This document shows positions 1 to 64,000 of a DNA stretch of 64,000 bases, piece after piece. The notes beneath the pieces were generated by a model. It worked only from the letters and a program-made list of their open reading frames with translations. It was not told the origin of the DNA and made no database searches. The first letter of the stretch is position 1, and every line of letters starts with the position of its first letter. The DNA is from Leptolyngbya sp. KIOST-1 (GTDB lineage Bacteria > Cyanobacteriota > Cyanobacteriia > Phormidesmidales > Phormidesmidaceae), in assembly GCF_000763385.1 (NCBI RefSeq), contig NZ_JQFA01000002.1, forward strand, positions 3,286,001 to 3,350,000, in the 5' to 3' direction. Position numbers and translations under genes: made by a program.

Positions 1-222
1 CTCGCGCCCGTTGTTGTCAAAGATGGCGTCGAAGCGTTCGCCTGCGAGCTGGGTTTTGAGATTGTCGGCATCGGTGCGATCGCCCACAATGGTTGGCACC
101 CCAGCGACCGGGGCAGGCCGGTTGCCCCGGTTAAACAGCACGACCTCGTGACCCTGCTCAATCAACAGCTTGGTAAGATAGACCCCAATAAACCGGGTGC
201 CACCCATAACCAGTACGCGCAT
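1..222 (-). CDS. NAD(P)-dependent epimerase/reductase, N-terminal part (runs off the left edge)
   Basis: Only the first 74 codons are present. The translation begins MRVLVMGGTRFIG, a Rossmann-fold glycine motif of the extended short-chain dehydrogenase / sugar epimerase family, followed by LIEQGHEVVLFNRGN, which would bind the adenosine part of NAD(P). The early sequence resembles the chloroplast CSP41-like group, but the fragment is too short to assign a substrate. Two ATGs lie six bases apart (228 and 222). The one at 222 is preferred because AGGAG lies six bases before it, while it abuts the ATG at 228. The next gene, on the other strand, begins about 250 bp away. Confidence 0.75.
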   Translation of the reverse strand, partial: MRVLVMGGTRFIGVYLTKLLIEQGHEVVLFNRGNRPAPVAGVPTIVGDRTDADNLKTQLAGERFDAIFDNNGRE

Positions 223-474
223 AGCCATCTCCTTTCTGCTAACCAGCGGCCCGCAGGAATTGCGAGCAGGCCCACTGAACTTAATGTATGTATATTAAGC
301 CGCGCTGATCCCCTCTATTCTCTTGAAGAATCAAGGGATTTGGCCGTAATTTGTCCCTAACGGCGTTAAGCAAAACGGTAGATAACCGCCCAGGCCTTAC
401 GCTACGGGGGGAAGCCGCCTAAAATGTTATGAGTTGAGCACCGGCCTCAGCACCCTACGCGAGATAGCCTCTAC

Positions 475-1617
475 ATGCGTGAGCTGGACAACGCCTATCG
501 AATTCTGGAGCTAGAGCCTGGTGCATCCCTGGAGGATATCAACCAGGCCTACAAGGATCTAGTGTTTGTCTGGCACCCCGACCGCATTCCCCAGGACAAC
601 GAGCGACTGTACCAAAAGGCCCAGGACAAAATTAAGGCGCTCAACCAGGCGCGGGACTTGCTGCGATCGCACAGTCGCAGTGGCCGCAGTAGCACCAGCT
701 CGGCCAGCCGCTACGGTACCGCCAGCAGCGGCTATCGGGCCTCTACCGCCAGCTACGGCACCAGCGACTATCGCTCGGCCTACGGCAGTGGCTACACCAG
801 CAAAGGCTACGGCAGCCCTCGCTCCCAAAGCGCCAGTGAGGATCCCGACGACGAGCCGCGATCGGCCTCCCACAATCGCTACTACCGCTACCAGCGCAGC
901 ACCTACGGCGGCAGCTACTACGGCAGCGGACAGACTAACGGCGGCACGGGACAGAGTAACGGCAGCGCCAGCACCAGCGGTACAGGCACCAGTGGATCGG
1001 CTGCTTCCAGTTCTGGTGCATCCCAGACCTATCGGCAGCGACGCGATGCAGCGGCAGGCGTAGGCGGCGATAAAGGCTCCAGTGCCAACGGCAGCTCCAG
1101 CGGCCAAAGCCAGGCCAGCGCCAACGGCAGTTCAGCGGCTGGGGGCAGCACGACTGCCAAGGGCACATCCGGCAGCAAGCCCAACGACTCCTACAACAGT
1201 TACAACGCCCACACCCGCAACGGCGCGACCAGCACCCACCGATCGCGCCAGAGCCCTGACCTCAGCGGCACCGACATGAGCGGGGCCAACCTGCGCGAAA
1301 AAGACTTTGCCGGCCGCAACCTGAGCGAGGCTAACCTGAGCGGGGCCGACCTCAGCGATGCCTTTCTGCACAAGGTTAACCTCAACCGGGCCAACCTCAG
1401 CAAGGCCAAACTGTTTCGCGCCAATCTGCTCCAGGCCGACCTCAGCCACGCCAACCTGCGCGAGGCTGACCTGATCGGCGCAGACTTCAGCGGAGCCGAC
1501 CTCAGCGGAGCCGACCTCAGCGGCGCAAAGGTGGCCGTGGGGGGCCGCACTATGGTCAAGCTCACCGGCACTATCCTCACCGGGGCGATCATGCCCGATG
1601 GCTCGATTCACGATTGA
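475..1617 (+). CDS. J-domain protein with C-terminal pentapeptide repeats
   Basis: A 380-residue protein with three parts. Residues 1-65 are a J domain with the HPD motif at about 34-36, the part that stimulates Hsp70 (DnaK) ATPase. Residues 66-255 are a low-complexity Ser/Gly/Tyr/Ala-rich linker. From about 258 to 355 come pentapeptide repeats of the A(D/N)LSG type, which fold as a right-handed quadrilateral beta-helix. It lacks the Gly/Phe region and zinc domain of true DnaJ, so it is a type III J-protein, probably recruiting DnaK to a specific target. J-domain/pentapeptide fusions are familiar in cyanobacteria; the client is unknown. The repetitive linker also creates several long antisense open frames that are not genes. 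Confidence 0.85.
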   Translation: MRELDNAYRILELEPGASLEDINQAYKDLVFVWHPDRIPQDNERLYQKAQDKIKALNQARDLLRSHSRSGRSSTSSASRYGTASSGYRASTASYGTSDYRSAYGSGYTSKGYGSPRSQSASEDPDDEPRSASHNRYYRYQRSTYGGSYYGSGQTNGGTGQSNGSASTSGTGTSGSAASSSGASQTYRQRRDAAAGVGGDKGSSANGSSSGQSQASANGSSAAGGSTTAKGTSGSKPNDSYNSYNAHTRNGATSTHRSRQSPDLSGTDMSGANLREKDFAGRNLSEANLSGADLSDAFLHKVNLNRANLSKAKLFRANLLQADLSHANLREADLIGADFSGADLSGADLSGAKVAVGGRTMVKLTGTILTGAIMPDGSIHD

Positions 1618-1741
1618 TTTGTGATGGGTTGGGATGAAGGTTCCAGGTTCCAGGTTCAAGGTGTAGGGTTCAGGGATGGGTCCGCTGCCAAAACCTTGCA
1701 CCTTAGGCCTTGCACCCTATACCTAATGCCCCCTTTCCCGA

Positions 1742-2602
1742 TCATCGTCCCAGGTAGCCAGCCACGCTTTGATTAAACGCCTCTGGTTCTACCAGGTGGG
1801 GCCAGTGATTGCCGGGTATGGTCTGCACTTGCAGATGGGGCAGGTAGGTGCGGTAGGGTTTGAGCTGCCAGGCCGTGCGGTTGAGTCCGGCCTCGGGCAG
1901 CAGTAGCAGGGTCGGTACCGTCAGCTCCGTTGTCAGCCCTGCCTGTTGCAGAATGTCGTTGAACACCCCGTTGCGGGCTGCGATCGCAAACTTACTGCCC
2001 CAGGTGCCGTCAGCTTTTTGCTCCATACCGGCTTTAAACGCTGCCGCTTGCAGCGGGCTCCAGCCCCGGTACTGCTTCAGGGTGCGGGCTACGGATTCTG
2101 CCGCTGCGTAGCTCTCAAACGGTCCCATCACCTTCAAAAAGGGCAGGGTGCGATAGAGCAAGGGGAACGTGGGCCGAAACCACCCCGGCAGCTGATTCAC
2201 AAAAAATGGATCGACCAGAATCAACCGATGAATGCGCTGAGGCTGCTGTTTGGCCCACAGCAAGGCTAGTTTGGCGGCCCAGGAATGGGCGATGACCGTC
2301 ATTGAGTCAGTGCTGCAGGCGATCGCCAGAGCCTCTAGATCGTCAACCAAGGCGAGTGCATTGTAGGCATCGGCATCGTTGGGCTTACCGCTGTCACCGT
2401 GACCCCGCAGGTCAGGGGCGAGGCAGCGATAGCGCTTGGCGACGGGTTCCGTGCCGGAATCGCTGAGGGTTGCCGCCAAGCTCTCCCACACCAGGCCATG
2501 GTCAGCCAGGCCATGGAGCAGCATGACGGGTTCGCCGTCACCCCATTGCGCGTACGACAGGGGCACCGAGGCAGTCGATAAACTGTGACGAGCAAAAGAC
2601 AT
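1742..2602 (-). CDS. Alpha/beta-fold hydrolase
   Basis: A 286-residue soluble alpha/beta hydrolase. MLLHGLADHG is the oxyanion-hole strand, LAPDLRGHGDS the conserved second motif, and VIAHSWAAKLAL the nucleophile elbow, which has Ala in place of both Gly of the usual G-x-S-x-G. The catalytic His is likely in PGNHWPHLVEP near the C-terminus. The family includes esterases, haloalkane dehalogenases and C-C hydrolases, and the substrate cannot be told from sequence. It is transcribed alone, convergent with the J-domain gene; the gap between them holds only short simple repeats. Confidence 0.8.
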   Translation of the reverse strand: MSFARHSLSTASVPLSYAQWGDGEPVMLLHGLADHGLVWESLAATLSDSGTEPVAKRYRCLAPDLRGHGDSGKPNDADAYNALALVDDLEALAIACSTDSMTVIAHSWAAKLALLWAKQQPQRIHRLILVDPFFVNQLPGWFRPTFPLLYRTLPFLKVMGPFESYAAAESVARTLKQYRGWSPLQAAAFKAGMEQKADGTWGSKFAIAARNGVFNDILQQAGLTTELTVPTLLLLPEAGLNRTAWQLKPYRTYLPHLQVQTIPGNHWPHLVEPEAFNQSVAGYLGR

Positions 2603-2694
2603 CTGGTTTCCAGCCCTGGCCTCGAAACAACTAGCGCAGTTTTAACCCCAGCCCCAGTCCGGTCAATCTACCCGCCAAACCGAGTTGCCAGACC

Positions 2695-3858
2695 CTACGC
2701 TTTGCCGGGTTCACCCTGCACTGCCTCAGGCAAAATCAGCATCGCGTCACCAAAGGAATAGAAGCGATAGTCCTGCTCAATGGCAGTCTCGTAGAGGTCC
2801 AGCAGGCGCTCTCGGCCGATTAGGGCGCTGACCAGCATCAGCAGGCTGGAGCCCGGCAGGTGAAAGTTGGTAATCAGCCCGTCGATCGCCCGGTAGCAGT
2901 AGCCGGGGTAGATAAACAGGTTGACCTTGCCCTGGTAGGGCTGTAGTTCGCCCCCCTGGGCAGCGCCCTCCAGGGCCCGCACCACCGTCGTGCCCACGGC
3001 AATCACCCGCCCGCCTCGGGCTTTGGTCGCCTGAATCTGCGCGACGGTTTCAGTCGAGACATCAATCCATTCGCCGTGCATTTTGTGGTCGCGAATGTTC
3101 TCAGTCTCCACCGGGCGAAAGGTACCGACGCCCACGTGGAGGGTAATGCGCGATCGCCCCACTCCCCTCTCTTCCAGCCGCTCAAACAGCTCCGGCGTAA
3201 AGTGCAGCCCCGCCGTGGGCGCCGCCACCGCCCCCGGGGCCTCGGCATAGACGGTCTGGTACTGCTCGGGCGCCGCCGCCGTATCGGTGATGTAGGGCGG
3301 TAGGGGGACTTCCCCCAGGCGCTCAAACAGCGCAAAGAGAGATTCTTCGCCCTGGGGCTCAAACCTCAGCAGGCGACCGCTGGTGTCAGGGTCGGTATCC
3401 AGCACCTGGGCGATCAGGTCGGGCTGGTCGGGGTTGGGGCCAAAATGGACCGTAGCCCCCGGCTTGAGGCGGCGACCGGGGCGCACCAGGGCCAGCCACC
3501 GGTTCTCCCCCTGGTCTTCAAGCAAAAATACTTCGACCTGGGCCCCGCTCGGCTTGTACCCCAGCAGTCGAGCCGGGATGACTCGGGTGTCATTGAGCAC
3601 GAGCAGATCGCCCGGCTGCAGCAGGGTGGGTAAGTCGCGAAAGTGGTGGTGGCGGTGGGTGGTGGGACCGTCTACCACCAGCAGCCGGGAGGCGTCGCGG
3701 GGGGTAACGGGGGTCTGGGCGATCTTTTCGGGCGGCAGGGTATATTGATACGCCGCCAGGGAATATTCAGGGGAGTCGGGATGGTGCTTTGCAGACGTCT
3801 CAGACGCCAGTATTTCGCGATCGCGCATGGCCGAGCCAGGTTGGGGGGAAACACCCAT
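2695..3858 (-). CDS. queA: S-adenosylmethionine:tRNA ribosyltransferase-isomerase
   Basis: QueA transfers and isomerises the ribosyl part of S-adenosylmethionine onto 7-aminomethyl-7-deazaguanine in tRNA, making epoxyqueuosine. The 387-residue product has the family signatures [39 protein letters not shown] and [15 protein letters not shown], and covers the full length. The start is uncertain: the first ATG (3858) gives about 25 residues more than most homologues, an in-frame ATG at 3825 is an alternative, and neither has a clear ribosome-binding site. It is a single gene divergent from the next small gene. Confidence 0.93.
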
Positions 3859-3940
3859 GTGGGTTAGGGGGACTTAACCCTAACCGTTCCAGGGCCAGTC
3901 CAAGACAATAAGAACTGTAGCACCTGTCTGAAGGTCCACG

Positions 3941-4330
3941 ATGGAATACACCTACTATCTTGCCAATGCCAGTTTGACCCTCCGTGTGGTCGAACATCTG
4001 CTGGGCACCCCGAGATTGCCCCTGGAGTTTATGACGGTGATTCATCAGATCGATGGATGGGTCATTCGGGTCAAAATGGATGACAATATCGGCGTCCCGG
4101 ATGCTGAGGATTTTCGCGCCTACATGAACGAGCTGGGTATCGCCTATGACCCCGGCATTCGAGTGCGGATGGCCCTCTGGGGACTGGAAACCGGACAATC
4201 CCCCATCGATGTGATGCGACGCTACCAGGTGGCGATCGTCTCCCACGGCAAGCCCGATCGCGAAGAGATCGAAGCCTTTCGCCGTCAGTTTGTGATGGGT
4301 CTGGGCTACTGTCCTGAAACGCTTGCCTAG
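3941..4330 (+). CDS. Conserved hypothetical protein, 129 aa
   Basis: A small acidic soluble protein with no signal peptide or membrane segment. I do not recognise a named domain. It begins MEYTYYLANASLTLRVVEHLL and its composition looks like a compact alpha/beta fold. Codon use and GC content match the neighbours, and a strong hairpin follows it, so I take it as a real gene. It is divergent from queA, sharing an intergenic region of about 80 bp. No function is proposed. Confidence 0.65.
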   Translation: MEYTYYLANASLTLRVVEHLLGTPRLPLEFMTVIHQIDGWVIRVKMDDNIGVPDAEDFRAYMNELGIAYDPGIRVRMALWGLETGQSPIDVMRRYQVAIVSHGKPDREEIEAFRRQFVMGLGYCPETLA

Positions 4331-4360
4331 GCTGAACAACGGGCGAAACCGTCCATTAGC

Positions 4361-4394
4361 AGCGGTCATTTCTGCCTCGGCGGAAGTGACCGCT
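4361..4394. terminator. Bidirectional hairpin between convergent genes
   Basis: The arms AGCGGTCA(T)TTC and GAA(G)TGACCGCT pair around a short loop, a stem of about 16 bp with G-T pairs. It lies between two convergent genes (ends at 4330 and 4437) and probably terminates both. Confidence 0.65.
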
Positions 4395-4436
4395 GTTCAG
4401 TCATAGCGATCGCTATATTGGTACATCGGGTAGGGG

Positions 4437-5024
4437 TTAGGGCTGCTTCGCCCACAGGGCCAGACCACCGCTGCGGCCCCGGGCGGCAAGGTATCCCTCT
4501 TCTGCGGCAAAGAACGAGAAAAACGGCAGCTTAGCGACGGAAGTAGCGGCGAAATCCCCTGCTTTGGCAGCTTTGCTGCGCAGGGGGAGGTTGAGCAAAT
4601 TCAGACGGCCGACCATGAGCTGAAGCCGCACAAAGTCAAAGGCCAGCAGGTTTTTCTTGGCCAAAAATTTGGCGGGCCCGGTAAATCGCAGCCGCACCGG
4701 GCCAACTTGAAGCTGGTTTTGAATGCTCAGCTGCTGGTCGGAGTCCTGGCTAAACGCGATGGTGGCGACGGCCAGCCCTGGCATATAAAACCCTTTGCTG
4801 GTAGACTCTCCGGCTCTGTAGGTGGGCTTGTTGGGAGCGGTAAACCGCAGCCGCCAGGTGCCCAGCAGCGCCCCGAGCGAAAGCGACTGCCGCTGCTGTT
4901 TGGCCTGTCGCTCGGCCCGTAGCAGCGCCGCAGTGATCTGCTGACCCTCCAGCCTCGCCCCCGCCGCCACAGCGGCTAGCGCTTCGGGGGTGGGTAGTGT
5001 AAGGGCGCTGTCGGTAACAGTCAT
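4437..5024 (-). CDS. PAP/fibrillin (plastid lipid-associated) domain protein
   Basis: A 195-residue protein with the features of the PAP/fibrillin family: LLGTWRLRFTAPNK near residue 55, a central beta-rich lipocalin-like stretch, and the terminal motif YLAARGRSGGLALW. In plants and cyanobacteria these proteins associate with thylakoid membranes or plastoglobules and affect lipid and quinone partitioning; this role is by family only. The ATG (5024) overlaps the ATG of a small opposite-strand frame beginning at 5023. Confidence 0.7.
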   Translation of the reverse strand: MTVTDSALTLPTPEALAAVAAGARLEGQQITAALLRAERQAKQQRQSLSLGALLGTWRLRFTAPNKPTYRAGESTSKGFYMPGLAVATIAFSQDSDQQLSIQNQLQVGPVRLRFTGPAKFLAKKNLLAFDFVRLQLMVGRLNLLNLPLRSKAAKAGDFAATSVAKLPFFSFFAAEEGYLAARGRSGGLALWAKQP

Positions 5025-5175
5025 GGCGTCTCCAGTTGCGGTTGGGCCGCTGCTACGGCTGATCGGGTGGGGGGTGAACCTGGCCTGGGCAGTGCGGTGG
5101 TTTGACTACCATTATGCCAAGGTCAAGGGATCCCAGGAGTCTGCCAAGCGCAAGAGACAGCTTAGAGGGTTTTAG
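5023..5175 (+). CDS. Possible small membrane protein, 50 aa
   Basis: This short frame starts MASPVAVGPLLRLIGWG, has one hydrophobic segment (about residues 6-22) and a basic, hydrophilic tail (QESAKRKRQLRGF). Its ATG overlaps the ATG of the divergent PAP/fibrillin gene by two bases, so the two cannot have ordinary separate upstream regions. Frame and hydrophobicity suggest a real micro-protein, but there is no homology I can cite and no strong ribosome-binding site, so it is tentative. Confidence 0.35.
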   Translation: MASPVAVGPLLRLIGWGVNLAWAVRWFDYHYAKVKGSQESAKRKRQLRGF

Positions 5176-5231
5176 GTGCAGGGTCTCGGGTTCACGACCG
5201 ACTTTGAACCGTACACCTCAACCCCTGCACC
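5175..5231. repeat. Inverted repeat, terminator-like
   Basis: The perfect arms GGTGCAGGG (5175-5183) and CCCTGCACC (5223-5231) enclose an inner imperfect pairing (GGGTTC / GAACC). The element resembles the GGTTC/GGTGTAGGG-rich spacer at 1620-1700 and is probably an intergenic repeat of this genome. Confidence 0.5.
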
Positions 5232-5345
5232 CAATTGATTGGAAACCCAGTAGGGCTGAAGCACTCGACTCTGGGCCGCTCAGGCTTTCCCTGGGCGCTG
5301 GCCTAACTCTGGCATAATAGGAGCCTGTCTATTCACGGTGCCGCT

Positions 5346-6251
5346 ATGGCTACCACGCCGCGATCGCCCCTGCTGCGCGCCTTTCGCCGTCAATCTGCAA
5401 CCCGATCTGCCGCCAGCGTGTCGGTGGTGCTGATGTGGGTAGGGCTGGCCATTACCCTGGCGTTTGTGCTGATTGCCCTGCTGACGCCGCTGCTGCAGAG
5501 CTGGGGCTGGCTGCTCAACCCCACCACGGCCCTGCAAAACCCAATTCACCAGCCCCCCGGCGGCGACCACTGGTTTGGTACCACCCGCCAAGGCTACGAT
5601 GTGTTTTCCCGCACCCTGTTTGGCACCCGCGCCGCCTGGCAGGTGGTGCTGCTGGCCACTCTGCTCAGCGTGGCGATCGGGGTGCCCCTGGGCATGGTCA
5701 GCGGCTACCTGGGCGGCTGGCTCGATCGCGCCCTGCTGTTTTTTATGGACACGATCTACACCCTGCCGGGGCTGCTGCTGTCGGTCACCCTGGCCTTTGT
5801 GGTGGGGCGGGGGGTGGTGAATGCGGCGATCGCCCTCAGCATTGCCTACATTCCTCAGTACTACCGGGTGGTGCGCAACCACACCGTCAGCGTCAAGACC
5901 GAGCTGTTTGTCGAAGCGGCCCAGGCCATGGGGGCCGACCCCTGGACGGTGCTGACCCGCTACCTGTTTCTCAACGTCATTCAAAGCGTGCCGGTACTGT
6001 TTACCCTCAACGCCGCCGACGCCATTCTGGTGCTGGGGGGGCTGGGCTTTTTGGGGCTGGGCCTGCCCGAGCAGGTACCCGAGTGGGGGGCCGACATTCG
6101 CCAGGCCCTCGACGCGTTGCCCACGGGTATCTGGTGGACCGCGCTGTTTCCGGGCCTGGCTCTGACGCTGATGGTGACGGGGCTGTCCCTGGTCGGGGAA
6201 GGCCTAAACGAATTGATGAACCCGCTCCAGCGCCGCGAAAACTGGCGCTAG
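5346..6251 (+). CDS. ABC transporter permease, DppC/OppC type
   Basis: A 301-residue inner-membrane permease of the peptide/nickel family. After a basic N-terminus it has a first membrane segment (about 25-50), a long periplasmic loop, and further segments in the BPD_transp_1 domain. The coupling-helix motif EAAQAMGADPWTVL is intact. No cognate permease, ATPase or binding protein is adjacent, so its partners must be encoded elsewhere, as is common for this family in cyanobacteria. The substrate is unknown. A CATAAT element about 30 bp before the ATG may be its -10. Confidence 0.88.
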   Translation: MATTPRSPLLRAFRRQSATRSAASVSVVLMWVGLAITLAFVLIALLTPLLQSWGWLLNPTTALQNPIHQPPGGDHWFGTTRQGYDVFSRTLFGTRAAWQVVLLATLLSVAIGVPLGMVSGYLGGWLDRALLFFMDTIYTLPGLLLSVTLAFVVGRGVVNAAIALSIAYIPQYYRVVRNHTVSVKTELFVEAAQAMGADPWTVLTRYLFLNVIQSVPVLFTLNAADAILVLGGLGFLGLGLPEQVPEWGADIRQALDALPTGIWWTALFPGLALTLMVTGLSLVGEGLNELMNPLQRRENWR

Positions 6252-7166
6252 CTACCCACCCACACTTCCCCTCACCCTCAGCGCTGTCGCGGAGTACAGC
6301 AGCAGCGCCGCCCAGATACAGCCAAAGGTGACGACGTGGATCCAGGTAAACGGTTCGCCGTACACAAACACCCCCAGCAGCAGCGACAGGGAGGGAGCCA
6401 GGTATTGAAAAAATCCCAGGGTGGCAAGTTTGAGCTGTTTGGCCGCCTTGTTGAACCACAGCAGGGGCATGGAGGTGACCACCCCGGCCCCGATAAACAG
6501 CAGCATCGTCACCCCACTGCTGCCAAAGTGGCCCTGCCCGGTGGCGGTCAGCCTGCCGATAAACACCAGCGCCATCGGGGTGATTAGCAGCGTTTCCATG
6601 GCCAGCCCCGCCAGGGGAGGCACCGCCACCACCTTGCGCAACAGCCCATAAAAGGCAAAAGAGACGGCCAGGGCCAGGGCAATCCAGGGCACGGTACCCA
6701 GCTGCCAGACAAAGTAGCCCACCCCCACCACCGCCAGGGCTACAGCCACCAGCTGCCCCCGGAGCAGGCGCTCTTTGAGAAATACAAACCCCAGCAGCAC
6801 CGTCACCAGGGGATTGATGTAGTAGCCCAGGCTGGCTTCGACCACGCGATCGCTATTCACCCCATAGATGTACAGTCCCCAGTTGAAGCTCAGCAGGCTG
6901 GCGGTGGTCAGCAGCACCAGCACTTGGCGGGGGGACTTCAGCAGTACTCGCAGATCGCCCCATCGCCGCTGCACCAGCAGAATGCCCCCCAAGAACACGG
7001 CGGACCAGATCATGCGGTGGCAGAGCACTTCGACGGCGGGGGTGGCGCCAAAAAACTTCCAGTAGATGGGCAATAGCCCCCAGCTGCCGTAGGCCAGGAG
7101 GGCGTAGAGGGAGCCTAGGCTGGCGTCGCTGGGCTGGCTTGAGGTGGCAGAGCGAGGTAGGGTCAA
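6252..7166 (-). CDS. rarD: RarD-type EamA transporter
   Basis: A 304-residue protein with about ten hydrophobic helices in two EamA repeats. The N-terminal LLAYGSWGLLPIYWKFF and CHRMIWSAVFL motifs are characteristic of RarD, with LIFIGAGVVTSMPLLWFN in the second half. RarD members are drug/metabolite-superfamily permeases, named after a chloramphenicol-sensitive phenotype, with unproven substrates. The stop lies one base after the stop of the convergent permease gene, leaving no room for a terminator. Confidence 0.88.
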   Translation of the reverse strand: MTLPRSATSSQPSDASLGSLYALLAYGSWGLLPIYWKFFGATPAVEVLCHRMIWSAVFLGGILLVQRRWGDLRVLLKSPRQVLVLLTTASLLSFNWGLYIYGVNSDRVVEASLGYYINPLVTVLLGFVFLKERLLRGQLVAVALAVVGVGYFVWQLGTVPWIALALAVSFAFYGLLRKVVAVPPLAGLAMETLLITPMALVFIGRLTATGQGHFGSSGVTMLLFIGAGVVTSMPLLWFNKAAKQLKLATLGFFQYLAPSLSLLLGVFVYGEPFTWIHVVTFGCIWAALLLYSATALRVRGSVGG

Positions 7167-7307
7167 GGCGGTGACTTCGGTGCAGGCCCATAGTCAATGG
7201 ATAGACGCATTCTAGCGGTCTTGGCAATGAGCCGCTATTGGCGGCGGCGATCGCGCCTATCGACGGCATCTATTGACAAAAGGCCTGTTGATAAAAGGCC
7301 TGTCAGG

Positions 7308-8888
7308 CTAGCGGTCGGGGCGGCTGGGATAGATCGGCAGCCGCACCACGATCGCCGTTCCCTCCTCGGGCTGGCTGCGGGCCACCACCGTTCCCCCGCA
7401 GGAAAGCAGCAGCTGCTGCACAATCGACAGCCCCAGCCCGGCCCCCTCGGTTTCATTGGGGGGCAGGTTGCGACCCCGGTAAAAGTGCTCAAAGATGTGG
7501 GGGAGATCGCTGGCCGAAATGCCGATACCCGTGTCGCGCACCTCCAGCTCGGCGAATTTTGAGGTGCTGCGGGCTGTTACCCACACCCGACCACCGCTGG
7601 GGGTGTACTTGAGGCTATTGTTGAGCAGGTGAATTACGATCTGCCGCAGCCAGCTGTCGGGAAACTGAACCGCCCGAACCTGCGTGGGAATGGTGTAGGC
7701 CAGCAGGATGCCCTTTTCGGCCGCCAGGGGCTGGTAGGTGCTGACCACGGGCGGCACAGTTTCTGCCAGGGAAAGCGGGTCGAGCTGGGTTTGTCCCACG
7801 CTGGTTTCCATTTGCAGCAGGTTGAGCACACCGCTGATCAGCGCACTCTGGCGATCGCACTCGTGGCTGATCATCTCCATGTACCGCTGGCGCTGGGGGG
7901 CTTTCAGGTGCGGCGAGTCGAGCAGGGTGAGGGCGGTTTTGATGGTGGTCAGGGGCGTGCGCAACTCCTGACCCACGGTGTTGAGAAAGTCATCCTTGAG
8001 GCGCAGCGTGTTGAGCAGCACCTCGTTTTGGCTGGACAGGCTGGACATGCCCAGGGCCTGACGGCGATAGGTCGAGGCCGACTGGCGCAGATGCTCCTGA
8101 CGCTTGAGCTGCCAGTTCAGCCAGCGATCGACCAGAGTCAGGTAGGTCGGGGTGAGGGTCTGCCCTGCTGGCATTTCTGACCCCTGCTGCGTCAACCAGT
8201 CCAAATCCGGGTTGGCGCTGGCGGCCATGGTTTGACCGACCTGATGGCAAATGGCGTTGACAACAGTGGCGACCAGATCGGGGTTAATCGAGCAGCACAC
8301 CGACAGGTACGATGGCCGGGTCGCCATCGCTTCGTCTGGCGGGGAGGTTTCGTCCTCCTCATCGGTATCGGCGTCCGCCTGAACGGTATAGGACAGGCGA
8401 GGGTCGGTGCCCTGGGCTTTGGCAGACGCGGGCTGCAGCCGATGGGCCACCACCATAGCCGCAAAGGTCTCGGACTGCACCACAACAAAGTAATCGCCGC
8501 GCCAGGTCCGCCCAGGGCTGAGGGGGACAATTACGTTTGTCTCGCCCAGGGGTACCGACAGGGGATTGGTGTCTGGGCGCAGGAACCAGTACACCTGATA
8601 CGGTGTCGGCAGCCCCTGGCTGTAGCGCAGCACATCTTCACTCCAGGACTCGCCAGCAGGCAGTTTGACCAGTAAATTTGCCTGAATATTCTGGGCTTCG
8701 AGAAATTCTACGGTCGATTGCAGAATTGTGCGAAACCCCTTGGGTTTTACCTGTACGTAGTCTGGGGTTGCCGCACTCAGCTGAAGCAGCCGGTGTAGCG
8801 ACACCTCTTGCTCTTGGTAAGACTGCATGGTGCTCCAACGGGCCTGGGCCAGACTAGAACTGACCAAAGCATAGATCAGCGCTAGCAC
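7308..8888 (-). CDS. DICT-domain sensor histidine kinase without the phospho-acceptor His
   Basis: A 526-residue protein. The N-terminal region (about 25-150) resembles the DICT sensory domain. The dimerisation helix (about 300-360) contains NTVGQELRTPLT where kinases have S-H-E-L-R-T-P-L, so the phospho-acceptor His is Gln. The C-terminal ATPase is intact: LLNNSLKYTPSGG (N box), DTGIGIS (G1), FEHFYRG (F box) and GAGLGLSIVQQLL (G2). By sequence it could bind ATP but not autophosphorylate at the usual site. The predicted start is GTG (8888); an ATG at 8828 is the likelier start since nothing before it is DICT-like. No response regulator is adjacent. Confidence 0.85.
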   Translation of the reverse strand: MLALIYALVSSSLAQARWSTMQSYQEQEVSLHRLLQLSAATPDYVQVKPKGFRTILQSTVEFLEAQNIQANLLVKLPAGESWSEDVLRYSQGLPTPYQVYWFLRPDTNPLSVPLGETNVIVPLSPGRTWRGDYFVVVQSETFAAMVVAHRLQPASAKAQGTDPRLSYTVQADADTDEEDETSPPDEAMATRPSYLSVCCSINPDLVATVVNAICHQVGQTMAASANPDLDWLTQQGSEMPAGQTLTPTYLTLVDRWLNWQLKRQEHLRQSASTYRRQALGMSSLSSQNEVLLNTLRLKDDFLNTVGQELRTPLTTIKTALTLLDSPHLKAPQRQRYMEMISHECDRQSALISGVLNLLQMETSVGQTQLDPLSLAETVPPVVSTYQPLAAEKGILLAYTIPTQVRAVQFPDSWLRQIVIHLLNNSLKYTPSGGRVWVTARSTSKFAELEVRDTGIGISASDLPHIFEHFYRGRNLPPNETEGAGLGLSIVQQLLLSCGGTVVARSQPEEGTAIVVRLPIYPSRPDR

Positions 8889-8915
8889 CTTTTAGAGTAT
8901 CTTTAACCGCTCAAA

Positions 8916-8957
8916 ATGACGGCGAGAATGTTGCGTGTTTTCACAAAACGCCGTCAT
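8916..8957. terminator. Hairpin between murE and the sensor kinase gene
   Basis: The perfect arms ATGACGGCG (8916-8924) and CGCCGTCAT (8949-8957), extended by A/T pairs, enclose a 24-nt loop. The hairpin lies just after the murE stop in the direction of murE transcription and before the kinase gene. It may end murE transcription or attenuate read-through; there is no clear T-tract. Confidence 0.5.
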
Positions 8958-8972
8958 TTGCCGACAGAAAAG

Positions 8973-10481
8973 TTAGGCACTATACCGTTTTTCGAGGAAA
9001 TGGCGGGCCTGCTCACGGTCGTCAAAGTGAATCTTTTCGGTGCCCAGAATTTGGTAGTCTTCGTGGCCTTTGCCCGCAATTAGAATGCCGTCCCCCGGCT
9101 GGGCCATGGCAATGGCGGCGGCAATGGCAGTGGCGCGATCGCCCACCACCTGATCCTCCCCCAGCTGGGCCGGAATCCCCGCCACCACATCCCGCAGGAT
9201 CTGCTCGGGGTCTTCGGTGCGGGGGTTGTCGGAGGTGACCACCACGGCGTCGGCCAGGTCGTAGGCAATGCGGCCCATCTGGGGGCGCTTGGTGCGATCG
9301 CGATCGCCGCCGCAGCCAAACACGCAGATTAGCCGCCCCGGCACAAAGGGCCGCGCGGCGGTCAGGGAACTTTTCAGGCTGTCGGGGGTGTGGGCGTAGT
9401 CCACAATCACGCTGATGTCCTGGGCGTCGGAGACCTTCACCTGCTCCATCCGCCCTGGCACGCCGCCAAAGTCCGGCAGGGCTGCTGCAATGGTGTCCAG
9501 GGCAACGCCCAGGTGTAGAGCCGCCCCCACCGCCGCCAGCACATTCTCCAGGTTGAACTGCCCCACCAGCGGTGAGCTAAAGGGCACCGTGCCCATCGGC
9601 GTCTTCAATGTTCCCGTTACGCCGTTGGCCTGGTAGGTGAGGTCACCCGTGTAGAGGTCAGCGTTGGGATTTTGGGTGCTGTAGGTCCAGACGCGATCGG
9701 TGGGCAGCTGGGCGACGAGGCGATCGCCGTAGGGCGTGTCGATATTCACCACTGCTCGGCCAGCCAAATAGGCTTCGTTAAACAGCAGCGCCTTGGCCTG
9801 GAAGTAGTCCTCCATGTCGCGGTGGTAGTCGAGGTGGTCCTGGGTCAGGTTGGTGAACACCGCCACCTCGAAGGGGCAACCCCAGACCCGCTTCTGGGCT
9901 AGGGCGTGGGAGCTGACCTCCAGCACCGCGTAGCGACAGCCAGCATCCCGTGCTTTAGCCAGTTCCGCCTGGAGTTCGACGGCAAAGGGGGTGGTGTAGA
10001 GGGCGGTCTGCTGATGCCCCGGCCAGCGGCTGTAGAGCGTTCCCAGCAGGGCCGTGGGCTGTTGGGCCGCATTCAGCAGGTGCTCTACCAGATGGGTCGT
10101 AGTGGTTTTGCCGTTGGTGCCGGTTACCCCCACCAGGCCCATCTGCCGGGCGGGGTAGTGGTAGAACCGGGCGGCTACCTCCGCGCAGGCCACCGCCATA
10201 TCGGTCATGGGCACCACCCAGGCATGGCCCATTTCTGGGCGGTTCGCCAGCGCCTGGGTGGAAACTAGCGCCGCCGCCGCCCCTGCCTCCACGGCACTGG
10301 GCCAAAACTCGCCGCCATCGACGCGGGTACCGGGCATCCCCAAAAACACATCCCCCGGCTGGCAGGCGTGGGAATTGGTGCAGATGCCTTTGATGTCAGG
10401 GTCGCCCACCCCCTCCGGCAGCGAGAACCCGGCGTCGATCAGCCCAGCGGGCAGGTCCCCAAGCAGTTGGCGCAGCTTCAT
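8973..10481 (-). CDS. murE: UDP-MurNAc-L-Ala-D-Glu:meso-diaminopimelate ligase
   Basis: MurE adds the third residue to the peptidoglycan stem peptide in the cytoplasm. The 502-residue product has GVTGTNGKTTTTH (ATP-binding loop), LTQDHLDYH with the metal/carbamate region, and VVTSDNPRTEDP. The DNPR motif marks selectivity for meso-diaminopimelate over lysine, as expected for a Gram-negative-type wall. Length and motif order are normal. The gene for a glutaredoxin-like protein lies 31 bp upstream in the same direction, so they may be cotranscribed. Confidence 0.95.
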   Translation of the reverse strand: MKLRQLLGDLPAGLIDAGFSLPEGVGDPDIKGICTNSHACQPGDVFLGMPGTRVDGGEFWPSAVEAGAAAALVSTQALANRPEMGHAWVVPMTDMAVACAEVAARFYHYPARQMGLVGVTGTNGKTTTTHLVEHLLNAAQQPTALLGTLYSRWPGHQQTALYTTPFAVELQAELAKARDAGCRYAVLEVSSHALAQKRVWGCPFEVAVFTNLTQDHLDYHRDMEDYFQAKALLFNEAYLAGRAVVNIDTPYGDRLVAQLPTDRVWTYSTQNPNADLYTGDLTYQANGVTGTLKTPMGTVPFSSPLVGQFNLENVLAAVGAALHLGVALDTIAAALPDFGGVPGRMEQVKVSDAQDISVIVDYAHTPDSLKSSLTAARPFVPGRLICVFGCGGDRDRTKRPQMGRIAYDLADAVVVTSDNPRTEDPEQILRDVVAGIPAQLGEDQVVGDRATAIAAAIAMAQPGDGILIAGKGHEDYQILGTEKIHFDDREQARHFLEKRYSA

Positions 10482-10512
10482 GTCAGCAACTCCTCACATC
10501 ACTGAAGTTGAC

Positions 10513-10800
10513 CTATTCTGCCTTACTCTGACCCAAATAAGTCTGTATCAATTGCTCCACCCTGGCCTGGGATGCCCTGGGCGACAGGCGCGGCAGGGGA
10601 AGTTCCTGCTGGCCCGATTCCCCCTGGACCACCTGGCACAGCACCGGAATCTCGTACTGGTAGCGCTGAAACCAGTCGTCGCGGGTGGTGATGTCGCGGA
10701 TCTCCAGCTCAAAGGGCAGATGGCGGGCGGCGGCAAGTTTTTCTTCTAGCCCTTCGCACAGGTGGCAGCCGGGCTTGCTGTAGAGCACGAATTTGTTCAC
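10513..10800 (-). CDS. Glutaredoxin-like thioredoxin-fold protein
   Basis: A 95-residue protein with the redox motif C-H-L-C in SKPGCHLCEGL, a beta-alpha-beta fold and the cis-proline region EIPVLCQV. It matches the DUF836/glutaredoxin-like family found across bacteria rather than classical glutaredoxin (C-P-Y-C). A reductant/oxidase role is expected and the partner is unknown. It is followed by murE in the same direction and preceded, after two bases, by the araC remnant. Confidence 0.8.
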   Translation of the reverse strand: MNKFVLYSKPGCHLCEGLEEKLAAARHLPFELEIRDITTRDDWFQRYQYEIPVLCQVVQGESGQQELPLPRLSPRASQARVEQLIQTYLGQSKAE

Positions 10801-10802
10801 AA

Positions 10803-11062
10803 CTAGAGGGCTCTTCGGTAGGCGCTGGGGGTGGTGCCGGTGAGCTGGCGAAACTGCTTGCTCAGGTGGCTATGGCTGTTGAACCCACACAGCAGGGCGA
10901 TTTCCACAATAGAGTGGTTGGTTTGTTTCAACAACTGCTTGGCTCGCTCGATGCGCTGGTGCAGCACGTACTGGTAGGGGGCCATGCCCATCGCCTGCTT
11001 GAACTGATGGCTGAAGTGAAAGGGGCTGAGACCGGCGATCGCGGCCAGGCAGTCGATTAACC
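10803..11062 (-). pseudogene. AraC-family regulator, C-terminal remnant
   Basis: The translation covers both helix-turn-helix motifs of an AraC/XylS DNA-binding domain: LAAIAGLSPFHFSHQFKQAMG, then QRIERAKQLL, IVEIALLCGFNSHSHLSKQFR and GTTPSAYRR. Homology starts abruptly at about 11060; the open frame upstream of that is antisense to a DUF1772 gene fragment and not AraC-like. The effector domain and original start are missing, so I call it a pseudogene, although a short DNA-binding domain could still be made. Confidence 0.7.
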
Positions 11063-11395
11063 TAACCGTGATCAACCCCTGGCTCATGGGAGCGCTGTTT
11101 GGCACCGCCCTGGGTTGTTTGGCATTGATTTTCTCTGTCTTGGCCAAAGGCCATCAGCCCGGTGCCGGTTACCTGCTCATTGGCAGCCTGCTCTACCTGG
11201 TAGGCACCATTTTGGTGACGACCGCCGTTAACGTGCCGCTCAATCAAGCCCTGGCTGTGGTATAACCAAACAGCACCGAGGGCGCAACCCTCTGGGTCAG
11301 GTACCTCACCCTATGGACAGTCTGGAACCACGTGCGAACGGTGGCCGCCCTGGGTGCTGCCGCCCTGCTGACCCTCTTGCTAAACACCCAGTAAA
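11063..11395 (+). pseudogene. DUF1772 (anthrone-oxygenase-like) membrane protein, truncated and with an internal stop
   Basis: From about 11068 the frame reads NPWLMGALFGTALG, two membrane helices, then NVPLNQALAVV and a TAA stop at 11263-11265. The same frame continues past the stop with PNSTEGATLWVRYLTLWT and VWNHVRTVAALGAAALL, the conserved end of DUF1772 proteins, and stops at 11395. It therefore lacks its 5' end and has an in-frame nonsense codon. It is head-to-head with the AraC remnant. Confidence 0.7.
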
Positions 11396-11400
11396 AACGT

Positions 11401-12273
11401 ATGAATCGTGCTTATCGATGGTTTCAGGGGTTAGTTACCAGCAGTGTGGTCGTTCTCGCCGCTACAGCTGCTCTGGCTACACCGGGAAGTAGAGCGATCG
11501 CACCCATGGTCGCCCAGCAGTCGGCCCCTAGGGCAGCCGCTGTGGAGGAAGGCTTTGCTCGGCACTTTCAAGAACTGGGGGTGGAAGGGTCGATCATCAT
11601 CCATGACCTGAACCAGAATGTGACCTACGAGCACAACCGCGATCGCAACCGCCAGCCCTTTCTGCCCGCCTCCACGTTCAAAATTCTCAACTCGTTGATT
11701 GCGCTCGAAACGGGTGTTGTCCAGAGCGATCTGGCTATTTTGACCTGGGATGGCATTGAGCGCATGATACCCGCCTGGAACCGCGATCAAAACCTGCGAA
11801 CGGCGTTTAGCCTTTCCACCGTCTGGTTTTACCAGGTACTGGCCCGGCGCATTGGCCACGATCGCATGCAGCAGTGGGTCAGCGCGGCGGGCTACGGCAA
11901 CCAAACCATCGGCAGTCCTGCTGCGATCGACAGCTTTTGGCTGGAGGGCGATCTGCGAATTACCCCCCAGCAGCAGATAGAGTTTTTGCAGCGCCTGTAT
12001 CACAACGACCTGCCGTTTTCAGAGGCCGCGATCGCAATGGTAAAAGACATCATGATCGTCGAGCGCACCCCCGACTATACGCTGCGCGCCAAGACCGGCT
12101 GGGCTGGTTATGGTGTGGCCGATCAAACCCAAATTGGCTGGTACGTCGGCTACCTGGAGCAGGGCGACAACGTCTACCTGTTTGCCACCAATGCCGACAT
12201 GCGCCAGGACAGCGACGGCCCCGCCCGCCTAGAGCTTACCCGCCGCTGCCTGAACGACTTGAACCTGCTATAG
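11401..12273 (+). CDS. Class D (OXA-type) beta-lactamase
   Basis: A 290-residue secreted protein. Residues 1-33 look like a signal peptide (basic start, hydrophobic core, Ala-rich end). The active-site Ser and the Lys that is carboxylated are in PASTFKILNS, the S-x-V motif is in SLSTVWFYQ, YGN is present in AAGYGNQTIG, and KTG is in LRAKTGWAGYG. All four class D signatures are in order and at normal spacing, so the enzyme should be an active serine beta-lactamase acting in the periplasm. It is a chromosomal cyanobacterial member with no mobile element next to it. The spectrum cannot be predicted. Confidence 0.9.
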   Translation: MNRAYRWFQGLVTSSVVVLAATAALATPGSRAIAPMVAQQSAPRAAAVEEGFARHFQELGVEGSIIIHDLNQNVTYEHNRDRNRQPFLPASTFKILNSLIALETGVVQSDLAILTWDGIERMIPAWNRDQNLRTAFSLSTVWFYQVLARRIGHDRMQQWVSAAGYGNQTIGSPAAIDSFWLEGDLRITPQQQIEFLQRLYHNDLPFSEAAIAMVKDIMIVERTPDYTLRAKTGWAGYGVADQTQIGWYVGYLEQGDNVYLFATNADMRQDSDGPARLELTRRCLNDLNLL

Positions 12274-12306
12274 CCTCAAGGCAAACGTCGTCCACCAGGG
12301 TCTGCT

Positions 12307-12867
12307 ATGGCCACCATTTTCTATACCGCAACCAGCTTAGATGGCTTTATTGCCGACCCCAACAACTCCCTCGACTGGCTGTTTCAGTTCGGCGAGCTAG
12401 AGCCAAACACCTTTGACGACTTTCTGGCCGGGGTGGGGGCGATCGCGATGGGTTCGACCACCTACCAGTGGATCTACGACCACGACTTTGGGGACGCCGA
12501 CAATCCCCAGCCCTGGCCCTACCCGATGCCCGCCTGGGTGTTCACCTCGCGCCAGCTGCCCGAGATTACCGGTGCCGACGTGCGCTGTGTGGGCGGCGAC
12601 GTGCGGCCCATCCATGCCGAGATGGCGATCGCCGCCGGGGACAAAAATCTGTGGATTGTCGGCGGCGGCGACCTGGCGGGGCAGTTTTACGATGCTGGTC
12701 TGCTGGATGAAATGGTGGTGCAGATTGCCTCGGTCACGCTGGGCGGCGGTGCGCCGCTGTTTCCCCGCCGCGTGGATCCACCGCTCAAGCTGCTGTCGGC
12801 CAGAACCTATGGCCAGAATTTTGTTGAGCTGCGCTACAGCGTGGTGCCACCGCGATCAGCAGTTTAG
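12307..12867 (+). CDS. Dihydrofolate-reductase-like (RibD C-terminal) protein
   Basis: A 186-residue protein of the RibD_C/YyaP-type family. It begins ATIFYTATSLDGFIA, has GAIAMGSTTYQWI in the cofactor region and LWIVGGGDLAGQF, the glycine-rich NADPH motif. Family members share the DHFR fold but their physiological substrate is generally unknown. It starts 33 bp after the beta-lactamase stop on the same strand, so the two may be cotranscribed. Confidence 0.82.
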   Translation: MATIFYTATSLDGFIADPNNSLDWLFQFGELEPNTFDDFLAGVGAIAMGSTTYQWIYDHDFGDADNPQPWPYPMPAWVFTSRQLPEITGADVRCVGGDVRPIHAEMAIAAGDKNLWIVGGGDLAGQFYDAGLLDEMVVQIASVTLGGGAPLFPRRVDPPLKLLSARTYGQNFVELRYSVVPPRSAV

Positions 12868-13000
12868 GCAGACATCAAATAGCAGATCAGAACGCTGCCC
12901 TGCACCAGAGAACCTACGAGCACTACGGGTTGGAGCGATGCTGGCTAATCTAGGGCTGTCGTCAATTCCAATTGATTCGGTGCACCTGGATTTGCCTGAA

Positions 13001-14491
13001 TTAGCCTGGCAGCGCTTGCTCAGGTTCCTTTGAAGCTGCGATCGCTGCTTTGCTGTCGCTGCGGTTGCGTAGCTTTTGGGCCTTAGCGGTCAAATCCTGG
13101 AAGAAATCAGTTTCCACAATTTCTTTGACCTGCTTTTGGCGCTTGGCTTCGTCAATTTCAATCCGCAGATCCCGCACCTGCTGCTTTAGTTTTTGCTCCC
13201 GGCTGTAGACCTGCTGCGCCATACGGTCAAACACGCGGGCCAGCTGGCCAATTTCGTCGCTACGACGGGCGATCGCCCCCAGCTGGCCCAGCTCAAACCG
13301 CTCGGCCTCAATATTTGCCGCGGTGCGAGCAATGCCCAGCACGGGGCGGGCAATCAGGCGATCGGCCATCAGCACCGCCACCCCCGCAGTCATCCCGGTA
13401 AAAATCGCGATGATGCCCAGCAGCATCCGCTTGTTGCGGTTCACCTCCACCAGGTAGCTGGCCTCAGGGATCACCGTGCCCACCACCCAGTCCAGTTGCT
13501 CCAGGGGGGTGAACGAGATCAGGTAGCGATTGCCCGTAGCTGGATCCCTGAAAGCAAAGCGCTGGAGTTCTGTTAAGTTCTTCAGGTCTACTCCCTGCTC
13601 CTGCAGGGTCTGACTGGCGATTCTCAGCAAAGGGTTTTCTACAGTCTCTAGCTGCTGGAGGTGTGGGTCCGCCGAGTTCTTGCCCTGGGTCGGCATCACC
13701 TCCGCCACGTCCGTTGAGGCGATCAATTCCTGCCGGGCATTGATGATAAACGCCTCGCCGTTAGGATTGGTCTGCAGCTGCTGTAAATACTCCGACAGCT
13801 GGGTAAGCTCAATGCCGACGCCGATCACGCCCCAAATTTCTCCCTTGGGATTGATCAGCGCTGTGGTGGCATCTAGACCAGGCGTTTGGGTCGAGCGATA
13901 AACGTACACCGTCCAGGCTCGCTTCTGGGTCGATTCCAGGGCGTTTCTGTACCAGGGCCGCTCCGGGGCAAAGAATGGCGGATCCATAGTGTAAGTTTCT
14001 GTCTTGACCGGTTCCAGGCGACCGTCACTGCTCTGGTAGGTATTGACCGTCGCCGTCGTGCTCCGGCTCTGCCAGTCCCAGTCGCGCAGGTGGAAGTGTA
14101 GCCGGCCATCGGAGGTCCGCTGGGCCCCAAAAAAATCGCCCTTCGCGTCGCCATACTGCACCCAGGTGAAGTTGGGGTTGGCCTGCAATACGCTGAGCAA
14201 AAACAGCTCCCGATCTTGGGCGCTGGTCAGGTCGATCAAATTCTGACCCAGGCTGCTGTTCAGCAGCGACTGCGCCGATTCTGCATTGTTAAACAGCTTT
14301 TCCACCTCCTGGGAGGTACCCAGGGTGATCTCCTGGTTCACCTGGTCAACGATGGTGTCGATGTTGCGCTTAGACACCAGCGACCAGGGCACATAAACCA
14401 GCGCCGCCGTCGTCCCCACCGTCAGCAGCATCGCCCCGACCAGGGTGGCTTTAAGTCCGGGGGGTTTGGGGCGGCGAAAGGGGAGGGGCAT
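13001..14491 (-). CDS. Cache-HAMP membrane sensor protein without output domain
   Basis: The longest frame begins at 14599, but its first 36 residues translate a tandem repeat; the ATG at 14491 (MPLPFRRPKPPGLKA) is the sensible start. It has a membrane segment at about 17-37, a double-cache periplasmic sensor region (about 40-330, with DPPFFAPERPWYRNAL typical of dCache_1), a second membrane segment, HAMP (about 370-420) and a terminal coiled coil. There is no kinase, cyclase or methyl-accepting region. It is adjacent to a symporter and a solute-binding protein gene, so it may sense the same ligand and pass the signal to a partner. Confidence 0.82.
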   Translation of the reverse strand: MPLPFRRPKPPGLKATLVGAMLLTVGTTAALVYVPWSLVSKRNIDTIVDQVNQEITLGTSQEVEKLFNNAESAQSLLNSSLGQNLIDLTSAQDRELFLLSVLQANPNFTWVQYGDAKGDFFGAQRTSDGRLHFHLRDWDWQSRSTTATVNTYQSSDGRLEPVKTETYTMDPPFFAPERPWYRNALESTQKRAWTVYVYRSTQTPGLDATTALINPKGEIWGVIGVGIELTQLSEYLQQLQTNPNGEAFIINARQELIASTDVAEVMPTQGKNSADPHLQQLETVENPLLRIASQTLQEQGVDLKNLTELQRFAFRDPATGNRYLISFTPLEQLDWVVGTVIPEASYLVEVNRNKRMLLGIIAIFTGMTAGVAVLMADRLIARPVLGIARTAANIEAERFELGQLGAIARRSDEIGQLARVFDRMAQQVYSREQKLKQQVRDLRIEIDEAKRQKQVKEIVETDFFQDLTAKAQKLRNRSDSKAAIAASKEPEQALPG

Positions 14492-14520
14492 GGTGAGTGG
14501 GTGGTGAAGGTGAGGGGGTA

Positions 14521-14567
14521 AGGTGGATGAGGAAGGTGAGGGGGTGAGGTGGATGAGGAAGGTGAGG
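14521..14567. repeat. Tandem repeat upstream of the sensor gene
   Basis: The 21-base sequence beginning AGGTGGATGAGG occurs at 14521-14541 and again at 14547-14567, a period of 26. It is G-rich on the plus strand, lies just upstream of the sensor start codon and overlaps the frame of the longer predicted ORF. Confidence 0.7.
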
Positions 14568-14595
14568 TTGGCTTTCTCCTCATCCCTCCATCTCC

Positions 14596-15894
14596 TCATC
14601 CCTCCCGATTGGCCACCAGGGCTGTCGCGGCCATACCGGTGTGGACAATGCCCAGGGTCCGGAACGGGTCCATCAGCGGGTCAATGGCGATGAACAGCAC
14701 CAGCACCGCCTCCAGGGGCAGCTTGAGTGGATCCAGCACCAGTCCCAGCATGGTCAGGGTCAGAATGCCGGTGACGCCGGAGGTGGCCATGCCCGCCAAA
14801 ATTGAACCTATGATTACTATGCCCAGCCCTGCCAGGCCCAGCTCACGCTGGTAGAGCTGCACCACAAATAGGGTGGCCAGCGCAAAGTAAATCACGGAGC
14901 CAAACCGGCAGAGGGTAATCGCCAGGGGGGTAACCAAATTTGTGGTTTGAGCATTGAACCTGAGGTTTTCGCTCAGGCTGGTGATGGCGGCGGGGAGACA
15001 GGCCAGACTGCTGGAGGTGGCCAGCGACAGAATGGTGGGGTCTTTCAGGGCCAGCAGCGTTGCCCACAGGCCCAGTCCCGATCGCCGCCAGATGATCACC
15101 GTGCTGAGCAGGTAGATGGCTGCAAAGGTGGCGATCGCGACCACCACAAAATCGACCATGGACAGCAGCACTCCCACCCCTACCTGGGATAGCTGGTAGG
15201 CCAGCAGGCTGCACAGGCCAAAGGGCAGCAGGTAGGTCAGCCCGTGGATGACTTTATTAAAAGACTGGTAAAGGCTGTCGAGGGTATCAAACAGGGCGGT
15301 GGTCGAGGGGGCCTTAACCAGCCCCAGCGATACGCCAAAAATGATCGCAAACAGCAGCACCTTTAGGGTCTGCCCCTCGCTCAGGGCCGCAAAGATATTG
15401 TCGGGTACCATGCTGTCTACCAGGGTGGTCACGCCGCCGGTTGCGGCCTCGGGCAGGGGACCGCTGAGGGCCATTTCCAGGTCGACCCCGGACTGGTTGA
15501 CCAGCACCCCCAGGGTTTGGAGGGTTTCGGTGGACAGGTCGCGACCGGGGCCAGCCAGGATGGCAATAGCCACCGCGATCGCGCTGACCGCCAGCAAACT
15601 CAGCGGAAAAACTACCGCAATTCGCTGCACATACTGCCGCGCGTCGTGGCTTTGCATCAGGCGCCCCAAACTTTTCGTAATCGCCGACAGCAAAATCGGT
15701 AGCACACACATCTTCAGCAGTCCCAGGTAGAGCGTGCCAAAGGGGGCAATCCACGCCGCGAGCTGGGGCTGGGTGGTGCCAATGAACACCCCTAACCCAC
15801 CGCTGATCACGATCGCCCAGGGGCTGCGCAACCAATCGATCGAGGCCTGCCGGGGGAGATAGGCTTTGGGGGAAGTAACCATGGGGAGTGCCAC
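14596..15894 (-). CDS. Dicarboxylate/amino acid:cation symporter (SDF family), divergent
   Basis: A 432-residue membrane protein of the DAACS/SDF family with about eight hydrophobic segments. The serine-rich hairpin motif is present as LATSSSLACLPAA. The helix-7 NMDGT motif is replaced by LCRFGSVIYFA. In helix 8, IDPLMDPFRTL keeps the Asp and Arg of the D-x-x-R motif, but the following N-V-T-G-D is IVHTGMA. The lost residues bind Na+ and substrate in characterised members, so coupling may differ. It is followed by the cache sensor (near overlap) and preceded 28 bp upstream by the solute-binding protein gene. Confidence 0.85.
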   Translation of the reverse strand: MALPMVTSPKAYLPRQASIDWLRSPWAIVISGGLGVFIGTTQPQLAAWIAPFGTLYLGLLKMCVLPILLSAITKSLGRLMQSHDARQYVQRIAVVFPLSLLAVSAIAVAIAILAGPGRDLSTETLQTLGVLVNQSGVDLEMALSGPLPEAATGGVTTLVDSMVPDNIFAALSEGQTLKVLLFAIIFGVSLGLVKAPSTTALFDTLDSLYQSFNKVIHGLTYLLPFGLCSLLAYQLSQVGVGVLLSMVDFVVVAIATFAAIYLLSTVIIWRRSGLGLWATLLALKDPTILSLATSSSLACLPAAITSLSENLRFNAQTTNLVTPLAITLCRFGSVIYFALATLFVVQLYQRELGLAGLGIVIIGSILAGMATSGVTGILTLTMLGLVLDPLKLPLEAVLVLFIAIDPLMDPFRTLGIVHTGMAATALVANREG

Positions 15895-15921
15895 AACAAA
15901 AAGGCCAAAGAATTACGGTCG

Positions 15922-16941
15922 CTAGGGAGACTGGGGAGCCCAGTAGTCGGCGTACTGATCCAGGACCGTGTCTACGGTGTACTGGGCAGTCAGGGTATCC
16001 AGGTACTGATCGACAAAGGCCAGCAGGTGGCTACTGCTCCAGGGCAGCACCACCGCCAGCGCATCCTGGGTATCGGTAAGGGCAATGGTCTGTAGTTGTA
16101 AAGCCGCGTCGGGCTGGGTGCGGACTACCTTTTTTATTTCCAGTTCATCGCGGTAGGCGGCAAGAATTTCACCCCGCACCACCGCGGCTACCGTGTCTTC
16201 CCAGGTGGGAAACTCCACAATCGTGGCCTGGGGAAACTTTTGCTGGAGAAAACCGACGTAGGAGGATCCCTGGATTACCCCCACCCGGCCTCGCAGGTCG
16301 CGAATGGTTTCGACCATGGTTCGCCCCTGGGTTTGCTCGGCCATCTGCAGGCGGTTCACCAACAGCCCCTGGCGCATGCGCAGGTAGGGCCGCGAAAACC
16401 GCACCCGCTGGGCCCGCTTCAGGGTGCGGCTAATTTTTGAAATCGCAATGTCTGCCCCACGCCCGTAGACCGTATCCACCACCTGGTCAAAGGTTTGGGG
16501 CGAGCGGTGAATTTCTAAACCCACCCCTAGCTGTTCGGCCAGGGCGCGAGCCAGCTGAATGTCCAGGCCCGTGAGCTGCCCCTCCCTGTCCATAAAGAAG
16601 GGGGCGTTGTCCTGGCCCAGCACTGCTACCGTCAGCTTGCCCCGAGCCAGAATGCGCTCGATCTCGGGCGGCATGGCGGGGATGGCAGCGGTCGTTGGGG
16701 GCGATCGCCGGGGGGAGGCTGTCGTGGCAGCCGCCGTGGACTGTGCTCGGGGCGTCGATGCGATCGCATTTCCCGCAGGCGATTGAGCCGCCAGGGCCGA
16801 ATTGCCAAACCCCAGCGTCACAACCAGCAGTAGCCCCAGTACCCAGCCCACCAGCAGGGGCCACTCAGCTCTCGCGGCCCTGGTTCCCAACCCCTTCCCC
16901 AGGCGAGGAGAGGGCTGAGCCGTCGTCAATGTCTGCACCAT
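15922..16941 (-). CDS. Family-3 extracellular solute-binding protein
   Basis: The start at 16941 (MVQTLTTAQPSPRLG) is chosen because the longer frame adds only low-complexity antisense-like residues. A hydrophobic signal segment lies at about 28-50 (GWVLGLLLVVTLGF), then an Ala/Ser/Thr/Pro linker and an SBP_bac_3 domain from about 90: LTVAVLGQDNAPFF, LTGLDIQLARALAEQLGV, DIAISKISRTLKRAQRVRFS, and RGRVGVIQGSSYVGF. Such proteins bind amino acids for ABC importers or sensors. No ABC genes are adjacent; instead a symporter and a cache sensor follow, so it may work with one of them. Confidence 0.85.
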   Translation of the reverse strand: MVQTLTTAQPSPRLGKGLGTRAARAEWPLLVGWVLGLLLVVTLGFGNSALAAQSPAGNAIASTPRAQSTAAATTASPRRSPPTTAAIPAMPPEIERILARGKLTVAVLGQDNAPFFMDREGQLTGLDIQLARALAEQLGVGLEIHRSPQTFDQVVDTVYGRGADIAISKISRTLKRAQRVRFSRPYLRMRQGLLVNRLQMAEQTQGRTMVETIRDLRGRVGVIQGSSYVGFLQQKFPQATIVEFPTWEDTVAAVVRGEILAAYRDELEIKKVVRTQPDAALQLQTIALTDTQDALAVVLPWSSSHLLAFVDQYLDTLTAQYTVDTVLDQYADYWAPQSP

Positions 16942-16949
16942 AGTTACTC

Positions 16950-17735
16950 CTAGGCAGCTTGCCAGAGCGGCAGGGAACGGTGGCCCCAGGCCAGATCCAG
17001 GGTGATGTCGGCCACCACCGCTAGCGGATCCACCCAGGGCAGGGGTAGGGTGGGCATTTGTGCAAAGGCCACAGACAGCTCTGTGCAACCCGCAATCACC
17101 ACGTCCGCTCCCTGGGTCTTGAGCCAACTCGTCGCCTGCTCTAATACCGTCAATGCTTTGGTAGATACCTGAGTCCCTGTGGTTTTTATTCCCCAATCGG
17201 GGTCATAGATCGACTGCATCACCAAATCTTGCCAGGGAGAATGCACATCAAAGCCCACTGGCGTGAAGCCCGCCTGACTCAGGCTGCGGCTGTAGAGGCC
17301 ACAGCGCACCGTGCCGTCCGTGGCCAGCACCCCCACTCGCTGCACCGCAGGATAGGTGTAGCGAATGTAATCGCTTGTGCAGGCCATAAGATGGATCCAG
17401 GGAATGCCAATCTGGGCCTGTACCTGGTCATAAACGCCGTGGGCAGTGTTGCAGGTGACGACTAAAAAGTTGGCCCCCGCCCGCTCCAGCAGCTGCGCGT
17501 AGCGCACCAGTCCAGGGACACAGTCGGGTCCGCTGCCCTGCAGGCTCTCGGTGCGATCGGGAATATTGCTGCCGTTGACCAATAGCCAGACGGGATGGTC
17601 CTGGTCGCCCTGAGCTCCCCGTTCGGCGCTGCCCTGAATCAGGCGCTGCTCAAATAACACGTGGGCCATAGGGCCGAGGCCGCCCAGAATGCCGGGGATG
17701 GCAACTTGTTGATCCTGACGTGATAGCGCAGTCAT
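16950..17735 (-). CDS. Aspartate/glutamate racemase family protein
   Basis: The ATG at 17735 is preferred: TAGGAG lies seven bases upstream, and the product begins with the conserved strand IPGILGGLGPMA. The 261-residue protein keeps both cysteine motifs of the two-Cys racemases: VVTCNTAHGVYD and VIAGCTELSVAF. It therefore has the equipment for cofactor-independent proton exchange at an amino-acid alpha-carbon, probably Asp or Glu. It lies nine bases upstream of the solute-binding gene, same strand, so the two genes, with the symporter and sensor, are probably one unit. Confidence 0.85.
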   Translation of the reverse strand: MTALSRQDQQVAIPGILGGLGPMAHVLFEQRLIQGSAERGAQGDQDHPVWLLVNGSNIPDRTESLQGSGPDCVPGLVRYAQLLERAGANFLVVTCNTAHGVYDQVQAQIGIPWIHLMACTSDYIRYTYPAVQRVGVLATDGTVRCGLYSRSLSQAGFTPVGFDVHSPWQDLVMQSIYDPDWGIKTTGTQVSTKALTVLEQATSWLKTQGADVVIAGCTELSVAFAQMPTLPLPWVDPLAVVADITLDLAWGHRSLPLWQAA

Positions 17736-17812
17736 GATGGCTCCTAGACGGGATCTTGCAGGACGGGCACCCAGGCGAAAAATTGACCATCCAGTGATGT
17801 GGTTTATGGAGT

Positions 17813-19033
17813 TTATGTGGTCAGCTGTCGCCGGGGTAGGTTGGTCAACGCAAAGCCCACCGCCATCACCAGCAGCAGCGCCCCCATCCAGAAGGGGGAG
17901 AGCATGCCCGAGCGATCGAACACCCAGCCCGCCCACAGAGGCCCCGCGATCGAGGCCACGCTTTGCAGCGCCTGGTTGCCGCCCAGGGTTTTGCCCTGCT
18001 CCTGGGCCGACACGCGAATCGAAATCAGCCCCCGCAGTGCCGGAATCACAAACCCAACCCCCAGGGCCAGCATTGCCTGGGTGGTATAGAGGGCCGGAAT
18101 CAGCACCGGGCTGCCCGCCGGAATCAGCACCACCCCGCCAAAGGCCAACGCCACCAGAACCAACCCCGCCACCGCCAGTTTGGCCTCCCCAAACCGGGGC
18201 AGCAGTTGGCGAATCAGCCCCCCCTGCACCACTGTGGAGACAATGCCGATGAAGAAGAACACCATCGCCGCCTGGCTCGGTCCCCAGCCGTAGCGGGTGT
18301 TCAAAAACAGCACGAAAATACTGCTGAAGCCCGCAAAGGCAAAGTTAAAGATAAAGAAGGAAATCAGCAGGCCCTGGATGCGGCCATCGCGCAGAATGTC
18401 GCTGAGCTGGCCCAGGGGGTTGAAATCCCGCAGAGCTAGGGGACGGCGCTGGTCGGGCTCCAGGGATTCGGCCAGCACAAAGTAGCCCAGCACAAAGTTG
18501 AGCAGGGCAATGGTCCCGGCCACAAACACCGGCAGGTTGAGGCTGATGTTGGCCAGGGCTCCGCCCGCCGCTGGCCCCAGGGTAAAGCCCAGGCCAAAGG
18601 CCGCCCCGGTGATGCCAAAGTTCTTGGCCCGGTCCTCGGGTGGCGAAATATCGGCAATGTAGGCCTGGGCCGTGGCGGCCACGCCGCCGGTCACCCCATC
18701 GAGGATGCGGGAGAAGAACAGCATCCACAGGGTGGTGGCAAAGCCGAAGATAAAGTAGGAGATCGCCGTCCCCAGGACACACACCAACATCACCGGGCGG
18801 CGACCGTAGCGATCGGACAGGGCACCGATGACTGGGATGGCGATAAACTGGGCGATCGCATAGCTCGATACCAGCATCCCCAGGGTGAAGGCATCGGATT
18901 GGAACCGCCCCACCAGAAACGGCAGAATCGGGAAAATCAGGCTCTCGCCCAGCTTGTCGAACAGGATGGTGATGAAAATGAATACCAGCCGGGGTGCGGA
19001 GAGGGTTTTGGCGTTGACGGGAGTTACGGACAT
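17813..19033 (-). CDS. Major facilitator superfamily transporter (TetA-like)
   Basis: A twelve-helix MFS protein of about 406 residues from the ATG at 19033; the frame upstream of that translates a CCCACC-type repeat. It carries the helix 2-3 loop motif GALSDRYGRRPVML and LDGVTGGVAATAQAYIADIS, as in TetA-type drug/H+ antiporters. The substrate is unknown. The 5' leader is a short G-rich (plus strand) repeat. The hydrolase gene lies upstream on the same strand about 100 bp away. Confidence 0.85.
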   Translation of the reverse strand: MSVTPVNAKTLSAPRLVFIFITILFDKLGESLIFPILPFLVGRFQSDAFTLGMLVSSYAIAQFIAIPVIGALSDRYGRRPVMLVCVLGTAISYFIFGFATTLWMLFFSRILDGVTGGVAATAQAYIADISPPEDRAKNFGITGAAFGLGFTLGPAAGGALANISLNLPVFVAGTIALLNFVLGYFVLAESLEPDQRRPLALRDFNPLGQLSDILRDGRIQGLLISFFIFNFAFAGFSSIFVLFLNTRYGWGPSQAAMVFFFIGIVSTVVQGGLIRQLLPRFGEAKLAVAGLVLVALAFGGVVLIPAGSPVLIPALYTTQAMLALGVGFVIPALRGLISIRVSAQEQGKTLGGNQALQSVASIAGPLWAGWVFDRSGMLSPFWMGALLLVMAVGFALTNLPRRQLTT

Positions 19034-19130
19034 GGGTGGGTAGGTGAGTGGGTGGGTGGATGGGTGAGGGGTGGATGGGTAGGGTGCATAACGCTGGGGC
19101 GAGGCTTCGCCAACGCGAAGCAATGCACCG
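19034..19130. repeat. GGGTGG-rich repeat and palindromic REP-like element
   Basis: From 19034 to 19080 the plus strand is GGGTGGGTAGGTGAG-like, four to six G-runs spaced by 2-5 bases. It is followed by an inverted repeat AGGGTGCAT (19081) ... ATGCACC (near 19120) with a further GGCTTCGCC palindrome inside. The G-runs lie immediately upstream of the MFS start codon. Confidence 0.6.
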
Positions 19131-19132
19131 TG

Positions 19133-20059
19133 CTAAGCCACCGAAACTCCCGAGGGCGCGATCGCAGGCGCACCCTGCCGTGCCACCCAGGCTTCCAGAT
19201 GGCCATTCACCACCTCGGGAATCTCATCCTGGGGGCAGTGGCCTGCCCCTTCGAGGGGAATGAACTCTTCAACGGCAGCGAAGTTGGCCAACTCGCGGCC
19301 CAGGGCGATCGGTTCCCAGGGGTCGGCGGTGCCCCAGAGAATTAGCGCTGGGCAGGTGATCTGCGGCAGCAGATCCTCCGGCAGCGGCCCGTCGAAATTG
19401 TTGATAAAGGCCCAGAACACATCGGCTGCACCGGGTTCGCGGGCGGGCTCCAGCAGCAGTTCAATCAGCTCGTCGGTAACAGCCTCGGGATTGCCGTAGG
19501 CGGTGCGGAGGACGGCGCGGATCCGTCCCGGTCGAGCGATCTGGGCGAACAGCCAGTGCACCAGGGCGCGGTTTTGGAGGACTTTCTTGAGCGCCGGGCG
19601 GCCCAGGCGGCGCATGGGGGGTTGGGTGTGCAGCTTGCGATCGCAGATCTGCCTGAGCGCACAGTCCACCAGCACCACTCCCCGGCTCTGCTCCGGGGCC
19701 ATCACCGCTGCCTGGAGCGCCACCACCCCACCAATAGAGTTACCCACCAGAAACGCGGACTCCTGCACAATCTCCCGCACAAAGTCCGCCACCTGAGTGC
19801 CCCAGGTGTCGAAGTCGTAGGCCAGCGGTTCCCCAGGGGCGGGCTTGGCCGACTTGCCAAAGCCCAGCAGATCCACCGCAAACACCCGGTGGTTGGCCGC
19901 CAGGGCCGGAATAGTCTTGCGCCAGTGGCCCACGCTGGCTCCAAAGCCGTGGATCAGCACCAGGGCGGGGCCAGAGGTACCGGCTTGCTGATAATTAATG
20001 GCTTGGCCGCGCCACTGCCAGGTCCGGTTGGCGATCGGGATCTCGACGACAGGCATCAT
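19133..20059 (-). CDS. Alpha/beta-fold hydrolase
   Basis: A 308-residue hydrolase. The start at 20059 (MMPVVEIPIANRTW) has AAGGAG six bases upstream. Signatures are LVLIHGFGASVGHWRK (oxyanion region), FAVDLLGFGKSAKP, the nucleophile elbow LVGNSIGGVVAL (G-N-S-I-G), the acid Asp in LWGTADPWEP and the catalytic His in GAGHCPQDE, all complete. This pattern is common in chloroplast/cyanobacterial hydrolases related to haloalkane dehalogenase. The substrate is unknown. The two Rieske oxygenase genes lie upstream on the same strand. Confidence 0.85.
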   Translation of the reverse strand: MMPVVEIPIANRTWQWRGQAINYQQAGTSGPALVLIHGFGASVGHWRKTIPALAANHRVFAVDLLGFGKSAKPAPGEPLAYDFDTWGTQVADFVREIVQESAFLVGNSIGGVVALQAAVMAPEQSRGVVLVDCALRQICDRKLHTQPPMRRLGRPALKKVLQNRALVHWLFAQIARPGRIRAVLRTAYGNPEAVTDELIELLLEPAREPGAADVFWAFINNFDGPLPEDLLPQITCPALILWGTADPWEPIALGRELANFAAVEEFIPLEGAGHCPQDEIPEVVNGHLEAWVARQGAPAIAPSGVSVA

Positions 20060-20099
20060 GGCGTTCTCCTTATGTGGGTTTCGTTGTGTCACACAGGGC

Positions 20100-20278
20100 G
20101 ATGACGCACCCTACAGGTAGTTGTCGTAGGGTGGGCACTGCCCACCGCCCTCAATTCGATGAAAATTCTTTGGTTTCAAAGGTTTTGCGGCCTCATCCCC
20201 TCCTGAGAGGGGTAGGGGTGGGTCATCCCAGATCTCGGACCCACCCCGCCCTGCGGGCACCCCTCCCAGGAGGGGACG
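20100..20278. repeat. Intergenic palindromic repeats
   Basis: Two repeat elements lie between the hydrolase and the first Rieske gene. One, 20127-20146, is TAGGGTGGGCACTGCCCACC and recurs exactly at 21425-21444. The other, about 20195-20278, is a long inverted repeat built from CCCCTCCTGAGAGGGG, GGGTGGGTC / GACCCACCC and CCCTCCCAGGAGGGG, like widespread cyanobacterial REP elements. Confidence 0.65.
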
Positions 20279-20285
20279 GCATGTT

Positions 20286-21335
20286 CTAACCCGTCACCGA
20301 CTCCACCGGCAGCACCGTTTCCGGCAGGGCCGAGGGCACCGCGTAGCGCTTCAGCAGCTTGCGGTAGGCGATCAGCGTCGCGTCGCTGGCCACCAGCAGT
20401 TCTTGCCGCATGTCCTGGTAGGGGGCGACCTGGGGCACCTGGGTTTTGACCACCACATCGTCTTCCTGCATGATTTTGTTGCCCACCTGGGCGGTGTTGC
20501 CGTCCAGCCAGTGGCCCAACCCCGGCACCTGGTTGAGGAAGTTGCGAATGTTCACCGACTTGACCACCGTGATCGCCTCGTCCACCGGGATGTGGACCAT
20601 GATGCTCTCGATTTTGTAGCGGCCAAACTGCACCGCCGAGTAGGTGACGTTGGGCAGGGCAAAGCGGTAGGTCTTGTGGGCTTCGGGGTCGTCCTGTTGC
20701 AGCACAAACCGCATCACGCCGTTGAGGCGGTTCACCTTGATGGGCAGGCTGGCGGCCAGTTCGTAGTCGCCCACCGTCACCTCGTAGTCGTCGATTTCGG
20801 TGTTCTGGGGCGCGTTGCTGGCCCCGATCGCCCCCTTGTGCATAAACAGCGCATGGGAGGTGTCGATGGCATTCTCCATAGTGCGGGTGAAGTGGGCGGC
20901 GAACTCGTGGCGGCTGTAGGTGGCGGGCCGCACGGGTGCTTCAAACTGCGGGAACTCGGGGATGGGCGGGCGGCGATCCGCCGGTAGCTCGGGGCTGCCG
21001 ACAAACAGCCACACCAGGCCGTACTTTTCCTGCACCGGGTAGGATCGCACCCGCGCCCGCTTGGGAATCGGGGTGCCGGGGGCATCGGCGGGAATGTGGC
21101 TGCACTGGCCGTCGGGCTCGTAGCTCCAGCCGTGGTAGGGGCAGCGCAGGCAGTTGCCTTCCACCCAGCCCAGGGCCAGGCTGGCCCCCCGGTGGGCGCA
21201 CTGGTTGTCGAGGGCGATCACCTGTCCCTGGGCATCGCGATAGAGGACGTAGTCGTGGCCCAGGAGCTTTAGCGGCGTGGGCTTGGAGCCCACCTCGTGG
21301 CTGAGTTCGACGGCGTACCAAAAGTTTTCGAGCAT
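20286..21335 (-). CDS. Rieske [2Fe-2S] oxygenase, PaO/aromatic ring-hydroxylating type (copy A)
   Basis: A protein of about 349 residues from the ATG at 21335 (MLENFWYAVEL); the frame before it is repeat DNA. The Rieske cluster ligands are in CAHRGASLA and LRCPYHGWSY (C-x-H ... C-x2-H). The mononuclear iron site is D-x2-H-x4-H in DTSHALFMHKG. It is soluble or peripheral, with no obvious membrane anchor. In cyanobacteria this family includes pheophorbide-a-oxygenase-like and sterol/carotenoid-type monooxygenases; the substrate here is not predictable. It lies next to a close paralogue (copy B) and an alpha/beta hydrolase. Confidence 0.88.
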   Translation of the reverse strand: MLENFWYAVELSHEVGSKPTPLKLLGHDYVLYRDAQGQVIALDNQCAHRGASLALGWVEGNCLRCPYHGWSYEPDGQCSHIPADAPGTPIPKRARVRSYPVQEKYGLVWLFVGSPELPADRRPPIPEFPQFEAPVRPATYSRHEFAAHFTRTMENAIDTSHALFMHKGAIGASNAPQNTEIDDYEVTVGDYELAASLPIKVNRLNGVMRFVLQQDDPEAHKTYRFALPNVTYSAVQFGRYKIESIMVHIPVDEAITVVKSVNIRNFLNQVPGLGHWLDGNTAQVGNKIMQEDDVVVKTQVPQVAPYQDMRQELLVASDATLIAYRKLLKRYAVPSALPETVLPVESVTG

Positions 21336-21339
21336 GGCG

Positions 21340-21444
21340 GTGGGGGAGTGGGTGGATGGGTGGGCGGGTAGGTGGGTGGATGGGTAGATGGGTGGATGGG
21401 TGGATGGGTGGATGGGTGGATGGGTAGGGTGGGCACTGCCCACC
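21340..21444. repeat. (GGGTGGAT)n tandem repeat in the leader of the copy A oxygenase gene
   Basis: The plus strand carries at least eight near-perfect copies of the octamer GGGTGGAT, with some TA or CG variants, directly upstream of the ATG at 21335, ending in the palindrome TAGGGTGGGCACTGCCCACC. The G-runs could form G-quadruplexes on the non-template strand of divergent transcription. Confidence 0.8.
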
Positions 21445-21467
21445 AGAGAATTTTGGGAAAAGGCGGC

Positions 21468-22529
21468 CTACCCGACGCTGACTTCGACCGGGGCTTTGCC
21501 GTTGCCGTTGGTGGCCACCGAGACTGGGGGGATGCCGTAGTCGCTGCCGATCGCCCAGCCCCATTCCACGCACTGGCGAATCAGCTTGCGGTAGGCCAGT
21601 TGCAGGCTGTCGGAGGCCAGCAGAATTTCGCCGGTCAGGGGCACTACCCGGGGCACCTGGCTTTCGATCACCGCTTTGTCTTCTAAATAGGTGTCGTTGG
21701 TATTTTTGCGGGAATTCCAATCGGCCCAGGCCTGGGGCAGGAAGTTGCGCAGGCCGATCCACTTGGTCAGGGTGGTGGTTTCGTCCACCGGGATGTTGCT
21801 GGCGAAGTAGATGTACTGGTAGCCGCGAAAGTTGAAGTCGAGGTGAATGCGGTTGATGTTGGGCATGTGGGCGGTGAGGGTGGCGCTGGAATAGGGGCGA
21901 TCGCGCTTCACGATCAGCTTCAGCAGCCCGGCCCGCTTGGGGGGCTTGGAGACGGTGCGGGCGGTGGCGCTCCAGTCCTCCACCTGCACCTCGTAGGGGG
22001 GTACCACCGCGTCGTCCCGCAGATTAAAGAACACCGAGTGGACAAAGGGCGCGTGGGAGCTGTCCAGGCCGCTTTCCACCACGCGGGTATAGTGGGCATT
22101 CCAGGTGTATTCCCCAGTGATGGCGCGCCAGGCGGGGTCGCCGTACTCGGGCAAAGGCGGAATGGGGGGGCGTGCCTCGGCGGGTAGGTCGCCCACAAAC
22201 AGCCACACCAGGCCGTAGTGCTCTTCCACCGGGAAAGCTTCAATTTTGGCCCGCTTGGGAATGGGGGTGCCGGGCTGGTCGGCGGGGATGTGGACGCAGG
22301 TGCCGTCGGCGTCGTAGCGCCAGCCGTGGTAGGGGCAGCGGATGCAGTTGCCCTCCACCCAGCCCCCCGCCAGGGATGCGCCCCGGTGAATGCAGCGATC
22401 GCGCATCGCCACGACTTGCCCATCCGATCCCCGGTAGAGCACGTAGTCTTCGCCCATCAGCCGCACCGGGCAGGGAGCGCTGGTGACGGCGGCGCTAAAT
22501 TCAACGGCGTACCAGAAATTTTTGAGCAT
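21468..22529 (-). CDS. Rieske [2Fe-2S] oxygenase, PaO/aromatic ring-hydroxylating type (copy B)
   Basis: About 353 residues from the ATG at 22529 (MLKNFWYAVEF), which matches the start of copy A. Rieske ligands lie in CIHRGASLA and IRCPYHGWRY; the iron-site motif is DSSHAPFVH. It shares most of its motifs with copy A, so the two probably arose by tandem duplication, but spacing and C-terminal halves differ clearly. The gene lies about 130 bp upstream of copy A on the same strand, separated by the octamer repeat, so cotranscription is possible but the repeat may break it. Confidence 0.88.
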   Translation of the reverse strand: MLKNFWYAVEFSAAVTSAPCPVRLMGEDYVLYRGSDGQVVAMRDRCIHRGASLAGGWVEGNCIRCPYHGWRYDADGTCVHIPADQPGTPIPKRAKIEAFPVEEHYGLVWLFVGDLPAEARPPIPPLPEYGDPAWRAITGEYTWNAHYTRVVESGLDSSHAPFVHSVFFNLRDDAVVPPYEVQVEDWSATARTVSKPPKRAGLLKLIVKRDRPYSSATLTAHMPNINRIHLDFNFRGYQYIYFASNIPVDETTTLTKWIGLRNFLPQAWADWNSRKNTNDTYLEDKAVIESQVPRVVPLTGEILLASDSLQLAYRKLIRQCVEWGWAIGSDYGIPPVSVATNGNGKAPVEVSVG

Positions 22530-22924
22530 AGAAATCTCCTGGGGGATTGGGCGACCAGGCCCCATGGGGCCGAGGCTTGACACCGCCACGCCTGGGACAG
22601 ACGTGCCGATTAACACAAGCTGAATTGATGTAAAAGCTTGGTTTGAGATTGCCCAATCAGGCCAAAGAAATCGCGGCTCTCCGCCGAAAACGGGCCACTT
22701 TAGCTAAAATCCCCTAGCTCTACAAAAATTTACCTGCCGATCGGACCTCTATCTACGGGTATCTACGGATACCTGAATAGACGGGGTCTAGACCGCCCGT
22801 AAACCAGGCGGTCTGTCAAACTCGTGCTGAATTTGCTTTGAGTACCCCCGGTTGGCTGGGCAAACGCCGTTTGCCCCTACGCAAGCTTCCTGGTTGGAAT
22901 CGAGGTGATGCGTTCGGAGGTGGA
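22530..22924. other. Intergenic region with a short palindrome
   Basis: I see no gene in these 395 bp. Near the end is GGGCAAACG / CGTTTGCCC (22858-22866 and 22868-22876), a palindrome of the type repeated in cyanobacterial genomes, which may end transcription of the kinase gene to its right. The copy B promoter should lie between about 22530 and 22780; no clear -10 stands out. Confidence 0.5.
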
Positions 22925-24535
22925 TTAGAGAGTTTTGGGTTCGAGGGGCAGAAAGACCGTAAGCACTTCTCCGGCCTGGGGGCGCTGCCGCACGATCAGT
23001 TTGCCGCCCAGGGCCTGGAACAGATTCTTGGTGGCGTTCAGGTTCAGGCTCAGACCGCCGGTTTCGGGCTGAAACATGAGCAGCTGGCCCAGGGCTTTGA
23101 ACGGGGATGAGAATGAATCGGCTTCGGAGGGGGGCTGGGCACAGCCTTCGGGGGGCTGCGACTGAAACTGAAGTTTGAGCTGATGGCCCGCCAGGGTCAC
23201 GGCCAGCTCGATATGGCTGTAGGGGGGCAGGCTGTGGGTGAAGCGATCGATCAGCCCGGTGAGCACCTGGGTGAGCATGGCCGGGTCGCTGTTGACCATG
23301 GGCAGGCAGGGGGGCACATTTACTGTCAAACTCAGGTTGCGGCGGCTGGCCTGCTGCTGCCACCGAGGGATGGAGTCGTCGAACAGCTGGTTGAGGGAAA
23401 TGGCCGACAGGGGCGATCGCGGCCGGGCGGCCCGGTCGGTTTCCAACTCCACAGCGCGAAAAATCAGGCTGAAGCGATCGATCTGCTGAGTACACTCGCG
23501 ATCGATCTGCCGCAGGCGCTTGGCGGCCTCGTCGCTGATGTCTTTGCGCTTGAGCAGCGATCGCGTCAGGGTGCGAATGGTGGTCAGCGGCGTGCGGATT
23601 TCGTGGGCCATGGCCTTCAGCAGCTCGGTGTCGGGGCTGTCATCGGGCGGGGCCTCTGGTTCGGCAAAGGCGGTGCGGTTGACCTGGGCTTCGACGTGGG
23701 GACTGGGGTCGGTTTGAAAGGCCGCCAGGGTAGGGCGAGCAGGCAGAGCCAGGGCCGGCATAGCCGCTGTTGACTGTGGCCCAACGGCTCCCGCGTCGGG
23801 CTGAAAGCGCTGCCTGAGCTGCATAAGTAGCAGCTGGCTGTAGCGGGTAACCAGGCGGTAGTCGGGCTCTACCGGAGGAAATTGCGCCAGCAGGCGATCG
23901 AGGGCTGGAACCAGAGGGGGCCGGGTGGTCGCCACGCGATCGCGCAGTTGTTGCACCCCCTGTTCCACCACCGCCGGGTCAAAGGAAAACTGAAACTGCG
24001 GTAGTCCATTGCTGCCATAGCCCAGCACCAGCAGCAGGCTAAAGTGCTGGGTCAAGAGCAGGCAAAACCGCTCACCCATCAGCGGATCGTTGTTGGTCAA
24101 AGGCACCATCTGTAGATCGCAGGCGGGGCCAGCGGTGTCTCGCTGGCCGTGGCCCGGCAGCAGCGGGCGCGTCACCGAAAGAATTTGTTCCAGGGGCTCG
24201 GGCACCAAAAGCCAGTGGGAGAGTCGCTGCCCCATCAGGCGATCGGGCAGCACCGGAAACGGACCTGACAACACTGTGCCCATCAGCGGCATTGGCTTGC
24301 TCCGGTCGGCGACTGCTGCCGCTGCCGAACGTTCTACCAGCAGCTTGATTAGGGCCGTAAGTCCACCCAGCCATTCGTGCTCGGCCTGCATGTGGGCCTG
24401 GGGCAGAGCGTCCGTGCCACCGCTCAGTAACCCAAGGGCGGCTTCCCGCTGCCAGTGGGCATCCTCTGAGCCCGCAACCGTTGGGGTTTGCGGCTCATGG
24501 AACAATGAACTCAGGGGTGAAAACTGTTGCACCAA
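22925..24535 (-). CDS. Sensor histidine kinase with degenerate ATPase domain
   Basis: A 536-residue cytoplasmic protein. The N-terminal 300 residues are a sensory region I cannot name. The dimerisation helix has the phospho-acceptor in AMAHEIRTPLTTIRTL (about residue 310). The C-terminal ATPase keeps its overall shape (MLTQVLTGLIDRFTHSLP, then GGLSLNLNATKNLFQALGG) but lacks the two Asn of the N box (Gly and Arg instead) and has no D-x-G-x-G motif. ATP binding in the normal way is doubtful. Family members of this type are common in cyanobacteria; it may be phosphorylated in trans. No response regulator is adjacent. Confidence 0.82.
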   Translation of the reverse strand: MVQQFSPLSSLFHEPQTPTVAGSEDAHWQREAALGLLSGGTDALPQAHMQAEHEWLGGLTALIKLLVERSAAAAVADRSKPMPLMGTVLSGPFPVLPDRLMGQRLSHWLLVPEPLEQILSVTRPLLPGHGQRDTAGPACDLQMVPLTNNDPLMGERFCLLLTQHFSLLLVLGYGSNGLPQFQFSFDPAVVEQGVQQLRDRVATTRPPLVPALDRLLAQFPPVEPDYRLVTRYSQLLLMQLRQRFQPDAGAVGPQSTAAMPALALPARPTLAAFQTDPSPHVEAQVNRTAFAEPEAPPDDSPDTELLKAMAHEIRTPLTTIRTLTRSLLKRKDISDEAAKRLRQIDRECTQQIDRFSLIFRAVELETDRAARPRSPLSAISLNQLFDDSIPRWQQQASRRNLSLTVNVPPCLPMVNSDPAMLTQVLTGLIDRFTHSLPPYSHIELAVTLAGHQLKLQFQSQPPEGCAQPPSEADSFSSPFKALGQLLMFQPETGGLSLNLNATKNLFQALGGKLIVRQRPQAGEVLTVFLPLEPKTL

Positions 24536-24722
24536 GGCGTCACCTGTCTCAGGGAGAAGTCAACTGCGACCCATAAGCCACAGTTGCCAGGTTGCCCATC
24601 TCAGACAACCTGTTGTCTACTACGAGACTAAGCCCTGAGCCCCCCATTGAGCTATGGGTAGAACCGAACGGAAACCCGGCATTGCCCCAGGATGAGTCAG
24701 TCCAACCCTGCCCAACCCAGCC

Positions 24723-25079
24723 TTACCCAAACCAACTGGATGGAACAGGCTCGGTTTCAACCCGCTCTCTGCCCTGGCAGCGTTGCCAAACTTCAGGCCG
24801 CCCCAGCAGAGCATCAATTCCCTGGTGAATGAGTTGATGGATTTGAGCGTGCTGCTCGGAGGAATAGCAGTGTCCGGTTGAGGTCATCTCACAGGCGGCA
24901 CTGCTGTCCATGGTGACGTAGACTACGGGCAGCCGAGCGAGAACGTAAGCGGTCAATTTTTGGCGCAGCTCTGGAACGGCATAAACCTGGCGATATTCGT
25001 AGAGGGGATAGGCCGCTAAAATGTCGTCAATTTTATCAGTTACGATCGGTAAAGTTAGATTGACAATCGCTTGCTTCAT
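24723..25079 (-). CDS. Conserved cyanobacterial protein, possibly ComFB-like
   Basis: A 118-residue soluble protein. It resembles cyanobacterial short proteins with LPIVTDKIDDILAAYP near the N-terminus, LTAYVLARLPVVYVT in the middle and HQLIHQGIDALL at the end, loosely similar to the ComFB family but without its clear cysteine motif. Two cysteines are present (CEMTSTGHC). No function is proposed; ComFB members bind cyclic di-AMP or di-GMP in some reports, but the similarity here is weak. Confidence 0.55.
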   Translation of the reverse strand: MKQAIVNLTLPIVTDKIDDILAAYPLYEYRQVYAVPELRQKLTAYVLARLPVVYVTMDSSAACEMTSTGHCYSSEQHAQIHQLIHQGIDALLGRPEVWQRCQGRERVETEPVPSSWFG

Positions 25080-25498
25080 GAGGGTTAAACTCCAGGAATG
25101 TGCAGAGATGAGCCTAGGCGTGACTGGTTAATCAAGTCAGGGATCAAGCTAAACAGCAAAAAAGCTGGCTTGAACGGCGTGAATGCCGAATTCGAAGATT
25201 GAGTCAAATTTTTGTCGAGACGACCTCCTCAGCCTTGGAATGAAGCTGAGCTGGTCGTCGGGCTAGTTGTCAGAGTCAAGCTCTGGAAAAGATTGAAAGC
25301 GCTGAAGCGAAACACGTCCCACCTCCATCAGATACTCCCTATATATGCAGGCCAATGGCGATCGCCCTACTTAAGTTTTAGAAAATAATTATTTTTCTCT
25401 TTCAGGTGATTGTGAAAACTATGTAAAGTGCATCGTTTCTCAATCGTTGTTAGTCTTGGCAGGAGTGGGGTCCTTCAAGGTATTACATAATGTAATGG
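25080..25498. other. Intergenic region with palindrome near the next start
   Basis: These 419 bp hold no gene that I can support. An AT-rich patch (25370-25400, TTTTAGAAAATAATTATT) could be a promoter. The perfect palindrome ATTACAT-A-ATGTAAT (25482-25496) is two bases before the predicted GTG start of the next gene and would occupy its ribosome-binding region. Confidence 0.45.
25482..25496. promoter_or_regulatory. Perfect 7-bp-arm palindrome at a translation start
   Basis: The sequence ATTACATAATGTAAT has two complementary 7-bp arms with a one-base centre. It lies directly before the GTG at 25499, in the place of a ribosome-binding site, and looks like an operator for a dimeric regulator. 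The regulator is not known. Confidence 0.4.
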
Positions 25499-26167
25499 GT
25501 GAATGAATCGCCCTTGAGAGCTGCTCAAAGTGTGGTATCTGGTGTGCTTGCAGAGTCGGGATTGCGGCCAGTCGCTCTACTGGTCTGTGGGGGAATGCAC
25601 TCCCCCAGCTATAGCGGGCAGGTGTTGACCACCCTGGCTCGGGATCAGAGGCTGAGTCAGCTGAGTACGGTGGTCGGGGTGCCCCAGGGCTCCCTGGTCG
25701 TGTCCCCCTTTGCGCTGCGCCGGGCGCTTGACACGGCCCTGGCCCAGCCAATCGGACAGGCGGCGGTTCCGCCAGCGCTAATCATTTGGGCGTTTAGCGC
25801 CGGCTGTGTGGGGGCGGCAGCGCTGGCGGCGCACTGGCAGCGCCACCGGGGCCCGGTGCTGGCCCTGTTTTTGGTCGATGGCTGGGGCGTGCCCCGCGAT
25901 GTAGCCATCCCCACCCATCGACTCAGCCACGACCGGTTTACCCATTACACCTCGCGCTGGTTGGGGGCCGGGGATGATGATTTTTGTGCCGAGCCAGCGG
26001 TGCCTCACCTGACCCTCTGGCGGCAGCCCCAGGCGGTCATGGGGTGGGTGACAGGGACTGGTCAGACCGCCGCTGATCAGCCCAGCCAAAAGCTGACTGC
26101 AGCTGACTTTCTCTGTCAGCGATCGCAGGCGGCCCTGGGCCGCTACAGGGCCAGTGGCATAGTTTGA
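25499..26167 (+). CDS. Conserved hypothetical protein, hydrolase-like
   Basis: A 222-residue protein with no signal peptide. It contains ALIIWAFSAGCVGAAALAAHW, in which F-S-A-G may be a nucleophile elbow of an alpha/beta hydrolase, and several hydrophobic beta strands (PVALLVCGG, GPVLALFLVDGWGVP). The full catalytic triad is not evident. The GTG start at 25499 is uncertain because the palindrome fills its upstream region. Confidence 0.55.
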   Translation: MNESPLRAAQSVVSGVLAESGLRPVALLVCGGMHSPSYSGQVLTTLARDQRLSQLSTVVGVPQGSLVVSPFALRRALDTALAQPIGQAAVPPALIIWAFSAGCVGAAALAAHWQRHRGPVLALFLVDGWGVPRDVAIPTHRLSHDRFTHYTSRWLGAGDDDFCAEPAVPHLTLWRQPQAVMGWVTGTGQTAADQPSQKLTAADFLCQRSQAALGRYRASGIV

Positions 26168-26411
26168 CGGCTCAGGGCCCAGGGCTGCTCTATGCCGAAG
26201 GTAGGATGAATATCAACAGCTCATAACCAGGACCCCAAAGTGGACTCCTGACCCATAAAGACCCCGACCTCTGCTGCTACTATGGGGGGAAATGTTTCTC
26301 ATGTAACAGCATTTAGCAACCCCATTCCTGTAAAGCAGCGGCGGTGAATCTGTTCACTGCCCGTGTGGCCCGAGGGAGAAAATGTTCTGATTTAGTTTTC
26401 TTCTTACAGCA

Positions 26412-28301
26412 ATGCACTCTAGCCCAAGCCCAACCCAAGCACCCGCCGCTATGACTACTCCCGTTGCCGCTCCTAGCAGTGTTCTTGTGCGCCGTGCCAC
26501 CGGTGCCTATGCCCTAATCGACAGCCTCAGACGCCACGGTGTAGAGCATATCTTTGGCTACCCCGGCGGGGCGATTTTGCCCATCTACGATGAGCTTTAC
26601 CGGGCTGAGGCAGCTGGGGGCATTAGTCATATTCTAGTGCGCCACGAGCAGGGCGGGGCCCACGCCGCCGATGGCTATGCTCGCGCCACAGGCAAGGTTG
26701 GGGTGTGCTTTGGGACTTCGGGCCCTGGGGCCACCAACCTGGTCACCGGCATTGCCACCGCTCAGATGGACTCGGTGCCCATGGTGGTAATCACCGGGCA
26801 GGTTCCCAGCCACGCGATCGGCAGTGATGCGTTTCAAGAAACCGATATTTTTGGCATCACCCTGCCGCTGGTGAAGCACTCCTACGTCGCCCGCACCCCC
26901 GACCAAATTCCCCGCATGGTGGCGGAGGCGTTCTACATCGCCCAGACGGGACGCCCTGGCCCGGTGCTGATTGATATTCCCAAGGACATTGGCCTGGCAG
27001 AGTTTGACTATGTGCCCGTCGAGCCTGGTCAGGTCAACCTGCCCGGTTACAAGCCCACCATTAAGGGGAACGCGCGCCAGGTAAATCCGGCCCTGCGGCT
27101 GCTGCGTCAGAGCGAGCGCCCGCTGCTCTACGTAGGGGGTGGTGCCATCACCGCCGGTGCCCATGCCGAGGTTCGCCAGTTGGCCGAGTACTTCCAAATT
27201 CCGGTTACCACCACGCTGATGGGCAAGGGGGCCTTTGACGAGCACCATCCCCTGGCCCTGGGCATGCTGGGCATGCACGGCACCGCCTACGCCAACTTTG
27301 CCGTTAGCGAGTGTGACCTGCTGATTGCGGTAGGGGCGCGTTTTGACGATCGCGTCACCGGCAAGCTGGACGAGTTTGCCTCTCGCGCCCAGGTGATCCA
27401 CATCGACATTGACCCGGCGGAGGTGGGCAAAAATCGTGCTCCCCAGGTGCCGATTGTGGGCGATGTGAAGCAGGTGCTGACCCACTTGCTCAATCGCCTG
27501 GAGGCCGAGAATCAGCTGCCGCCTCCCAACCAGACGGCGGCCTGGCGCGATCGCATCGACCGCTGGAAGCGTGACTACCCGCTGGTGGTGCCGAGCTACC
27601 CCGACGTGCTGTCGCCCCAGGAAGTGATTACCGAACTGGCCACCCAGGCCCCCCACGCCTACTACACCACCGACGTGGGGCAGCACCAGATGTGGTCGGC
27701 CCAGTTCCTGAAGAATGGCCCTCGCCAGTGGGTCTCCAGTGCCGGACTGGGCACCATGGGCTTTGGCATGCCTGCGGCCATGGGGGTACAGGTAGCCCTT
27801 CCCCATGAAACGGTGATTTGCATCAGCGGCGATGCCAGCTTCCAGATGAACCTCCAGGAGTTGGGCACCCTGGCCCAGTACAACATTCCGGTAAAAACGG
27901 TGATCGTCAACAATGGCTGGCAGGGCATGGTGCGGCAGTGGCAGCAGGCCTTCCACGGCGAGCGCTACTCCTCCTCCAATATGGAGGTGGGCATGCCCGA
28001 CTTTGAGCTGCTGGCCCAGGCCTACGGCATCAAGGGGATGGTGGTGCGCGATCGCGACCAGCTGGGTCCAGCCGTAGCCGCCATGCTGGCTCACCCGGGG
28101 CCTGTGCTGCTAGATGTCGGTGTGCGCCGCGACGAAAACTGCTACCCCATGGTGGCCCCAGGCAAGGGTAACCACCAGATGATTGGTCTACCTGAGGTGC
28201 ACGGCATTGGTGCGGGCAGCGATGCGGCTCTCTGCGTTAGCTGTGGCCATCAAAACCCCTCCACCAGCAACTTCTGCTCGGAGTGCGGGACTAAGCTGTA
28301 G
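26412..28301 (+). CDS. ilvB: Acetolactate synthase large subunit with C-terminal zinc ribbon
   Basis: IlvB makes acetolactate or acetohydroxybutyrate from pyruvate (and 2-oxobutyrate) with thiamine diphosphate, the first common step of Val, Leu and Ile synthesis. The 629-residue product contains [16 protein letters not shown], the catalytic-Glu region [16 protein letters not shown], and the ThDP-Mg motif [14 protein letters not shown] (start) to NNGW. After the normal end (EVHGIG) it carries a CxxC ... CxxC tail (CVSCG ... CSECG), a zinc-ribbon-like finger. The start could be the ATG at 26412 or 26451. A regulatory subunit (ilvN) is not nearby. Confidence 0.93.
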
Positions 28302-28302
28302 G

Positions 28303-28354
28303 GCGTGTCATCAATTGTGGTCAAAAGCCCGATATATCCAGCCTTGCCACGCCC
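28303..28354. terminator. Inverted repeat after ilvB
   Basis: GGGCGTG (28303) and CACGCCC (about 28348) are complementary with a loop of nearly 40 nt, just past the ilvB stop. It may be a terminator, though the loop is long and no T-tract is seen. Confidence 0.3.
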
Positions 28355-28538
28355 GACCCAAAAGACAGTCTAGGGGCTGTAATCCGCCATTTTTGAGCGT
28401 TGAGCTGCTAATTGGTGACAGCCCTTAGGGTTTTCTCTCAAAAAAATCTACGCCTTGGGGCAGTTTTGCGGCGTAATGGCTCAAGTTTTTCAGAATGCAG
28501 TATCCTGACTTCAGTTTTACTACTGGTGTGGGTCGTCT

Positions 28539-29066
28539 ATGTCTGCTGCGCTGAAATCCTATGTGCCCCGTCCGCTCCCGTCTCGGCGGAGGGCAGCGAC
28601 AGCCCTTACTCCGCACCTCCATAGCGCGGCCCCGCTACCAGCCGAGCCCAGCCCGCTGGCGTCTCCTCCGGTGGTTCTGCCTTCCCCCGGCACGGCAACC
28701 AATCCCCTGGTGCAGCGGCTGGCCCAGCTGCACATGGTTTCGTCGGTGCTGGCGGGGTCGCTGGTGGTCCTGACGCTGCTCACCTATGGCACCTCGGTCT
28801 ATCTCAGCCGCCAGCTCAACCAGACCAATCAGCGGCTAAGTCGACTTCAGCGCAATGAGCAGCAGCTGACTAAGGCCAACGAGGTACTCAAAAATCACTT
28901 GGCCCGCCAGGTGGGGGGGGAGGAAATGGGGTTTCAGCCTCCCCAGCCGGATAGCGTTATTTTTTTGAAGCCCACGCCTCAGGCAACGGCTTTGTCTCCC
29001 GCGGTGCCCGCTGCAGCTATCAGTCGATTTGCCCTGCCCAAGGTAGATGTACCTTTGGGCTACTAG
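28539..29066 (+). CDS. FtsL-like single-pass membrane protein
   Basis: A 175-residue protein with a proline-rich cytoplasmic N-terminus, one membrane helix at about 68-90 (SSVLAGSLVVLTLLTYGTSV) and then a heptad-rich coiled coil (LSRQLNQTNQRLSRLQRNEQ) of about 40 residues. This topology, coiled coil next to membrane helix and its place 46 bp upstream of ftsI, is that of FtsL, the divisome protein that forms a complex with FtsB and FtsQ and regulates FtsWI. FtsL sequences diverge strongly, so the call depends on position and architecture, not on sequence identity. Confidence 0.5.
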   Translation: MSAALKSYVPRPLPSRRRAATALTPHLHSAAPLPAEPSPLASPPVVLPSPGTATNPLVQRLAQLHMVSSVLAGSLVVLTLLTYGTSVYLSRQLNQTNQRLSRLQRNEQQLTKANEVLKNHLARQVGGEEMGFQPPQPDSVIFLKPTPQATALSPAVPAAAISRFALPKVDVPLGY

Positions 29067-29112
29067 GCTAGCCCCAATGTTCCTGGCCCACTGTCTATCG
29101 GCGTCTTGATCC

Positions 29113-31002
29113 ATGGCTAGTTCTACTTATTCTGCCCGCCGCCGTCGCCGCCAACGCCCTCGGCCACGGGCCGTTGTGGCGATGAAACCCGCTACTAACC
29201 AGAGGCGAGTGCTGCTGGTATGGGGGTTGCTGGTGCTCGCTATGGTGGCGATCGCGGGGCGACTGGCCTGGTTACAGCTGTCCCAGGGCGACAGCCTGGC
29301 CAGCCTGGCCCAGCAGCAGCGGTTTTTGCCCTCTATTCAGCGGCAGCTGCGCCACTCCATCGTCGATCGCCAGGGCAACGTACTGGCCGTCGATCAGGTG
29401 GTCTATACCTTGTATGTTCACCCACGGCTGTTCAGTCTGTCGCCTCAAGAGGTGGCGGCGGGGCTCAGCCCCCTGCTGGAGATGCCGCAGGCGGAACTGC
29501 TGGAGCGGTTTAGCCGCCAACCCACGGGCATTCGCCTGGTCGATGGGTTGAGCGAAGCCAGCGTGGACCGCATTCGCGCCCTGCGGCTCAACGGCATCGA
29601 GCTGCACGCTCAGCAGCAGCGATTTTATCCGCAGCAGCACCTATTTGCGCCCCTGGTGGGGTTTGTCAATTTTGACGGTCAGCCCCAGGCCGGCCTCGAA
29701 ATGGCCTACCAGGAGCAACTTACCCTGGTCCCCCCTGAGCCCCCAGAAAACGCTGCAGAAGATAATTTAGAGGCCCAGGACGGGGCCCAGGACGGGGCTG
29801 TGGCAGCGGTGGATCCGGCGCTCCTCTACGGCCCGCCAGAACCGGGGGAAGCGGCGGCGGACAGCGCCGGGGTGGCCGGCCTGGCCGCACCGGCGGACAG
29901 TGAGCCCCTGCCCCCCTGGCAAACGGGCAGAGTCAGCCTTCAGCTTACCCTCGACAGTCGTTTGCAACGGGCCGCCCAGCAGGAGCTAGAGGCAACTGTC
30001 CAACAATTCCGGGCCAAGCGGGGCACGGTCATGGTAATCGATGCGCCGACGGGGGAAGTCCTGGCCCTGGCCAGTGTGCCCACCTACGACCCCAACGAGT
30101 ACTACCGGGCTGACCTCAACCACCTGCGCACCTGGGCGATCAGCGACCTCTACGAGCCGGGGTCAACCTTTAAGCAGATCAACATTGCGATCGCCCTGGA
30201 GGCGGGGCTGATTGGCCCCGACGAGTTGGTCAACGACAGCGGCCAGATGCAGATTGGCCGCTGGACGATCAGAAACCACGATTTTGCCACCACTGGCGGC
30301 CGTGGCCCAATTTCCATCACCGACGTGCTGAAGTATTCCAGCAACGTGGGCATGATGCGGATTATGCAGAAAATGCCTGCCGCCGACTACTTTGCCTGGC
30401 TGCAGCGGCTCACCCTGGATGGCCCCAGTGGCATTGACCTGCCCGCCGAGGCCTCTGGTCAGATGAAAGACCGCGAACAGTTCGTCAGAAGCCTGGTGGA
30501 GCCCGCCACCACCGCCTTTGGTCAGGGTTTTTCCCTGTCACCCATTAAGATGCTCCAGCTCCAGGCCACCCTGGCCAACGGCGGCAAGCTGATTACCCCC
30601 CACCTGGTCAAGGGCCTGGTCAACGAAGCGGGGGAATCGGTTTGGACTCCTACGTTCCCTGAGCCGGTGTCGCTGTTTTCGCCCCAGACCACCCAACAGG
30701 TGCTCACCATGATGGAGGCGGTGGTGGACAGTGGTACCGGCAGCGCGGCCAAAATTCCCGGCTACCGGGTGGGTGGCAAAACCGGCACCGCCCAAAAGGC
30801 CGTGGCCGGGGGCTACGGTCGGGGCCGCATCACCAGCTTTGTGGCCATTTTGCCCATCGACAACCCCCGCTACGTGGTGCAGGCCATTGTCGACGAACCC
30901 CAGGGAGCCGACGCCTACGGATCGACGGTGGCGGCACCCCTGGTGAAAAAGGTGACCGAGGCCCTGGTGGTGCTGGAGGGGCTGCCCCCCAGCGGTGGGT
31001 AG
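29113..31002 (+). CDS. ftsI: Peptidoglycan D,D-transpeptidase (division PBP)
   Basis: A 629-residue class B penicillin-binding protein. After a basic start, one membrane helix lies at about 34-54. The penicillin-binding domain has S-x-x-K in EPGSTFKQIN, S-x-N in KYSSNVGMM and K-T-G-T in VGGKTGTAQKAV. The N-terminal pedestal domain has QRFLPSIQRQ. An acidic Ala/Pro/Glu insertion of about 70 residues (around 200-275) separates pedestal and transpeptidase domains. Located downstream of an FtsL-like gene, it is most likely the septal transpeptidase FtsI rather than the elongation enzyme PBP2. It acts in the periplasm. Confidence 0.9.
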   Translation: MASSTYSARRRRRQRPRPRAVVAMKPATNQRRVLLVWGLLVLAMVAIAGRLAWLQLSQGDSLASLAQQQRFLPSIQRQLRHSIVDRQGNVLAVDQVVYTLYVHPRLFSLSPQEVAAGLSPLLEMPQAELLERFSRQPTGIRLVDGLSEASVDRIRALRLNGIELHAQQQRFYPQQHLFAPLVGFVNFDGQPQAGLEMAYQEQLTLVPPEPPENAAEDNLEAQDGAQDGAVAAVDPALLYGPPEPGEAAADSAGVAGLAAPADSEPLPPWQTGRVSLQLTLDSRLQRAAQQELEATVQQFRAKRGTVMVIDAPTGEVLALASVPTYDPNEYYRADLNHLRTWAISDLYEPGSTFKQINIAIALEAGLIGPDELVNDSGQMQIGRWTIRNHDFATTGGRGPISITDVLKYSSNVGMMRIMQKMPAADYFAWLQRLTLDGPSGIDLPAEASGQMKDREQFVRSLVEPATTAFGQGFSLSPIKMLQLQATLANGGKLITPHLVKGLVNEAGESVWTPTFPEPVSLFSPQTTQQVLTMMEAVVDSGTGSAAKIPGYRVGGKTGTAQKAVAGGYGRGRITSFVAILPIDNPRYVVQAIVDEPQGADAYGSTVAAPLVKKVTEALVVLEGLPPSGG

Positions 31003-31054
31003 GGTTTTAAACCTCAGTAGATCACAGAGCCCTCGCTGGCCCACTCTTCAAGAA

Positions 31055-31165
31055 GAGCAAAGCTCTACATCCCCCAGCCCCTTCTCCCATGTTGGGAGCA
31101 GGGGAGCCGGAAAGCTCAGAGCCCCTCTCCCAGGATTGGGAGAGGGGTTTGGGGTGAGGGCAGAG
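31055..31165. repeat. Palindromic intergenic repeat
   Basis: The segment includes CCCCTTCTCCCATGTTGGGAG and GCCCCTCTCCCA ... GGGAGAGGGG, both self-complementary, in the GGGAGAGGGGTTTGGGG style of cyanobacterial REP-type elements also seen at 20195-20278. It lies between the ftsI stop and the convergent mntC stop. Confidence 0.55.
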
Positions 31166-31204
31166 ACAAGCAATTTCGATCTACTGAACCTGATTCAATT
31201 CAGG

Positions 31205-32182
31205 CTAAAAACCTGGCTCAGTCACCGTACCGCCGAGATTTTCCACAATGGTGCGGGTGTTGGCAACCATCATGGTCAGGTAGGTGTCGCCGCCGCTGCC
31301 GGGAGCGCCCACCGAGTCTGAGTAGAGCTGTTCAGGGGCCAGGGTGACTCCGGCTTCATTCGCCACGGTGGTAATCAGCTGGGGGTTGATCGTGGTTTCG
31401 GCAAAGATCGCAGGCACCCCCAATTGGCGGATCGTCTGTACTAGCTGCTGCACCGTGCGGGCGCTGGGCTGTTCCTCGGTGCTGAGGCCAATCAGGGTGC
31501 CGACGACGCTGAGGCCGTAGGCATTGGCGTAGTACTGAAAGGCGTCGTGGGTCGTGACTAGCAGCCGCTGGTCGGGGGGAATGGTGGCGGTTTGATCTGC
31601 GATCCAACTGTGGAGTTGGTCGAGTTCGTCGATATAGGCGGCGGCGTTTTGAGTAAACAGGGCTTCCTGGTCGGGGGCCAACTCAATTAGCTGATCGCGA
31701 ATGGTCTCGACCATGGGAATCACATTGCTGGCGTCGCCCCACACATGGGGGTCGGGCACGGTGGCCCCATCCTCCTCCAGGTCGAGCGGCGGCACGACCT
31801 CGCCCACGGCTACCCGGCGAGCATTGACCCCGGCGGCATTGAGCAGGCGAATCAGGTTGGGCTCCAGGTTGTAGCCGTTGTAGAAAATTAGATCGGCCTG
31901 CTCAAAGGCAATGCTGTCGGCGGGAACGGGTTCGTAGACGTGGGGATCGGCACCGGGCTGCAAAATGCTGGTCAGCTCAATTTGATCGCCGCCCACCTCG
32001 CTGGCCCAATCAGCAATCAGGGTGCTGGTCGCCACCACGGCGGGCCGGCCATCCTCTGGGGCCGTGGCTCCCTCAGTAGATGTACGACTTTCAGGCGGTT
32101 CGCAGCTGGCCAATCCTAGCCCTGCGGCCAATCCCAGAATCAGCAGGCTGCCGTACCGTGAAAAAAGACTGATGCGTTGCAT
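31205..32182 (-). CDS. mntC: Manganese/zinc-type metal ABC transporter binding protein
   Basis: A 325-residue lipoprotein or periplasmic protein with a signal segment and a lipobox-like LASCEPP around residue 27. It belongs to the metal-binding (SBP_bac_9/TroA) family. The probable metal ligands are His in DPHVYEP, His in DPHVWGD, Glu in IFAETTINP and Asp in YSDSVGAPG: the His-His-Glu-Asp set of Mn-type MntC, with no His-rich loop as in ZnuA. The Cys pair that makes the redox disulfide of Synechocystis MntC is absent. It is divergent from the ATPase/permease pair, a split version of mntCAB. Confidence 0.82.
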   Translation of the reverse strand: MQRISLFSRYGSLLILGLAAGLGLASCEPPESRTSTEGATAPEDGRPAVVATSTLIADWASEVGGDQIELTSILQPGADPHVYEPVPADSIAFEQADLIFYNGYNLEPNLIRLLNAAGVNARRVAVGEVVPPLDLEEDGATVPDPHVWGDASNVIPMVETIRDQLIELAPDQEALFTQNAAAYIDELDQLHSWIADQTATIPPDQRLLVTTHDAFQYYANAYGLSVVGTLIGLSTEEQPSARTVQQLVQTIRQLGVPAIFAETTINPQLITTVANEAGVTLAPEQLYSDSVGAPGSGGDTYLTMMVANTRTIVENLGGTVTEPGF

Positions 32183-32386
32183 AGACTGTATTTCATTTTC
32201 CTTTCATTTTTACGATACAATATATTTCATAATCGTTTCATTTTTGAGCTCGCCCCCCCGTTACCCAAACTGGGTGTGGCTCCAAGACCAGACTCTACAA
32301 TTCCTGTTAGCTGGGGGCATCTTCCCCAGGCAGGGGTCGGTGAGAGTTCTGAGACCTGAACCTTAGACTGCGCTGGAACTACTGTT
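32183..32386. promoter_or_regulatory. Divergent mntC / mntAB control region
   Basis: In a 70-bp AT-rich stretch the sequence TTTCATTTT occurs three times: 32191, 32202 and 32236. The first two are 11 bp apart, one helical turn, as expected for repeated sites of a response regulator such as ManR. ACGAT (32212) and ATCGT (32232) form a weak inverted pair around them. The elements lie within 65 bp of the mntC start. Confidence 0.55.
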
Positions 32387-33127
32387 ATGGCGATCGCTTC
32401 CAAACTCATCGTTGATCACCTCAGCGTTAACTACCGCGACGTGCAGGCGTTGCGGAACGTGAACCTCACCCTGCGCCCCGGCAAACTGGTGGGTATTTTT
32501 GGCCCCAACGGCGCGGGCAAGAGCACTTTGATTAAGGCCATGCTGGGGCTGATGCCGGTGGTGACCGGCCAGGTGAGCTATGGCAATGCCCCCCTGGCCC
32601 ACCAGCGCGATCGCGTGGCTTACGTGCCCCAGCGATCGCAGATCGACTGGACTTTTCCCGCCACCGTGTGGGACGTGGTGATGATGGGCCGGGTGAAGAA
32701 AACCGGCTGGTTCAACCGCTTTTCGGCCACCAGCCGCCAGGTGGCGACGGCGGCCCTGGAGCGGGTGGACATGCTGGCGTTTCGCGATCGCCCCATTGGT
32801 GCCCTTTCGGGCGGGCAGCAGCAGCGGGTGTTTCTGGCCCGCGCCCTGGCCCAGGAGGCCGACATCTTTTGCTTTGACGAACCCTTTGTCGGGGTCGATC
32901 AAAAAACCGAGGCGGTGCTGTTCCGCATTTTTCGAGAGCTGGCCCAGGCGGGCAACATTGTCCTGGTGATCAACCACGACCTGGGCGAGTCCATCACCAA
33001 CTTTGATCAGCTCATTTTGCTCAACAAAGAAGTGATCGCCGCTGGCCCCCGCGACTGGGTGCTCACCCGCGACAACATGACCCGCGCCTACGGCGGCCAC
33101 GTGGGTTTCTTTGGCCATGCTGCTTAA
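32387..33127 (+). CDS. mntA: Metal ABC transporter ATP-binding protein
   Basis: A 246-residue ABC ATPase with Walker A GPNGAGKST, Q-loop PQRSQIDW, signature LSGGQQQRV and Walker B DIFCFDEP, then the H-loop VINHDLGE. Sequence and partners match the Mn/Zn/Fe-importer group (MntA/ZnuC/TroB). The last 11 bases overlap the start of the permease gene (ATG at 33117), pointing to translational coupling. It faces away from the binding-protein gene. Confidence 0.9.
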   Translation: MAIASKLIVDHLSVNYRDVQALRNVNLTLRPGKLVGIFGPNGAGKSTLIKAMLGLMPVVTGQVSYGNAPLAHQRDRVAYVPQRSQIDWTFPATVWDVVMMGRVKKTGWFNRFSATSRQVATAALERVDMLAFRDRPIGALSGGQQQRVFLARALAQEADIFCFDEPFVGVDQKTEAVLFRIFRELAQAGNIVLVINHDLGESITNFDQLILLNKEVIAAGPRDWVLTRDNMTRAYGGHVGFFGHAA

Positions 33128-34028
33128 TCTGGCGGTGTTGAACTGGTTCTTTGAACCCCTGCAGTTTGCCTTTATGCAGCGATCGCTGGCGGTCGCCGTG
33201 ATGGTGGGCATCATCTGCTCGGTGGTGGGCAGCTACCTGATGGTGCAGCGGCTGGCCCTGCTGGGGGATGCAATCAGCCACTCGGTGCTGCCGGGGCTGG
33301 CGATCGCCTTTTGGCTGGGGATCAATATCTTTGTGGGGGCCTTTATCGCCGGGGTGATCAGCACGGTGATCATCGGCTGGATCCACACGCGATCGCCGAT
33401 CAAGGAAGACGCCGCCATGGGCATTGTCTTCTCGGCCTTCTTTGCCCTGGGCATCACGCTAATCACCACCATCCAGCGCGACAACAAAATTGACCTCAAC
33501 CACTTTCTGTTTGGCAACATTTTGGGTGTAACCCCTGGCGATGTGCGCGATACGGCCATCATTGCCGCCCTGGTGCTGGTGACGGTTTTCCTGCTCTACA
33601 AAGAGCTGCTGTTCTACAGTTTTGACCCCCTTGGGGCCCAGGCGGGCGGCCTGCCTACCGGAATGCTCAACGCCGGGCTGATGGTGCTGATTGCCCTGAC
33701 GGTGGTGGCCAGCATGAAGGTGGTGGGGGTGATTCTGGTGCTGTCGCTGCTGATTGCACCGGGGGCGACGGCCTACCTGCTGGTGCCGCGCCTGCACCAG
33801 GTGATGGTGCTGGGAGCGGGGATTGGCGTGTTTTCCAGCGTCAGCGGCATGTACCTGAGCTACTACGTCAACCTGTCCTCGGGCCCGGCCATTGTGCTGG
33901 TGGTGTCGGCCCTGTTTGCCCTCGCCTTCTTGTTCAGCCCCCGCCACGGGGTGCTGGTGGGGCCGGGGCGAGGGCGATCGTGGCAGCAGCTACAGGCTCT
34001 ACTGCGTTTCAAAGGCTCCCGCCCGTAG
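33117..34028 (+). CDS. mntB: Metal ABC transporter permease
   Basis: About 303 residues and eight or more hydrophobic helices. It belongs to the ABC-3 family: MVGIICSVVGSYLMVQRLALLGDAISHSVLPGLAIAF near the N-terminus is the family hallmark. The ATG at 33117 is chosen over the TTG at 33111 because it overlaps the ATPase stop. With MntA and the divergent binding protein it should import Mn2+ (or a related divalent metal), which a cyanobacterium needs for photosystem II. Confidence 0.9.
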   Translation: MLLNLAVLNWFFEPLQFAFMQRSLAVAVMVGIICSVVGSYLMVQRLALLGDAISHSVLPGLAIAFWLGINIFVGAFIAGVISTVIIGWIHTRSPIKEDAAMGIVFSAFFALGITLITTIQRDNKIDLNHFLFGNILGVTPGDVRDTAIIAALVLVTVFLLYKELLFYSFDPLGAQAGGLPTGMLNAGLMVLIALTVVASMKVVGVILVLSLLIAPGATAYLLVPRLHQVMVLGAGIGVFSSVSGMYLSYYVNLSSGPAIVLVVSALFALAFLFSPRHGVLVGPGRGRSWQQLQALLRFKGSRP

Positions 34029-34124
34029 CGGCTCTCGCCCATCGGCAACACTCAGCCTCAACGACTTAGAATAGACTCATTTCTGCATAGCTCGCTGTGC
34101 TCTCACTCATCAGCCCGCAACGTT

Positions 34125-34709
34125 ATGGTTCAGCTCAAACAACGCTTTCAGAGCTTTGAGGACTACCTGGCCTACGACGACGGGACAGAAAATCTCTATG
34201 AGCTATTCAATGGAGAACTGATTGAGGTGCCGCCAGAATCTGGTTTTAACGTTGAAATTGCAACTTTACTGCTAATTCAGTTAGCTCGCCTCGTTGACTA
34301 CCGTAGAATAAGAGGGCACGGCTTGGAGCTGGAAGTGCGTGGTGAACCCCGCAATCGCTATCCAGACCTAACTATCATTCATGAAGAGCAAGTTGATTCG
34401 CTGAGGCGACGCAACACAATACGAATTTTGATGGGGCCGCCGATGCTGGTGGTTGAGATTGTCAGCCCAGGAGAAGTGCAGCGCAACCGAGACTACATCG
34501 CCAAGCGCCATCAGTACCAAGACCTGGGCGTGCCTGAATACTGGATCGTGGATCCCCAAGAGGCCACGGTTCTGGTGCTGGAGCTGAGGGATGGGGTGTA
34601 TGGGGAAGCGGCGACGTGTTGCGGAGAGGATGAACTGCGATCGCTCCAGCTTGGCCCCCTCAACGTGACGGCTCAAGACCTGTTTGATATCGCTGCTCCA
34701 GAACAATAG
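34125..34709 (+). CDS. Uma2-family (DUF820) endonuclease-like protein
   Basis: A 194-residue member of the PD-(D/E)xK-related Uma2 family, which is greatly expanded in cyanobacteria. It begins with QRFQSFEDYLAYDDGTEN, has the catalytic-type RYPDLTIIHEEQ, and VVEIVSPGEVQRNRDYIAKRHQYQDLGVPEYWIVDP, the most conserved stretch of the family. The biological role of Uma2 proteins is not established. A paralogue lies at 54395-55039. Confidence 0.85.
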   Translation: MVQLKQRFQSFEDYLAYDDGTENLYELFNGELIEVPPESGFNVEIATLLLIQLARLVDYRRIRGHGLELEVRGEPRNRYPDLTIIHEEQVDSLRRRNTIRILMGPPMLVVEIVSPGEVQRNRDYIAKRHQYQDLGVPEYWIVDPQEATVLVLELRDGVYGEAATCCGEDELRSLQLGPLNVTAQDLFDIAAPEQ

Positions 34710-34715
34710 ACGCCG

Positions 34716-36626
<1,911 letters not shown>

Positions 36627-36698
36627 GGCGGGTAAGGTAAAGGCGGTGCGGCGTGTGCCCCTATTCTAGACCTGTCGCCTGGTTCGCGCTGGGTAGAT

Positions 36699-36775
36699 GC
36701 TTAACGGTGAAGTTGTGCGGAGGCAGACAACCTTGAACTCTCACCGCTAGGCTCTGCTCCGCCCGCACCAACGTA
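36699..36775 (-). other. attC-like hairpin (right half; interrupted by the group II intron)
   Basis: Plus-strand GCTTAAC (36699-36705) matches the RYYYAAC consensus (GTTAAGC on the minus strand, the R' box). A long imperfect stem, GTTG-TGCGG-AGGCAGA (36712-36726) with TCTGC-TCCG-CC-CGCAC-CAAC (36752-36772), follows. The extra unpaired bases on one side are typical of attC extrahelical bases. The other R box would be completed by TAGCG at 40842. Reading on the minus strand, this lies directly after the nuclease gene, the place of an attC in a gene cassette. Confidence 0.55.
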
Positions 36776-37297
36776 GTGTGTACGCCCAGCATGGGCGTGA
36801 ACTAATGGGGTGAAAGTCCCCTGTGGGAGAACCAGCCATCCAAATGCTCGCAAGTCATAGGAGCCGAGAGATGGACAACCACTAGCTAAAGGCAAGGGCG
36901 TTTCCGCGAGGGAGGGTCTGGAGGAAGCCAGCGGCAAAGGTGCGAGCCGACGAACAGAAACGTCATAGAAGGCCGAGTTTCTGGGGCGAGTTGGCACAAC
37001 ACAACGAAGCCTTTTGGTTCAGGGGATACGGTAAATGACGCGGTTGCGCATCGACAGTTCACGGTCTTATCTGGGGAGGTCTGCCCTTTTGGCAGTCCTT
37101 GAGGCTAGGGGAGTCTGATTGAGGTCTGGCCGGAAACGGCCGGGTAGCCACAGAACCCTAAGGCATTGAGGACGGCCCAACGATTGGCAACAAACGTTGA
37201 AGGGGGCAGAAGTCAGCCGAGGTCATAGTAGTCAAACGCTGGCCTGTAATGGGCCAGATAGGGCGAAGGGCCGAACTTAACCAAGAAAGGAGGAGCC

Positions 37298-38082
37298 ATG
37301 ACAAACTCAGCCGTTTTGATGAACCCGAATGGGGGAGAAGCGGACTGGCGTAGACCCATGCAGCCAGCCTTAGAGACGAATTTGATGGAGCGAGTCCTCG
37401 ACTCAGAGAACCTGCACCGAGCGTGGAAGCAAGTGAAGTCCAATCAAGGTGCCCCCGGCATAGACGGGATGGTGCTGGACGACTTTGCGGCCTACGCCCG
37501 ACTTCACTGGGGAGAGATTCGCCAAACCTTACGAGATGGACGCTACCGCCCTGCTCCGGTGCGACGGGTCGTCATCCCCAAGCCAGGGGGCAAGGGAGAG
37601 CGGCTGTTGGGAGTTCCAACAGTCCTAGACCGGGTGATCCAGCAAGCCATCTCACAGGTGCTGACGCCACTGTTTGAGCCGGAGTTTTCCGAGTTCAGCT
37701 TTGGGTGTCGTCCCAACCGCAGTGCCCACGGCGCGATTAAACAGGTGAAGGCATACGTCAAGGAAGGCTATCGGGTGGTGGTGGATTTGGACTTGGAAAA
37801 GTTCTTTGACACCGTAAACCACGATGTCCTAATGGCAAGAGTCGCCCGCAAAGTGCGGGATAAGACCCTGCTAGCCTTGATAGGCCGATACCTGCGAGCC
37901 GGGGTCATGGTCGAGGGGGTAGTACAGGCCCCAGAGTGGGGGACACCGCAAGGGTCGCCCCTGTCGCCGCTGCTCGCCAACATCCTGTTGGATGACCTCG
38001 ACCAAGAGTTGGAACGCCGGGGCCACCGCTTTACCCGCTATGTGGACGATGTGGTCATTTTGGGTAAAAGCGAAAGGAAAAA
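37298..38082 (+). pseudogene. ltrA: Group II intron reverse transcriptase/maturase, 5' part
   Basis: About 261 residues of reverse transcriptase: NQGAPGIDGMVLDDF, RRVVIPKPGGKGERLLGVPTV, FEPEFSEFSFGCRPNRSAH, DLDLEKFFDTVNHDVLM, GTPQGSPLSPLLANILLDDL and the active-site box RYVDDVVIL (Y-V-D-D). At about 38080 homology ends after GKSERK and the frame runs into antisense of a glycosyltransferase gene. The missing 40 or so residues lead to the thumb domain found at 40290-40763. Confidence 0.85.
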
Positions 38083-38771
38083 AAGTCGTGCTGGATATTC
38101 CAGATCAAGATCGGCGAGAGCACCAGCAGGAGCAGCCCCAGGGCCAGGTAGAGGCGGCGATCGCGCAGCAGCGACCGCCGCGTTTTGTCGCTCACCACCA
38201 GGGCAAAAAAGCCCAGCCCCACGAAGAGCGCATTGTACTTGCACAGGCCGGCCAGGCCCAGAAATAGAGCGGCACCGTATAGGTCTCTGCCGCTCCCAGC
38301 CGGATTGGTTACTGCTTCATCCACGTAGCGCACAAACAAAAAGCTGCTGATCACCGCAAAGGTGACCAGCCAGTGGTCGTGCCAGGCCAGGCCCAGGTAC
38401 CAGAAAAACAGCGGCGATGACAGGCCCAGCAGCACCACCAGCCAGAGGCGATCGCGGGCCTGGTCGCCGTAGAGATAGCGGCAGATGCGGTAGAAAGTAA
38501 GCCCCAGTATGCCGCTGCTGATGGCGTTGGGCAGCCGCAGTACCAGAGGCGATCGGCCCAGGACCGAAAACAGCCCCTGCACCCAGGCGTGAAACGGCGG
38601 ATGGTCGTAGTAGGAAAAGCCCGGACGCTGCCCCCACAGCCAGTAGTAGGCTTCGTCGGGGTTGGGGAAAGCCGTCAGCCAAAAGCCGATTCTCAGGGCC
38701 AAAAAGCCCAGCAAAAACCAGCGTCCCCAGTGCCAGACCGGGGACTGAAAGAGAGGCCAGCGCTTACTCAT
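38083..38771 (-). pseudogene. Glycosyltransferase of the ArnT/PMT type, 5' part
   Basis: About 230 residues from the start: LLGFLALRIGFWLTAFPNPDEAYYWLWG, YYDHPPFHAWVQGLF, and several membrane helices typical of GT83/PMT_2 lipid-linked-sugar transferases. It ends after NIQHDFFSFRF, within the conserved part, where it joins the reverse-transcriptase sequence. The full-length protein would be about 500 residues. Its ATG overlaps the stop of the upstream fragment (GATGAGTAA), showing that those two segments belong together naturally. Confidence 0.75.
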
Positions 38772-39117
38772 CGGGGGACTCTAGGGCGCTGGGGTCGATG
38801 TCGTCTAGCTCGGGAATGTCGCCCAGGTCAAGGGAACTGGGGGTCTCAGCCGGTTCCATTACCTCGGCATCGAAGGGCAGAATGACCGTGGGCAGCCCCG
38901 CCCCCTGCAACCCCTGAAGAATGTGCCCTGGCGTTTCGGGAAACACCACAAACAGCGGGTGGCTTTTGTCGGTGCCGTCGCTGAGCAGGTGCTGGTACTT
39001 TTGGGGCAGCAGCCACTCGTAGCCGCGATCGATCAAAATCTGCGTGTGCCGCCAGCGCATCAGCAAATCCGAAAAATCTTCCTGGGGCCGGTGGATGTAG
39101 ACAAAGATCTCGACCCC
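38764..39117 (-). pseudogene. C-terminal fragment of an unidentified protein
   Basis: The segment encodes about 118 residues beginning [18 protein letters not shown] and ending [13 protein letters not shown], with [17 protein letters not shown] in the middle. I do not recognise the family. It ends by overlapping the start of the glycosyltransferase gene by the sequence ATGAGTAA, so in the intact genome the two are probably in one operon. At 39117 it joins an infB fragment in frame. Confidence 0.5.
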
Positions 39118-39577
39118 CAGGGTGCCGTTCTGGATCAGCAGGGTGGCCACAGGACCGCGGGCTTTGTCGAGGTTGGCCTCGATTACGGTACCGCGGGCGG
39201 GGCGATCGGGGTTGGCCTGAAGGTCTTCGACCTCGGCCACGAGAACGATCATCTCCAGCAGGCTGTCGAGGTTGTCACCCGCTAGAGCGCTGACCGGCAC
39301 CATGATGGTGTCGCCACCCCATTCCTCGGGCACCAGCCCGTGTTCCATTAGCTCCTGCTTGACGCGATCGGGGTTGGCGGTCTCCTTGTCGACCTTGTTG
39401 ATGGCGACAATCAGCGGCACCTCGGCAGCCTTGGCGTGGCTGATCGCCTCAATGGTTTGGGGTCGCACGCCGTCGTCTGCCGCCACCACCAGAATGGCGA
39501 TGTCGGTAACCCGCGTACCCCGCGCCCGCATGGCGGTAAAGGCCTCGTGACCAGGGGTATCCAGGAAGACGATCTGA
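39118..39577 (-). pseudogene. infB: Translation initiation factor IF-2, internal fragment
   Basis: About 153 residues of the GTPase domain: [15 protein letters not shown] (G3), [23 protein letters not shown] (G4), [16 protein letters not shown] (G5) and the start of domain II ([25 protein letters not shown]). The N-terminal G1 motif and everything after this point are missing. Its ends join a tpiA fragment (39577) and an unknown fragment (39117). Confidence 0.85.
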
Positions 39578-39613
39578 TGCCTTTAGAAACGGGGGTAGAC
39601 CGTCAACCCCAAA

Positions 39614-39721
39614 TTACTGAAAGTTGACAATGCGAGCAAAACTGTCGGCTTCCAGGCTGGCTCCCCCCACCAGGGCCCCGTCGATTTCGGGCTGGGCCAT
39701 CAGTTCATCGACGTTGCTGGG
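39614..39721 (-). pseudogene. tpiA: Triosephosphate isomerase, C-terminal fragment
   Basis: About 35 residues: [20 protein letters not shown], then [15 protein letters not shown] and a stop. This is the conserved end of TpiA. It joins the folE fragment at about 39720 with a four-base overlap of identical sequence (GGGC). Confidence 0.8.
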
Positions 39722-40226
39722 CTTCGACTACGACGGCGACGCCCTGGGGTTGCAGTAAACCCTGGAGGGCATCGGCGATCTGGGCGGTGAGGCGTTCTTG
39801 CACTTGCAGGCGGCGGGCGTACATTTCGCAGATGCGAGCCACCTTGGAGAGGCCGATCACCTTGCCGTTGGGGATGTAGGCCACGTGGGCACGACCCAGG
39901 ATGGGCAAAATGTGGTGTTCGCAGGAGCTAAACAGGTCGATGTCGCGTACCAGCACCATTTCATTGGTGTTTTCGTGGAAAACAGCGCCGTTGAGTAATT
40001 CATCCAGGGATTGGTTGTAGCCGGAGGTGAGGAATTTGAGGGCCTTAACCACCCGTTTGGGGGTGTCGATCAGCCCTTCGCGATCGGGGTCTTCCCCCAG
40101 GCCAATCAGCAGAGTGCGCACTGCCTGCTGCATTTCGGCATCGGAAACGCGGGCCTGGGGCTGGGTAGAAAGAGCAGCGATCGCCTGGTCGGCGGAGATG
40201 TTCTTGGAAGGAAGTTGAGCGGTCAT
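39720..40226 (-). pseudogene. folE: GTP cyclohydrolase I, 5' part
   Basis: About 169 residues of Fol[46 protein letters not shown] (zinc ligands Cys and His), [22 protein letters not shown] and [10 protein letters not shown]. The last 35-40 residues, including the third zinc ligand region (C-M-x-x-R-G), are replaced by the tpiA fragment. As written the frame adds QQRR and stops. Confidence 0.85.
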
Positions 40227-40289
40227 GGAATGAGACTCCTAATTGCGTGGAAAAACGGTAAACGGTCAGCGGTAAACGGGGTTTCAGGT

Positions 40290-40763
40290 TTCTTTACGTT
40301 CCAGGGAATCCGCATTGTTTGGTCTGAGCGAGCCTTCCAGGACCTCAAGTACCGCTTGCGGGGGTTAACCTCGCGGCGGTGGCGAGTGTCGATGGAGTAT
40401 CGGCTGAAGCGGATTAGCCTCTATCTGCGGGGTTGGATGGGCTACTTTGGAATTTCCCAATTGTACGGGCCAATTCCCGAGTTAGATGGGTGGCTGAGGC
40501 GTCGAATCCGGATGTGCTACTGGAAACAGTGGCGTAGGCCGAGAACGCGCATTGGCAACCTGCTCAAACTGGGGACACCGAGACGACACGCCTTCTCGAC
40601 GGGCTTAAGCCGGAAAGGATATTGGCGGTTGTCGCGGTCCTTAGCGACGCAGACGGGGATGACCAATGAGTGGTTAGCACAAGAGGGATTGCTCTCGATT
40701 CGCGACCTTTGGATGAACGCCCAGGGTTACGGTGAGAAGTCTATTACTTCGTCTAGCAGGTAG
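40290..40763 (+). pseudogene. ltrA: Group II intron reverse transcriptase/maturase, 3' part
   Basis: Thumb/maturase X domain: TFQGIRIVWSERAF, GLTSRRWRVSMEYRLK, LRGWMGYFGISQLYG, IRMCYWKQWRRPRTR and GLSRKGYWRLSRSLATQTG, and it ends without an HNH endonuclease, as in class C introns. It directly continues the 5' part at 37298-38082 once the inserted 2.2 kb and about 120 bp of missing sequence are allowed for. Confidence 0.85.
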
Positions 40764-40840
40764 GTTGAGAACCGCCCATTGCGGAGCCGCACGATGGGTG
40801 GTGTGGGAGGGGGGATTCGTGAGGATTCTCCCTATCCCGA

Positions 40841-41457
40841 TTAGCGTTTTCTTCCATTGAAGAGATAGCTATCTTGATCTTCAACGGAACCCCCTGTAGA
40901 TGTCTCAAGAATAGATTCTAAGAAACCTTCTCCCATTTCTAGGGATTTTTGCTTGAAATGCTCGACAATAGTCTCTGTTACAACATCAATTGAGTATCCA
41001 GTGACCTGTGCAGCAGATAAAAATGCTTCCTGATAAAGCCTCAACAACAAGCTGGCACCATGATTTGAACCAGTCAATTGATAAAACGCAGCTTGTCCTA
41101 CTAAAACTCGCACAGATGGAGCTGCTTTTTCAACACCTCTCTTTGAACGATGCCCAATGAGGGTGTTTCCTACTAGGGCGTCATAGAAAATGTCAGCGGA
41201 GTAGTGATCTGATAAAAACTGTAGTTGATCTCCTAGACGTTTTCCATCTCCACCTTTCGCAGAGCCCGTTTTACTTTTTATTTGATGAATTCTAAGACGT
41301 TCGCCTTGTTGTGTAGGAGGCTGAATTAGATCTGCACCTGGGAACGGATTAACAGAATAATCAAATGCTTCTTGGTCTTTCCCTCTTGGTTCAGGTACTC
41401 TAACATTACCTCGCATAAGCCCTAGAACATCTTCATGTAAGTGTCCCATCAACCCTT
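40841..41457 (-). pseudogene. Putative type II restriction endonuclease, 3' part
   Basis: This AT-rich frame encodes IIEGLMGHLHEDVLGLMRGN, FDYSVNPFPGADLIQP, and RLRIHQIKSKTGSAKGGDG. ADLI followed by HQIKSK fits a PD-(D/E)xK-type active site, with Gln in the place of the second acid. It continues the 5' part at 43632-44172: joining both across the IS66 element, counting the 8-bp duplication once, gives an uninterrupted 385-codon gene. The present stop uses the last base of the intron, so the original end may have been different. Confidence 0.65.
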
Positions 41458-41465
41458 CAATAATC
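41458..41465. repeat. Left target-site duplication of the IS66 element
   Basis: CAATAATC at 41458-41465 is identical to 43632-43639. Eight bases is the usual target duplication of the IS66 family. Confidence 0.85.
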
Positions 41466-41554
41466 GTAAGCGTCCCTCATCGAACTTTCTAAGCTAGAGA
41501 GAGAGGCTGACCATGAGCCTCCAGAGAGTCCTCCTGCTCGGGCTCAAATTGAGG

Positions 41555-42003
41555 AAGTAAAGATGGCGAGTAAATCGTAGAAGGGCTGCCAGTTGTCCTC
41601 GGTGGTGATGGGCTCCCAGACTGCCTCAATTTCGGGACGCAGCAGCACCGTTTGCGGGTTGGTGCCCTTGAGCAATGCGGCCACTTGCTCCATTTGCTCG
41701 GCCTTGAGGCTTTGCAAGCAGCGGTGGTAGATTTGCCGCCACGGTTCGAGTTGGGCCGCTGCCGCCGAGTCCGAGGCTTGCAGGGTGGTGCTAAATATGT
41801 CACCGGCCTGCTCACGCCAGCGGGGGGAAAACTGCTCAGTGAGGGCAAAAAAGAAGTCGTGGTAGCCCACCTGGACGGCACTGAGCAGGTCGATCGTCTG
41901 ATTGACCAGGGCGGTGGCCAGATCGGCGTCTAGCTGCTCAAATCCCAACTTCTGCAGCATGCGCTGCCGGTAGTAGGTCTCGTAGCGATCCTTGAAGGGT
42001 TCT
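41555..42003 (-). pseudogene. selO: Protein AMPylase SelO (YdiU), C-terminal fragment
   Basis: About 150 residues resembling the SelO/YdiU C-terminal region: PFKDRYETYYRQRMLQKLG, VNQTIDLLSAVQVGYHDFF, NPQTVLLRPEIEAVWEPI and DNWQPFYDLLA. The kinase-like catalytic part is missing. It lies inside the IS66 element and joins a pncB tail head-to-tail at about 42003. Confidence 0.6.
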
Positions 42004-42102
42004 CTGGAGCAGCCCGCCGCCTACCCCGTCGCCCTCTCCGATGCCCTAGCCGAGCTGACGGCGCGCACCCGTCGCGGCCCGCAGCCCCAGTCCCAGTCCT
42101 GA
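42003..42102 (+). pseudogene. pncB: Nicotinate phosphoribosyltransferase, C-terminal tail
   Basis: The last 32 codons, including LEQPAAYPVALSDALAELTAR, end with TGA at 42100-42102, two bases before the nadD ATG. PncB-nadD is a common cyanobacterial order in NAD salvage, which supports the reading; the piece itself is short. Confidence 0.5.
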
Positions 42103-42104
42103 GG

Positions 42105-42462
42105 ATGGCCGCCATGACCTCACCGGAACGTTCCACCGATCGCGCCACCGGGCTCCACGTTGCCCTGTTTGGCACCAGCGCCGACCCGCCCCATCGGGGA
42201 CACGCAGCCATTTTGGCCTGGCTGGCCACCCAGTTTGACCACGTGGCGGTGTGGACGGCCAACAACCCGTTTAAAGCCCACCAGACCGACCTGGGCGATC
42301 GCTTTCGCATGCTGGAGCTGCTGATTGACGAGCTAGACGCCCCGCCCCAGCGGGTGCAGGTGCACCCCGAACTCAGCCACCGGCGCACCGTCGTCACCCT
42401 GGAGCGGGCGCGGCAAATTTGGCCGGGGGCCAGGTTTGCGCTGGTGGTCGGGGCCGACCTGT
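42105..42462 (+). pseudogene. nadD: Nicotinate-nucleotide adenylyltransferase, 5' part
   Basis: About 119 residues: VALFGTSADPPHRGHAAIL, with the nucleotidyltransferase motif (G-T-S-A-D-P-P-H-x-G-H), AVWTANNPFKAHQTD, RFRMLELLID and ARFALVVGADLL. The remaining half is missing, and at 42462 the sequence enters the IS66 transposase gene in the opposite direction. Confidence 0.8.
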
Positions 42463-43564
42463 TAAAGCCAGCCCGCAAGGGTTTGACGAACTCGATAAAG
42501 TCGGAGCGTACCAAGGTGCCATCACGCACCCGGTGCCACCAGCGAAATAATCGCCGCTGCCGCCTCAGCAGCGCCTCGCCAATCTCACGCGAGACGCCGC
42601 TACGGTCTGCCATGGCGGTGAAGTCTCGCTTCAGATGCGCCCAGCACACCTGCCATCGGGTCACCTCAATCCACCGGTAGGCGCTGTAGCGGTCAGAGGT
42701 GACAATTCCTGAAAACTCTTCACCAATCAGGGCTTTAGCAGTCGCCTGTGACCGACTGAGCACCACCTCGAAAAAACTCACCAGCGGCGTCACCAGCACC
42801 CATAGCCAGCCTTTAGTGCGCTGGGGATTTCCCCCGTCTCGATTGCCTTGGGGGTAACTGGTTTCATCACTATGCATCACGGGTTGGCTCTGCACGTAGG
42901 CCTTGGCCTCCTCCACCGCCGGACTCACCGCGTCACTGATTTCTTGCCGCAAACGCCCGATGCCACCACGAGAGAGGCGCACCCCGAAGAGGTCGTCCAT
43001 CACCGCACACACCTGCCGATAGCTCAGCCGGTACCCCCCACTCAGCAAGGCCACCATCGCCGTCAGTCGTTCACCATAGCCCAGGGCAGAGACCCCCGAC
43101 GGCAGCTCGGCGCGGGTTACCGTGTCGCAGCACGGGCACCTCAGGCCATGCAATCGATACTCCACCACCTCGGGTTTAACCGGTGGCACTTCTATCACTT
43201 GATGGCGGTGAGGATGAGAATCGTGGCCTGATAAGCTAGCTCCACAGGCGTCGCAGGCCGGGGGAATCACCTCATGGACGGCTCGACAATCTTCGGCGGG
43301 ATATAGTTTTCGAGCTTCGCGAGGAGCAGTTTTCCCGCTCTGCTCTCGCGGGGCTTTCTTGCCTTTCCCTTTGGCTTTAACACCTTTGCCAAAGCCATCC
43401 GTTGACGGTGGTTTTGATGAATTCTGTGAATTCTGATTGACTTTCTCTTCCAACGCCATCAGCCGCTCACTCAGAACCCGCACTAACATTTGGATGCTAG
43501 CGGGGGTCGCTTCCCAGTCGGCCCTCGGAACTCGGATTCCAGCTATCTCGATCTCGTCGCTCAT
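42463..43564 (-). pseudogene. IS66-family transposase, 5' part
   Basis: About 366 residues: an N-terminal leucine-zipper-like helix, a QNSQNSSKPPSTDGFGKG box typical of IS66, a zinc-finger-like region (CDACGASLSGH ... CPCCDTVTRA) and the DDE catalytic core with HSDETSY (first Asp) and VTSDRYSAYRW (second Asp). The part with the catalytic Glu is gone; after FVKPLRAGF the frame runs through antisense of nadD. It is inactive as it stands. Confidence 0.85.
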
Positions 43565-43631
43565 CGCTTCACCTTACCGGGACTCCTAGCCCAAAATCCC
43601 TAAGCCTTCGTTAAATTCCTGGGACGGTTAC

Positions 43632-43639
43632 CAATAATC
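43632..43639. repeat. Right target-site duplication of the IS66 element
   Basis: CAATAATC, identical to 41458-41465. Confidence 0.85.
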
Positions 43640-44172
43640 ATTAAAGCTTTATGAGAAACTGTTGCTGAGATAGCACCATCAAATTCACCTTTATAAAGTA
43701 AATACTGTGTAGCGGCTAAAATAAAAGGATCTAATACATCCCCCCTATTTCGACCCACTTCAATATCAGACGCTTCTTGAGGAAAACTTTCAACAACTGT
43801 GATAATTTTATCTCGGACAAAGTTGACTGCCGAATCCGGATCAGCAAATGCCCTCAGCAGCATTGCTCTTGCGGCGAGAGATGCTGCTGTTCTCTGAACT
43901 GCCTGTGTTGGATAATCCTCCGAGTTAAGTAAATAGGTAAAAAAATCCACAAATTCTCCAAAGGATTTATCAGAGAATTCAGTGGGATCTTCCGAATCTA
44001 ATAAAGCTGGAACTTCAATTTGAATCCTTAATTGTTCTAAGACTGTTCTTATGTAATTTCCTGCGCTAGTAAACACAGACCCAAAAGACTCATCTTGAGC
44101 TTCTAAAATTGCATTCTTAAAAACAGGCGTAAGATTATGAACAGGGCTAGTGTCTGGAAAAAATTTAACCAT
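43632..44172 (-). pseudogene. Putative type II restriction endonuclease, 5' part
   Basis: The first 180 residues, beginning MVKFFPDTSPVHNLTPVF, are soluble and helix-rich. No catalytic motif is seen here; it is in the 3' part (40841-41457). The frame continues seven residues into the IS66 end. The ATG lies inside the 3' end of the methyltransferase gene (8-bp overlap), typical of a restriction-modification operon. AT-rich, in contrast to the genome. Confidence 0.65.
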
Positions 44173-45424
44173 GTGTCAAGTTCAACGGCAGTTGTTGATA
44201 CTCTGTTTTTTTTCTGTTGTTCTTAGCGTAGGATCTGAGCTTCTGTAATGACGTCTCAGTCATTACAGTTAAATCGTTCTTGGTAGGTTCATACTTTGGT
44301 TCTCCTTTCGAAACTGTATCTAATACCTTTTCCCCTAAAGCTTTTCCAAGAAGGACAGGTACAGCATTACCTATTTGCTGATACTGTTGATTCATTGAGC
44401 CTGATATGAACCAATCATCAGGAAATCCCTGAATCCTCATATATTCCTTGACTGACAGGGGACGAATCTTTTCAGGATGACATAGAGCTGTTCCTTTACG
44501 GTTGGCTTTTGTCGTTAGAGTTGGTGCGGGAAAATCCCACGATAGACGTCTCATGAACCCCGTTTTTCCACCTCCAGAGTGGAAAGATTGACCAAGAGCC
44601 TTTTTCTGCTCTTCAAGTGTGAGATCTCTCCAATTTCCACCAGGTGGCACTTTACGGAATAAGTTAGCAACGCTATCGGTATAAATAGAGTGTGATCCTG
44701 GATTATCGACTAAATCACCAATGGCTTCTCGTAGAGTAATGTGAGGTAAGGGAGCAAATTCGCCATGTGTAGGTTTTGGTAGACCGCATGCTCCTACATC
44801 TCTAAAACCAAGCATGCAAAATCGAATTCTTTTTTGTGGTGTTCCATAATCAGCTGCGTTAAGAATACCAAAAGTCAGTGAATACCGTAGGGAATGTAGC
44901 TCATCCAAAAGATATCTAAAAGCACTTCCTGACAATTCAGCTTCCTCTAGCTGAGCATTTCCGTCATCACTATGCTTGTTAAAATTACTACTATAACTTG
45001 CTAAATTCCACTGTTTTCCAGGTCTTAAGTTGATTGGCCGATGCTTTAATGCAGAAGTCAACAGGTTGCCTACATTTTCAAAAATAAAAGCTTGAGGTTT
45101 TAGTTGTTTGACAAACTTAAAATACTCGAAAATAAGATTTCCTCTAGGATCGCTTAAACCGCCTCTATTGCCACCACTAGAAAAGCTTTGGCAAGGTGGT
45201 CCACCAACGACGATAAAGGAAGAAGTTAGATTCAGGTCCTCAGCTACCGCCTGAGGATCGAGTTTGGAAATAGAATCTTGATAGATTCTGATATTTGGTC
45301 GGTTGGCCCTTATGGTTTCGCAACACCATTTATCTACTTCACAACATGCGGCAATTTCAATGCCGCAAGCCTCCAAACCAATATCAAGGCCCATTGCTCC
45401 GGAAAATAGAGATAACGCTTTCAC
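44165..45424 (-). CDS. DNA (cytosine-5) methyltransferase
   Basis: A 419-residue C5 methyltransferase. Motif I is LFSGAMGLDIGLEA, motif IV (catalytic Cys) VVGGPPCQSFSS, motif VI FENVGNLL, motif VIII YGTPQKRIRFCMLGF, and motif X GNAVPVLLGKALGE. The variable region between VIII and IX carries target recognition, so the recognised sequence cannot be read. It overlaps the putative cognate nuclease by 8 bp. It appears intact although the nuclease is disrupted, leaving an active orphan methylase. GC content is well below that of the rest of the window. Confidence 0.9.
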   Translation of the reverse strand: MKALSLFSGAMGLDIGLEACGIEIAACCEVDKWCCETIRANRPNIRIYQDSISKLDPQAVAEDLNLTSSFIVVGGPPCQSFSSGGNRGGLSDPRGNLIFEYFKFVKQLKPQAFIFENVGNLLTSALKHRPINLRPGKQWNLASYSSNFNKHSDDGNAQLEEAELSGSAFRYLLDELHSLRYSLTFGILNAADYGTPQKRIRFCMLGFRDVGACGLPKPTHGEFAPLPHITLREAIGDLVDNPGSHSIYTDSVANLFRKVPPGGNWRDLTLEEQKKALGQSFHSGGGKTGFMRRLSWDFPAPTLTTKANRKGTALCHPEKIRPLSVKEYMRIQGFPDDWFISGSMNQQYQQIGNAVPVLLGKALGEKVLDTVSKGEPKYEPTKNDLTVMTETSLQKLRSYAKNNRKKTEYQQLPLNLTHG

Positions 45425-45653
45425 AGAAATTGAAATTTTTTATAGGACCGCATGAGAATTATACAGTGTTGTGTAAGACCCATATCGTCTATTGAAGGGT
45501 ACGAGAAGTCTGAGAAAGAGATGAAATCATAGGATCCTCTTCTAGAGTCTTCATTTTTTCATCAACATGCCATGAGAGGCGGCGGATAGACAGTGAGTCG
45601 TAAGCAATAAGAACGCTAACTTGTGTTTAGCCTGCATTTTGTCTCTGCACTCT
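45425..45653. other. AT-rich leader of the restriction-modification cassette
   Basis: I see no gene in these 229 bp. GCTAAC (45615-45620, minus GTTAGC) and TTTAGC (45627) form a short inverted repeat. The methyltransferase promoter should lie here; no regulator (C-protein) gene is present. Confidence 0.4.
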
Positions 45654-45725
45654 GTATAACACCCCTGCTTAGGGCGATTAGGCGGACCCTAAGTTGAGTA
45701 TCACCTCCAGGAGGGGGCGTTATGC
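45654..45725. other. attC-like recombination site
   Basis: GTATAAC (45654-45660) and GTTATGC (45719-45725) are complementary except one base, and fit the RYYYAAC / GTTRRRY R-box pattern with one mismatch each. ACCCC and GGGGG continue the stem; TTAGGG (about 45669) and CCCTAA (about 45687) form an inner arm. Length 72 bp is within the attC range. It lies between the methyltransferase gene and an integron integrase remnant, as a cassette-boundary site should. Confidence 0.5.
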
Positions 45726-45905
45726 TGAAAAAAGTCGTCATATCTCCCCAAAATGGGATGTTATGCAGATTTTTGTCCAGCTATCTCCCCCAAATCGGGT
45801 GTTATACAGATCTTTGTCTTGATAAATACCTCGTTGGGGGTGTTATGCCGATCTTGCTCCGCATAGTAGACCTTCTGTAGGGTGTTATGCCGACAGCTTC
45901 AGCAA
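45699..45905. repeat. Five tandem 41-42 bp repeats, each with GTTAT(G/A)C
   Basis: GTTATGC or GTTATAC begins at 45719, 45760, 45801, 45842 and 45884, so the period is 41, 41, 41 and 42. The best copies (45741 and 45782) begin TATCTCCCC, have an imperfect C-run / G-run palindrome, then GTTAT(G/A)C followed by AGATYTTTGTC. The flanking copies have drifted. The last copy runs into the integrase remnant. Confidence 0.8.
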
Positions 45906-46024
45906 ATCTTTATGGCTACAAGGATGGGAAGACGACGATGATCTATACCCATGTGCTCAACCGTGGAGGGCGGGGTGTCAGGAGTCCGTTAGATATTGGT
46001 CAGGCAATACGGTTGAACTTGTAG
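45887..46024 (+). pseudogene. intI: Integron integrase (IntI), C-terminal remnant
   Basis: The frame beginning [15 protein letters not shown] continues [20 protein letters not shown] and ends [17 protein letters not shown] contains the invariant tyrosine of tyrosine recombinases, and [16 protein letters not shown] is distinctive for integron integrases (IntI1 has THVLKVGGAGVRSPLD). Everything N-terminal of the last 40 residues is lost. It is divergent from the restriction-modification genes, as intI is from its cassettes. Confidence 0.8.
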
Positions 46025-46066
46025 CCTACTTCTGGCAGATTAAGACTGCGGGGAATGATTCTGGGC

Positions 46067-46101
46067 GGGGAAAAGAGGAGTTCGCACCTCCTCAAATCCC
46101 C
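46067..46101. terminator. Hairpin after the integrase remnant
   Basis: GGGG-AAAA-GAGGAG and CTCCTC-AAAT-CCCC pair around a short loop (TTCGCAC). It lies 40 bp after the intI stop. There is no T-tract. Confidence 0.4.
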
Positions 46102-46252
46102 TGATCATCCCACCTTAACCGGAGTAAGCTGAGATGACTGGAATCATTGTAGTTCCGTCTCTTGCTTCACCACATTTCTGAGCCCCACGGCCAGAGAAAA
46201 AAGAGGGATCTGGATGAGTTCCCCGTTTTCTTTAGCGAAAACGGAGACCCGT

Positions 46253-46489
46253 ATGTTTTTAGAACCCACCCCAGGGGATGACTCCCCTGTACCATTCAAC
46301 CTACCCGCCTACCGTCAGGAGACCCTGCGGCACATTCTGCTGGGCGACTACGGCGCAGTCACCGACGCCATTGGCCAACTGGTGGCGCTGGGCTACAGCG
46401 ACAAAGCGGCCTGGTCGGCCCCCATTCCCACCGGGCGCAGCGGCGAGTACATCGCCGTGATGACCCGCCGCCGAGGGGTGCGATTGTAG
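46253..46489 (+). CDS. Conserved hypothetical protein, 78 aa
   Basis: The ATG at 46253 (MFLEPTPGDDSPVPFNLP) is a likelier start than the one at 46214, whose extra residues look unstructured. The product has LPAYRQETLRHILLGDYGAVTDAI and AIGQLVALGYSDKAAWSAP, a helix-rich pattern I have seen only as hypothetical in cyanobacteria. GC content is back to the genome norm, so the accessory region ends before this gene. Confidence 0.6.
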   Translation: MFLEPTPGDDSPVPFNLPAYRQETLRHILLGDYGAVTDAIGQLVALGYSDKAAWSAPIPTGRSGEYIAVMTRRRGVRL

Positions 46490-46681
46490 CAGCCCCGGAT
46501 GCCCTACCCCGACCCAACCTACTGGGGTAGGGCAGTGCTAACGGCTTGAGTTGAGTGGTCCGGCGACAGGGCTTCATCAAACGATGAGATGCCTGGTGTA
46601 GGCTGTCCAGTACGCATCTTCCGCTGGCGTGGAGGTGCGTGCAGCAGACGACACGGGCAGACGACATTGTAGGACGAGGCT

Positions 46682-48046
46682 ATGGTCTACGCATTTCCAT
46701 CGGGGTTTCAGTGGGGGGTGGCCACCTCCGCCTATCAAATTGAGGGGGCCGCCGACTCGCGCGGCCCCAGTGTGTGGGACACCTTTAGCCAGACGCCGGG
46801 GCGGGTGCTGCATGGGGATACGGGGGCCGTTGCCTGCGACCACCTGCACCGCTACCGCGACGACATTGCCCTGATGGCGGACCTGGGGGTGCGCCACTAC
46901 CGCTTTAGCATTTCCTGGCCCCGCATTTTGCCCCAGGGGCGCGGCGCGGTGAATGAGGCCGGACTGGCCTTCTACAGTGAACTGGTGGATACCCTGCTGG
47001 AGTTTGGCATCACCCCCCACGCCACCCTGTTCCACTGGGATAGCCCCCAGGCGCTAGAAGACGAGTACGGCTCCTGGCGCAGTCGGCAGATAGCGCAGGA
47101 CTTTGCCGACTATGGGGCGGTGGTGGTGAGGGCACTGGGCGATCGCGTCACCCACTGGATGACCCTGAACGAGATTTTTTGCTTTACCCACCTGGGCTAC
47201 GGCGTTGGCCAGGTGCCCGAAATGGCCCCCGGCACGGTCGTTCAAACCGCCAAAGAGGTCTGGCAGACCTCCCACCACGCCCTGCTGGCCCACGGCCTGG
47301 GCTGCCAGGCGATTCGCGCCCACTCGCCTCAGCCCTGCCAGGTGGCCCTGGTGGACAACTACCTGGCCACCGTCCCCCTCACCGATACTCCGGCAGACAT
47401 TGCCGCTGCCCAGGCTGCTTTCCCGCTGGCGGGCACCAACGGCGGCATCCTCTACCCGGCGCTGACGGGGGAGTACAGCCCCCAACTGTTAGAGGACCTG
47501 GGCGATCAGGCCCCGGAGATTCAGCCCGGTGACCTGGAGCTGATCCATCAGCCGCTGGACTCCCTGGGCTTTAATGTCTACACGGGTGTCTACGTACGGG
47601 CCGCTGAGACTAACCGGGGCTTTGAAATGCTGCCCTTTCCCCAGGGCTACCCGCGCCTGCACATGCCCTGGCTGCACCTGTTGCCCGACAGCCTCTACTG
47701 GGGCGTGCGCCACATCAGCGATACCCTCCAGCGCCCCGAACTGCGGGTCTTTATCACCGAAAACGGCTGCGCTGCCCAGGACGCACTGACCCCCACGGGC
47801 GAGGTGCTGGACCTGGACCGGATTCAGTACCTGCAACAGTACCTGCGATCGGCCCACCGGGCGGCGCAGGAGGGTTACCCCCTGGGGGGCTACTTTCTGT
47901 GGAGCTTTCTGGACAACTTTGAGTGGGCCTACGGGCGCGATCGCCGCTTCGGCCTCACCTACATCGACTACGCCACCCAGCAGCGCATCCCCAAGGCCAG
48001 CTACCACTGGTACGCCCGCTGCATAGCCGAAAATCGGGTGGTGTAG
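46682..48046 (+). CDS. bglA: Family 1 glycoside hydrolase (beta-glucosidase)
   Basis: A 454-residue GH1 enzyme. It begins FPSGFQWGVATSAYQIEG, the family N-terminal motif; the acid/base Glu is in WMTLNEIFCF and the nucleophile Glu in VFITENGCAA. YFLWSFLDNFEWAYGR near the end forms the glycone site. There is no signal peptide, so it acts in the cytoplasm on imported or internal beta-glucosides. It may act with the exported xylanase downstream. Confidence 0.92.
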   Translation: MVYAFPSGFQWGVATSAYQIEGAADSRGPSVWDTFSQTPGRVLHGDTGAVACDHLHRYRDDIALMADLGVRHYRFSISWPRILPQGRGAVNEAGLAFYSELVDTLLEFGITPHATLFHWDSPQALEDEYGSWRSRQIAQDFADYGAVVVRALGDRVTHWMTLNEIFCFTHLGYGVGQVPEMAPGTVVQTAKEVWQTSHHALLAHGLGCQAIRAHSPQPCQVALVDNYLATVPLTDTPADIAAAQAAFPLAGTNGGILYPALTGEYSPQLLEDLGDQAPEIQPGDLELIHQPLDSLGFNVYTGVYVRAAETNRGFEMLPFPQGYPRLHMPWLHLLPDSLYWGVRHISDTLQRPELRVFITENGCAAQDALTPTGEVLDLDRIQYLQQYLRSAHRAAQEGYPLGGYFLWSFLDNFEWAYGRDRRFGLTYIDYATQQRIPKASYHWYARCIAENRVV

Positions 48047-48071
48047 CCTATAGAGAGTGATCAACAAACCC

Positions 48072-48323
48072 ATGGCCACGATCAATACCAAGCTGATTGA
48101 TTCTCTAGCCCAAGTCATTTTGGCTTTAAGTGCCGAAGAGCAGCGTTTGCTAGGGCGTAAGCTCAGGCATCTAGGTGGCGAGACTCAGCAGCCCAGTCAG
48201 TTTGAGCTAGAGCAGTTTTTTCAAACCCTGGGTACACTGCCCCTTGACCCGGAACAGCCCTCCCTTGAGGCTATTAGTGACATCGTCAAAGATGTACGCC
48301 GCGATCTCTGGCCAGCGGAATGA
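48072..48323 (+). CDS. Antitoxin-like protein of a PIN toxin-antitoxin pair
   Basis: An 83-residue acidic protein from the ATG at 48072 (the GTG at 48057 is an alternative). It begins MATINTKLIDSLAQVILAL and has a C-terminal DVRRDLWPAE that probably contacts the toxin. Its last bases overlap the toxin start by the sequence ATGA, so the pair is translationally coupled. No DNA-binding fold is obvious. Confidence 0.6.
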   Translation: MATINTKLIDSLAQVILALSAEEQRLLGRKLRHLGGETQQPSQFELEQFFQTLGTLPLDPEQPSLEAISDIVKDVRRDLWPAE

Positions 48324-48739
48324 GGGTCGTTATTGATGTCAATGTTTGGGTGTCTGGTCTACTGTGGGGTGGCGTACCGGGACGAGTCTTGACCATGGCC
48401 TATACTCAGCAAATTACTAGCTGTGTGTCTGAGGAGCTGTTGTTGGAGTTGAAAATTACTCTGGAACGCGAAAAATTTAGCGATCGCTTGCGACTCCGCA
48501 ATCTCACATCAGCCAAAGCTGTAGCAATCGTCCAAGCAGTCTCCGAAACCGCTGAACTTACGGCAATCAGTGTTCCTGAATTACGCGATCCAGCAGATCT
48601 GAAAATTGCGGCGACGGCGATTGCTGCTCGGGCAACTCACCTCATCACGGGCGATCAAGATCTACTTGTACTTAGGGCAATCCAAAACATTTTCATCGTG
48701 ACACCCAGTCAATTTGTTGATGGGGTGGCACTCTCATAA
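48320..48739 (+). CDS. PIN-domain toxin
   Basis: A 139-residue PIN-family ribonuclease of the COG1569 toxin type. Acidic residues for metal binding are in RVVIDVNVWVS (first Asp), SEELLLELKITLE (Glu) and LRDPADLKIAATAIA followed by HLITGDQDLL (third and fourth Asp). Such toxins cut RNA and are held inactive by the partner antitoxin. The overlap with the upstream gene is four bases. Confidence 0.8.
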   Translation: MRVVIDVNVWVSGLLWGGVPGRVLTMAYTQQITSCVSEELLLELKITLEREKFSDRLRLRNLTSAKAVAIVQAVSETAELTAISVPELRDPADLKIAATAIAARATHLITGDQDLLVLRAIQNIFIVTPSQFVDGVALS

Positions 48740-48915
48740 CGCCCTCACGCTAGTGGTAGTCAAAAATTTAACCCCAATAGCTCCTTGTTCTGACCAGCCA
48801 AAATAGATGCGGTGCTGCTCATATTGATCACACCGGCCATTGCTACCCAACTCATCAAGTCATAATGACAAAAACAACCGTATCCAAAGTATTTGGCTGA
48901 TTGAAAAAGCACTCC

Positions 48916-50481
48916 ATGAACCGTCGCTCCCTGCTGCGCTACGCCCCGATCGCAGCCCTGACCGCCGCTAGCCTGGGTAGTACCTCTGGCCCGCTTTTGG
49001 CCAGTCCGCCACCCCTGGTACTGCAGGCCTACCTGCCCAACGGTGACCCCCTGCCCCGGTTTGAGCTCAACCGCCTCTACTTCCTCGACCTCAACGACGA
49101 ACCCATCCCCCACCCCGATCGCACCGTAGAGGCTGGCGTTCTCACCAGCGCACCGCCCCCGGGCCCATTCTCCATTGGTCTGCAACTGCTGGTGGAGGGC
49201 TTTGGCGATATTACGCTGTACGCCGACAACCGGGGGCGGGGGTTCACGCCGAGGGATTTTCCCCTGGTGCTGAATGGGGCCTTTGCCCGCGATCGCATTC
49301 ACCGGGTTACCACCGCCTGCGATCGCTGGCAGCGCCAGGGCTACGGCATACCCCAGCGGGTGCGCGATCGCCTTGAGCGGGCCCGGGTCTACCTGACCCA
49401 GGCCGAAGCTGCCCCCGAGCTGCAAGCCCAGATTCCCCTGTGGAACCAATCTCTGGTGGAAAGCCTGTGGGCCGGGGAAGAGGCTGCCCTCAGCCGGGCT
49501 GGCCAGCGCATTGCCCGCACTCCACCTCGCCAGGGCTTTCAGCTCGGTTGCAATGCCTTTGGCCACCCCAGCCTGGGGCCCGACTACGATCGCCACTTTG
49601 AGGCCCTCTTCACCACTGCCACCGTGCCCTTCTACTGGCGCTACTTCGAGCCCGAGCGGGGCCAGCCCAACTACGCCGAGGTCGATACCCAGGTGGACTG
49701 GTTGCAGCGATCGGGTATTCGCCCCAAGGGGCACCCCCTGGTGTGGTTCCACGAGGCCAGCGTGCCCGACTGGGTGCGGCCCCTGCCCTACGCCCAGGTG
49801 AAGGCGGCCCTGCGCCAGCGAATTGTAGAAATTACCGGGCGCTATGGCGATCGCCTCCCCGCCTACGACGTCATTAACGAAGCCCACGATGTGCCCTGGG
49901 CCAACGAACTGGGCTACGACCAGGACCAGTTCCTCGACCTCACCCGGATGGCCTGCGAGGCCGCCCGCCAGGGCCACCCCACGGTGCAGCGGGTGGTGAA
50001 TAGCTGCTGTCTGTGGGCCCGCAATGTGGCGATCCACGGCCCGCCCCAGCGCAGCCCGCTGCAATACCTCAAGGCTTGCCTGGCGGCGGGGATTGAGTTT
50101 GAGGTGATTGGATTGCAGCTCTACTACCCCGACCAGGATATGTTTGAGTGCGATCGCCTGCTCGATCGCTTTACCGGCCTGGGCAAGCCCGTCCACATTA
50201 CCGAAATGGGCTGCTCATCGGACACCGGCATCGACGAAAATTCGATTTTGGGCGATGCCCTGGGCCTCTGGCATGCCCCCTGGAGTGAGGCGGTGCAGGC
50301 CGACTGGGTGGAGCAGATCTACACCCTGGCCTACAGCAAGCCCGAAATCGAGACCGTCGGCTGGTGGGATTTGTCAGACCAGGCCGTATTCTGGCCCTTT
50401 GGCGGCCTGCTGAATCGCCAGAACCAGCCCAAGGCCGCCTACTACCGCCTCCAGGGACTGAAAAAAGCCTGGGGTATTTAG
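48916..50481 (+). CDS. Exported family 10 glycoside hydrolase (endo-xylanase)
   Basis: The start at 48916 gives MNRRSLLRYAPIAALT, a twin-arginine (RRSLL) signal, so it is likely exported folded through Tat. The GH10 barrel begins at about 210; the acid/base Glu lies in YDVINEAHDVPW and the nucleophile Glu in VHITEMGCSSD. An N-terminal region of about 180 residues before the catalytic domain (LPNGDPLPRFELNRLY) is of unknown function. Endo-beta-1,4-xylanase activity is expected; beta-glucan or glycan specificity in a cyanobacterium is uncertain. Confidence 0.88.
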   Translation: MNRRSLLRYAPIAALTAASLGSTSGPLLASPPPLVLQAYLPNGDPLPRFELNRLYFLDLNDEPIPHPDRTVEAGVLTSAPPPGPFSIGLQLLVEGFGDITLYADNRGRGFTPRDFPLVLNGAFARDRIHRVTTACDRWQRQGYGIPQRVRDRLERARVYLTQAEAAPELQAQIPLWNQSLVESLWAGEEAALSRAGQRIARTPPRQGFQLGCNAFGHPSLGPDYDRHFEALFTTATVPFYWRYFEPERGQPNYAEVDTQVDWLQRSGIRPKGHPLVWFHEASVPDWVRPLPYAQVKAALRQRIVEITGRYGDRLPAYDVINEAHDVPWANELGYDQDQFLDLTRMACEAARQGHPTVQRVVNSCCLWARNVAIHGPPQRSPLQYLKACLAAGIEFEVIGLQLYYPDQDMFECDRLLDRFTGLGKPVHITEMGCSSDTGIDENSILGDALGLWHAPWSEAVQADWVEQIYTLAYSKPEIETVGWWDLSDQAVFWPFGGLLNRQNQPKAAYYRLQGLKKAWGI

Positions 50482-50494
50482 GCATACCCCAGGC
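50467..50494. terminator. Perfect hairpin at the end of the xylanase gene
   Basis: GCCTGGGGTAT (50467-50477) and ATACCCCAGGC (50484-50494) pair perfectly around six bases. It overlaps the xylanase stop and lies ten bases before the convergent gene stop (50504), so it can act for both. Confidence 0.75.
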
Positions 50495-50503
50495 GAACCT
50501 ACC

Positions 50504-51493
50504 CTAGCGGGCGCTGCCAGCGGTGAGGCTGAAGCGCTGGGCGCGATTGCTCGGCTCGTCAAAGTCAATCACCGGCCCCATTGGCACAATCTGGTGCGGG
50601 TTCACGCCGGGGTGGCTCATGTAGTAGTGGCGCTTGATGTGGTCCATGTTGCAGGTGTTTTTGAAAGCGGGCTGCTGGTACAGATCCCGCAGGTAGCCCC
50701 ACAGGTTGGGGTAGTCCACAATGCGGCGCAGGTTGCACTTGAAGTGCACGTAGTAGACCGCATCGAAACGATAGAGGGTGGTGAACATGCAGATGTCGGC
50801 TTCGGTGAGGCGATCGCCGCACAGGTAGCGCTGCTTGCCCAGCACCTCCTCCCAGTGGTCCAGGGCGTCGAACAGTTCGCTCACCGCTTCTTCGTAGGCC
50901 CCCTGTTTGGTGGCAAACCCGGCCCGGTACACACCATTGTTGATCGGCTGATAGATGGCGTCGATGGCCTCGTCAATTTTGGCCTGAAGCGATTTGGGAT
51001 ATAGGTCGACGTCGGTGGTGGCAATGTCGTTCCACTCGGTGTCGAGCATGCGAATGATCTCGCGCGACTCGTTGTTGACGATGGTGCCGGTCTGCTTGTC
51101 CCACAGAATCGGCACCGTCACCCGGCCTGAAATGTCGGGCTTGGCCTTGGTGTAGAGGTCTCGCAGGTACTTCGCCCCGTTCACCTGGTCAGGAATCGCG
51201 TCGGGATAGTCGCTGAAGAACCAGCCGTCGTCGCCCATGTAGGGGTCCACAACCGAGATCGAAATCGCCTCGGTGAGGCCCTTTAGCTCGCGCATAATCA
51301 GCGTGCGGTTGGCCCAGGGGCAGGCCAGGGAGACGTAGAGGTGGTAGCGCCCCGCCTCGGGCTTGAAGTCGCTGCTGCCGTCGACCTTCGTCCATTGGTG
51401 AAAGTCGGTTTCGGGCCGCACAAAGCGCCCCTGCTCATCTTCCTGGTCGCGCTTTTGCTGCCACTGGCCGTTGACGAGTAAACCCAGTCCCAT
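50504..51493 (-). CDS. Glutathionyl-hydroquinone reductase (GST Xi class)
   Basis: A 329-residue protein from the ATG at 51493 (MGLGLLVNGQW), with AAAGGAG six bases upstream. The redox Cys is in LYVSLACPWANRT, the C-P-W-A motif of the YqjG/Xi class, and WDKQTGTIVNNESREIIRML is the conserved glutathione-domain end; a helical GST C-terminal domain follows. Members reduce glutathionylated quinones to hydroquinones. A role in quinone detoxification fits the family. Confidence 0.88.
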   Translation of the reverse strand: MGLGLLVNGQWQQKRDQEDEQGRFVRPETDFHQWTKVDGSSDFKPEAGRYHLYVSLACPWANRTLIMRELKGLTEAISISVVDPYMGDDGWFFSDYPDAIPDQVNGAKYLRDLYTKAKPDISGRVTVPILWDKQTGTIVNNESREIIRMLDTEWNDIATTDVDLYPKSLQAKIDEAIDAIYQPINNGVYRAGFATKQGAYEEAVSELFDALDHWEEVLGKQRYLCGDRLTEADICMFTTLYRFDAVYYVHFKCNLRRIVDYPNLWGYLRDLYQQPAFKNTCNMDHIKRHYYMSHPGVNPHQIVPMGPVIDFDEPSNRAQRFSLTAGSAR

Positions 51494-51592
51494 GGGATCT
51501 CCTTTATGTTTCTTCACATGTTTTCCGCCCAAGCTGTCCTCTGGCTGGGGAATGAATCCCCAGCGGCAGTAGCTTACACGCCGCCGCGATCG

Positions 51593-51889
51593 CTATTTGC
51601 TAAATAGCCGGGTTGCGCCTTCAACTAAAATCTCGGCCTTGTCCAGCAGACTCCCAAAAATAACCACTGTCGCCGCCGCAATGATCCCGGTACGGGAGAT
51701 GGCCAGGTTATCTTTTGAAAGTTGCAAAAACCGCTCTTCCCATTTGTCGGTGCGCTCGTCCAGACGCTGAATATCGGTGTCGAGCTTTTGCTCCAGGCGC
51801 TGAACGCTGCTATCTAGCCGTTGCTCAAGCCGTTCTAGGCGCTCAAGCACCTCGCTTTGAAAGTCTCTGGGTTCTGGCGTTGCGGTCAT
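51593..51889 (-). CDS. Small coiled-coil membrane-anchored protein
   Basis: A 98-residue protein with an amphipathic coiled coil (about 10-50; heptads such as LERLERLEQRLDSSVQRLEQ) and one hydrophobic helix (about 67-85, ISRTGIIAAATVVIFGSLL). This is a widespread type of small protein with coiled coil and membrane anchor. No function is known. Confidence 0.6.
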   Translation of the reverse strand: MTATPEPRDFQSEVLERLERLEQRLDSSVQRLEQKLDTDIQRLDERTDKWEERFLQLSKDNLAISRTGIIAAATVVIFGSLLDKAEILVEGATRLFSK

Positions 51890-51946
51890 GGCAGGCTGCG
51901 CCCGGCGAGTACTGCCTCAATCATAACGGCGATCGCCCCACCCCCC

Positions 51947-53449
51947 CTACGGTAGCCAGAACTGAGGCAACCCCTTGAGCCCCTGCCGTACCCAGCGGTT
52001 GGCGGCCCGCAGCGCCTGAATATGCGGCTCATCGGGAATCACGGGCAAAATCTCCGCAGGCTGCCCCTGGCCCAGCGCCGCAATCACCCGGTTCGCCGCC
52101 TCTAGCCCCGTCACGTAGGCCTTCTCCTGCGACCACGAGCCGTGGCGCGTCACAATCCAGTCGCCCGCCATGAACAGATTGGCGAAGCTGGTGGTGGCGG
52201 GCAGCAGGTAGCGGTAGCTGCCGGGGGCAAAGTGCGTCACCCCCTGGGGAATGCGTACTACGGCGTGGTCGATAATCTTGGCCTCGCCAAAGGCGGGAAG
52301 GCACCCGGCCAGGTCTTGCTGCACCTGGGCCACTACCTGGTCGTCATCCAGCGGCAATAGCTGGTTGGCGTGGTAGTAGTCGGCCTCGACCACGGTGCCC
52401 GGTTCGTCGCGGTACTCGTCGTGGAGGGCATTGAGGTCAAAGAACGTCCAGCCGGTGGTGGGGTGAAAGCCAAAGCAGGCGTTGGAGGGGCGGGGAATGT
52501 TGACCTTGCGATCGAGCCAGAGGCGGGCCGCCAGCACATCGATCGCCCCCAGGTTGCGAATATCCCGGAACTCCTGGCGATCGCGCAGCGCCGCCGACTG
52601 CTCCACAATTTTCTTCAGCCCGCTGATGCCCACGGCAAACACCACCGCATCGGCCTCAAATACCCCATCACCGCAAACTACCGCCGTCACCCGGTTGTTC
52701 TCTACCCGCACATCCGACACCCGGTGGTTGGCGAGAATTGTGCCGCCAACTCGCTCGATCGCCTCCGTCCAGGGCCGAAAGATCTGTGCCCCCACCGTGC
52801 CCCGGCACCAGCGCACGTCAAAGTCGGGCTGGTGGGCGAGGATGAAGTAGTAGAGCATGCCCAGTGCCGCCGCCGCTGAGCACTGTTCGCCAGGGGCAAA
52901 CAGCCCCACCAGCAGCATCGGCTCAAACGACTCGTGGTAGAGCCGCGAAGACACGCCGTACTGGCGAAACAGCTCGCGGGCGGTAATGCGATCGTACTTT
53001 TGCCAGGCCTCGTCGGAGTTGTCGAAGTCGATCAGCGCTTGCAGCAGGGGCAGGGCCGAGAGGCGATCGATCAGCGGCAGCCGCTTGAAGTCGGTGTAGA
53101 GAAAGGTGCCCAGGGGCGTGGGCAGGTAGGGCTGGGCCTGAAACAGCGGCGACTCCACCTCCAGTCCCTGGGGCGAATACTGGGCCGATCGCGTCCACTC
53201 GGTAAAGGGCTGAATGCCGAGATGGTCGGTGAGGGCAAAAATGTTGCGGTAGGGGTACCAAAACCCGTGAATCCCCGCCTCGACGGCGCGGCCCTGGGGC
53301 GTTTGCCAGCCCGCTACCAGCCCACCGGGGTAGGCTCCGGCTTCAAGCAGCGTGACGGCGTACCCCTGACGCGCCAGGTGGTAGGCCGAACCCAGTCCCG
53401 CCCAGCCTGCGCCAACCACCACCACCCGCTTTTGTGCTGTGTTTTCCAT
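51947..53449 (-). CDS. FAD-dependent amine-oxidase-type oxidoreductase
   Basis: A 500-residue protein. RVVVVGAGWAGLGSAYHLARQG binds FAD and VTLLEAGAYPGGLV completes the motif. The C-terminal NLFMAGDWIVTRHGSWSQEKAYVTGLEAANRV is the second FAD motif. It belongs to the phytoene-desaturase-like / hydroxysqualene-oxygenase-like group of NAD(P)-binding oxidoreductases in cyanobacteria; substrate not determined (carotenoid or terpenoid likely). No carotenoid genes are adjacent. Confidence 0.82.
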   Translation of the reverse strand: MENTAQKRVVVVGAGWAGLGSAYHLARQGYAVTLLEAGAYPGGLVAGWQTPQGRAVEAGIHGFWYPYRNIFALTDHLGIQPFTEWTRSAQYSPQGLEVESPLFQAQPYLPTPLGTFLYTDFKRLPLIDRLSALPLLQALIDFDNSDEAWQKYDRITARELFRQYGVSSRLYHESFEPMLLVGLFAPGEQCSAAAALGMLYYFILAHQPDFDVRWCRGTVGAQIFRPWTEAIERVGGTILANHRVSDVRVENNRVTAVVCGDGVFEADAVVFAVGISGLKKIVEQSAALRDRQEFRDIRNLGAIDVLAARLWLDRKVNIPRPSNACFGFHPTTGWTFFDLNALHDEYRDEPGTVVEADYYHANQLLPLDDDQVVAQVQQDLAGCLPAFGEAKIIDHAVVRIPQGVTHFAPGSYRYLLPATTSFANLFMAGDWIVTRHGSWSQEKAYVTGLEAANRVIAALGQGQPAEILPVIPDEPHIQALRAANRWVRQGLKGLPQFWLP

Positions 53450-53562
53450 TGTGTTTGCCCCGCCATAGACCTTCTTTACTCTATCGGTACAGCGCCCGGT
53501 AGGGTTTAGGATCAGGGGTAGAGGGAAGCCGAGCCATTTTATAAACCACTCCTTTTAGGCAA

Positions 53563-54300
53563 ATGAGCAGTAAGAAATTTGTGAAAAGCGGCGTTCATAC
53601 AGTGATGGGAGTCAACGAAGCCACCCGCGACACCACCATCCAGACCGATCTGGCCAATCCCCGCTGGGACAAGAAAGCCACGCTGGTCTATCTGGGGGCA
53701 ACGATCGCCCAGGTGGCGGCCATGACCGCGCTACTGTGGGGTATGGATGGGGCATTTGGGTACTTCAACCTGGGTGCCCTGGCTCCGTGGGCAACGACTG
53801 CCATTGCCTGCGCCTTTTTTGCCGCTGTAACGCTGCGATCGCGCCTCTTCTCTCTGCTCGACAACACGCGCAACAGCGGACGCTACAAGTCGCTCCAGCG
53901 TCCGGGCTGGGCACCGCCGCCGCTGGCCTTTCCCATTGTGTGGATGAGCATTGCCGTGCTGCGGGTGGTGTCGGCCTACTTGGTGTGGTCGGCAATGGGA
54001 CAAACGTTTTTGATCTGGCCGCTGATTCTCTACGTGGTGCACCTCAGCCTGGGCGACACCTGGAATACGATTTTTACGGTGGAAGGTCGCCTGGGGGCCG
54101 CGGTGCCGATGGTGATTGTGGGGCCGCTGCTTTCGGTGGCGGTGGTTACGCTCGGCTATTTTCAGGTGGTGCCGCTGGCGGGGTGGGTAATTTTGCCGTC
54201 GCTGGTGTGGCTTGCGATCGCCACCGCCCTCTGCATCAGCCTCTGGCGCTTGAACGGTCAAGAGCCGTTGTATCCGGTCATCGCCAAAGCCGAGCCGTAG
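53563..54300 (+). CDS. TspO/MBR family membrane protein
   Basis: A 245-residue membrane protein with about six hydrophobic segments. The TspO-type motif is QRPGWAPPPLAFPIVWMSIAV; LGDTWNTIFTVEG is in the place of the usual N-A-A-W-S-P-L-F. It has an N-terminal extension of about 60 residues before the first helix. TspO proteins bind tetrapyrroles and isoprenoids and act in stress signalling; here the function is by family only. Confidence 0.78.
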   Translation: MSSKKFVKSGVHTVMGVNEATRDTTIQTDLANPRWDKKATLVYLGATIAQVAAMTALLWGMDGAFGYFNLGALAPWATTAIACAFFAAVTLRSRLFSLLDNTRNSGRYKSLQRPGWAPPPLAFPIVWMSIAVLRVVSAYLVWSAMGQTFLIWPLILYVVHLSLGDTWNTIFTVEGRLGAAVPMVIVGPLLSVAVVTLGYFQVVPLAGWVILPSLVWLAIATALCISLWRLNGQEPLYPVIAKAEP

Positions 54301-54394
54301 GGCGAATCCGCACAGCGACGCACCCTCTGACAGTCGCCATAATGGATGTTAGCGATGCCGAGTATCTTGTTTTTCTCTATTGGTAAAAGCATCC

Positions 54395-55039
54395 ATGGTC
54401 ACCCTTGAGCTACGCCAAATTGAGGTACCCCTGGGCAAGAGCCTGGTGCTGCGCGACGTGAGCTGGGCTGAGTTCGAGGCCATCCTTGCCGAGTTAGGCA
54501 ACCACCGCAGCACCCGCATCGCCTACGACGACGGATTTTTAGAAATCATGGCCCCCCTGCCAGAGCACGAATACTTTAAACAGACGATTAGCACCGCTAT
54601 TGAAGATGTGGCCGAGGTACTAGAGCAAGATTATGAGTGCTACGGCTCCACCACTTGGCGACGCGAGGCTCAGCAGGCGGGCATCGAACCTGACAACTGC
54701 TTCTACTTTCAAAACGAGGCGCTGGTGCGGGGCAAGCTGGAGTTTGATCTAGACCGCGACCCGCCCCCCGATCTGGCTCTTGAAGTCGATCTCACTAGCA
54801 AATCCCTCGATCGCTTCCCGATCTACGCCCGGCTAGGCGTGCCAGAAATTTGGTGCTATGACAGCGGTGTGCTGACGATTTATCTATTGGAGGGCGATCG
54901 CTACGCGACATCAGAACAAAGCCGAGTGTTTCCCACGCTGGATATTCGCGCCCTGCCGCAGCTAGTTGAATCGCAGCGATCGGCGGGGCGACTGGCTTTG
55001 CGGCGATCGGTTAGAGAGTGGGTAAAAGGCCAATCGTAG
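54395..55039 (+). CDS. Uma2-family (DUF820) endonuclease-like protein
   Basis: A 214-residue Uma2 protein from the ATG at 54395. It has GRSTRIAYDDGFLEIMAP-type N-terminal sequence (STRIAYDDGFLEIMAPLPEHE), GIEPDNCFYFQNE, DLALEVDLTSKSLDRFPIYARLGVPEIWCYD with the conserved D...E-x-D core. It differs from the paralogue at 34125-34709, so it belongs to another subfamily. It is followed closely by a 120-bp MITE-like element. Confidence 0.85.
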   Translation: MVTLELRQIEVPLGKSLVLRDVSWAEFEAILAELGNHRSTRIAYDDGFLEIMAPLPEHEYFKQTISTAIEDVAEVLEQDYECYGSTTWRREAQQAGIEPDNCFYFQNEALVRGKLEFDLDRDPPPDLALEVDLTSKSLDRFPIYARLGVPEIWCYDSGVLTIYLLEGDRYATSEQSRVFPTLDIRALPQLVESQRSAGRLALRRSVREWVKGQS

Positions 55040-55155
55040 GGTGCATTCGCGGCCTAAAAATCCCAGCAGATCGTCAAATAATCCGCTTTGGGGGACGAAA
55101 TGCACCGATTACGGCATCGGTAGCAATGGTGCATTGCTCTGCGAATGCACCCTAC
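55036..55155. mobile_element. MITE-like element with 15-bp perfect terminal repeats
   Basis: GTAGGGTGCATTCGC (55036-55050) is the exact reverse complement of GCGAATGCACCCTAC (55141-55155). The 120-bp element overlaps the stop of the Uma2 gene. It encodes nothing and its inner part contains further GCATT-type palindromes, typical of non-autonomous elements in cyanobacteria. AGGGTGCAT also occurs at 19081. Confidence 0.7.
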
Positions 55156-55212
55156 ATCACTTAGGTTTTGTAATCAGGCTAATGTGGCCTGTATCCAAGA
55201 CGATGACTCGGC

Positions 55213-55494
55213 TCACCAAGTGATTCCTTTCAGCTCTGGGGGGAATAGCTGACGGTCGGAGAGTCGATCTTCATCAAGCGCCTGGAGCAGGTATTGACCC
55301 GTTGCTTGCTGGTCTTCAACATCCTCATCAATCCAGGACTGAAGCACATCCGCCGCTTCGGATTGTTTTTGCTCAACGGCAATGGATTTTGCTAATAGGC
55401 GCAAGGTCATGGCCTCAACCGAAAGTCCCTGCTGCTGGGCTTCTTGGATAAGGTATTGCTCCAGCTCTGGAGGTAGGTTGAGGGTTAGGGTCAT
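55213..55494 (-). CDS. Small antitoxin-like protein
   Basis: A 93-residue protein beginning MTLTLNLPPELEQYLIQEA and ending DEDRLSDRQLFPPELKGITW, a common cyanobacterial family. The N-terminal half resembles a ribbon-helix-helix or CopG-like antitoxin (beta strand, then helix). The C-terminal motif LSDRQLFPPELKG is family-specific. No adjacent toxin gene is seen, so it may act alone or with a distant partner. Confidence 0.65.
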   Translation of the reverse strand: MTLTLNLPPELEQYLIQEAQQQGLSVEAMTLRLLAKSIAVEQKQSEAADVLQSWIDEDVEDQQATGQYLLQALDEDRLSDRQLFPPELKGITW

Positions 55495-55530
55495 GGGAAT
55501 TGAAGTGTAGACAATCTAATCCTATCTAAA

Positions 55531-56877
55531 CTACGGATTGCCCTGGATCGCGTCTTTGGACAAACCGATCTTTTCTCCTAGCTCCAGCACGTTTGCGGTG
55601 AAGTCGTTGACATCGCCTGCAAAGGTAGCGGCTCCCCCTGCCAGAGTCGCGGCTGCCGTCCCTGCCGCGATCAGTCGTTGAAGGCGTTTGCCAATGCGCT
55701 TTGGCTCTTGCTTTTCGGGCTTGCTGAGATCGCCTTCCAGATCGTCTAGCTCCATGAGCACGTCGTCTTTTTGCTCTGGGGGAAAGGTTTGAGCCGAGGC
55801 CCGCAGCGCGGCGATGAGCTGGCTGATGGCCTCATTGTTTTGGTTGATGTAGGCGGTCATTTGCCCCTGGTTGGTACCTGCCACATTGCCCACCGGGCCA
55901 TGGAAGGTTTGAGAAATGGAGTCTTTTTCAGCCATAGTTTGCACGATGTGAAGGAGCGAGGATTGCGTTTGCCGATAGTGAGCTATTTCATCCGATTGTA
56001 ATCGTAGCTGCTCTTGATACTGGGCTTCGAGGGCTGCGAGTTGGTGGGCGTAGCGCTGCTTTACCTCTGTCTCAATGGCAGCTTTATCGGCCTCGGCCTC
56101 GACCTCTAACCGCACGATAAAGGCATCGCCCTTGCGCTCCATGCCTTGAATGGAGATGGCTTCGTTGGGGCGACTGTCCCGCAGGTCTTGAAAGGATTGG
56201 AAAAAGGCTTGCCAGTCGATCCCTTCGGTGAAGGTAATGTCGATAGTTTCTAGGGCGCTGGCGATGATCTGAAATCGCTGAGTAAACTCACCTGGGGCAA
56301 ACGTGCTCTCAGAATCCACAGGAAGGCGGCCTGAGAATTTTTCCTTTCTGTAGTCATAGGTACGAAAAACATAATCGCATTTGATGTCCTTTAGAATGGT
56401 TGAGCTACCGATTTGCCAGTCAGCTATGCAGGCTCCTGTGAGTATTGCCTGCGTGAGATTAGCATTGAGTACTTGAGAGCCATATAGGTTTGCGTTGCTT
56501 AGGTTAGCAAAGCTGAGGTTAGCGTCAAAGAGGTCAGCATAGCTGAGATCAGCATAGCTGAGGTTTGAGTAGCTGAGGTGGGCGAGGAAGAAGTCAGCAC
56601 CCGTGAGATCAGCATAGCTGAGGTTTGAGTAGCTGAGGTCGGATTCGCTAAGGTCAGCGCTGTTAACGTCAGTATTTCTGAGGTCGGCGTTGCTAAGGTC
56701 TGTACCGATCAATTTGCCGTAACTTAGCGTCGCGTTACTTAGGTTAGCAAAGCTAAGATTTGCTCCGCTAAGATTGGCCTTACTAAGGTCTATCTCAGTT
56801 TTAGGATTTCTCTTTCTCCATGCGTTCCAGACCTCACTCCCTTGCTTAAGCAAAGCAACTTGTCCTTCATTTGCCAT
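55531..56877 (-). CDS. Pentapeptide-repeat protein with coiled coil and C-terminal helix
   Basis: A 448-residue protein. Pentapeptide repeats (A(D/N)LSx) at about 28-150 form a beta-helix; a mixed domain (about 165-265) includes EAISIQGMERKGDAFIVRLEVEA, then a coiled coil (LAALEAQYQEQLRLQSDEIA), and a C-terminal part with YINQNNEAISQLIAALRA and a hydrophobic GTAAATLAGGAATFAGDV. The last part resembles the tails of cyanobacterial multidomain proteins. It could be membrane-attached. No catalytic residues are seen. Confidence 0.78.
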   Translation of the reverse strand: MANEGQVALLKQGSEVWNAWRKRNPKTEIDLSKANLSGANLSFANLSNATLSYGKLIGTDLSNADLRNTDVNSADLSESDLSYSNLSYADLTGADFFLAHLSYSNLSYADLSYADLFDANLSFANLSNANLYGSQVLNANLTQAILTGACIADWQIGSSTILKDIKCDYVFRTYDYRKEKFSGRLPVDSESTFAPGEFTQRFQIIASALETIDITFTEGIDWQAFFQSFQDLRDSRPNEAISIQGMERKGDAFIVRLEVEAEADKAAIETEVKQRYAHQLAALEAQYQEQLRLQSDEIAHYRQTQSSLLHIVQTMAEKDSISQTFHGPVGNVAGTNQGQMTAYINQNNEAISQLIAALRASAQTFPPEQKDDVLMELDDLEGDLSKPEKQEPKRIGKRLQRLIAAGTAAATLAGGAATFAGDVNDFTANVLELGEKIGLSKDAIQGNP

Positions 56878-57000
56878 CGCTGTTGGGCCTGCATCGTCAC
56901 CTCACCCTAGACTACGCACGATTGCTCATCTGTTCCGTATCGTTTTTGTGGCCGAGGGCTAAATCCTTGCTCGTTTGATCTGAAGTTGTCTTGGGCAACG

Positions 57001-57294
57001 TCAAGATGCTGAATGCAGGGTGGCTGCTTGCTTTTGGGCTTCGGCATAGATTTTCAGAGCCGCCGTCATGTGTCGTTCTGCACCTTCTCCTTGGGCCTGA
57101 AACCAGCCTAAGGTTTCAGCATCCACAGGCACTGCCACCACAGAAACCGTAGACCGAGGCATCCGCAGTGTTGCTTTGGCAAAAAAATCCTCGCCCAGAG
57201 GCGGAATATCTGACGTATCGATATCGTCATCCGTCATCGCGTCAATTCTGGCCCAATCGGTTTTGGAGGTAATGTTCGTAGCGCCTTCGTTCAT
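57001..57294 (-). CDS. brnA: BrnA-type antitoxin
   Basis: A 97-residue protein with the BrnA_antitoxin pattern: DAMTDDDIDTSDIPPLGEDFFAKAT and a C-terminal ribbon-helix-helix-like RMPRSTVSVVAVPVDAETLGWFQAQGEGAERHMTAALKIY. The ATG at 57294 lies within the 3' end of the brnT frame (overlap 53 bp). BrnA binds BrnT and represses its own promoter. It is upstream of nothing else in the operon. Confidence 0.75.
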   Translation of the reverse strand: MNEGATNITSKTDWARIDAMTDDDIDTSDIPPLGEDFFAKATLRMPRSTVSVVAVPVDAETLGWFQAQGEGAERHMTAALKIYAEAQKQAATLHSAS

Positions 57295-57536
57295 GGGAGA
57301 GTGCCTTTCTTAGAGAAATGACGCGAATGGTATTGTCGGCTGGCTCTATGAATACAACAACGATAACGCGACCATCTAGCAGCCCAATGCCAATCCAGCG
57401 ATCTTCACCGTAATCAGTCGGTTCGTCTGGGTCAACCAGCAGTGGCGCGTTGAAGATGCGATCGGCATCGGCAAAGTCAAAGCCATGCTTGGCGATATTG
57501 GCTGCATTTTTTCGCTCATCCCACTCAAACTGTATA
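57242..57536 (-). pseudogene. brnT: BrnT-type toxin lacking a start codon
   Basis: The frame QFEWDERKNAANIAKHGFDF, RWIGIGLLDGRVIVVVFIE and IRVISLRKALSHERRRYEHY is a complete BrnT ribonuclease by length (97 codons), but the codon at the expected start (57536-57534) is ATA, and no ATG, GTG or TTG occurs upstream before a stop. It therefore is probably not made, or only at a low level from ATA. The frame overlaps the start of brnA. Confidence 0.7.
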
Positions 57537-57577
57537 GTTAAAACCGCTTGTATGCCTAGAGGAGCTTGGTATGAACA

Positions 57578-59059
57578 TCATCCTCGCTCTTGCTGCTCTC
57601 CTCCCTCGGTGACGATCGCGCTAATCGTGTCGATCGCCCCTTGGCGAAAGCTCAGCGTGTAGATCTCGGTAGGCATTTCGATACCCGCCGCTTGTAGCCC
57701 CTCTTTAATGGCTTGAGACGCTTCTGAGGTTACCTGCAAAAACGACTGACGGCGAGAATTCACCCAAAACCGCACCTCCAGCTGGACGGTGCTGGGAGCC
57801 AGGTCTTGCACCAAAATAAGCGGTGGTGGCTCTGATTCAACCCCTTTAACCGACGTAACCGCCTCAATAATCACCTGGCGAGCGACGTTGATATCGGCAT
57901 CGTAGTCAATGCCCACAAACACATCGCTGCGGCGTACGGGGGAGTCGGTATTGTTGACCACGCTCTTTTGAAACACCTGCTGGTTGGGGATGTACACCAG
58001 CCGCCCGTCGTAGGTACGCATGGTGGTGGCCCGCAGCTGAATCTGCACCACGGTGCCCTCGTAGTTGCCGATCACCACCTGGTCGCTAATGCGAAAGGGG
58101 CGGGCCGCCAGCAAAATTACCCCCGAAATGTAGTTGCTGAGCACGTCGCGTAGGCTAAAGCCGATCGCCACACTGGTCAGCCCCAGGGTGCCCAGCAGGG
58201 CGGCAAAGTCGAGGCCCAGCACCCCCAGAGCCACAATGCTGCCCACCACCCACACGCCGCCATAGCACAGGCGACCAATCAAAATCTCGGTGCTGCGATC
58301 GCCCTCGGTTTGCTCGGCCCACAGCAGGCCCAACCGTCGCACCCCCTTGGCCACGATCCAGGTCAGGCCCACCAGCACGATCGCCCCCAGCAGCGACGGC
58401 AGCAGCACAATAGTGTCATCCAGGAGCTGGCGCGTGGTGCTGTCTAGCCGCTGCAAGACATCGATGGCCAGGTTGGGCTGGGCCAGCACCTGGTTGAGGC
58501 GATCGGCCCACTGCTGGGCCAGTTCTGCCACGGTGAGGCCAAAATCGTCGGCATCCTGCTGGGTGACGGTCATCAACACCCGGTTATTCACCGTCAGCAG
58601 CGCAATTGGGCGATCGTCATCCAGCTGCACGGTGACGGTACCAAGCTCCTGCACCTGGCTCAGCAGTCCGGCAATACGGCGGTTGATGATGGCGGCGCGA
58701 TCGCTGGCACTCAGCCCCGTCAGACTGCCCACCTGAAACACCGGCTGCCCCCGCACCAGCACATCGGCAAAGAACACCCCATCTTCAGTCGGCCTGGGCA
58801 CGGTGTTCCCAGGCGGGGCCGATAGCGCTGGGGCTGGGGCTGGGGCTGGTTCTTCGGGGCCAGGTTCAGCCTCCTCCTGGGCCCTAAGCCTGGTACCGGG
58901 GGCAAATAGAACCAGAACCAGAATCACGGCGGCCCACGCCCGCCAAATCCGCTGAAAACCGCTGACCTTTCCCTGGTTTAACCCGTCTCGCCACACCATC
59001 CCAATAACCCTTGTCTTCCCCCCCTCGCCACCGTAGCCCTTAAGGCCTGCAATCCTCAC
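57578..59059 (-). CDS. Mechanosensitive ion channel (MscS family)
   Basis: A 493-residue protein. The most upstream ATG (59059) gives an N-terminus with MVWRDGLNQGKVSGFQRIW about 21 residues in, the likelier start, followed by a signal/membrane helix. An acidic Pro-rich stretch (EEAEPGPEEPAPAP) precedes a periplasmic domain, then three membrane segments and the pore helix LGTLGLTSVAIGFSLRDVLSNYISGVILL, with the beta domain GNYEGTVVQIQLRATTMRTYDGR. The channel opens on membrane tension. Confidence 0.87.
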   Translation of the reverse strand: MRIAGLKGYGGEGGKTRVIGMVWRDGLNQGKVSGFQRIWRAWAAVILVLVLFAPGTRLRAQEEAEPGPEEPAPAPAPALSAPPGNTVPRPTEDGVFFADVLVRGQPVFQVGSLTGLSASDRAAIINRRIAGLLSQVQELGTVTVQLDDDRPIALLTVNNRVLMTVTQQDADDFGLTVAELAQQWADRLNQVLAQPNLAIDVLQRLDSTTRQLLDDTIVLLPSLLGAIVLVGLTWIVAKGVRRLGLLWAEQTEGDRSTEILIGRLCYGGVWVVGSIVALGVLGLDFAALLGTLGLTSVAIGFSLRDVLSNYISGVILLAARPFRISDQVVIGNYEGTVVQIQLRATTMRTYDGRLVYIPNQQVFQKSVVNNTDSPVRRSDVFVGIDYDADINVARQVIIEAVTSVKGVESEPPPLILVQDLAPSTVQLEVRFWVNSRRQSFLQVTSEASQAIKEGLQAAGIEMPTEIYTLSFRQGAIDTISAIVTEGGEQQERG

Positions 59060-59632
59060 GACATCGTCGCCCCTAAACTTCTCCTATTCACCGCATAGGT
59101 CCTTTGTCTGCCACAACCCCCAATGGGTTGAAAAAGGAACTTTTGTTGACATGAATGACCGCGATACCGTTTTGGTCGCCCTTTGTACCATGCCCTGACT
59201 CAGGGCTTTCGGGCTATATCCAGCGGTAGAGAAAATACATTTTTGTAGAGATATTACATGTTGCAAAACACTTTTATCGCAGTTACCCAAGCCGGGCTCG
59301 ATTGTTTTAAGCTGACAACATGCAAACTCGTAGTGAGTATGACTTAAGCCGGCTTGAGCCCATTATTCAATGTGGTAAATTCGCAAATTTACCGACATAA
59401 CCCGAATTGGCCTGGCCGCAGTGGCAGTGCCACAGTCAAGTTTGGGCTACAAGTTCGGGCTATGAGTTTTCGTTCTCGGACAACGGTCGTAACGGTTGTT
59501 TAAGCAGGGTGATCTGCAACTATTCCAGCAGGTATAAGGGTGGGTCACTGTATTTGGGTAGGTTTTCTACTCATCAATCTCGCAGTTAAGACGGTTTTAG
59601 CTAATAGTAAATGCGAGTAAGGAGGTGGGCCA
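59060..59632. other. Long intergenic region upstream of the peroxiredoxin gene
   Basis: No credible gene lies in these 573 bp; a 68-codon antisense frame has no support. Base composition is more AT-rich than around it. It contains AAGCCGGCTT (about 59347) and the palindrome at 59374-59393. The promoter of the peroxiredoxin/katG genes is expected here. Confidence 0.55.
59374..59393. promoter_or_regulatory. Operator-like palindrome
   Basis: GGTAAATT-CGCA-AATTTACC has perfect 8-bp arms and a four-base centre. It is 240 bp upstream of the peroxiredoxin start. Symmetry and AT content suit a dimeric Fur/PerR-like repressor; the actual regulator is unknown. Confidence 0.45.
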
Positions 59633-60193
59633 ATGTTGCTCAATCGTGAGGGCGATTCTGTTCCTCAGGTGACGTTTAGAATAGTTGCAGAGGTGGGTGA
59701 GTATGACCTCTCGACGGCGGATCTCTTTGATCACAAAACTGTAGTGGTGTTTTCGGTGCCAGGAGCGTTTACCTGTCCCCACTCGCCTATTCAATTGTTG
59801 GGCTATAACGAATACGCCCAGGTGTTTCGGGACAATGGCGTTGATGACATTCTTTGTATTTCGGTCAATGATCCCTTTTCGCTGGCGGCCTGGGCCCGAG
59901 ACGAAGGTGCCGACCAGGTCAGCTTTATTCCTGACGTAGCGGGCAGTTTCACCCGCGCGATGGGGATGCTGGTAAACCTGTCTGAGCGAGGCATGGGGTA
60001 CCGTTCTCGGCGCTATTCCATGCTGGTGAAAGACGGCGTGATTGAAAAAATGTTTGTCGAGCCGGAGGGTTTTGAAGCGATGCCCGTTGTTTCTAACGCC
60101 GAAGCTATGTTGAATTATATCAATCCCAAGGCTAGGAAGCCGGAGCGGATTGCCGTGCAAATGCAAATGTGGCGGGCCATGCTTTCCACTTAG
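59633..60193 (+). CDS. Peroxiredoxin-5/PrxII-type protein with displaced cysteine
   Basis: A 186-residue protein with AAGGAGG before its ATG. It follows the PrxII pattern: VFSVPGAFT, NGVDDILCISVNDPFSLAAWARDEGA, FIPDVAGSFTRAMGML and YSMLVKDGVIEKMFVEPEG. The canonical peroxidatic site P-G-A-F-T-P-T-C is PGAFTCPHS here: Cys is two residues earlier and His sits where the peroxidatic Cys belongs. The Arg of the active site is likely in RSRRYSML. It is 50 bp upstream of katG, same strand, so both may be induced together by peroxide. Confidence 0.85.
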   Translation: MLLNREGDSVPQVTFRIVAEVGEYDLSTADLFDHKTVVVFSVPGAFTCPHSPIQLLGYNEYAQVFRDNGVDDILCISVNDPFSLAAWARDEGADQVSFIPDVAGSFTRAMGMLVNLSERGMGYRSRRYSMLVKDGVIEKMFVEPEGFEAMPVVSNAEAMLNYINPKARKPERIAVQMQMWRAMLST

Positions 60194-60210
60194 CAAAAAC
60201 CGTCGCGTAG

Positions 60211-62604
<2,394 letters not shown>

Positions 62605-62645
62605 AACGTTAGACGTGTGCCTGAGAAAGACGTGTGCCTGAGAAG

Positions 62646-62680
62646 CGCAGCCTCAGCCCGTGATTAGGGCTGAGGCTGCG
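62646..62680 (+). terminator. Strong terminator hairpin after katG
   Basis: CGCAGCCTCAGCCC (62646-62659) and GGGCTGAGGCTGCG (62667-62680) are perfectly complementary over 14 bp with a seven-base loop. Just before it the sequence GACGTGTGCCTGAGAA is repeated twice. Confidence 0.8.
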
Positions 62681-62774
62681 TGCATTTGTGGGAAAAGGAC
62701 ATGTTCGGCGTAAGGGCATTGCAGTACAATGCCCCTACCAACTGACTGCTGCACTATCCAAATCTATTCATCAA

Positions 62775-63314
62775 TTACTGGATTACCGCACAGGCAATCC
62801 GCCCGCCGGAGCCGCCAATGGGCTGCGAATAGTGGTCGTCTTTGTCGGTGTGGATGATCAGGGCGGTGCCATCGTCATCGAGCAGTTTGGCCGCTCCGGC
62901 ATCGAGTGCCACCAGGTCGCTGTATAGCTCCACCTCCACCGTGCCATCGGCGGCCACCACCAGGTTGGGCAGGTTGCCCTCATGGGGACCGTCGGGGTTG
63001 CGAAACCCGTGGGGCGTATCGAAGGGATTGACGTGGCCCCCCGCCGATTTGAACGCCGCCAGATCCGAGCAGTCGCCCACGGCGTGGAAGTGCATGCCGT
63101 GGTAGCCGGGGGGCAGGCCGCGGGCCTTGAGGGTGATCAGCACCCCTTTGTGCCCCTGCTCGACCTCCACGGTGCCGATCGCGTTGCCGCTGTTGTCGAT
63201 CAGCTCAGTCTGGGTGGTGAGGGCGATCGCGGCGGCAGGGCAGGCCATCAGGGCCAGGCCGATCAGGCAAAGGGCCAGACCAAGGCGCTGGATTGAGTTG
63301 AGCAGAGCTGACAT
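62775..63314 (-). CDS. sodC: Copper/zinc superoxide dismutase
   Basis: A 179-residue periplasmic enzyme. Residues 1-31 form a signal peptide (LGLALCLIGLALMACPAAAIA). Metal ligands and loop motifs: HGMHFHAVGDC (two Cu His), GGHVNPFDTPHGFRNPDGPHEGNLPNLVV (bridging and Zn ligands) and ALIIHTDKDDH (last Cu His and electrostatic loop). Disulfide partner Cys is in IACAVIQ at the end. It converts superoxide to H2O2, which KatG then removes. It is convergent with katG. Confidence 0.92.
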   Translation of the reverse strand: MSALLNSIQRLGLALCLIGLALMACPAAAIALTTQTELIDNSGNAIGTVEVEQGHKGVLITLKARGLPPGYHGMHFHAVGDCSDLAAFKSAGGHVNPFDTPHGFRNPDGPHEGNLPNLVVAADGTVEVELYSDLVALDAGAAKLLDDDGTALIIHTDKDDHYSQPIGGSGGRIACAVIQ

Positions 63315-63449
63315 GGGGCAATCTCCTGGGGTTTGCGGTTAGATCATAGTCGCGATCGCCCGGGGGTCGGGGTGGCCCTAAAGAAACGTTGAGGTTTGAC
63401 AAAGCGGCGATCGCGATTGATTAGGCTGGTACAGAGCGTGAGCATCGCC

Positions 63450-64000
63450 ATGACCCGTCAACCCAGCCCCAATTTACCCACCCAGCCGCGCCCCACCGCC
63501 CCGCCGGTGATCTTCTCGGCCCGTCAGCTGACCAAGACCTACACCATGGGTGAGGTGCAGGTGCAGGCGCTGCGATCGGTGGATCTGGACCTCTACGAGG
63601 GCGAGTTTGTGGTGCTGCTGGGGCCATCGGGCAGCGGCAAATCAACCCTGCTGAATATCCTGGGCGGGCTGGATGTGCCCACCAGCGGCGAGGTATTTTT
63701 CAAAGGCCAGAACCTGACGGCGGGGGGCGATCGCACTCTCACCCGCTTCCGCCGCGAGTCCATCGGCTTTATCTTTCAGTTCTACAACCTGATCCCCAGC
63801 CTGACGGCGAAGGAAAACGTGGCCCTGGTCACCGACATTGCCCCCCGGCCTATGGCCCCAGCGCAGGCCCTGGAGATGGTGGGATTGGGCGATCGCCTCG
63901 ACCACTTCCCCTCCCAGCTCTCAGGTGGGCAGCAGCAGCGGGTAGCGATCGCCCGGGCGATCGCCAAGCGACCCGAGGTGCTGTTCTGCGACGAACCCAC
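63450..64000 (+). CDS. ABC exporter ATP-binding protein (DevA/LolD/MacB type), runs off the right edge
   Basis: The first 184 residues. After an extended proline-rich N-terminus ([20 protein letters not shown]) come [20 protein letters not shown], Walker [12 protein letters not shown], the Q-loop [18 protein letters not shown], the signature [16 protein letters not shown] and the beginning of Walker B (VLFCDEPT). The sequence fits the FtsE/LolD/DevA group, which drives envelope-located exporters; in cyanobacteria this includes DevBCA. The start at 63450 is the only ATG upstream. Confidence 0.88.

Follow-up and report, generated by a model that had tools for sequence, protein, structure and literature searches.

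The question raised by this locus is what kind of hairpin a group II intron has taken as its target. The window, that is, the whole stretch of 64,000 nt that was analysed (G000:C2:3286001-3350000), belongs to contig C2 of a genome of 6.32 Mb in 13 contigs, and our comparisons used 26 genomes of the genus, which was taken as Nodosilinea on the basis of its relatives, and 63 genomes of the order. We assign a probability of about 95% to the reading that the element is a group IIC-attC intron and that its target is part of a degraded chromosomal integron; the results described below support insertion into an integron attC site, in its folded bottom strand. The original prediction, which was a class C group II intron in an attC-like hairpin, has been borne out by the agreement among an attC model, the empty sites and the class of the reverse transcriptase (RT). 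Coordinates of the features are collected in Table 1.

Table 1. Features of the intron locus and positions of the other intron copies (window coordinates unless prefixed with C2).
Feature	Position	Strand	Remark
attC bottom strand 5' of intron	36699..36779	+	attC model and uninterrupted copies in the genus
Parts of the attC upstream half	R box GCTTAAC 36699-36705; L stem arms; IBS1 GTGT 36776-36779	+	
Group IIC-attC intron as assembled	36780..40841	+	ends set by comparing empty with filled sites
Intron sequence proper	36780-38063 and 40293-40841	+	without patchwork
Ribozyme domains by Rfam	36900..37271	+	
EBS1 (ACAA)	36996..36999	+	complement of IBS1 TTGT; window exon GTGT pairs 3/4
RT/maturase gene, 5' part	37298..38063	+	to just after YVDD
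Patchwork of four host pieces	38064..40292	+	2229 nt; probable assembly artefact
RT/maturase gene, 3' part	40293..40763	+	
Domains V and VI	40770..40841	+	RF00029, 38.3 bits
3' exon TAGCG	40842..40846	+	second half of R'' box GT/TAGCG
203-aa gene	40841..41452	-	no Pfam/NCBIfam family at E 0.001; antisense to intron
IS66-type insertion	41464..43635	-	transposase ORF 41930-43564; PF03050 95.5 bits; repeat copies
190-aa gene	43600..44172	-	no Pfam/NCBIfam family at E 0.001
C5 cytosine DNA methyltransferase gene	44165..45424	-	PF00145 216.5 bits, TIGR00675 187 bits
attI-like core GTTAGCG	45614..45620	-	identical to rebuilt R'' box
Deleted intI	45721..46072	+	upstream region fused to last intI codons, ~940 bp missing
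Intron copy c2	C2:281450-283896	-	
Intron copy c3	C2:3252438-3256189	+	near intI
Intron copy c4	C2:747466-749927	+	
Intron copy c5	C2:3008755-3009766	-	

The ribozyme was recognised in the window by the Rfam models RF02001 (36900-37065, 129.7 bits) and RF01998 (37176-37271, 53.4 bits), and the RF00029 score of domains V and VI is just below the gathering score of 40. In the RF00029 alignment, domain V of this intron has CGC aligned to AGC as in class IIC, for which CGC is given as a mark in the consulted part of PMC7923331. The 5' exon (...GTAGTGT) ends at 36779, the intron opens with GTACGCCC at 36780, and the 3' exon starts at 40842. The opening GTACGCCC is nearly constant among copies, and the bases directly 5' of it vary (GTGT, TTGT, GGGT and others). 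The assignment of 36780-40841 to the intron and of GT/TAGCG to the R'' box (the slash marks the junction) was made because the junction is given by empty and filled sites and by a class 1 integron control, in which the empty site ...TAGCTTTGT/TAACCC (L128) is found filled as ...TAGCTTTGT/GTACGCCC ... CCCGAT/TAACCC (L115). Intron starts at 36776 and 36778 were ruled out by the same evidence; the former, proposed originally with GTGTG as the first bases, lies 4 nt too early and takes in bases that vary between copies. The 3' junction proposed at 40842 was right, and the second R box, expected as GTA-TAGCG, is rebuilt as GTTAGCG. The stop codon of the antisense 203-aa gene falls in this box, being carried by 40842-40846 plus the last intron base.

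The target was examined with a covariance model made from 30 uninterrupted attC sites, none of which came from the window. In a search of 556 kb the model matched 36699-36785 with 78.5 bits (E 4.2e-20); 11 matches had E < 1e-12, five of which were training sites, and the next match had an E of 0.096. In the whole genome, where 150 of 2132 first-look candidates were scored, 17 sites were found, of which five are occupied by the intron copies and 12 have no intron (five of these 12 being training sites). Half of the intron-free sites (6/12) form an array at C2:1011020-1019656 (L130), with small genes between the six sites; no TIGR02249 match was listed nearby. An earlier regular-expression scan for attC was uninformative (2 real versus 1 shuffled match) because it required near-full complementarity of R' and R'', and the covariance model was used instead.

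When the 30 sites were aligned with the joined window site, a 15-pair structure was formed in 96.8% of cells, compared with 81.5% for shuffled alignments; double-sided changes affected 51 cells against 12.0, a number reached in 0 of 500 shuffles. Such scores are favoured by the kinship of the aligned sites. The covariation score was reached by none of 500 shuffles, nine of the 15 pairs were changed on both sides (4/500 shuffles reach nine), and sliding the partner columns by 1–3 destroyed the covariation structure. All nine double-changed pairs belong to the L stem; changes in the R stem are confined to one side, and what backs it in this alignment is conservation and not covariation. The joined flanks align to a conserved, covarying attC structure; the joined site alone folded no better than shuffles, and single-sequence folding was not significant (z = 0.03 for 36690-36775 and -0.07 for the joined site). 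Likewise, the perfect RYYYAAC (GCTTAAC) is present at 36699-36705 as predicted, and this 7-base motif alone is frequent by chance; the hairpin is real, but it is not a free-standing stem-loop of about 60 nt, since the actual site has 86 nt and its outer R stem needs the 3' exon. The sites found have the R boxes, L boxes and covarying stem by which attC, and with it an integron, is recognised; integrons and attC sites of cyanobacteria were already known, as stated in the consulted parts of PMC8352920 and PMC9668308.

Relatives supplied the empty sites. All nine uninterrupted loci carry the hairpin without the intron, for example as ...CCGCACCAACGCAGTGT/TAGGC, so the empty sites found are attC sites and none is a plain terminator; T directly follows the junction in seven of the nine ((G or T)TGT/T), and the other two read GTG/CTAGG. 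A query of the hairpin plus its upstream flank had matches in 24 of the 26 genomes of the genus (two match the flank only), matches spanning both hairpin arms were obtained in 19 of the 26, and the 5' ribozyme was matched in 19 of the 63 genomes of the order, in seven of 14 genera. A filled/empty pair was also found within the genome itself: the 78-nt attC of copy c5 and 361 nt of its 3' flank are present elsewhere without the intron at 100% identity, this intron-free partner bordering suspect assembly.

We examined 34 intron 5' ends, namely the five copies of this genome and 29 others, at least four further listed 5' ends having been left out. A match to the attC model (E up to 0.003) ends at the junction in 28 of them, and no match to it was obtained at the junction in six (L171, L172, L173, L176, L181, L185); further intron junctions without a match are those of L116, L117, L149, L113, L086 and L089. 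The four bases 5' of the intron are TTGT in 13 cases, GTGT in 12, ATGT in four and others in five, that is, NTGT in 29 of 34; the window junction reads GTGT/T and that of c5 TTGT/T. According to the consulted part of PMC7923331, IIC-attC introns insert at TTGT/T in the R'' box on the bottom strand of attC, in the orientation opposite to that of the cassettes, and are reported to be able to use other hairpins as well. The copy L176 (G046:C1, ~5108994), which comes after a long hairpin of another kind than attC and has TTGT at its junction, fits this reported use.

Short introns without an RT gene were also noticed (L055, L057, L062, L175, L176, L178). They combine 483–562 nt of the 5' part with the final 73 nt, the two being separated by a spacer of ~80–160 nt; five of the six are at attC-model matches, and one source genome is in three contigs. 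Such introns would depend on an RT supplied in trans.

An integron integrase gene is located ~27 kb left of the window (C2:3257947-3258882; TIGR02249 464.8 bits, cut-off 265), as a 308-aa ORF whose match crosses one TGA near the end; a partial TIGR02249 match is present at C2:3001574-3002179, and matches above the cut-off were found in 13 of the 26 genomes of the genus. The intI of the window itself is deleted. Its upstream region and last codons are 75% and 89% identical, respectively, to those of the other integron, and its C-terminal remnant (45905-45994) has a TIGR02249 score of 33.5 bits, below the cut-off. Compared with the GTTRRRY core of attI, each intI has a candidate attI-like core with tentative boundaries in its vicinity, GTTAGCG for the deleted gene and GTTAGAC for the other, and the former is taken only as supporting because this 7-mer occurs five times in the window (both strands). 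Read from right to left, the order is deleted intI, GTTAGCG core, methyltransferase as the first gene after the core, 190-aa gene, IS66-type element, 203-aa gene, and attC with the intron. The genes at 40841-45424 are on the minus strand and the intron is on the plus strand, opposite to the cassette genes. The 190-aa and 203-aa genes may be one gene split by the IS66-type element, perhaps a partner nuclease.

DNA searches of the whole genome have found five copies of the intron; each is on contig C2, and their alignable parts are nearly identical. A partial match of 73 nt at 83% identity on contig C4 was left out of this count. The 5' flanks of the five copies are unlike in sequence and have a common layout, AAC core, spacer, arm, loop, complementary arm and intron. 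The rebuilt R boxes are imperfect: GTTAGCG of the window ends in G, and c4 and c2 have GTTCTTC and GTTATGC. Because some attC-model sites are solitary, e.g., G000:C2:2103397, the hairpin might be considered a non-integron repeat (e.g., REP-like) that merely resembles attC and to which the intron family has adapted. We regard this as very unlikely: six sites form the array mentioned above, one interrupted copy is near intI, the rebuilt R'' box equals the attI-like core, and the attC model matches just behind cassette genes in three of five class 1 integron plasmid loci (L114-L116), with no match behind the cassette genes in L117 and L149.

Regarding the RT, the gene in the window is broken, as is every RT copy in this assembly, and an intact relative of 454 aa from the same genus (L054:136-1500, genome G016) was available, whose RT is 100% identical over 454 aa to that of Nodosilinea sp. 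LEGE 07088. Compared with solved structures, it scored 468.7 bits with GsI-IIC, 352 with 7uim, 132.7 with LtrA and 98 with TeI4h, and by these sequence scores it is a class C RT; in Pfam it has RVT_1 and GIIM only, the endonuclease domain being absent. The best plasmid relatives, at 51–54% identity, belong to class 1 integrons in all four cases examined (P. putida pVIM_Pse-KSS14, E. hormaechei pRIVM_C010068_1, C. freundii pCf53, K. pneumoniae pIMP1572). In each of these the RT is oriented against the resistance cassettes and intI1 lies in the same stretch, and a fifth one examined, at 48%, is likewise in a class 1 integron of the same kind. A further relative (67% identity to the cyanobacterial RT) was noted on a plasmid of Candidatus Methylocalor cossyra (OZ026885.1, L113), where the RT is annotated as two reading frames and the junction reads TTGT/GTACGCCC.

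An initial RT tree of 30 rows with distant outgroups had long branches and weak deep forks, and it was replaced by a class-C tree of 23 rows, from which L098, L100, L113 and L151-L154 had been dropped. Outside both trees were L084, L102 and L104 (open frames < 330 aa), the partial matches L095, L099, L101, L103 and L106-L112, and L080, which has the same RT as L054. Five cyanobacterial, five class 1 integron, the Verrucomicrobia and the Rhodopirellula rows make up one side of a 100/99 branch. The targets of the last two are only candidate attC sites, that of the Verrucomicrobia row being attC-like by eye with no match to the attC model, and the L083 record lacks the 5' flank. In the comparison with the IIC-attC phylogeny, the intact relative is of class C and groups with the RTs of class 1 integron introns, as the original prediction would have it.

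The grouping bears on a more conventional reading, in which the element is an ordinary group IIC intron at a transcription terminator hairpin and the RYYYAAC is coincidental. Most IIC introns use terminators according to the consulted part of PMC4424553, the hairpin is downstream of the antisense gene, and the related site L176 follows a non-attC hairpin. This reading nevertheless has an even smaller chance of being correct than the repeat just discussed: the target is one of a dispersed set of ~86-nt elements, seen uninterrupted in relatives, whose R boxes are conserved and whose stem covaries, 29 of 34 5' exons end in NTGT and not in a T run, the RT is in a clade with class 1 integron introns, and an integron integrase gene is present. 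An attC target of an integron remains the preferred reading.

The middle of the intron needs a separate explanation. The patchwork replaces ~129 nt of the RT gene, its pieces are 99–100% identical to C2:3013757-3014812, 3020231-3020697, 3027402-3027550 and 757427-757999, and the joins overlap by 0–6 nt. The middles of all five copies show a mosaic, a deletion or a repeat; c5 jumps after ~103 nt. Other repeats of the assembly, the IS66-type element included, keep at least ~100 bp at their ends and have middles made of near-identical pieces from elsewhere, the source places of filler pieces being often 4–10 kb apart. Because of this shared pattern we read the patchwork as wrong gap filling, and 38064-40292 is probably an assembly artefact. 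On the same ground, the idea that the intron captured host genes was not adopted. We also noticed that c3 restarts after 104 nt and contains seven or eight head-to-tail copies of a 350-bp unit from the RT gene (L010:7321-10091; C2:3253321-3256091), likely from the same assembly problem, and that the same pattern occurs at C2:3002180-3006908, 743394-745214, 3435138-3436710 and 264486-266677.

An assembly artefact extending over the complete intron and both its junctions, which the disturbed middles of all five copies and the like treatment of other repeats might suggest, is the least probable reading of all, since the same junctions and full-length introns are found in other assemblies (L054/L080, L081, L082, L085). 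The intron junctions and flanks are independent of the patchwork. It is also improbable, though somewhat less remote, that the patchwork is real, the IIC-attC RT having jumped between the intron RNA and host templates and carried gene pieces into attC; if this were true, the patchwork would show an intermediate step in the formation of gene cassettes, a process in which IIC-attC introns have been proposed to take part.

For the IIC-attC reading that we prefer, a candidate for recognition of the exon was found within the ribozyme. A fixed place in domain I reads ACAA, the complement of TTGT, in 16 of 17 rows for which the motif could be located, and L085 has ACTA in the intron together with TAGT in the exon; no such motif was found in L113, L149 and L089, and some given loci gave no match at all. 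We assign ACAA to EBS1 because of this co-change in L085 and because its place is presumably that of EBS1 in the O. iheyensis intron. On the model of experimentally studied relatives, the intron RNA and the RT/maturase would recognise the single-stranded, folded bottom strand of attC, whose stem would stand in for IBS2, and EBS1 (ACAA) would pair with IBS1 (TTGT; GTGT in the window). Reverse splicing would then take place between GT and TRRRY of the R'' box, followed by copying into DNA.

The window intron is a cyanobacterial representative of the already known IIC-attC introns, which have been described above all from the antibiotic-resistance integrons of pathogenic bacteria. With the introns of class 1 integrons (S.ma.I2 type), whose RTs are the 51–54% identical ones described above, it shares the 5' end GTACGCCC, EBS1 ACAA, the TTGT junction, for which an empty-site check was made in one case (L115/L128), and the position antisense to cassettes in an integron with an integrase gene, there intI1. 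It differs from them in having a cyanobacterial host, a chromosomal and partly degraded integron with dispersed attC sites, and an RT of a separate cyanobacterial clade. Terminator-using IIC introns (GsI-IIC and the examples of E. faecium and Obscuribacter) have in common with it a class C RT and an IIC-type intron, but in these a T run comes after the target hairpin (L094, L150), and their RTs are across the 100/99 branch. UHB.F1 from a soda-lake metagenome, as described in the consulted part of PMC7923331, is alike in being a non-clinical IIC-attC intron antisense in a cassette array; it is a truncated single case, whereas the cyanobacterial family is multi-copy, occurs in multiple genera and has empty sites. 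No earlier report of an IIC-attC intron in cyanobacteria was found in the titles and abstract openings searched.

The present finding extends IIC-attC introns to an order of cyanobacteria and means that the introns of clinical integrons are related to environmental ones that obey an identical target rule. Numerous sites, filled as well as empty, together with RT-less copies and the natural co-change of EBS1 and IBS1, constitute a ready comparative set, which bears on how a mobile intron came to read the folded DNA that is used by the integron integrase.
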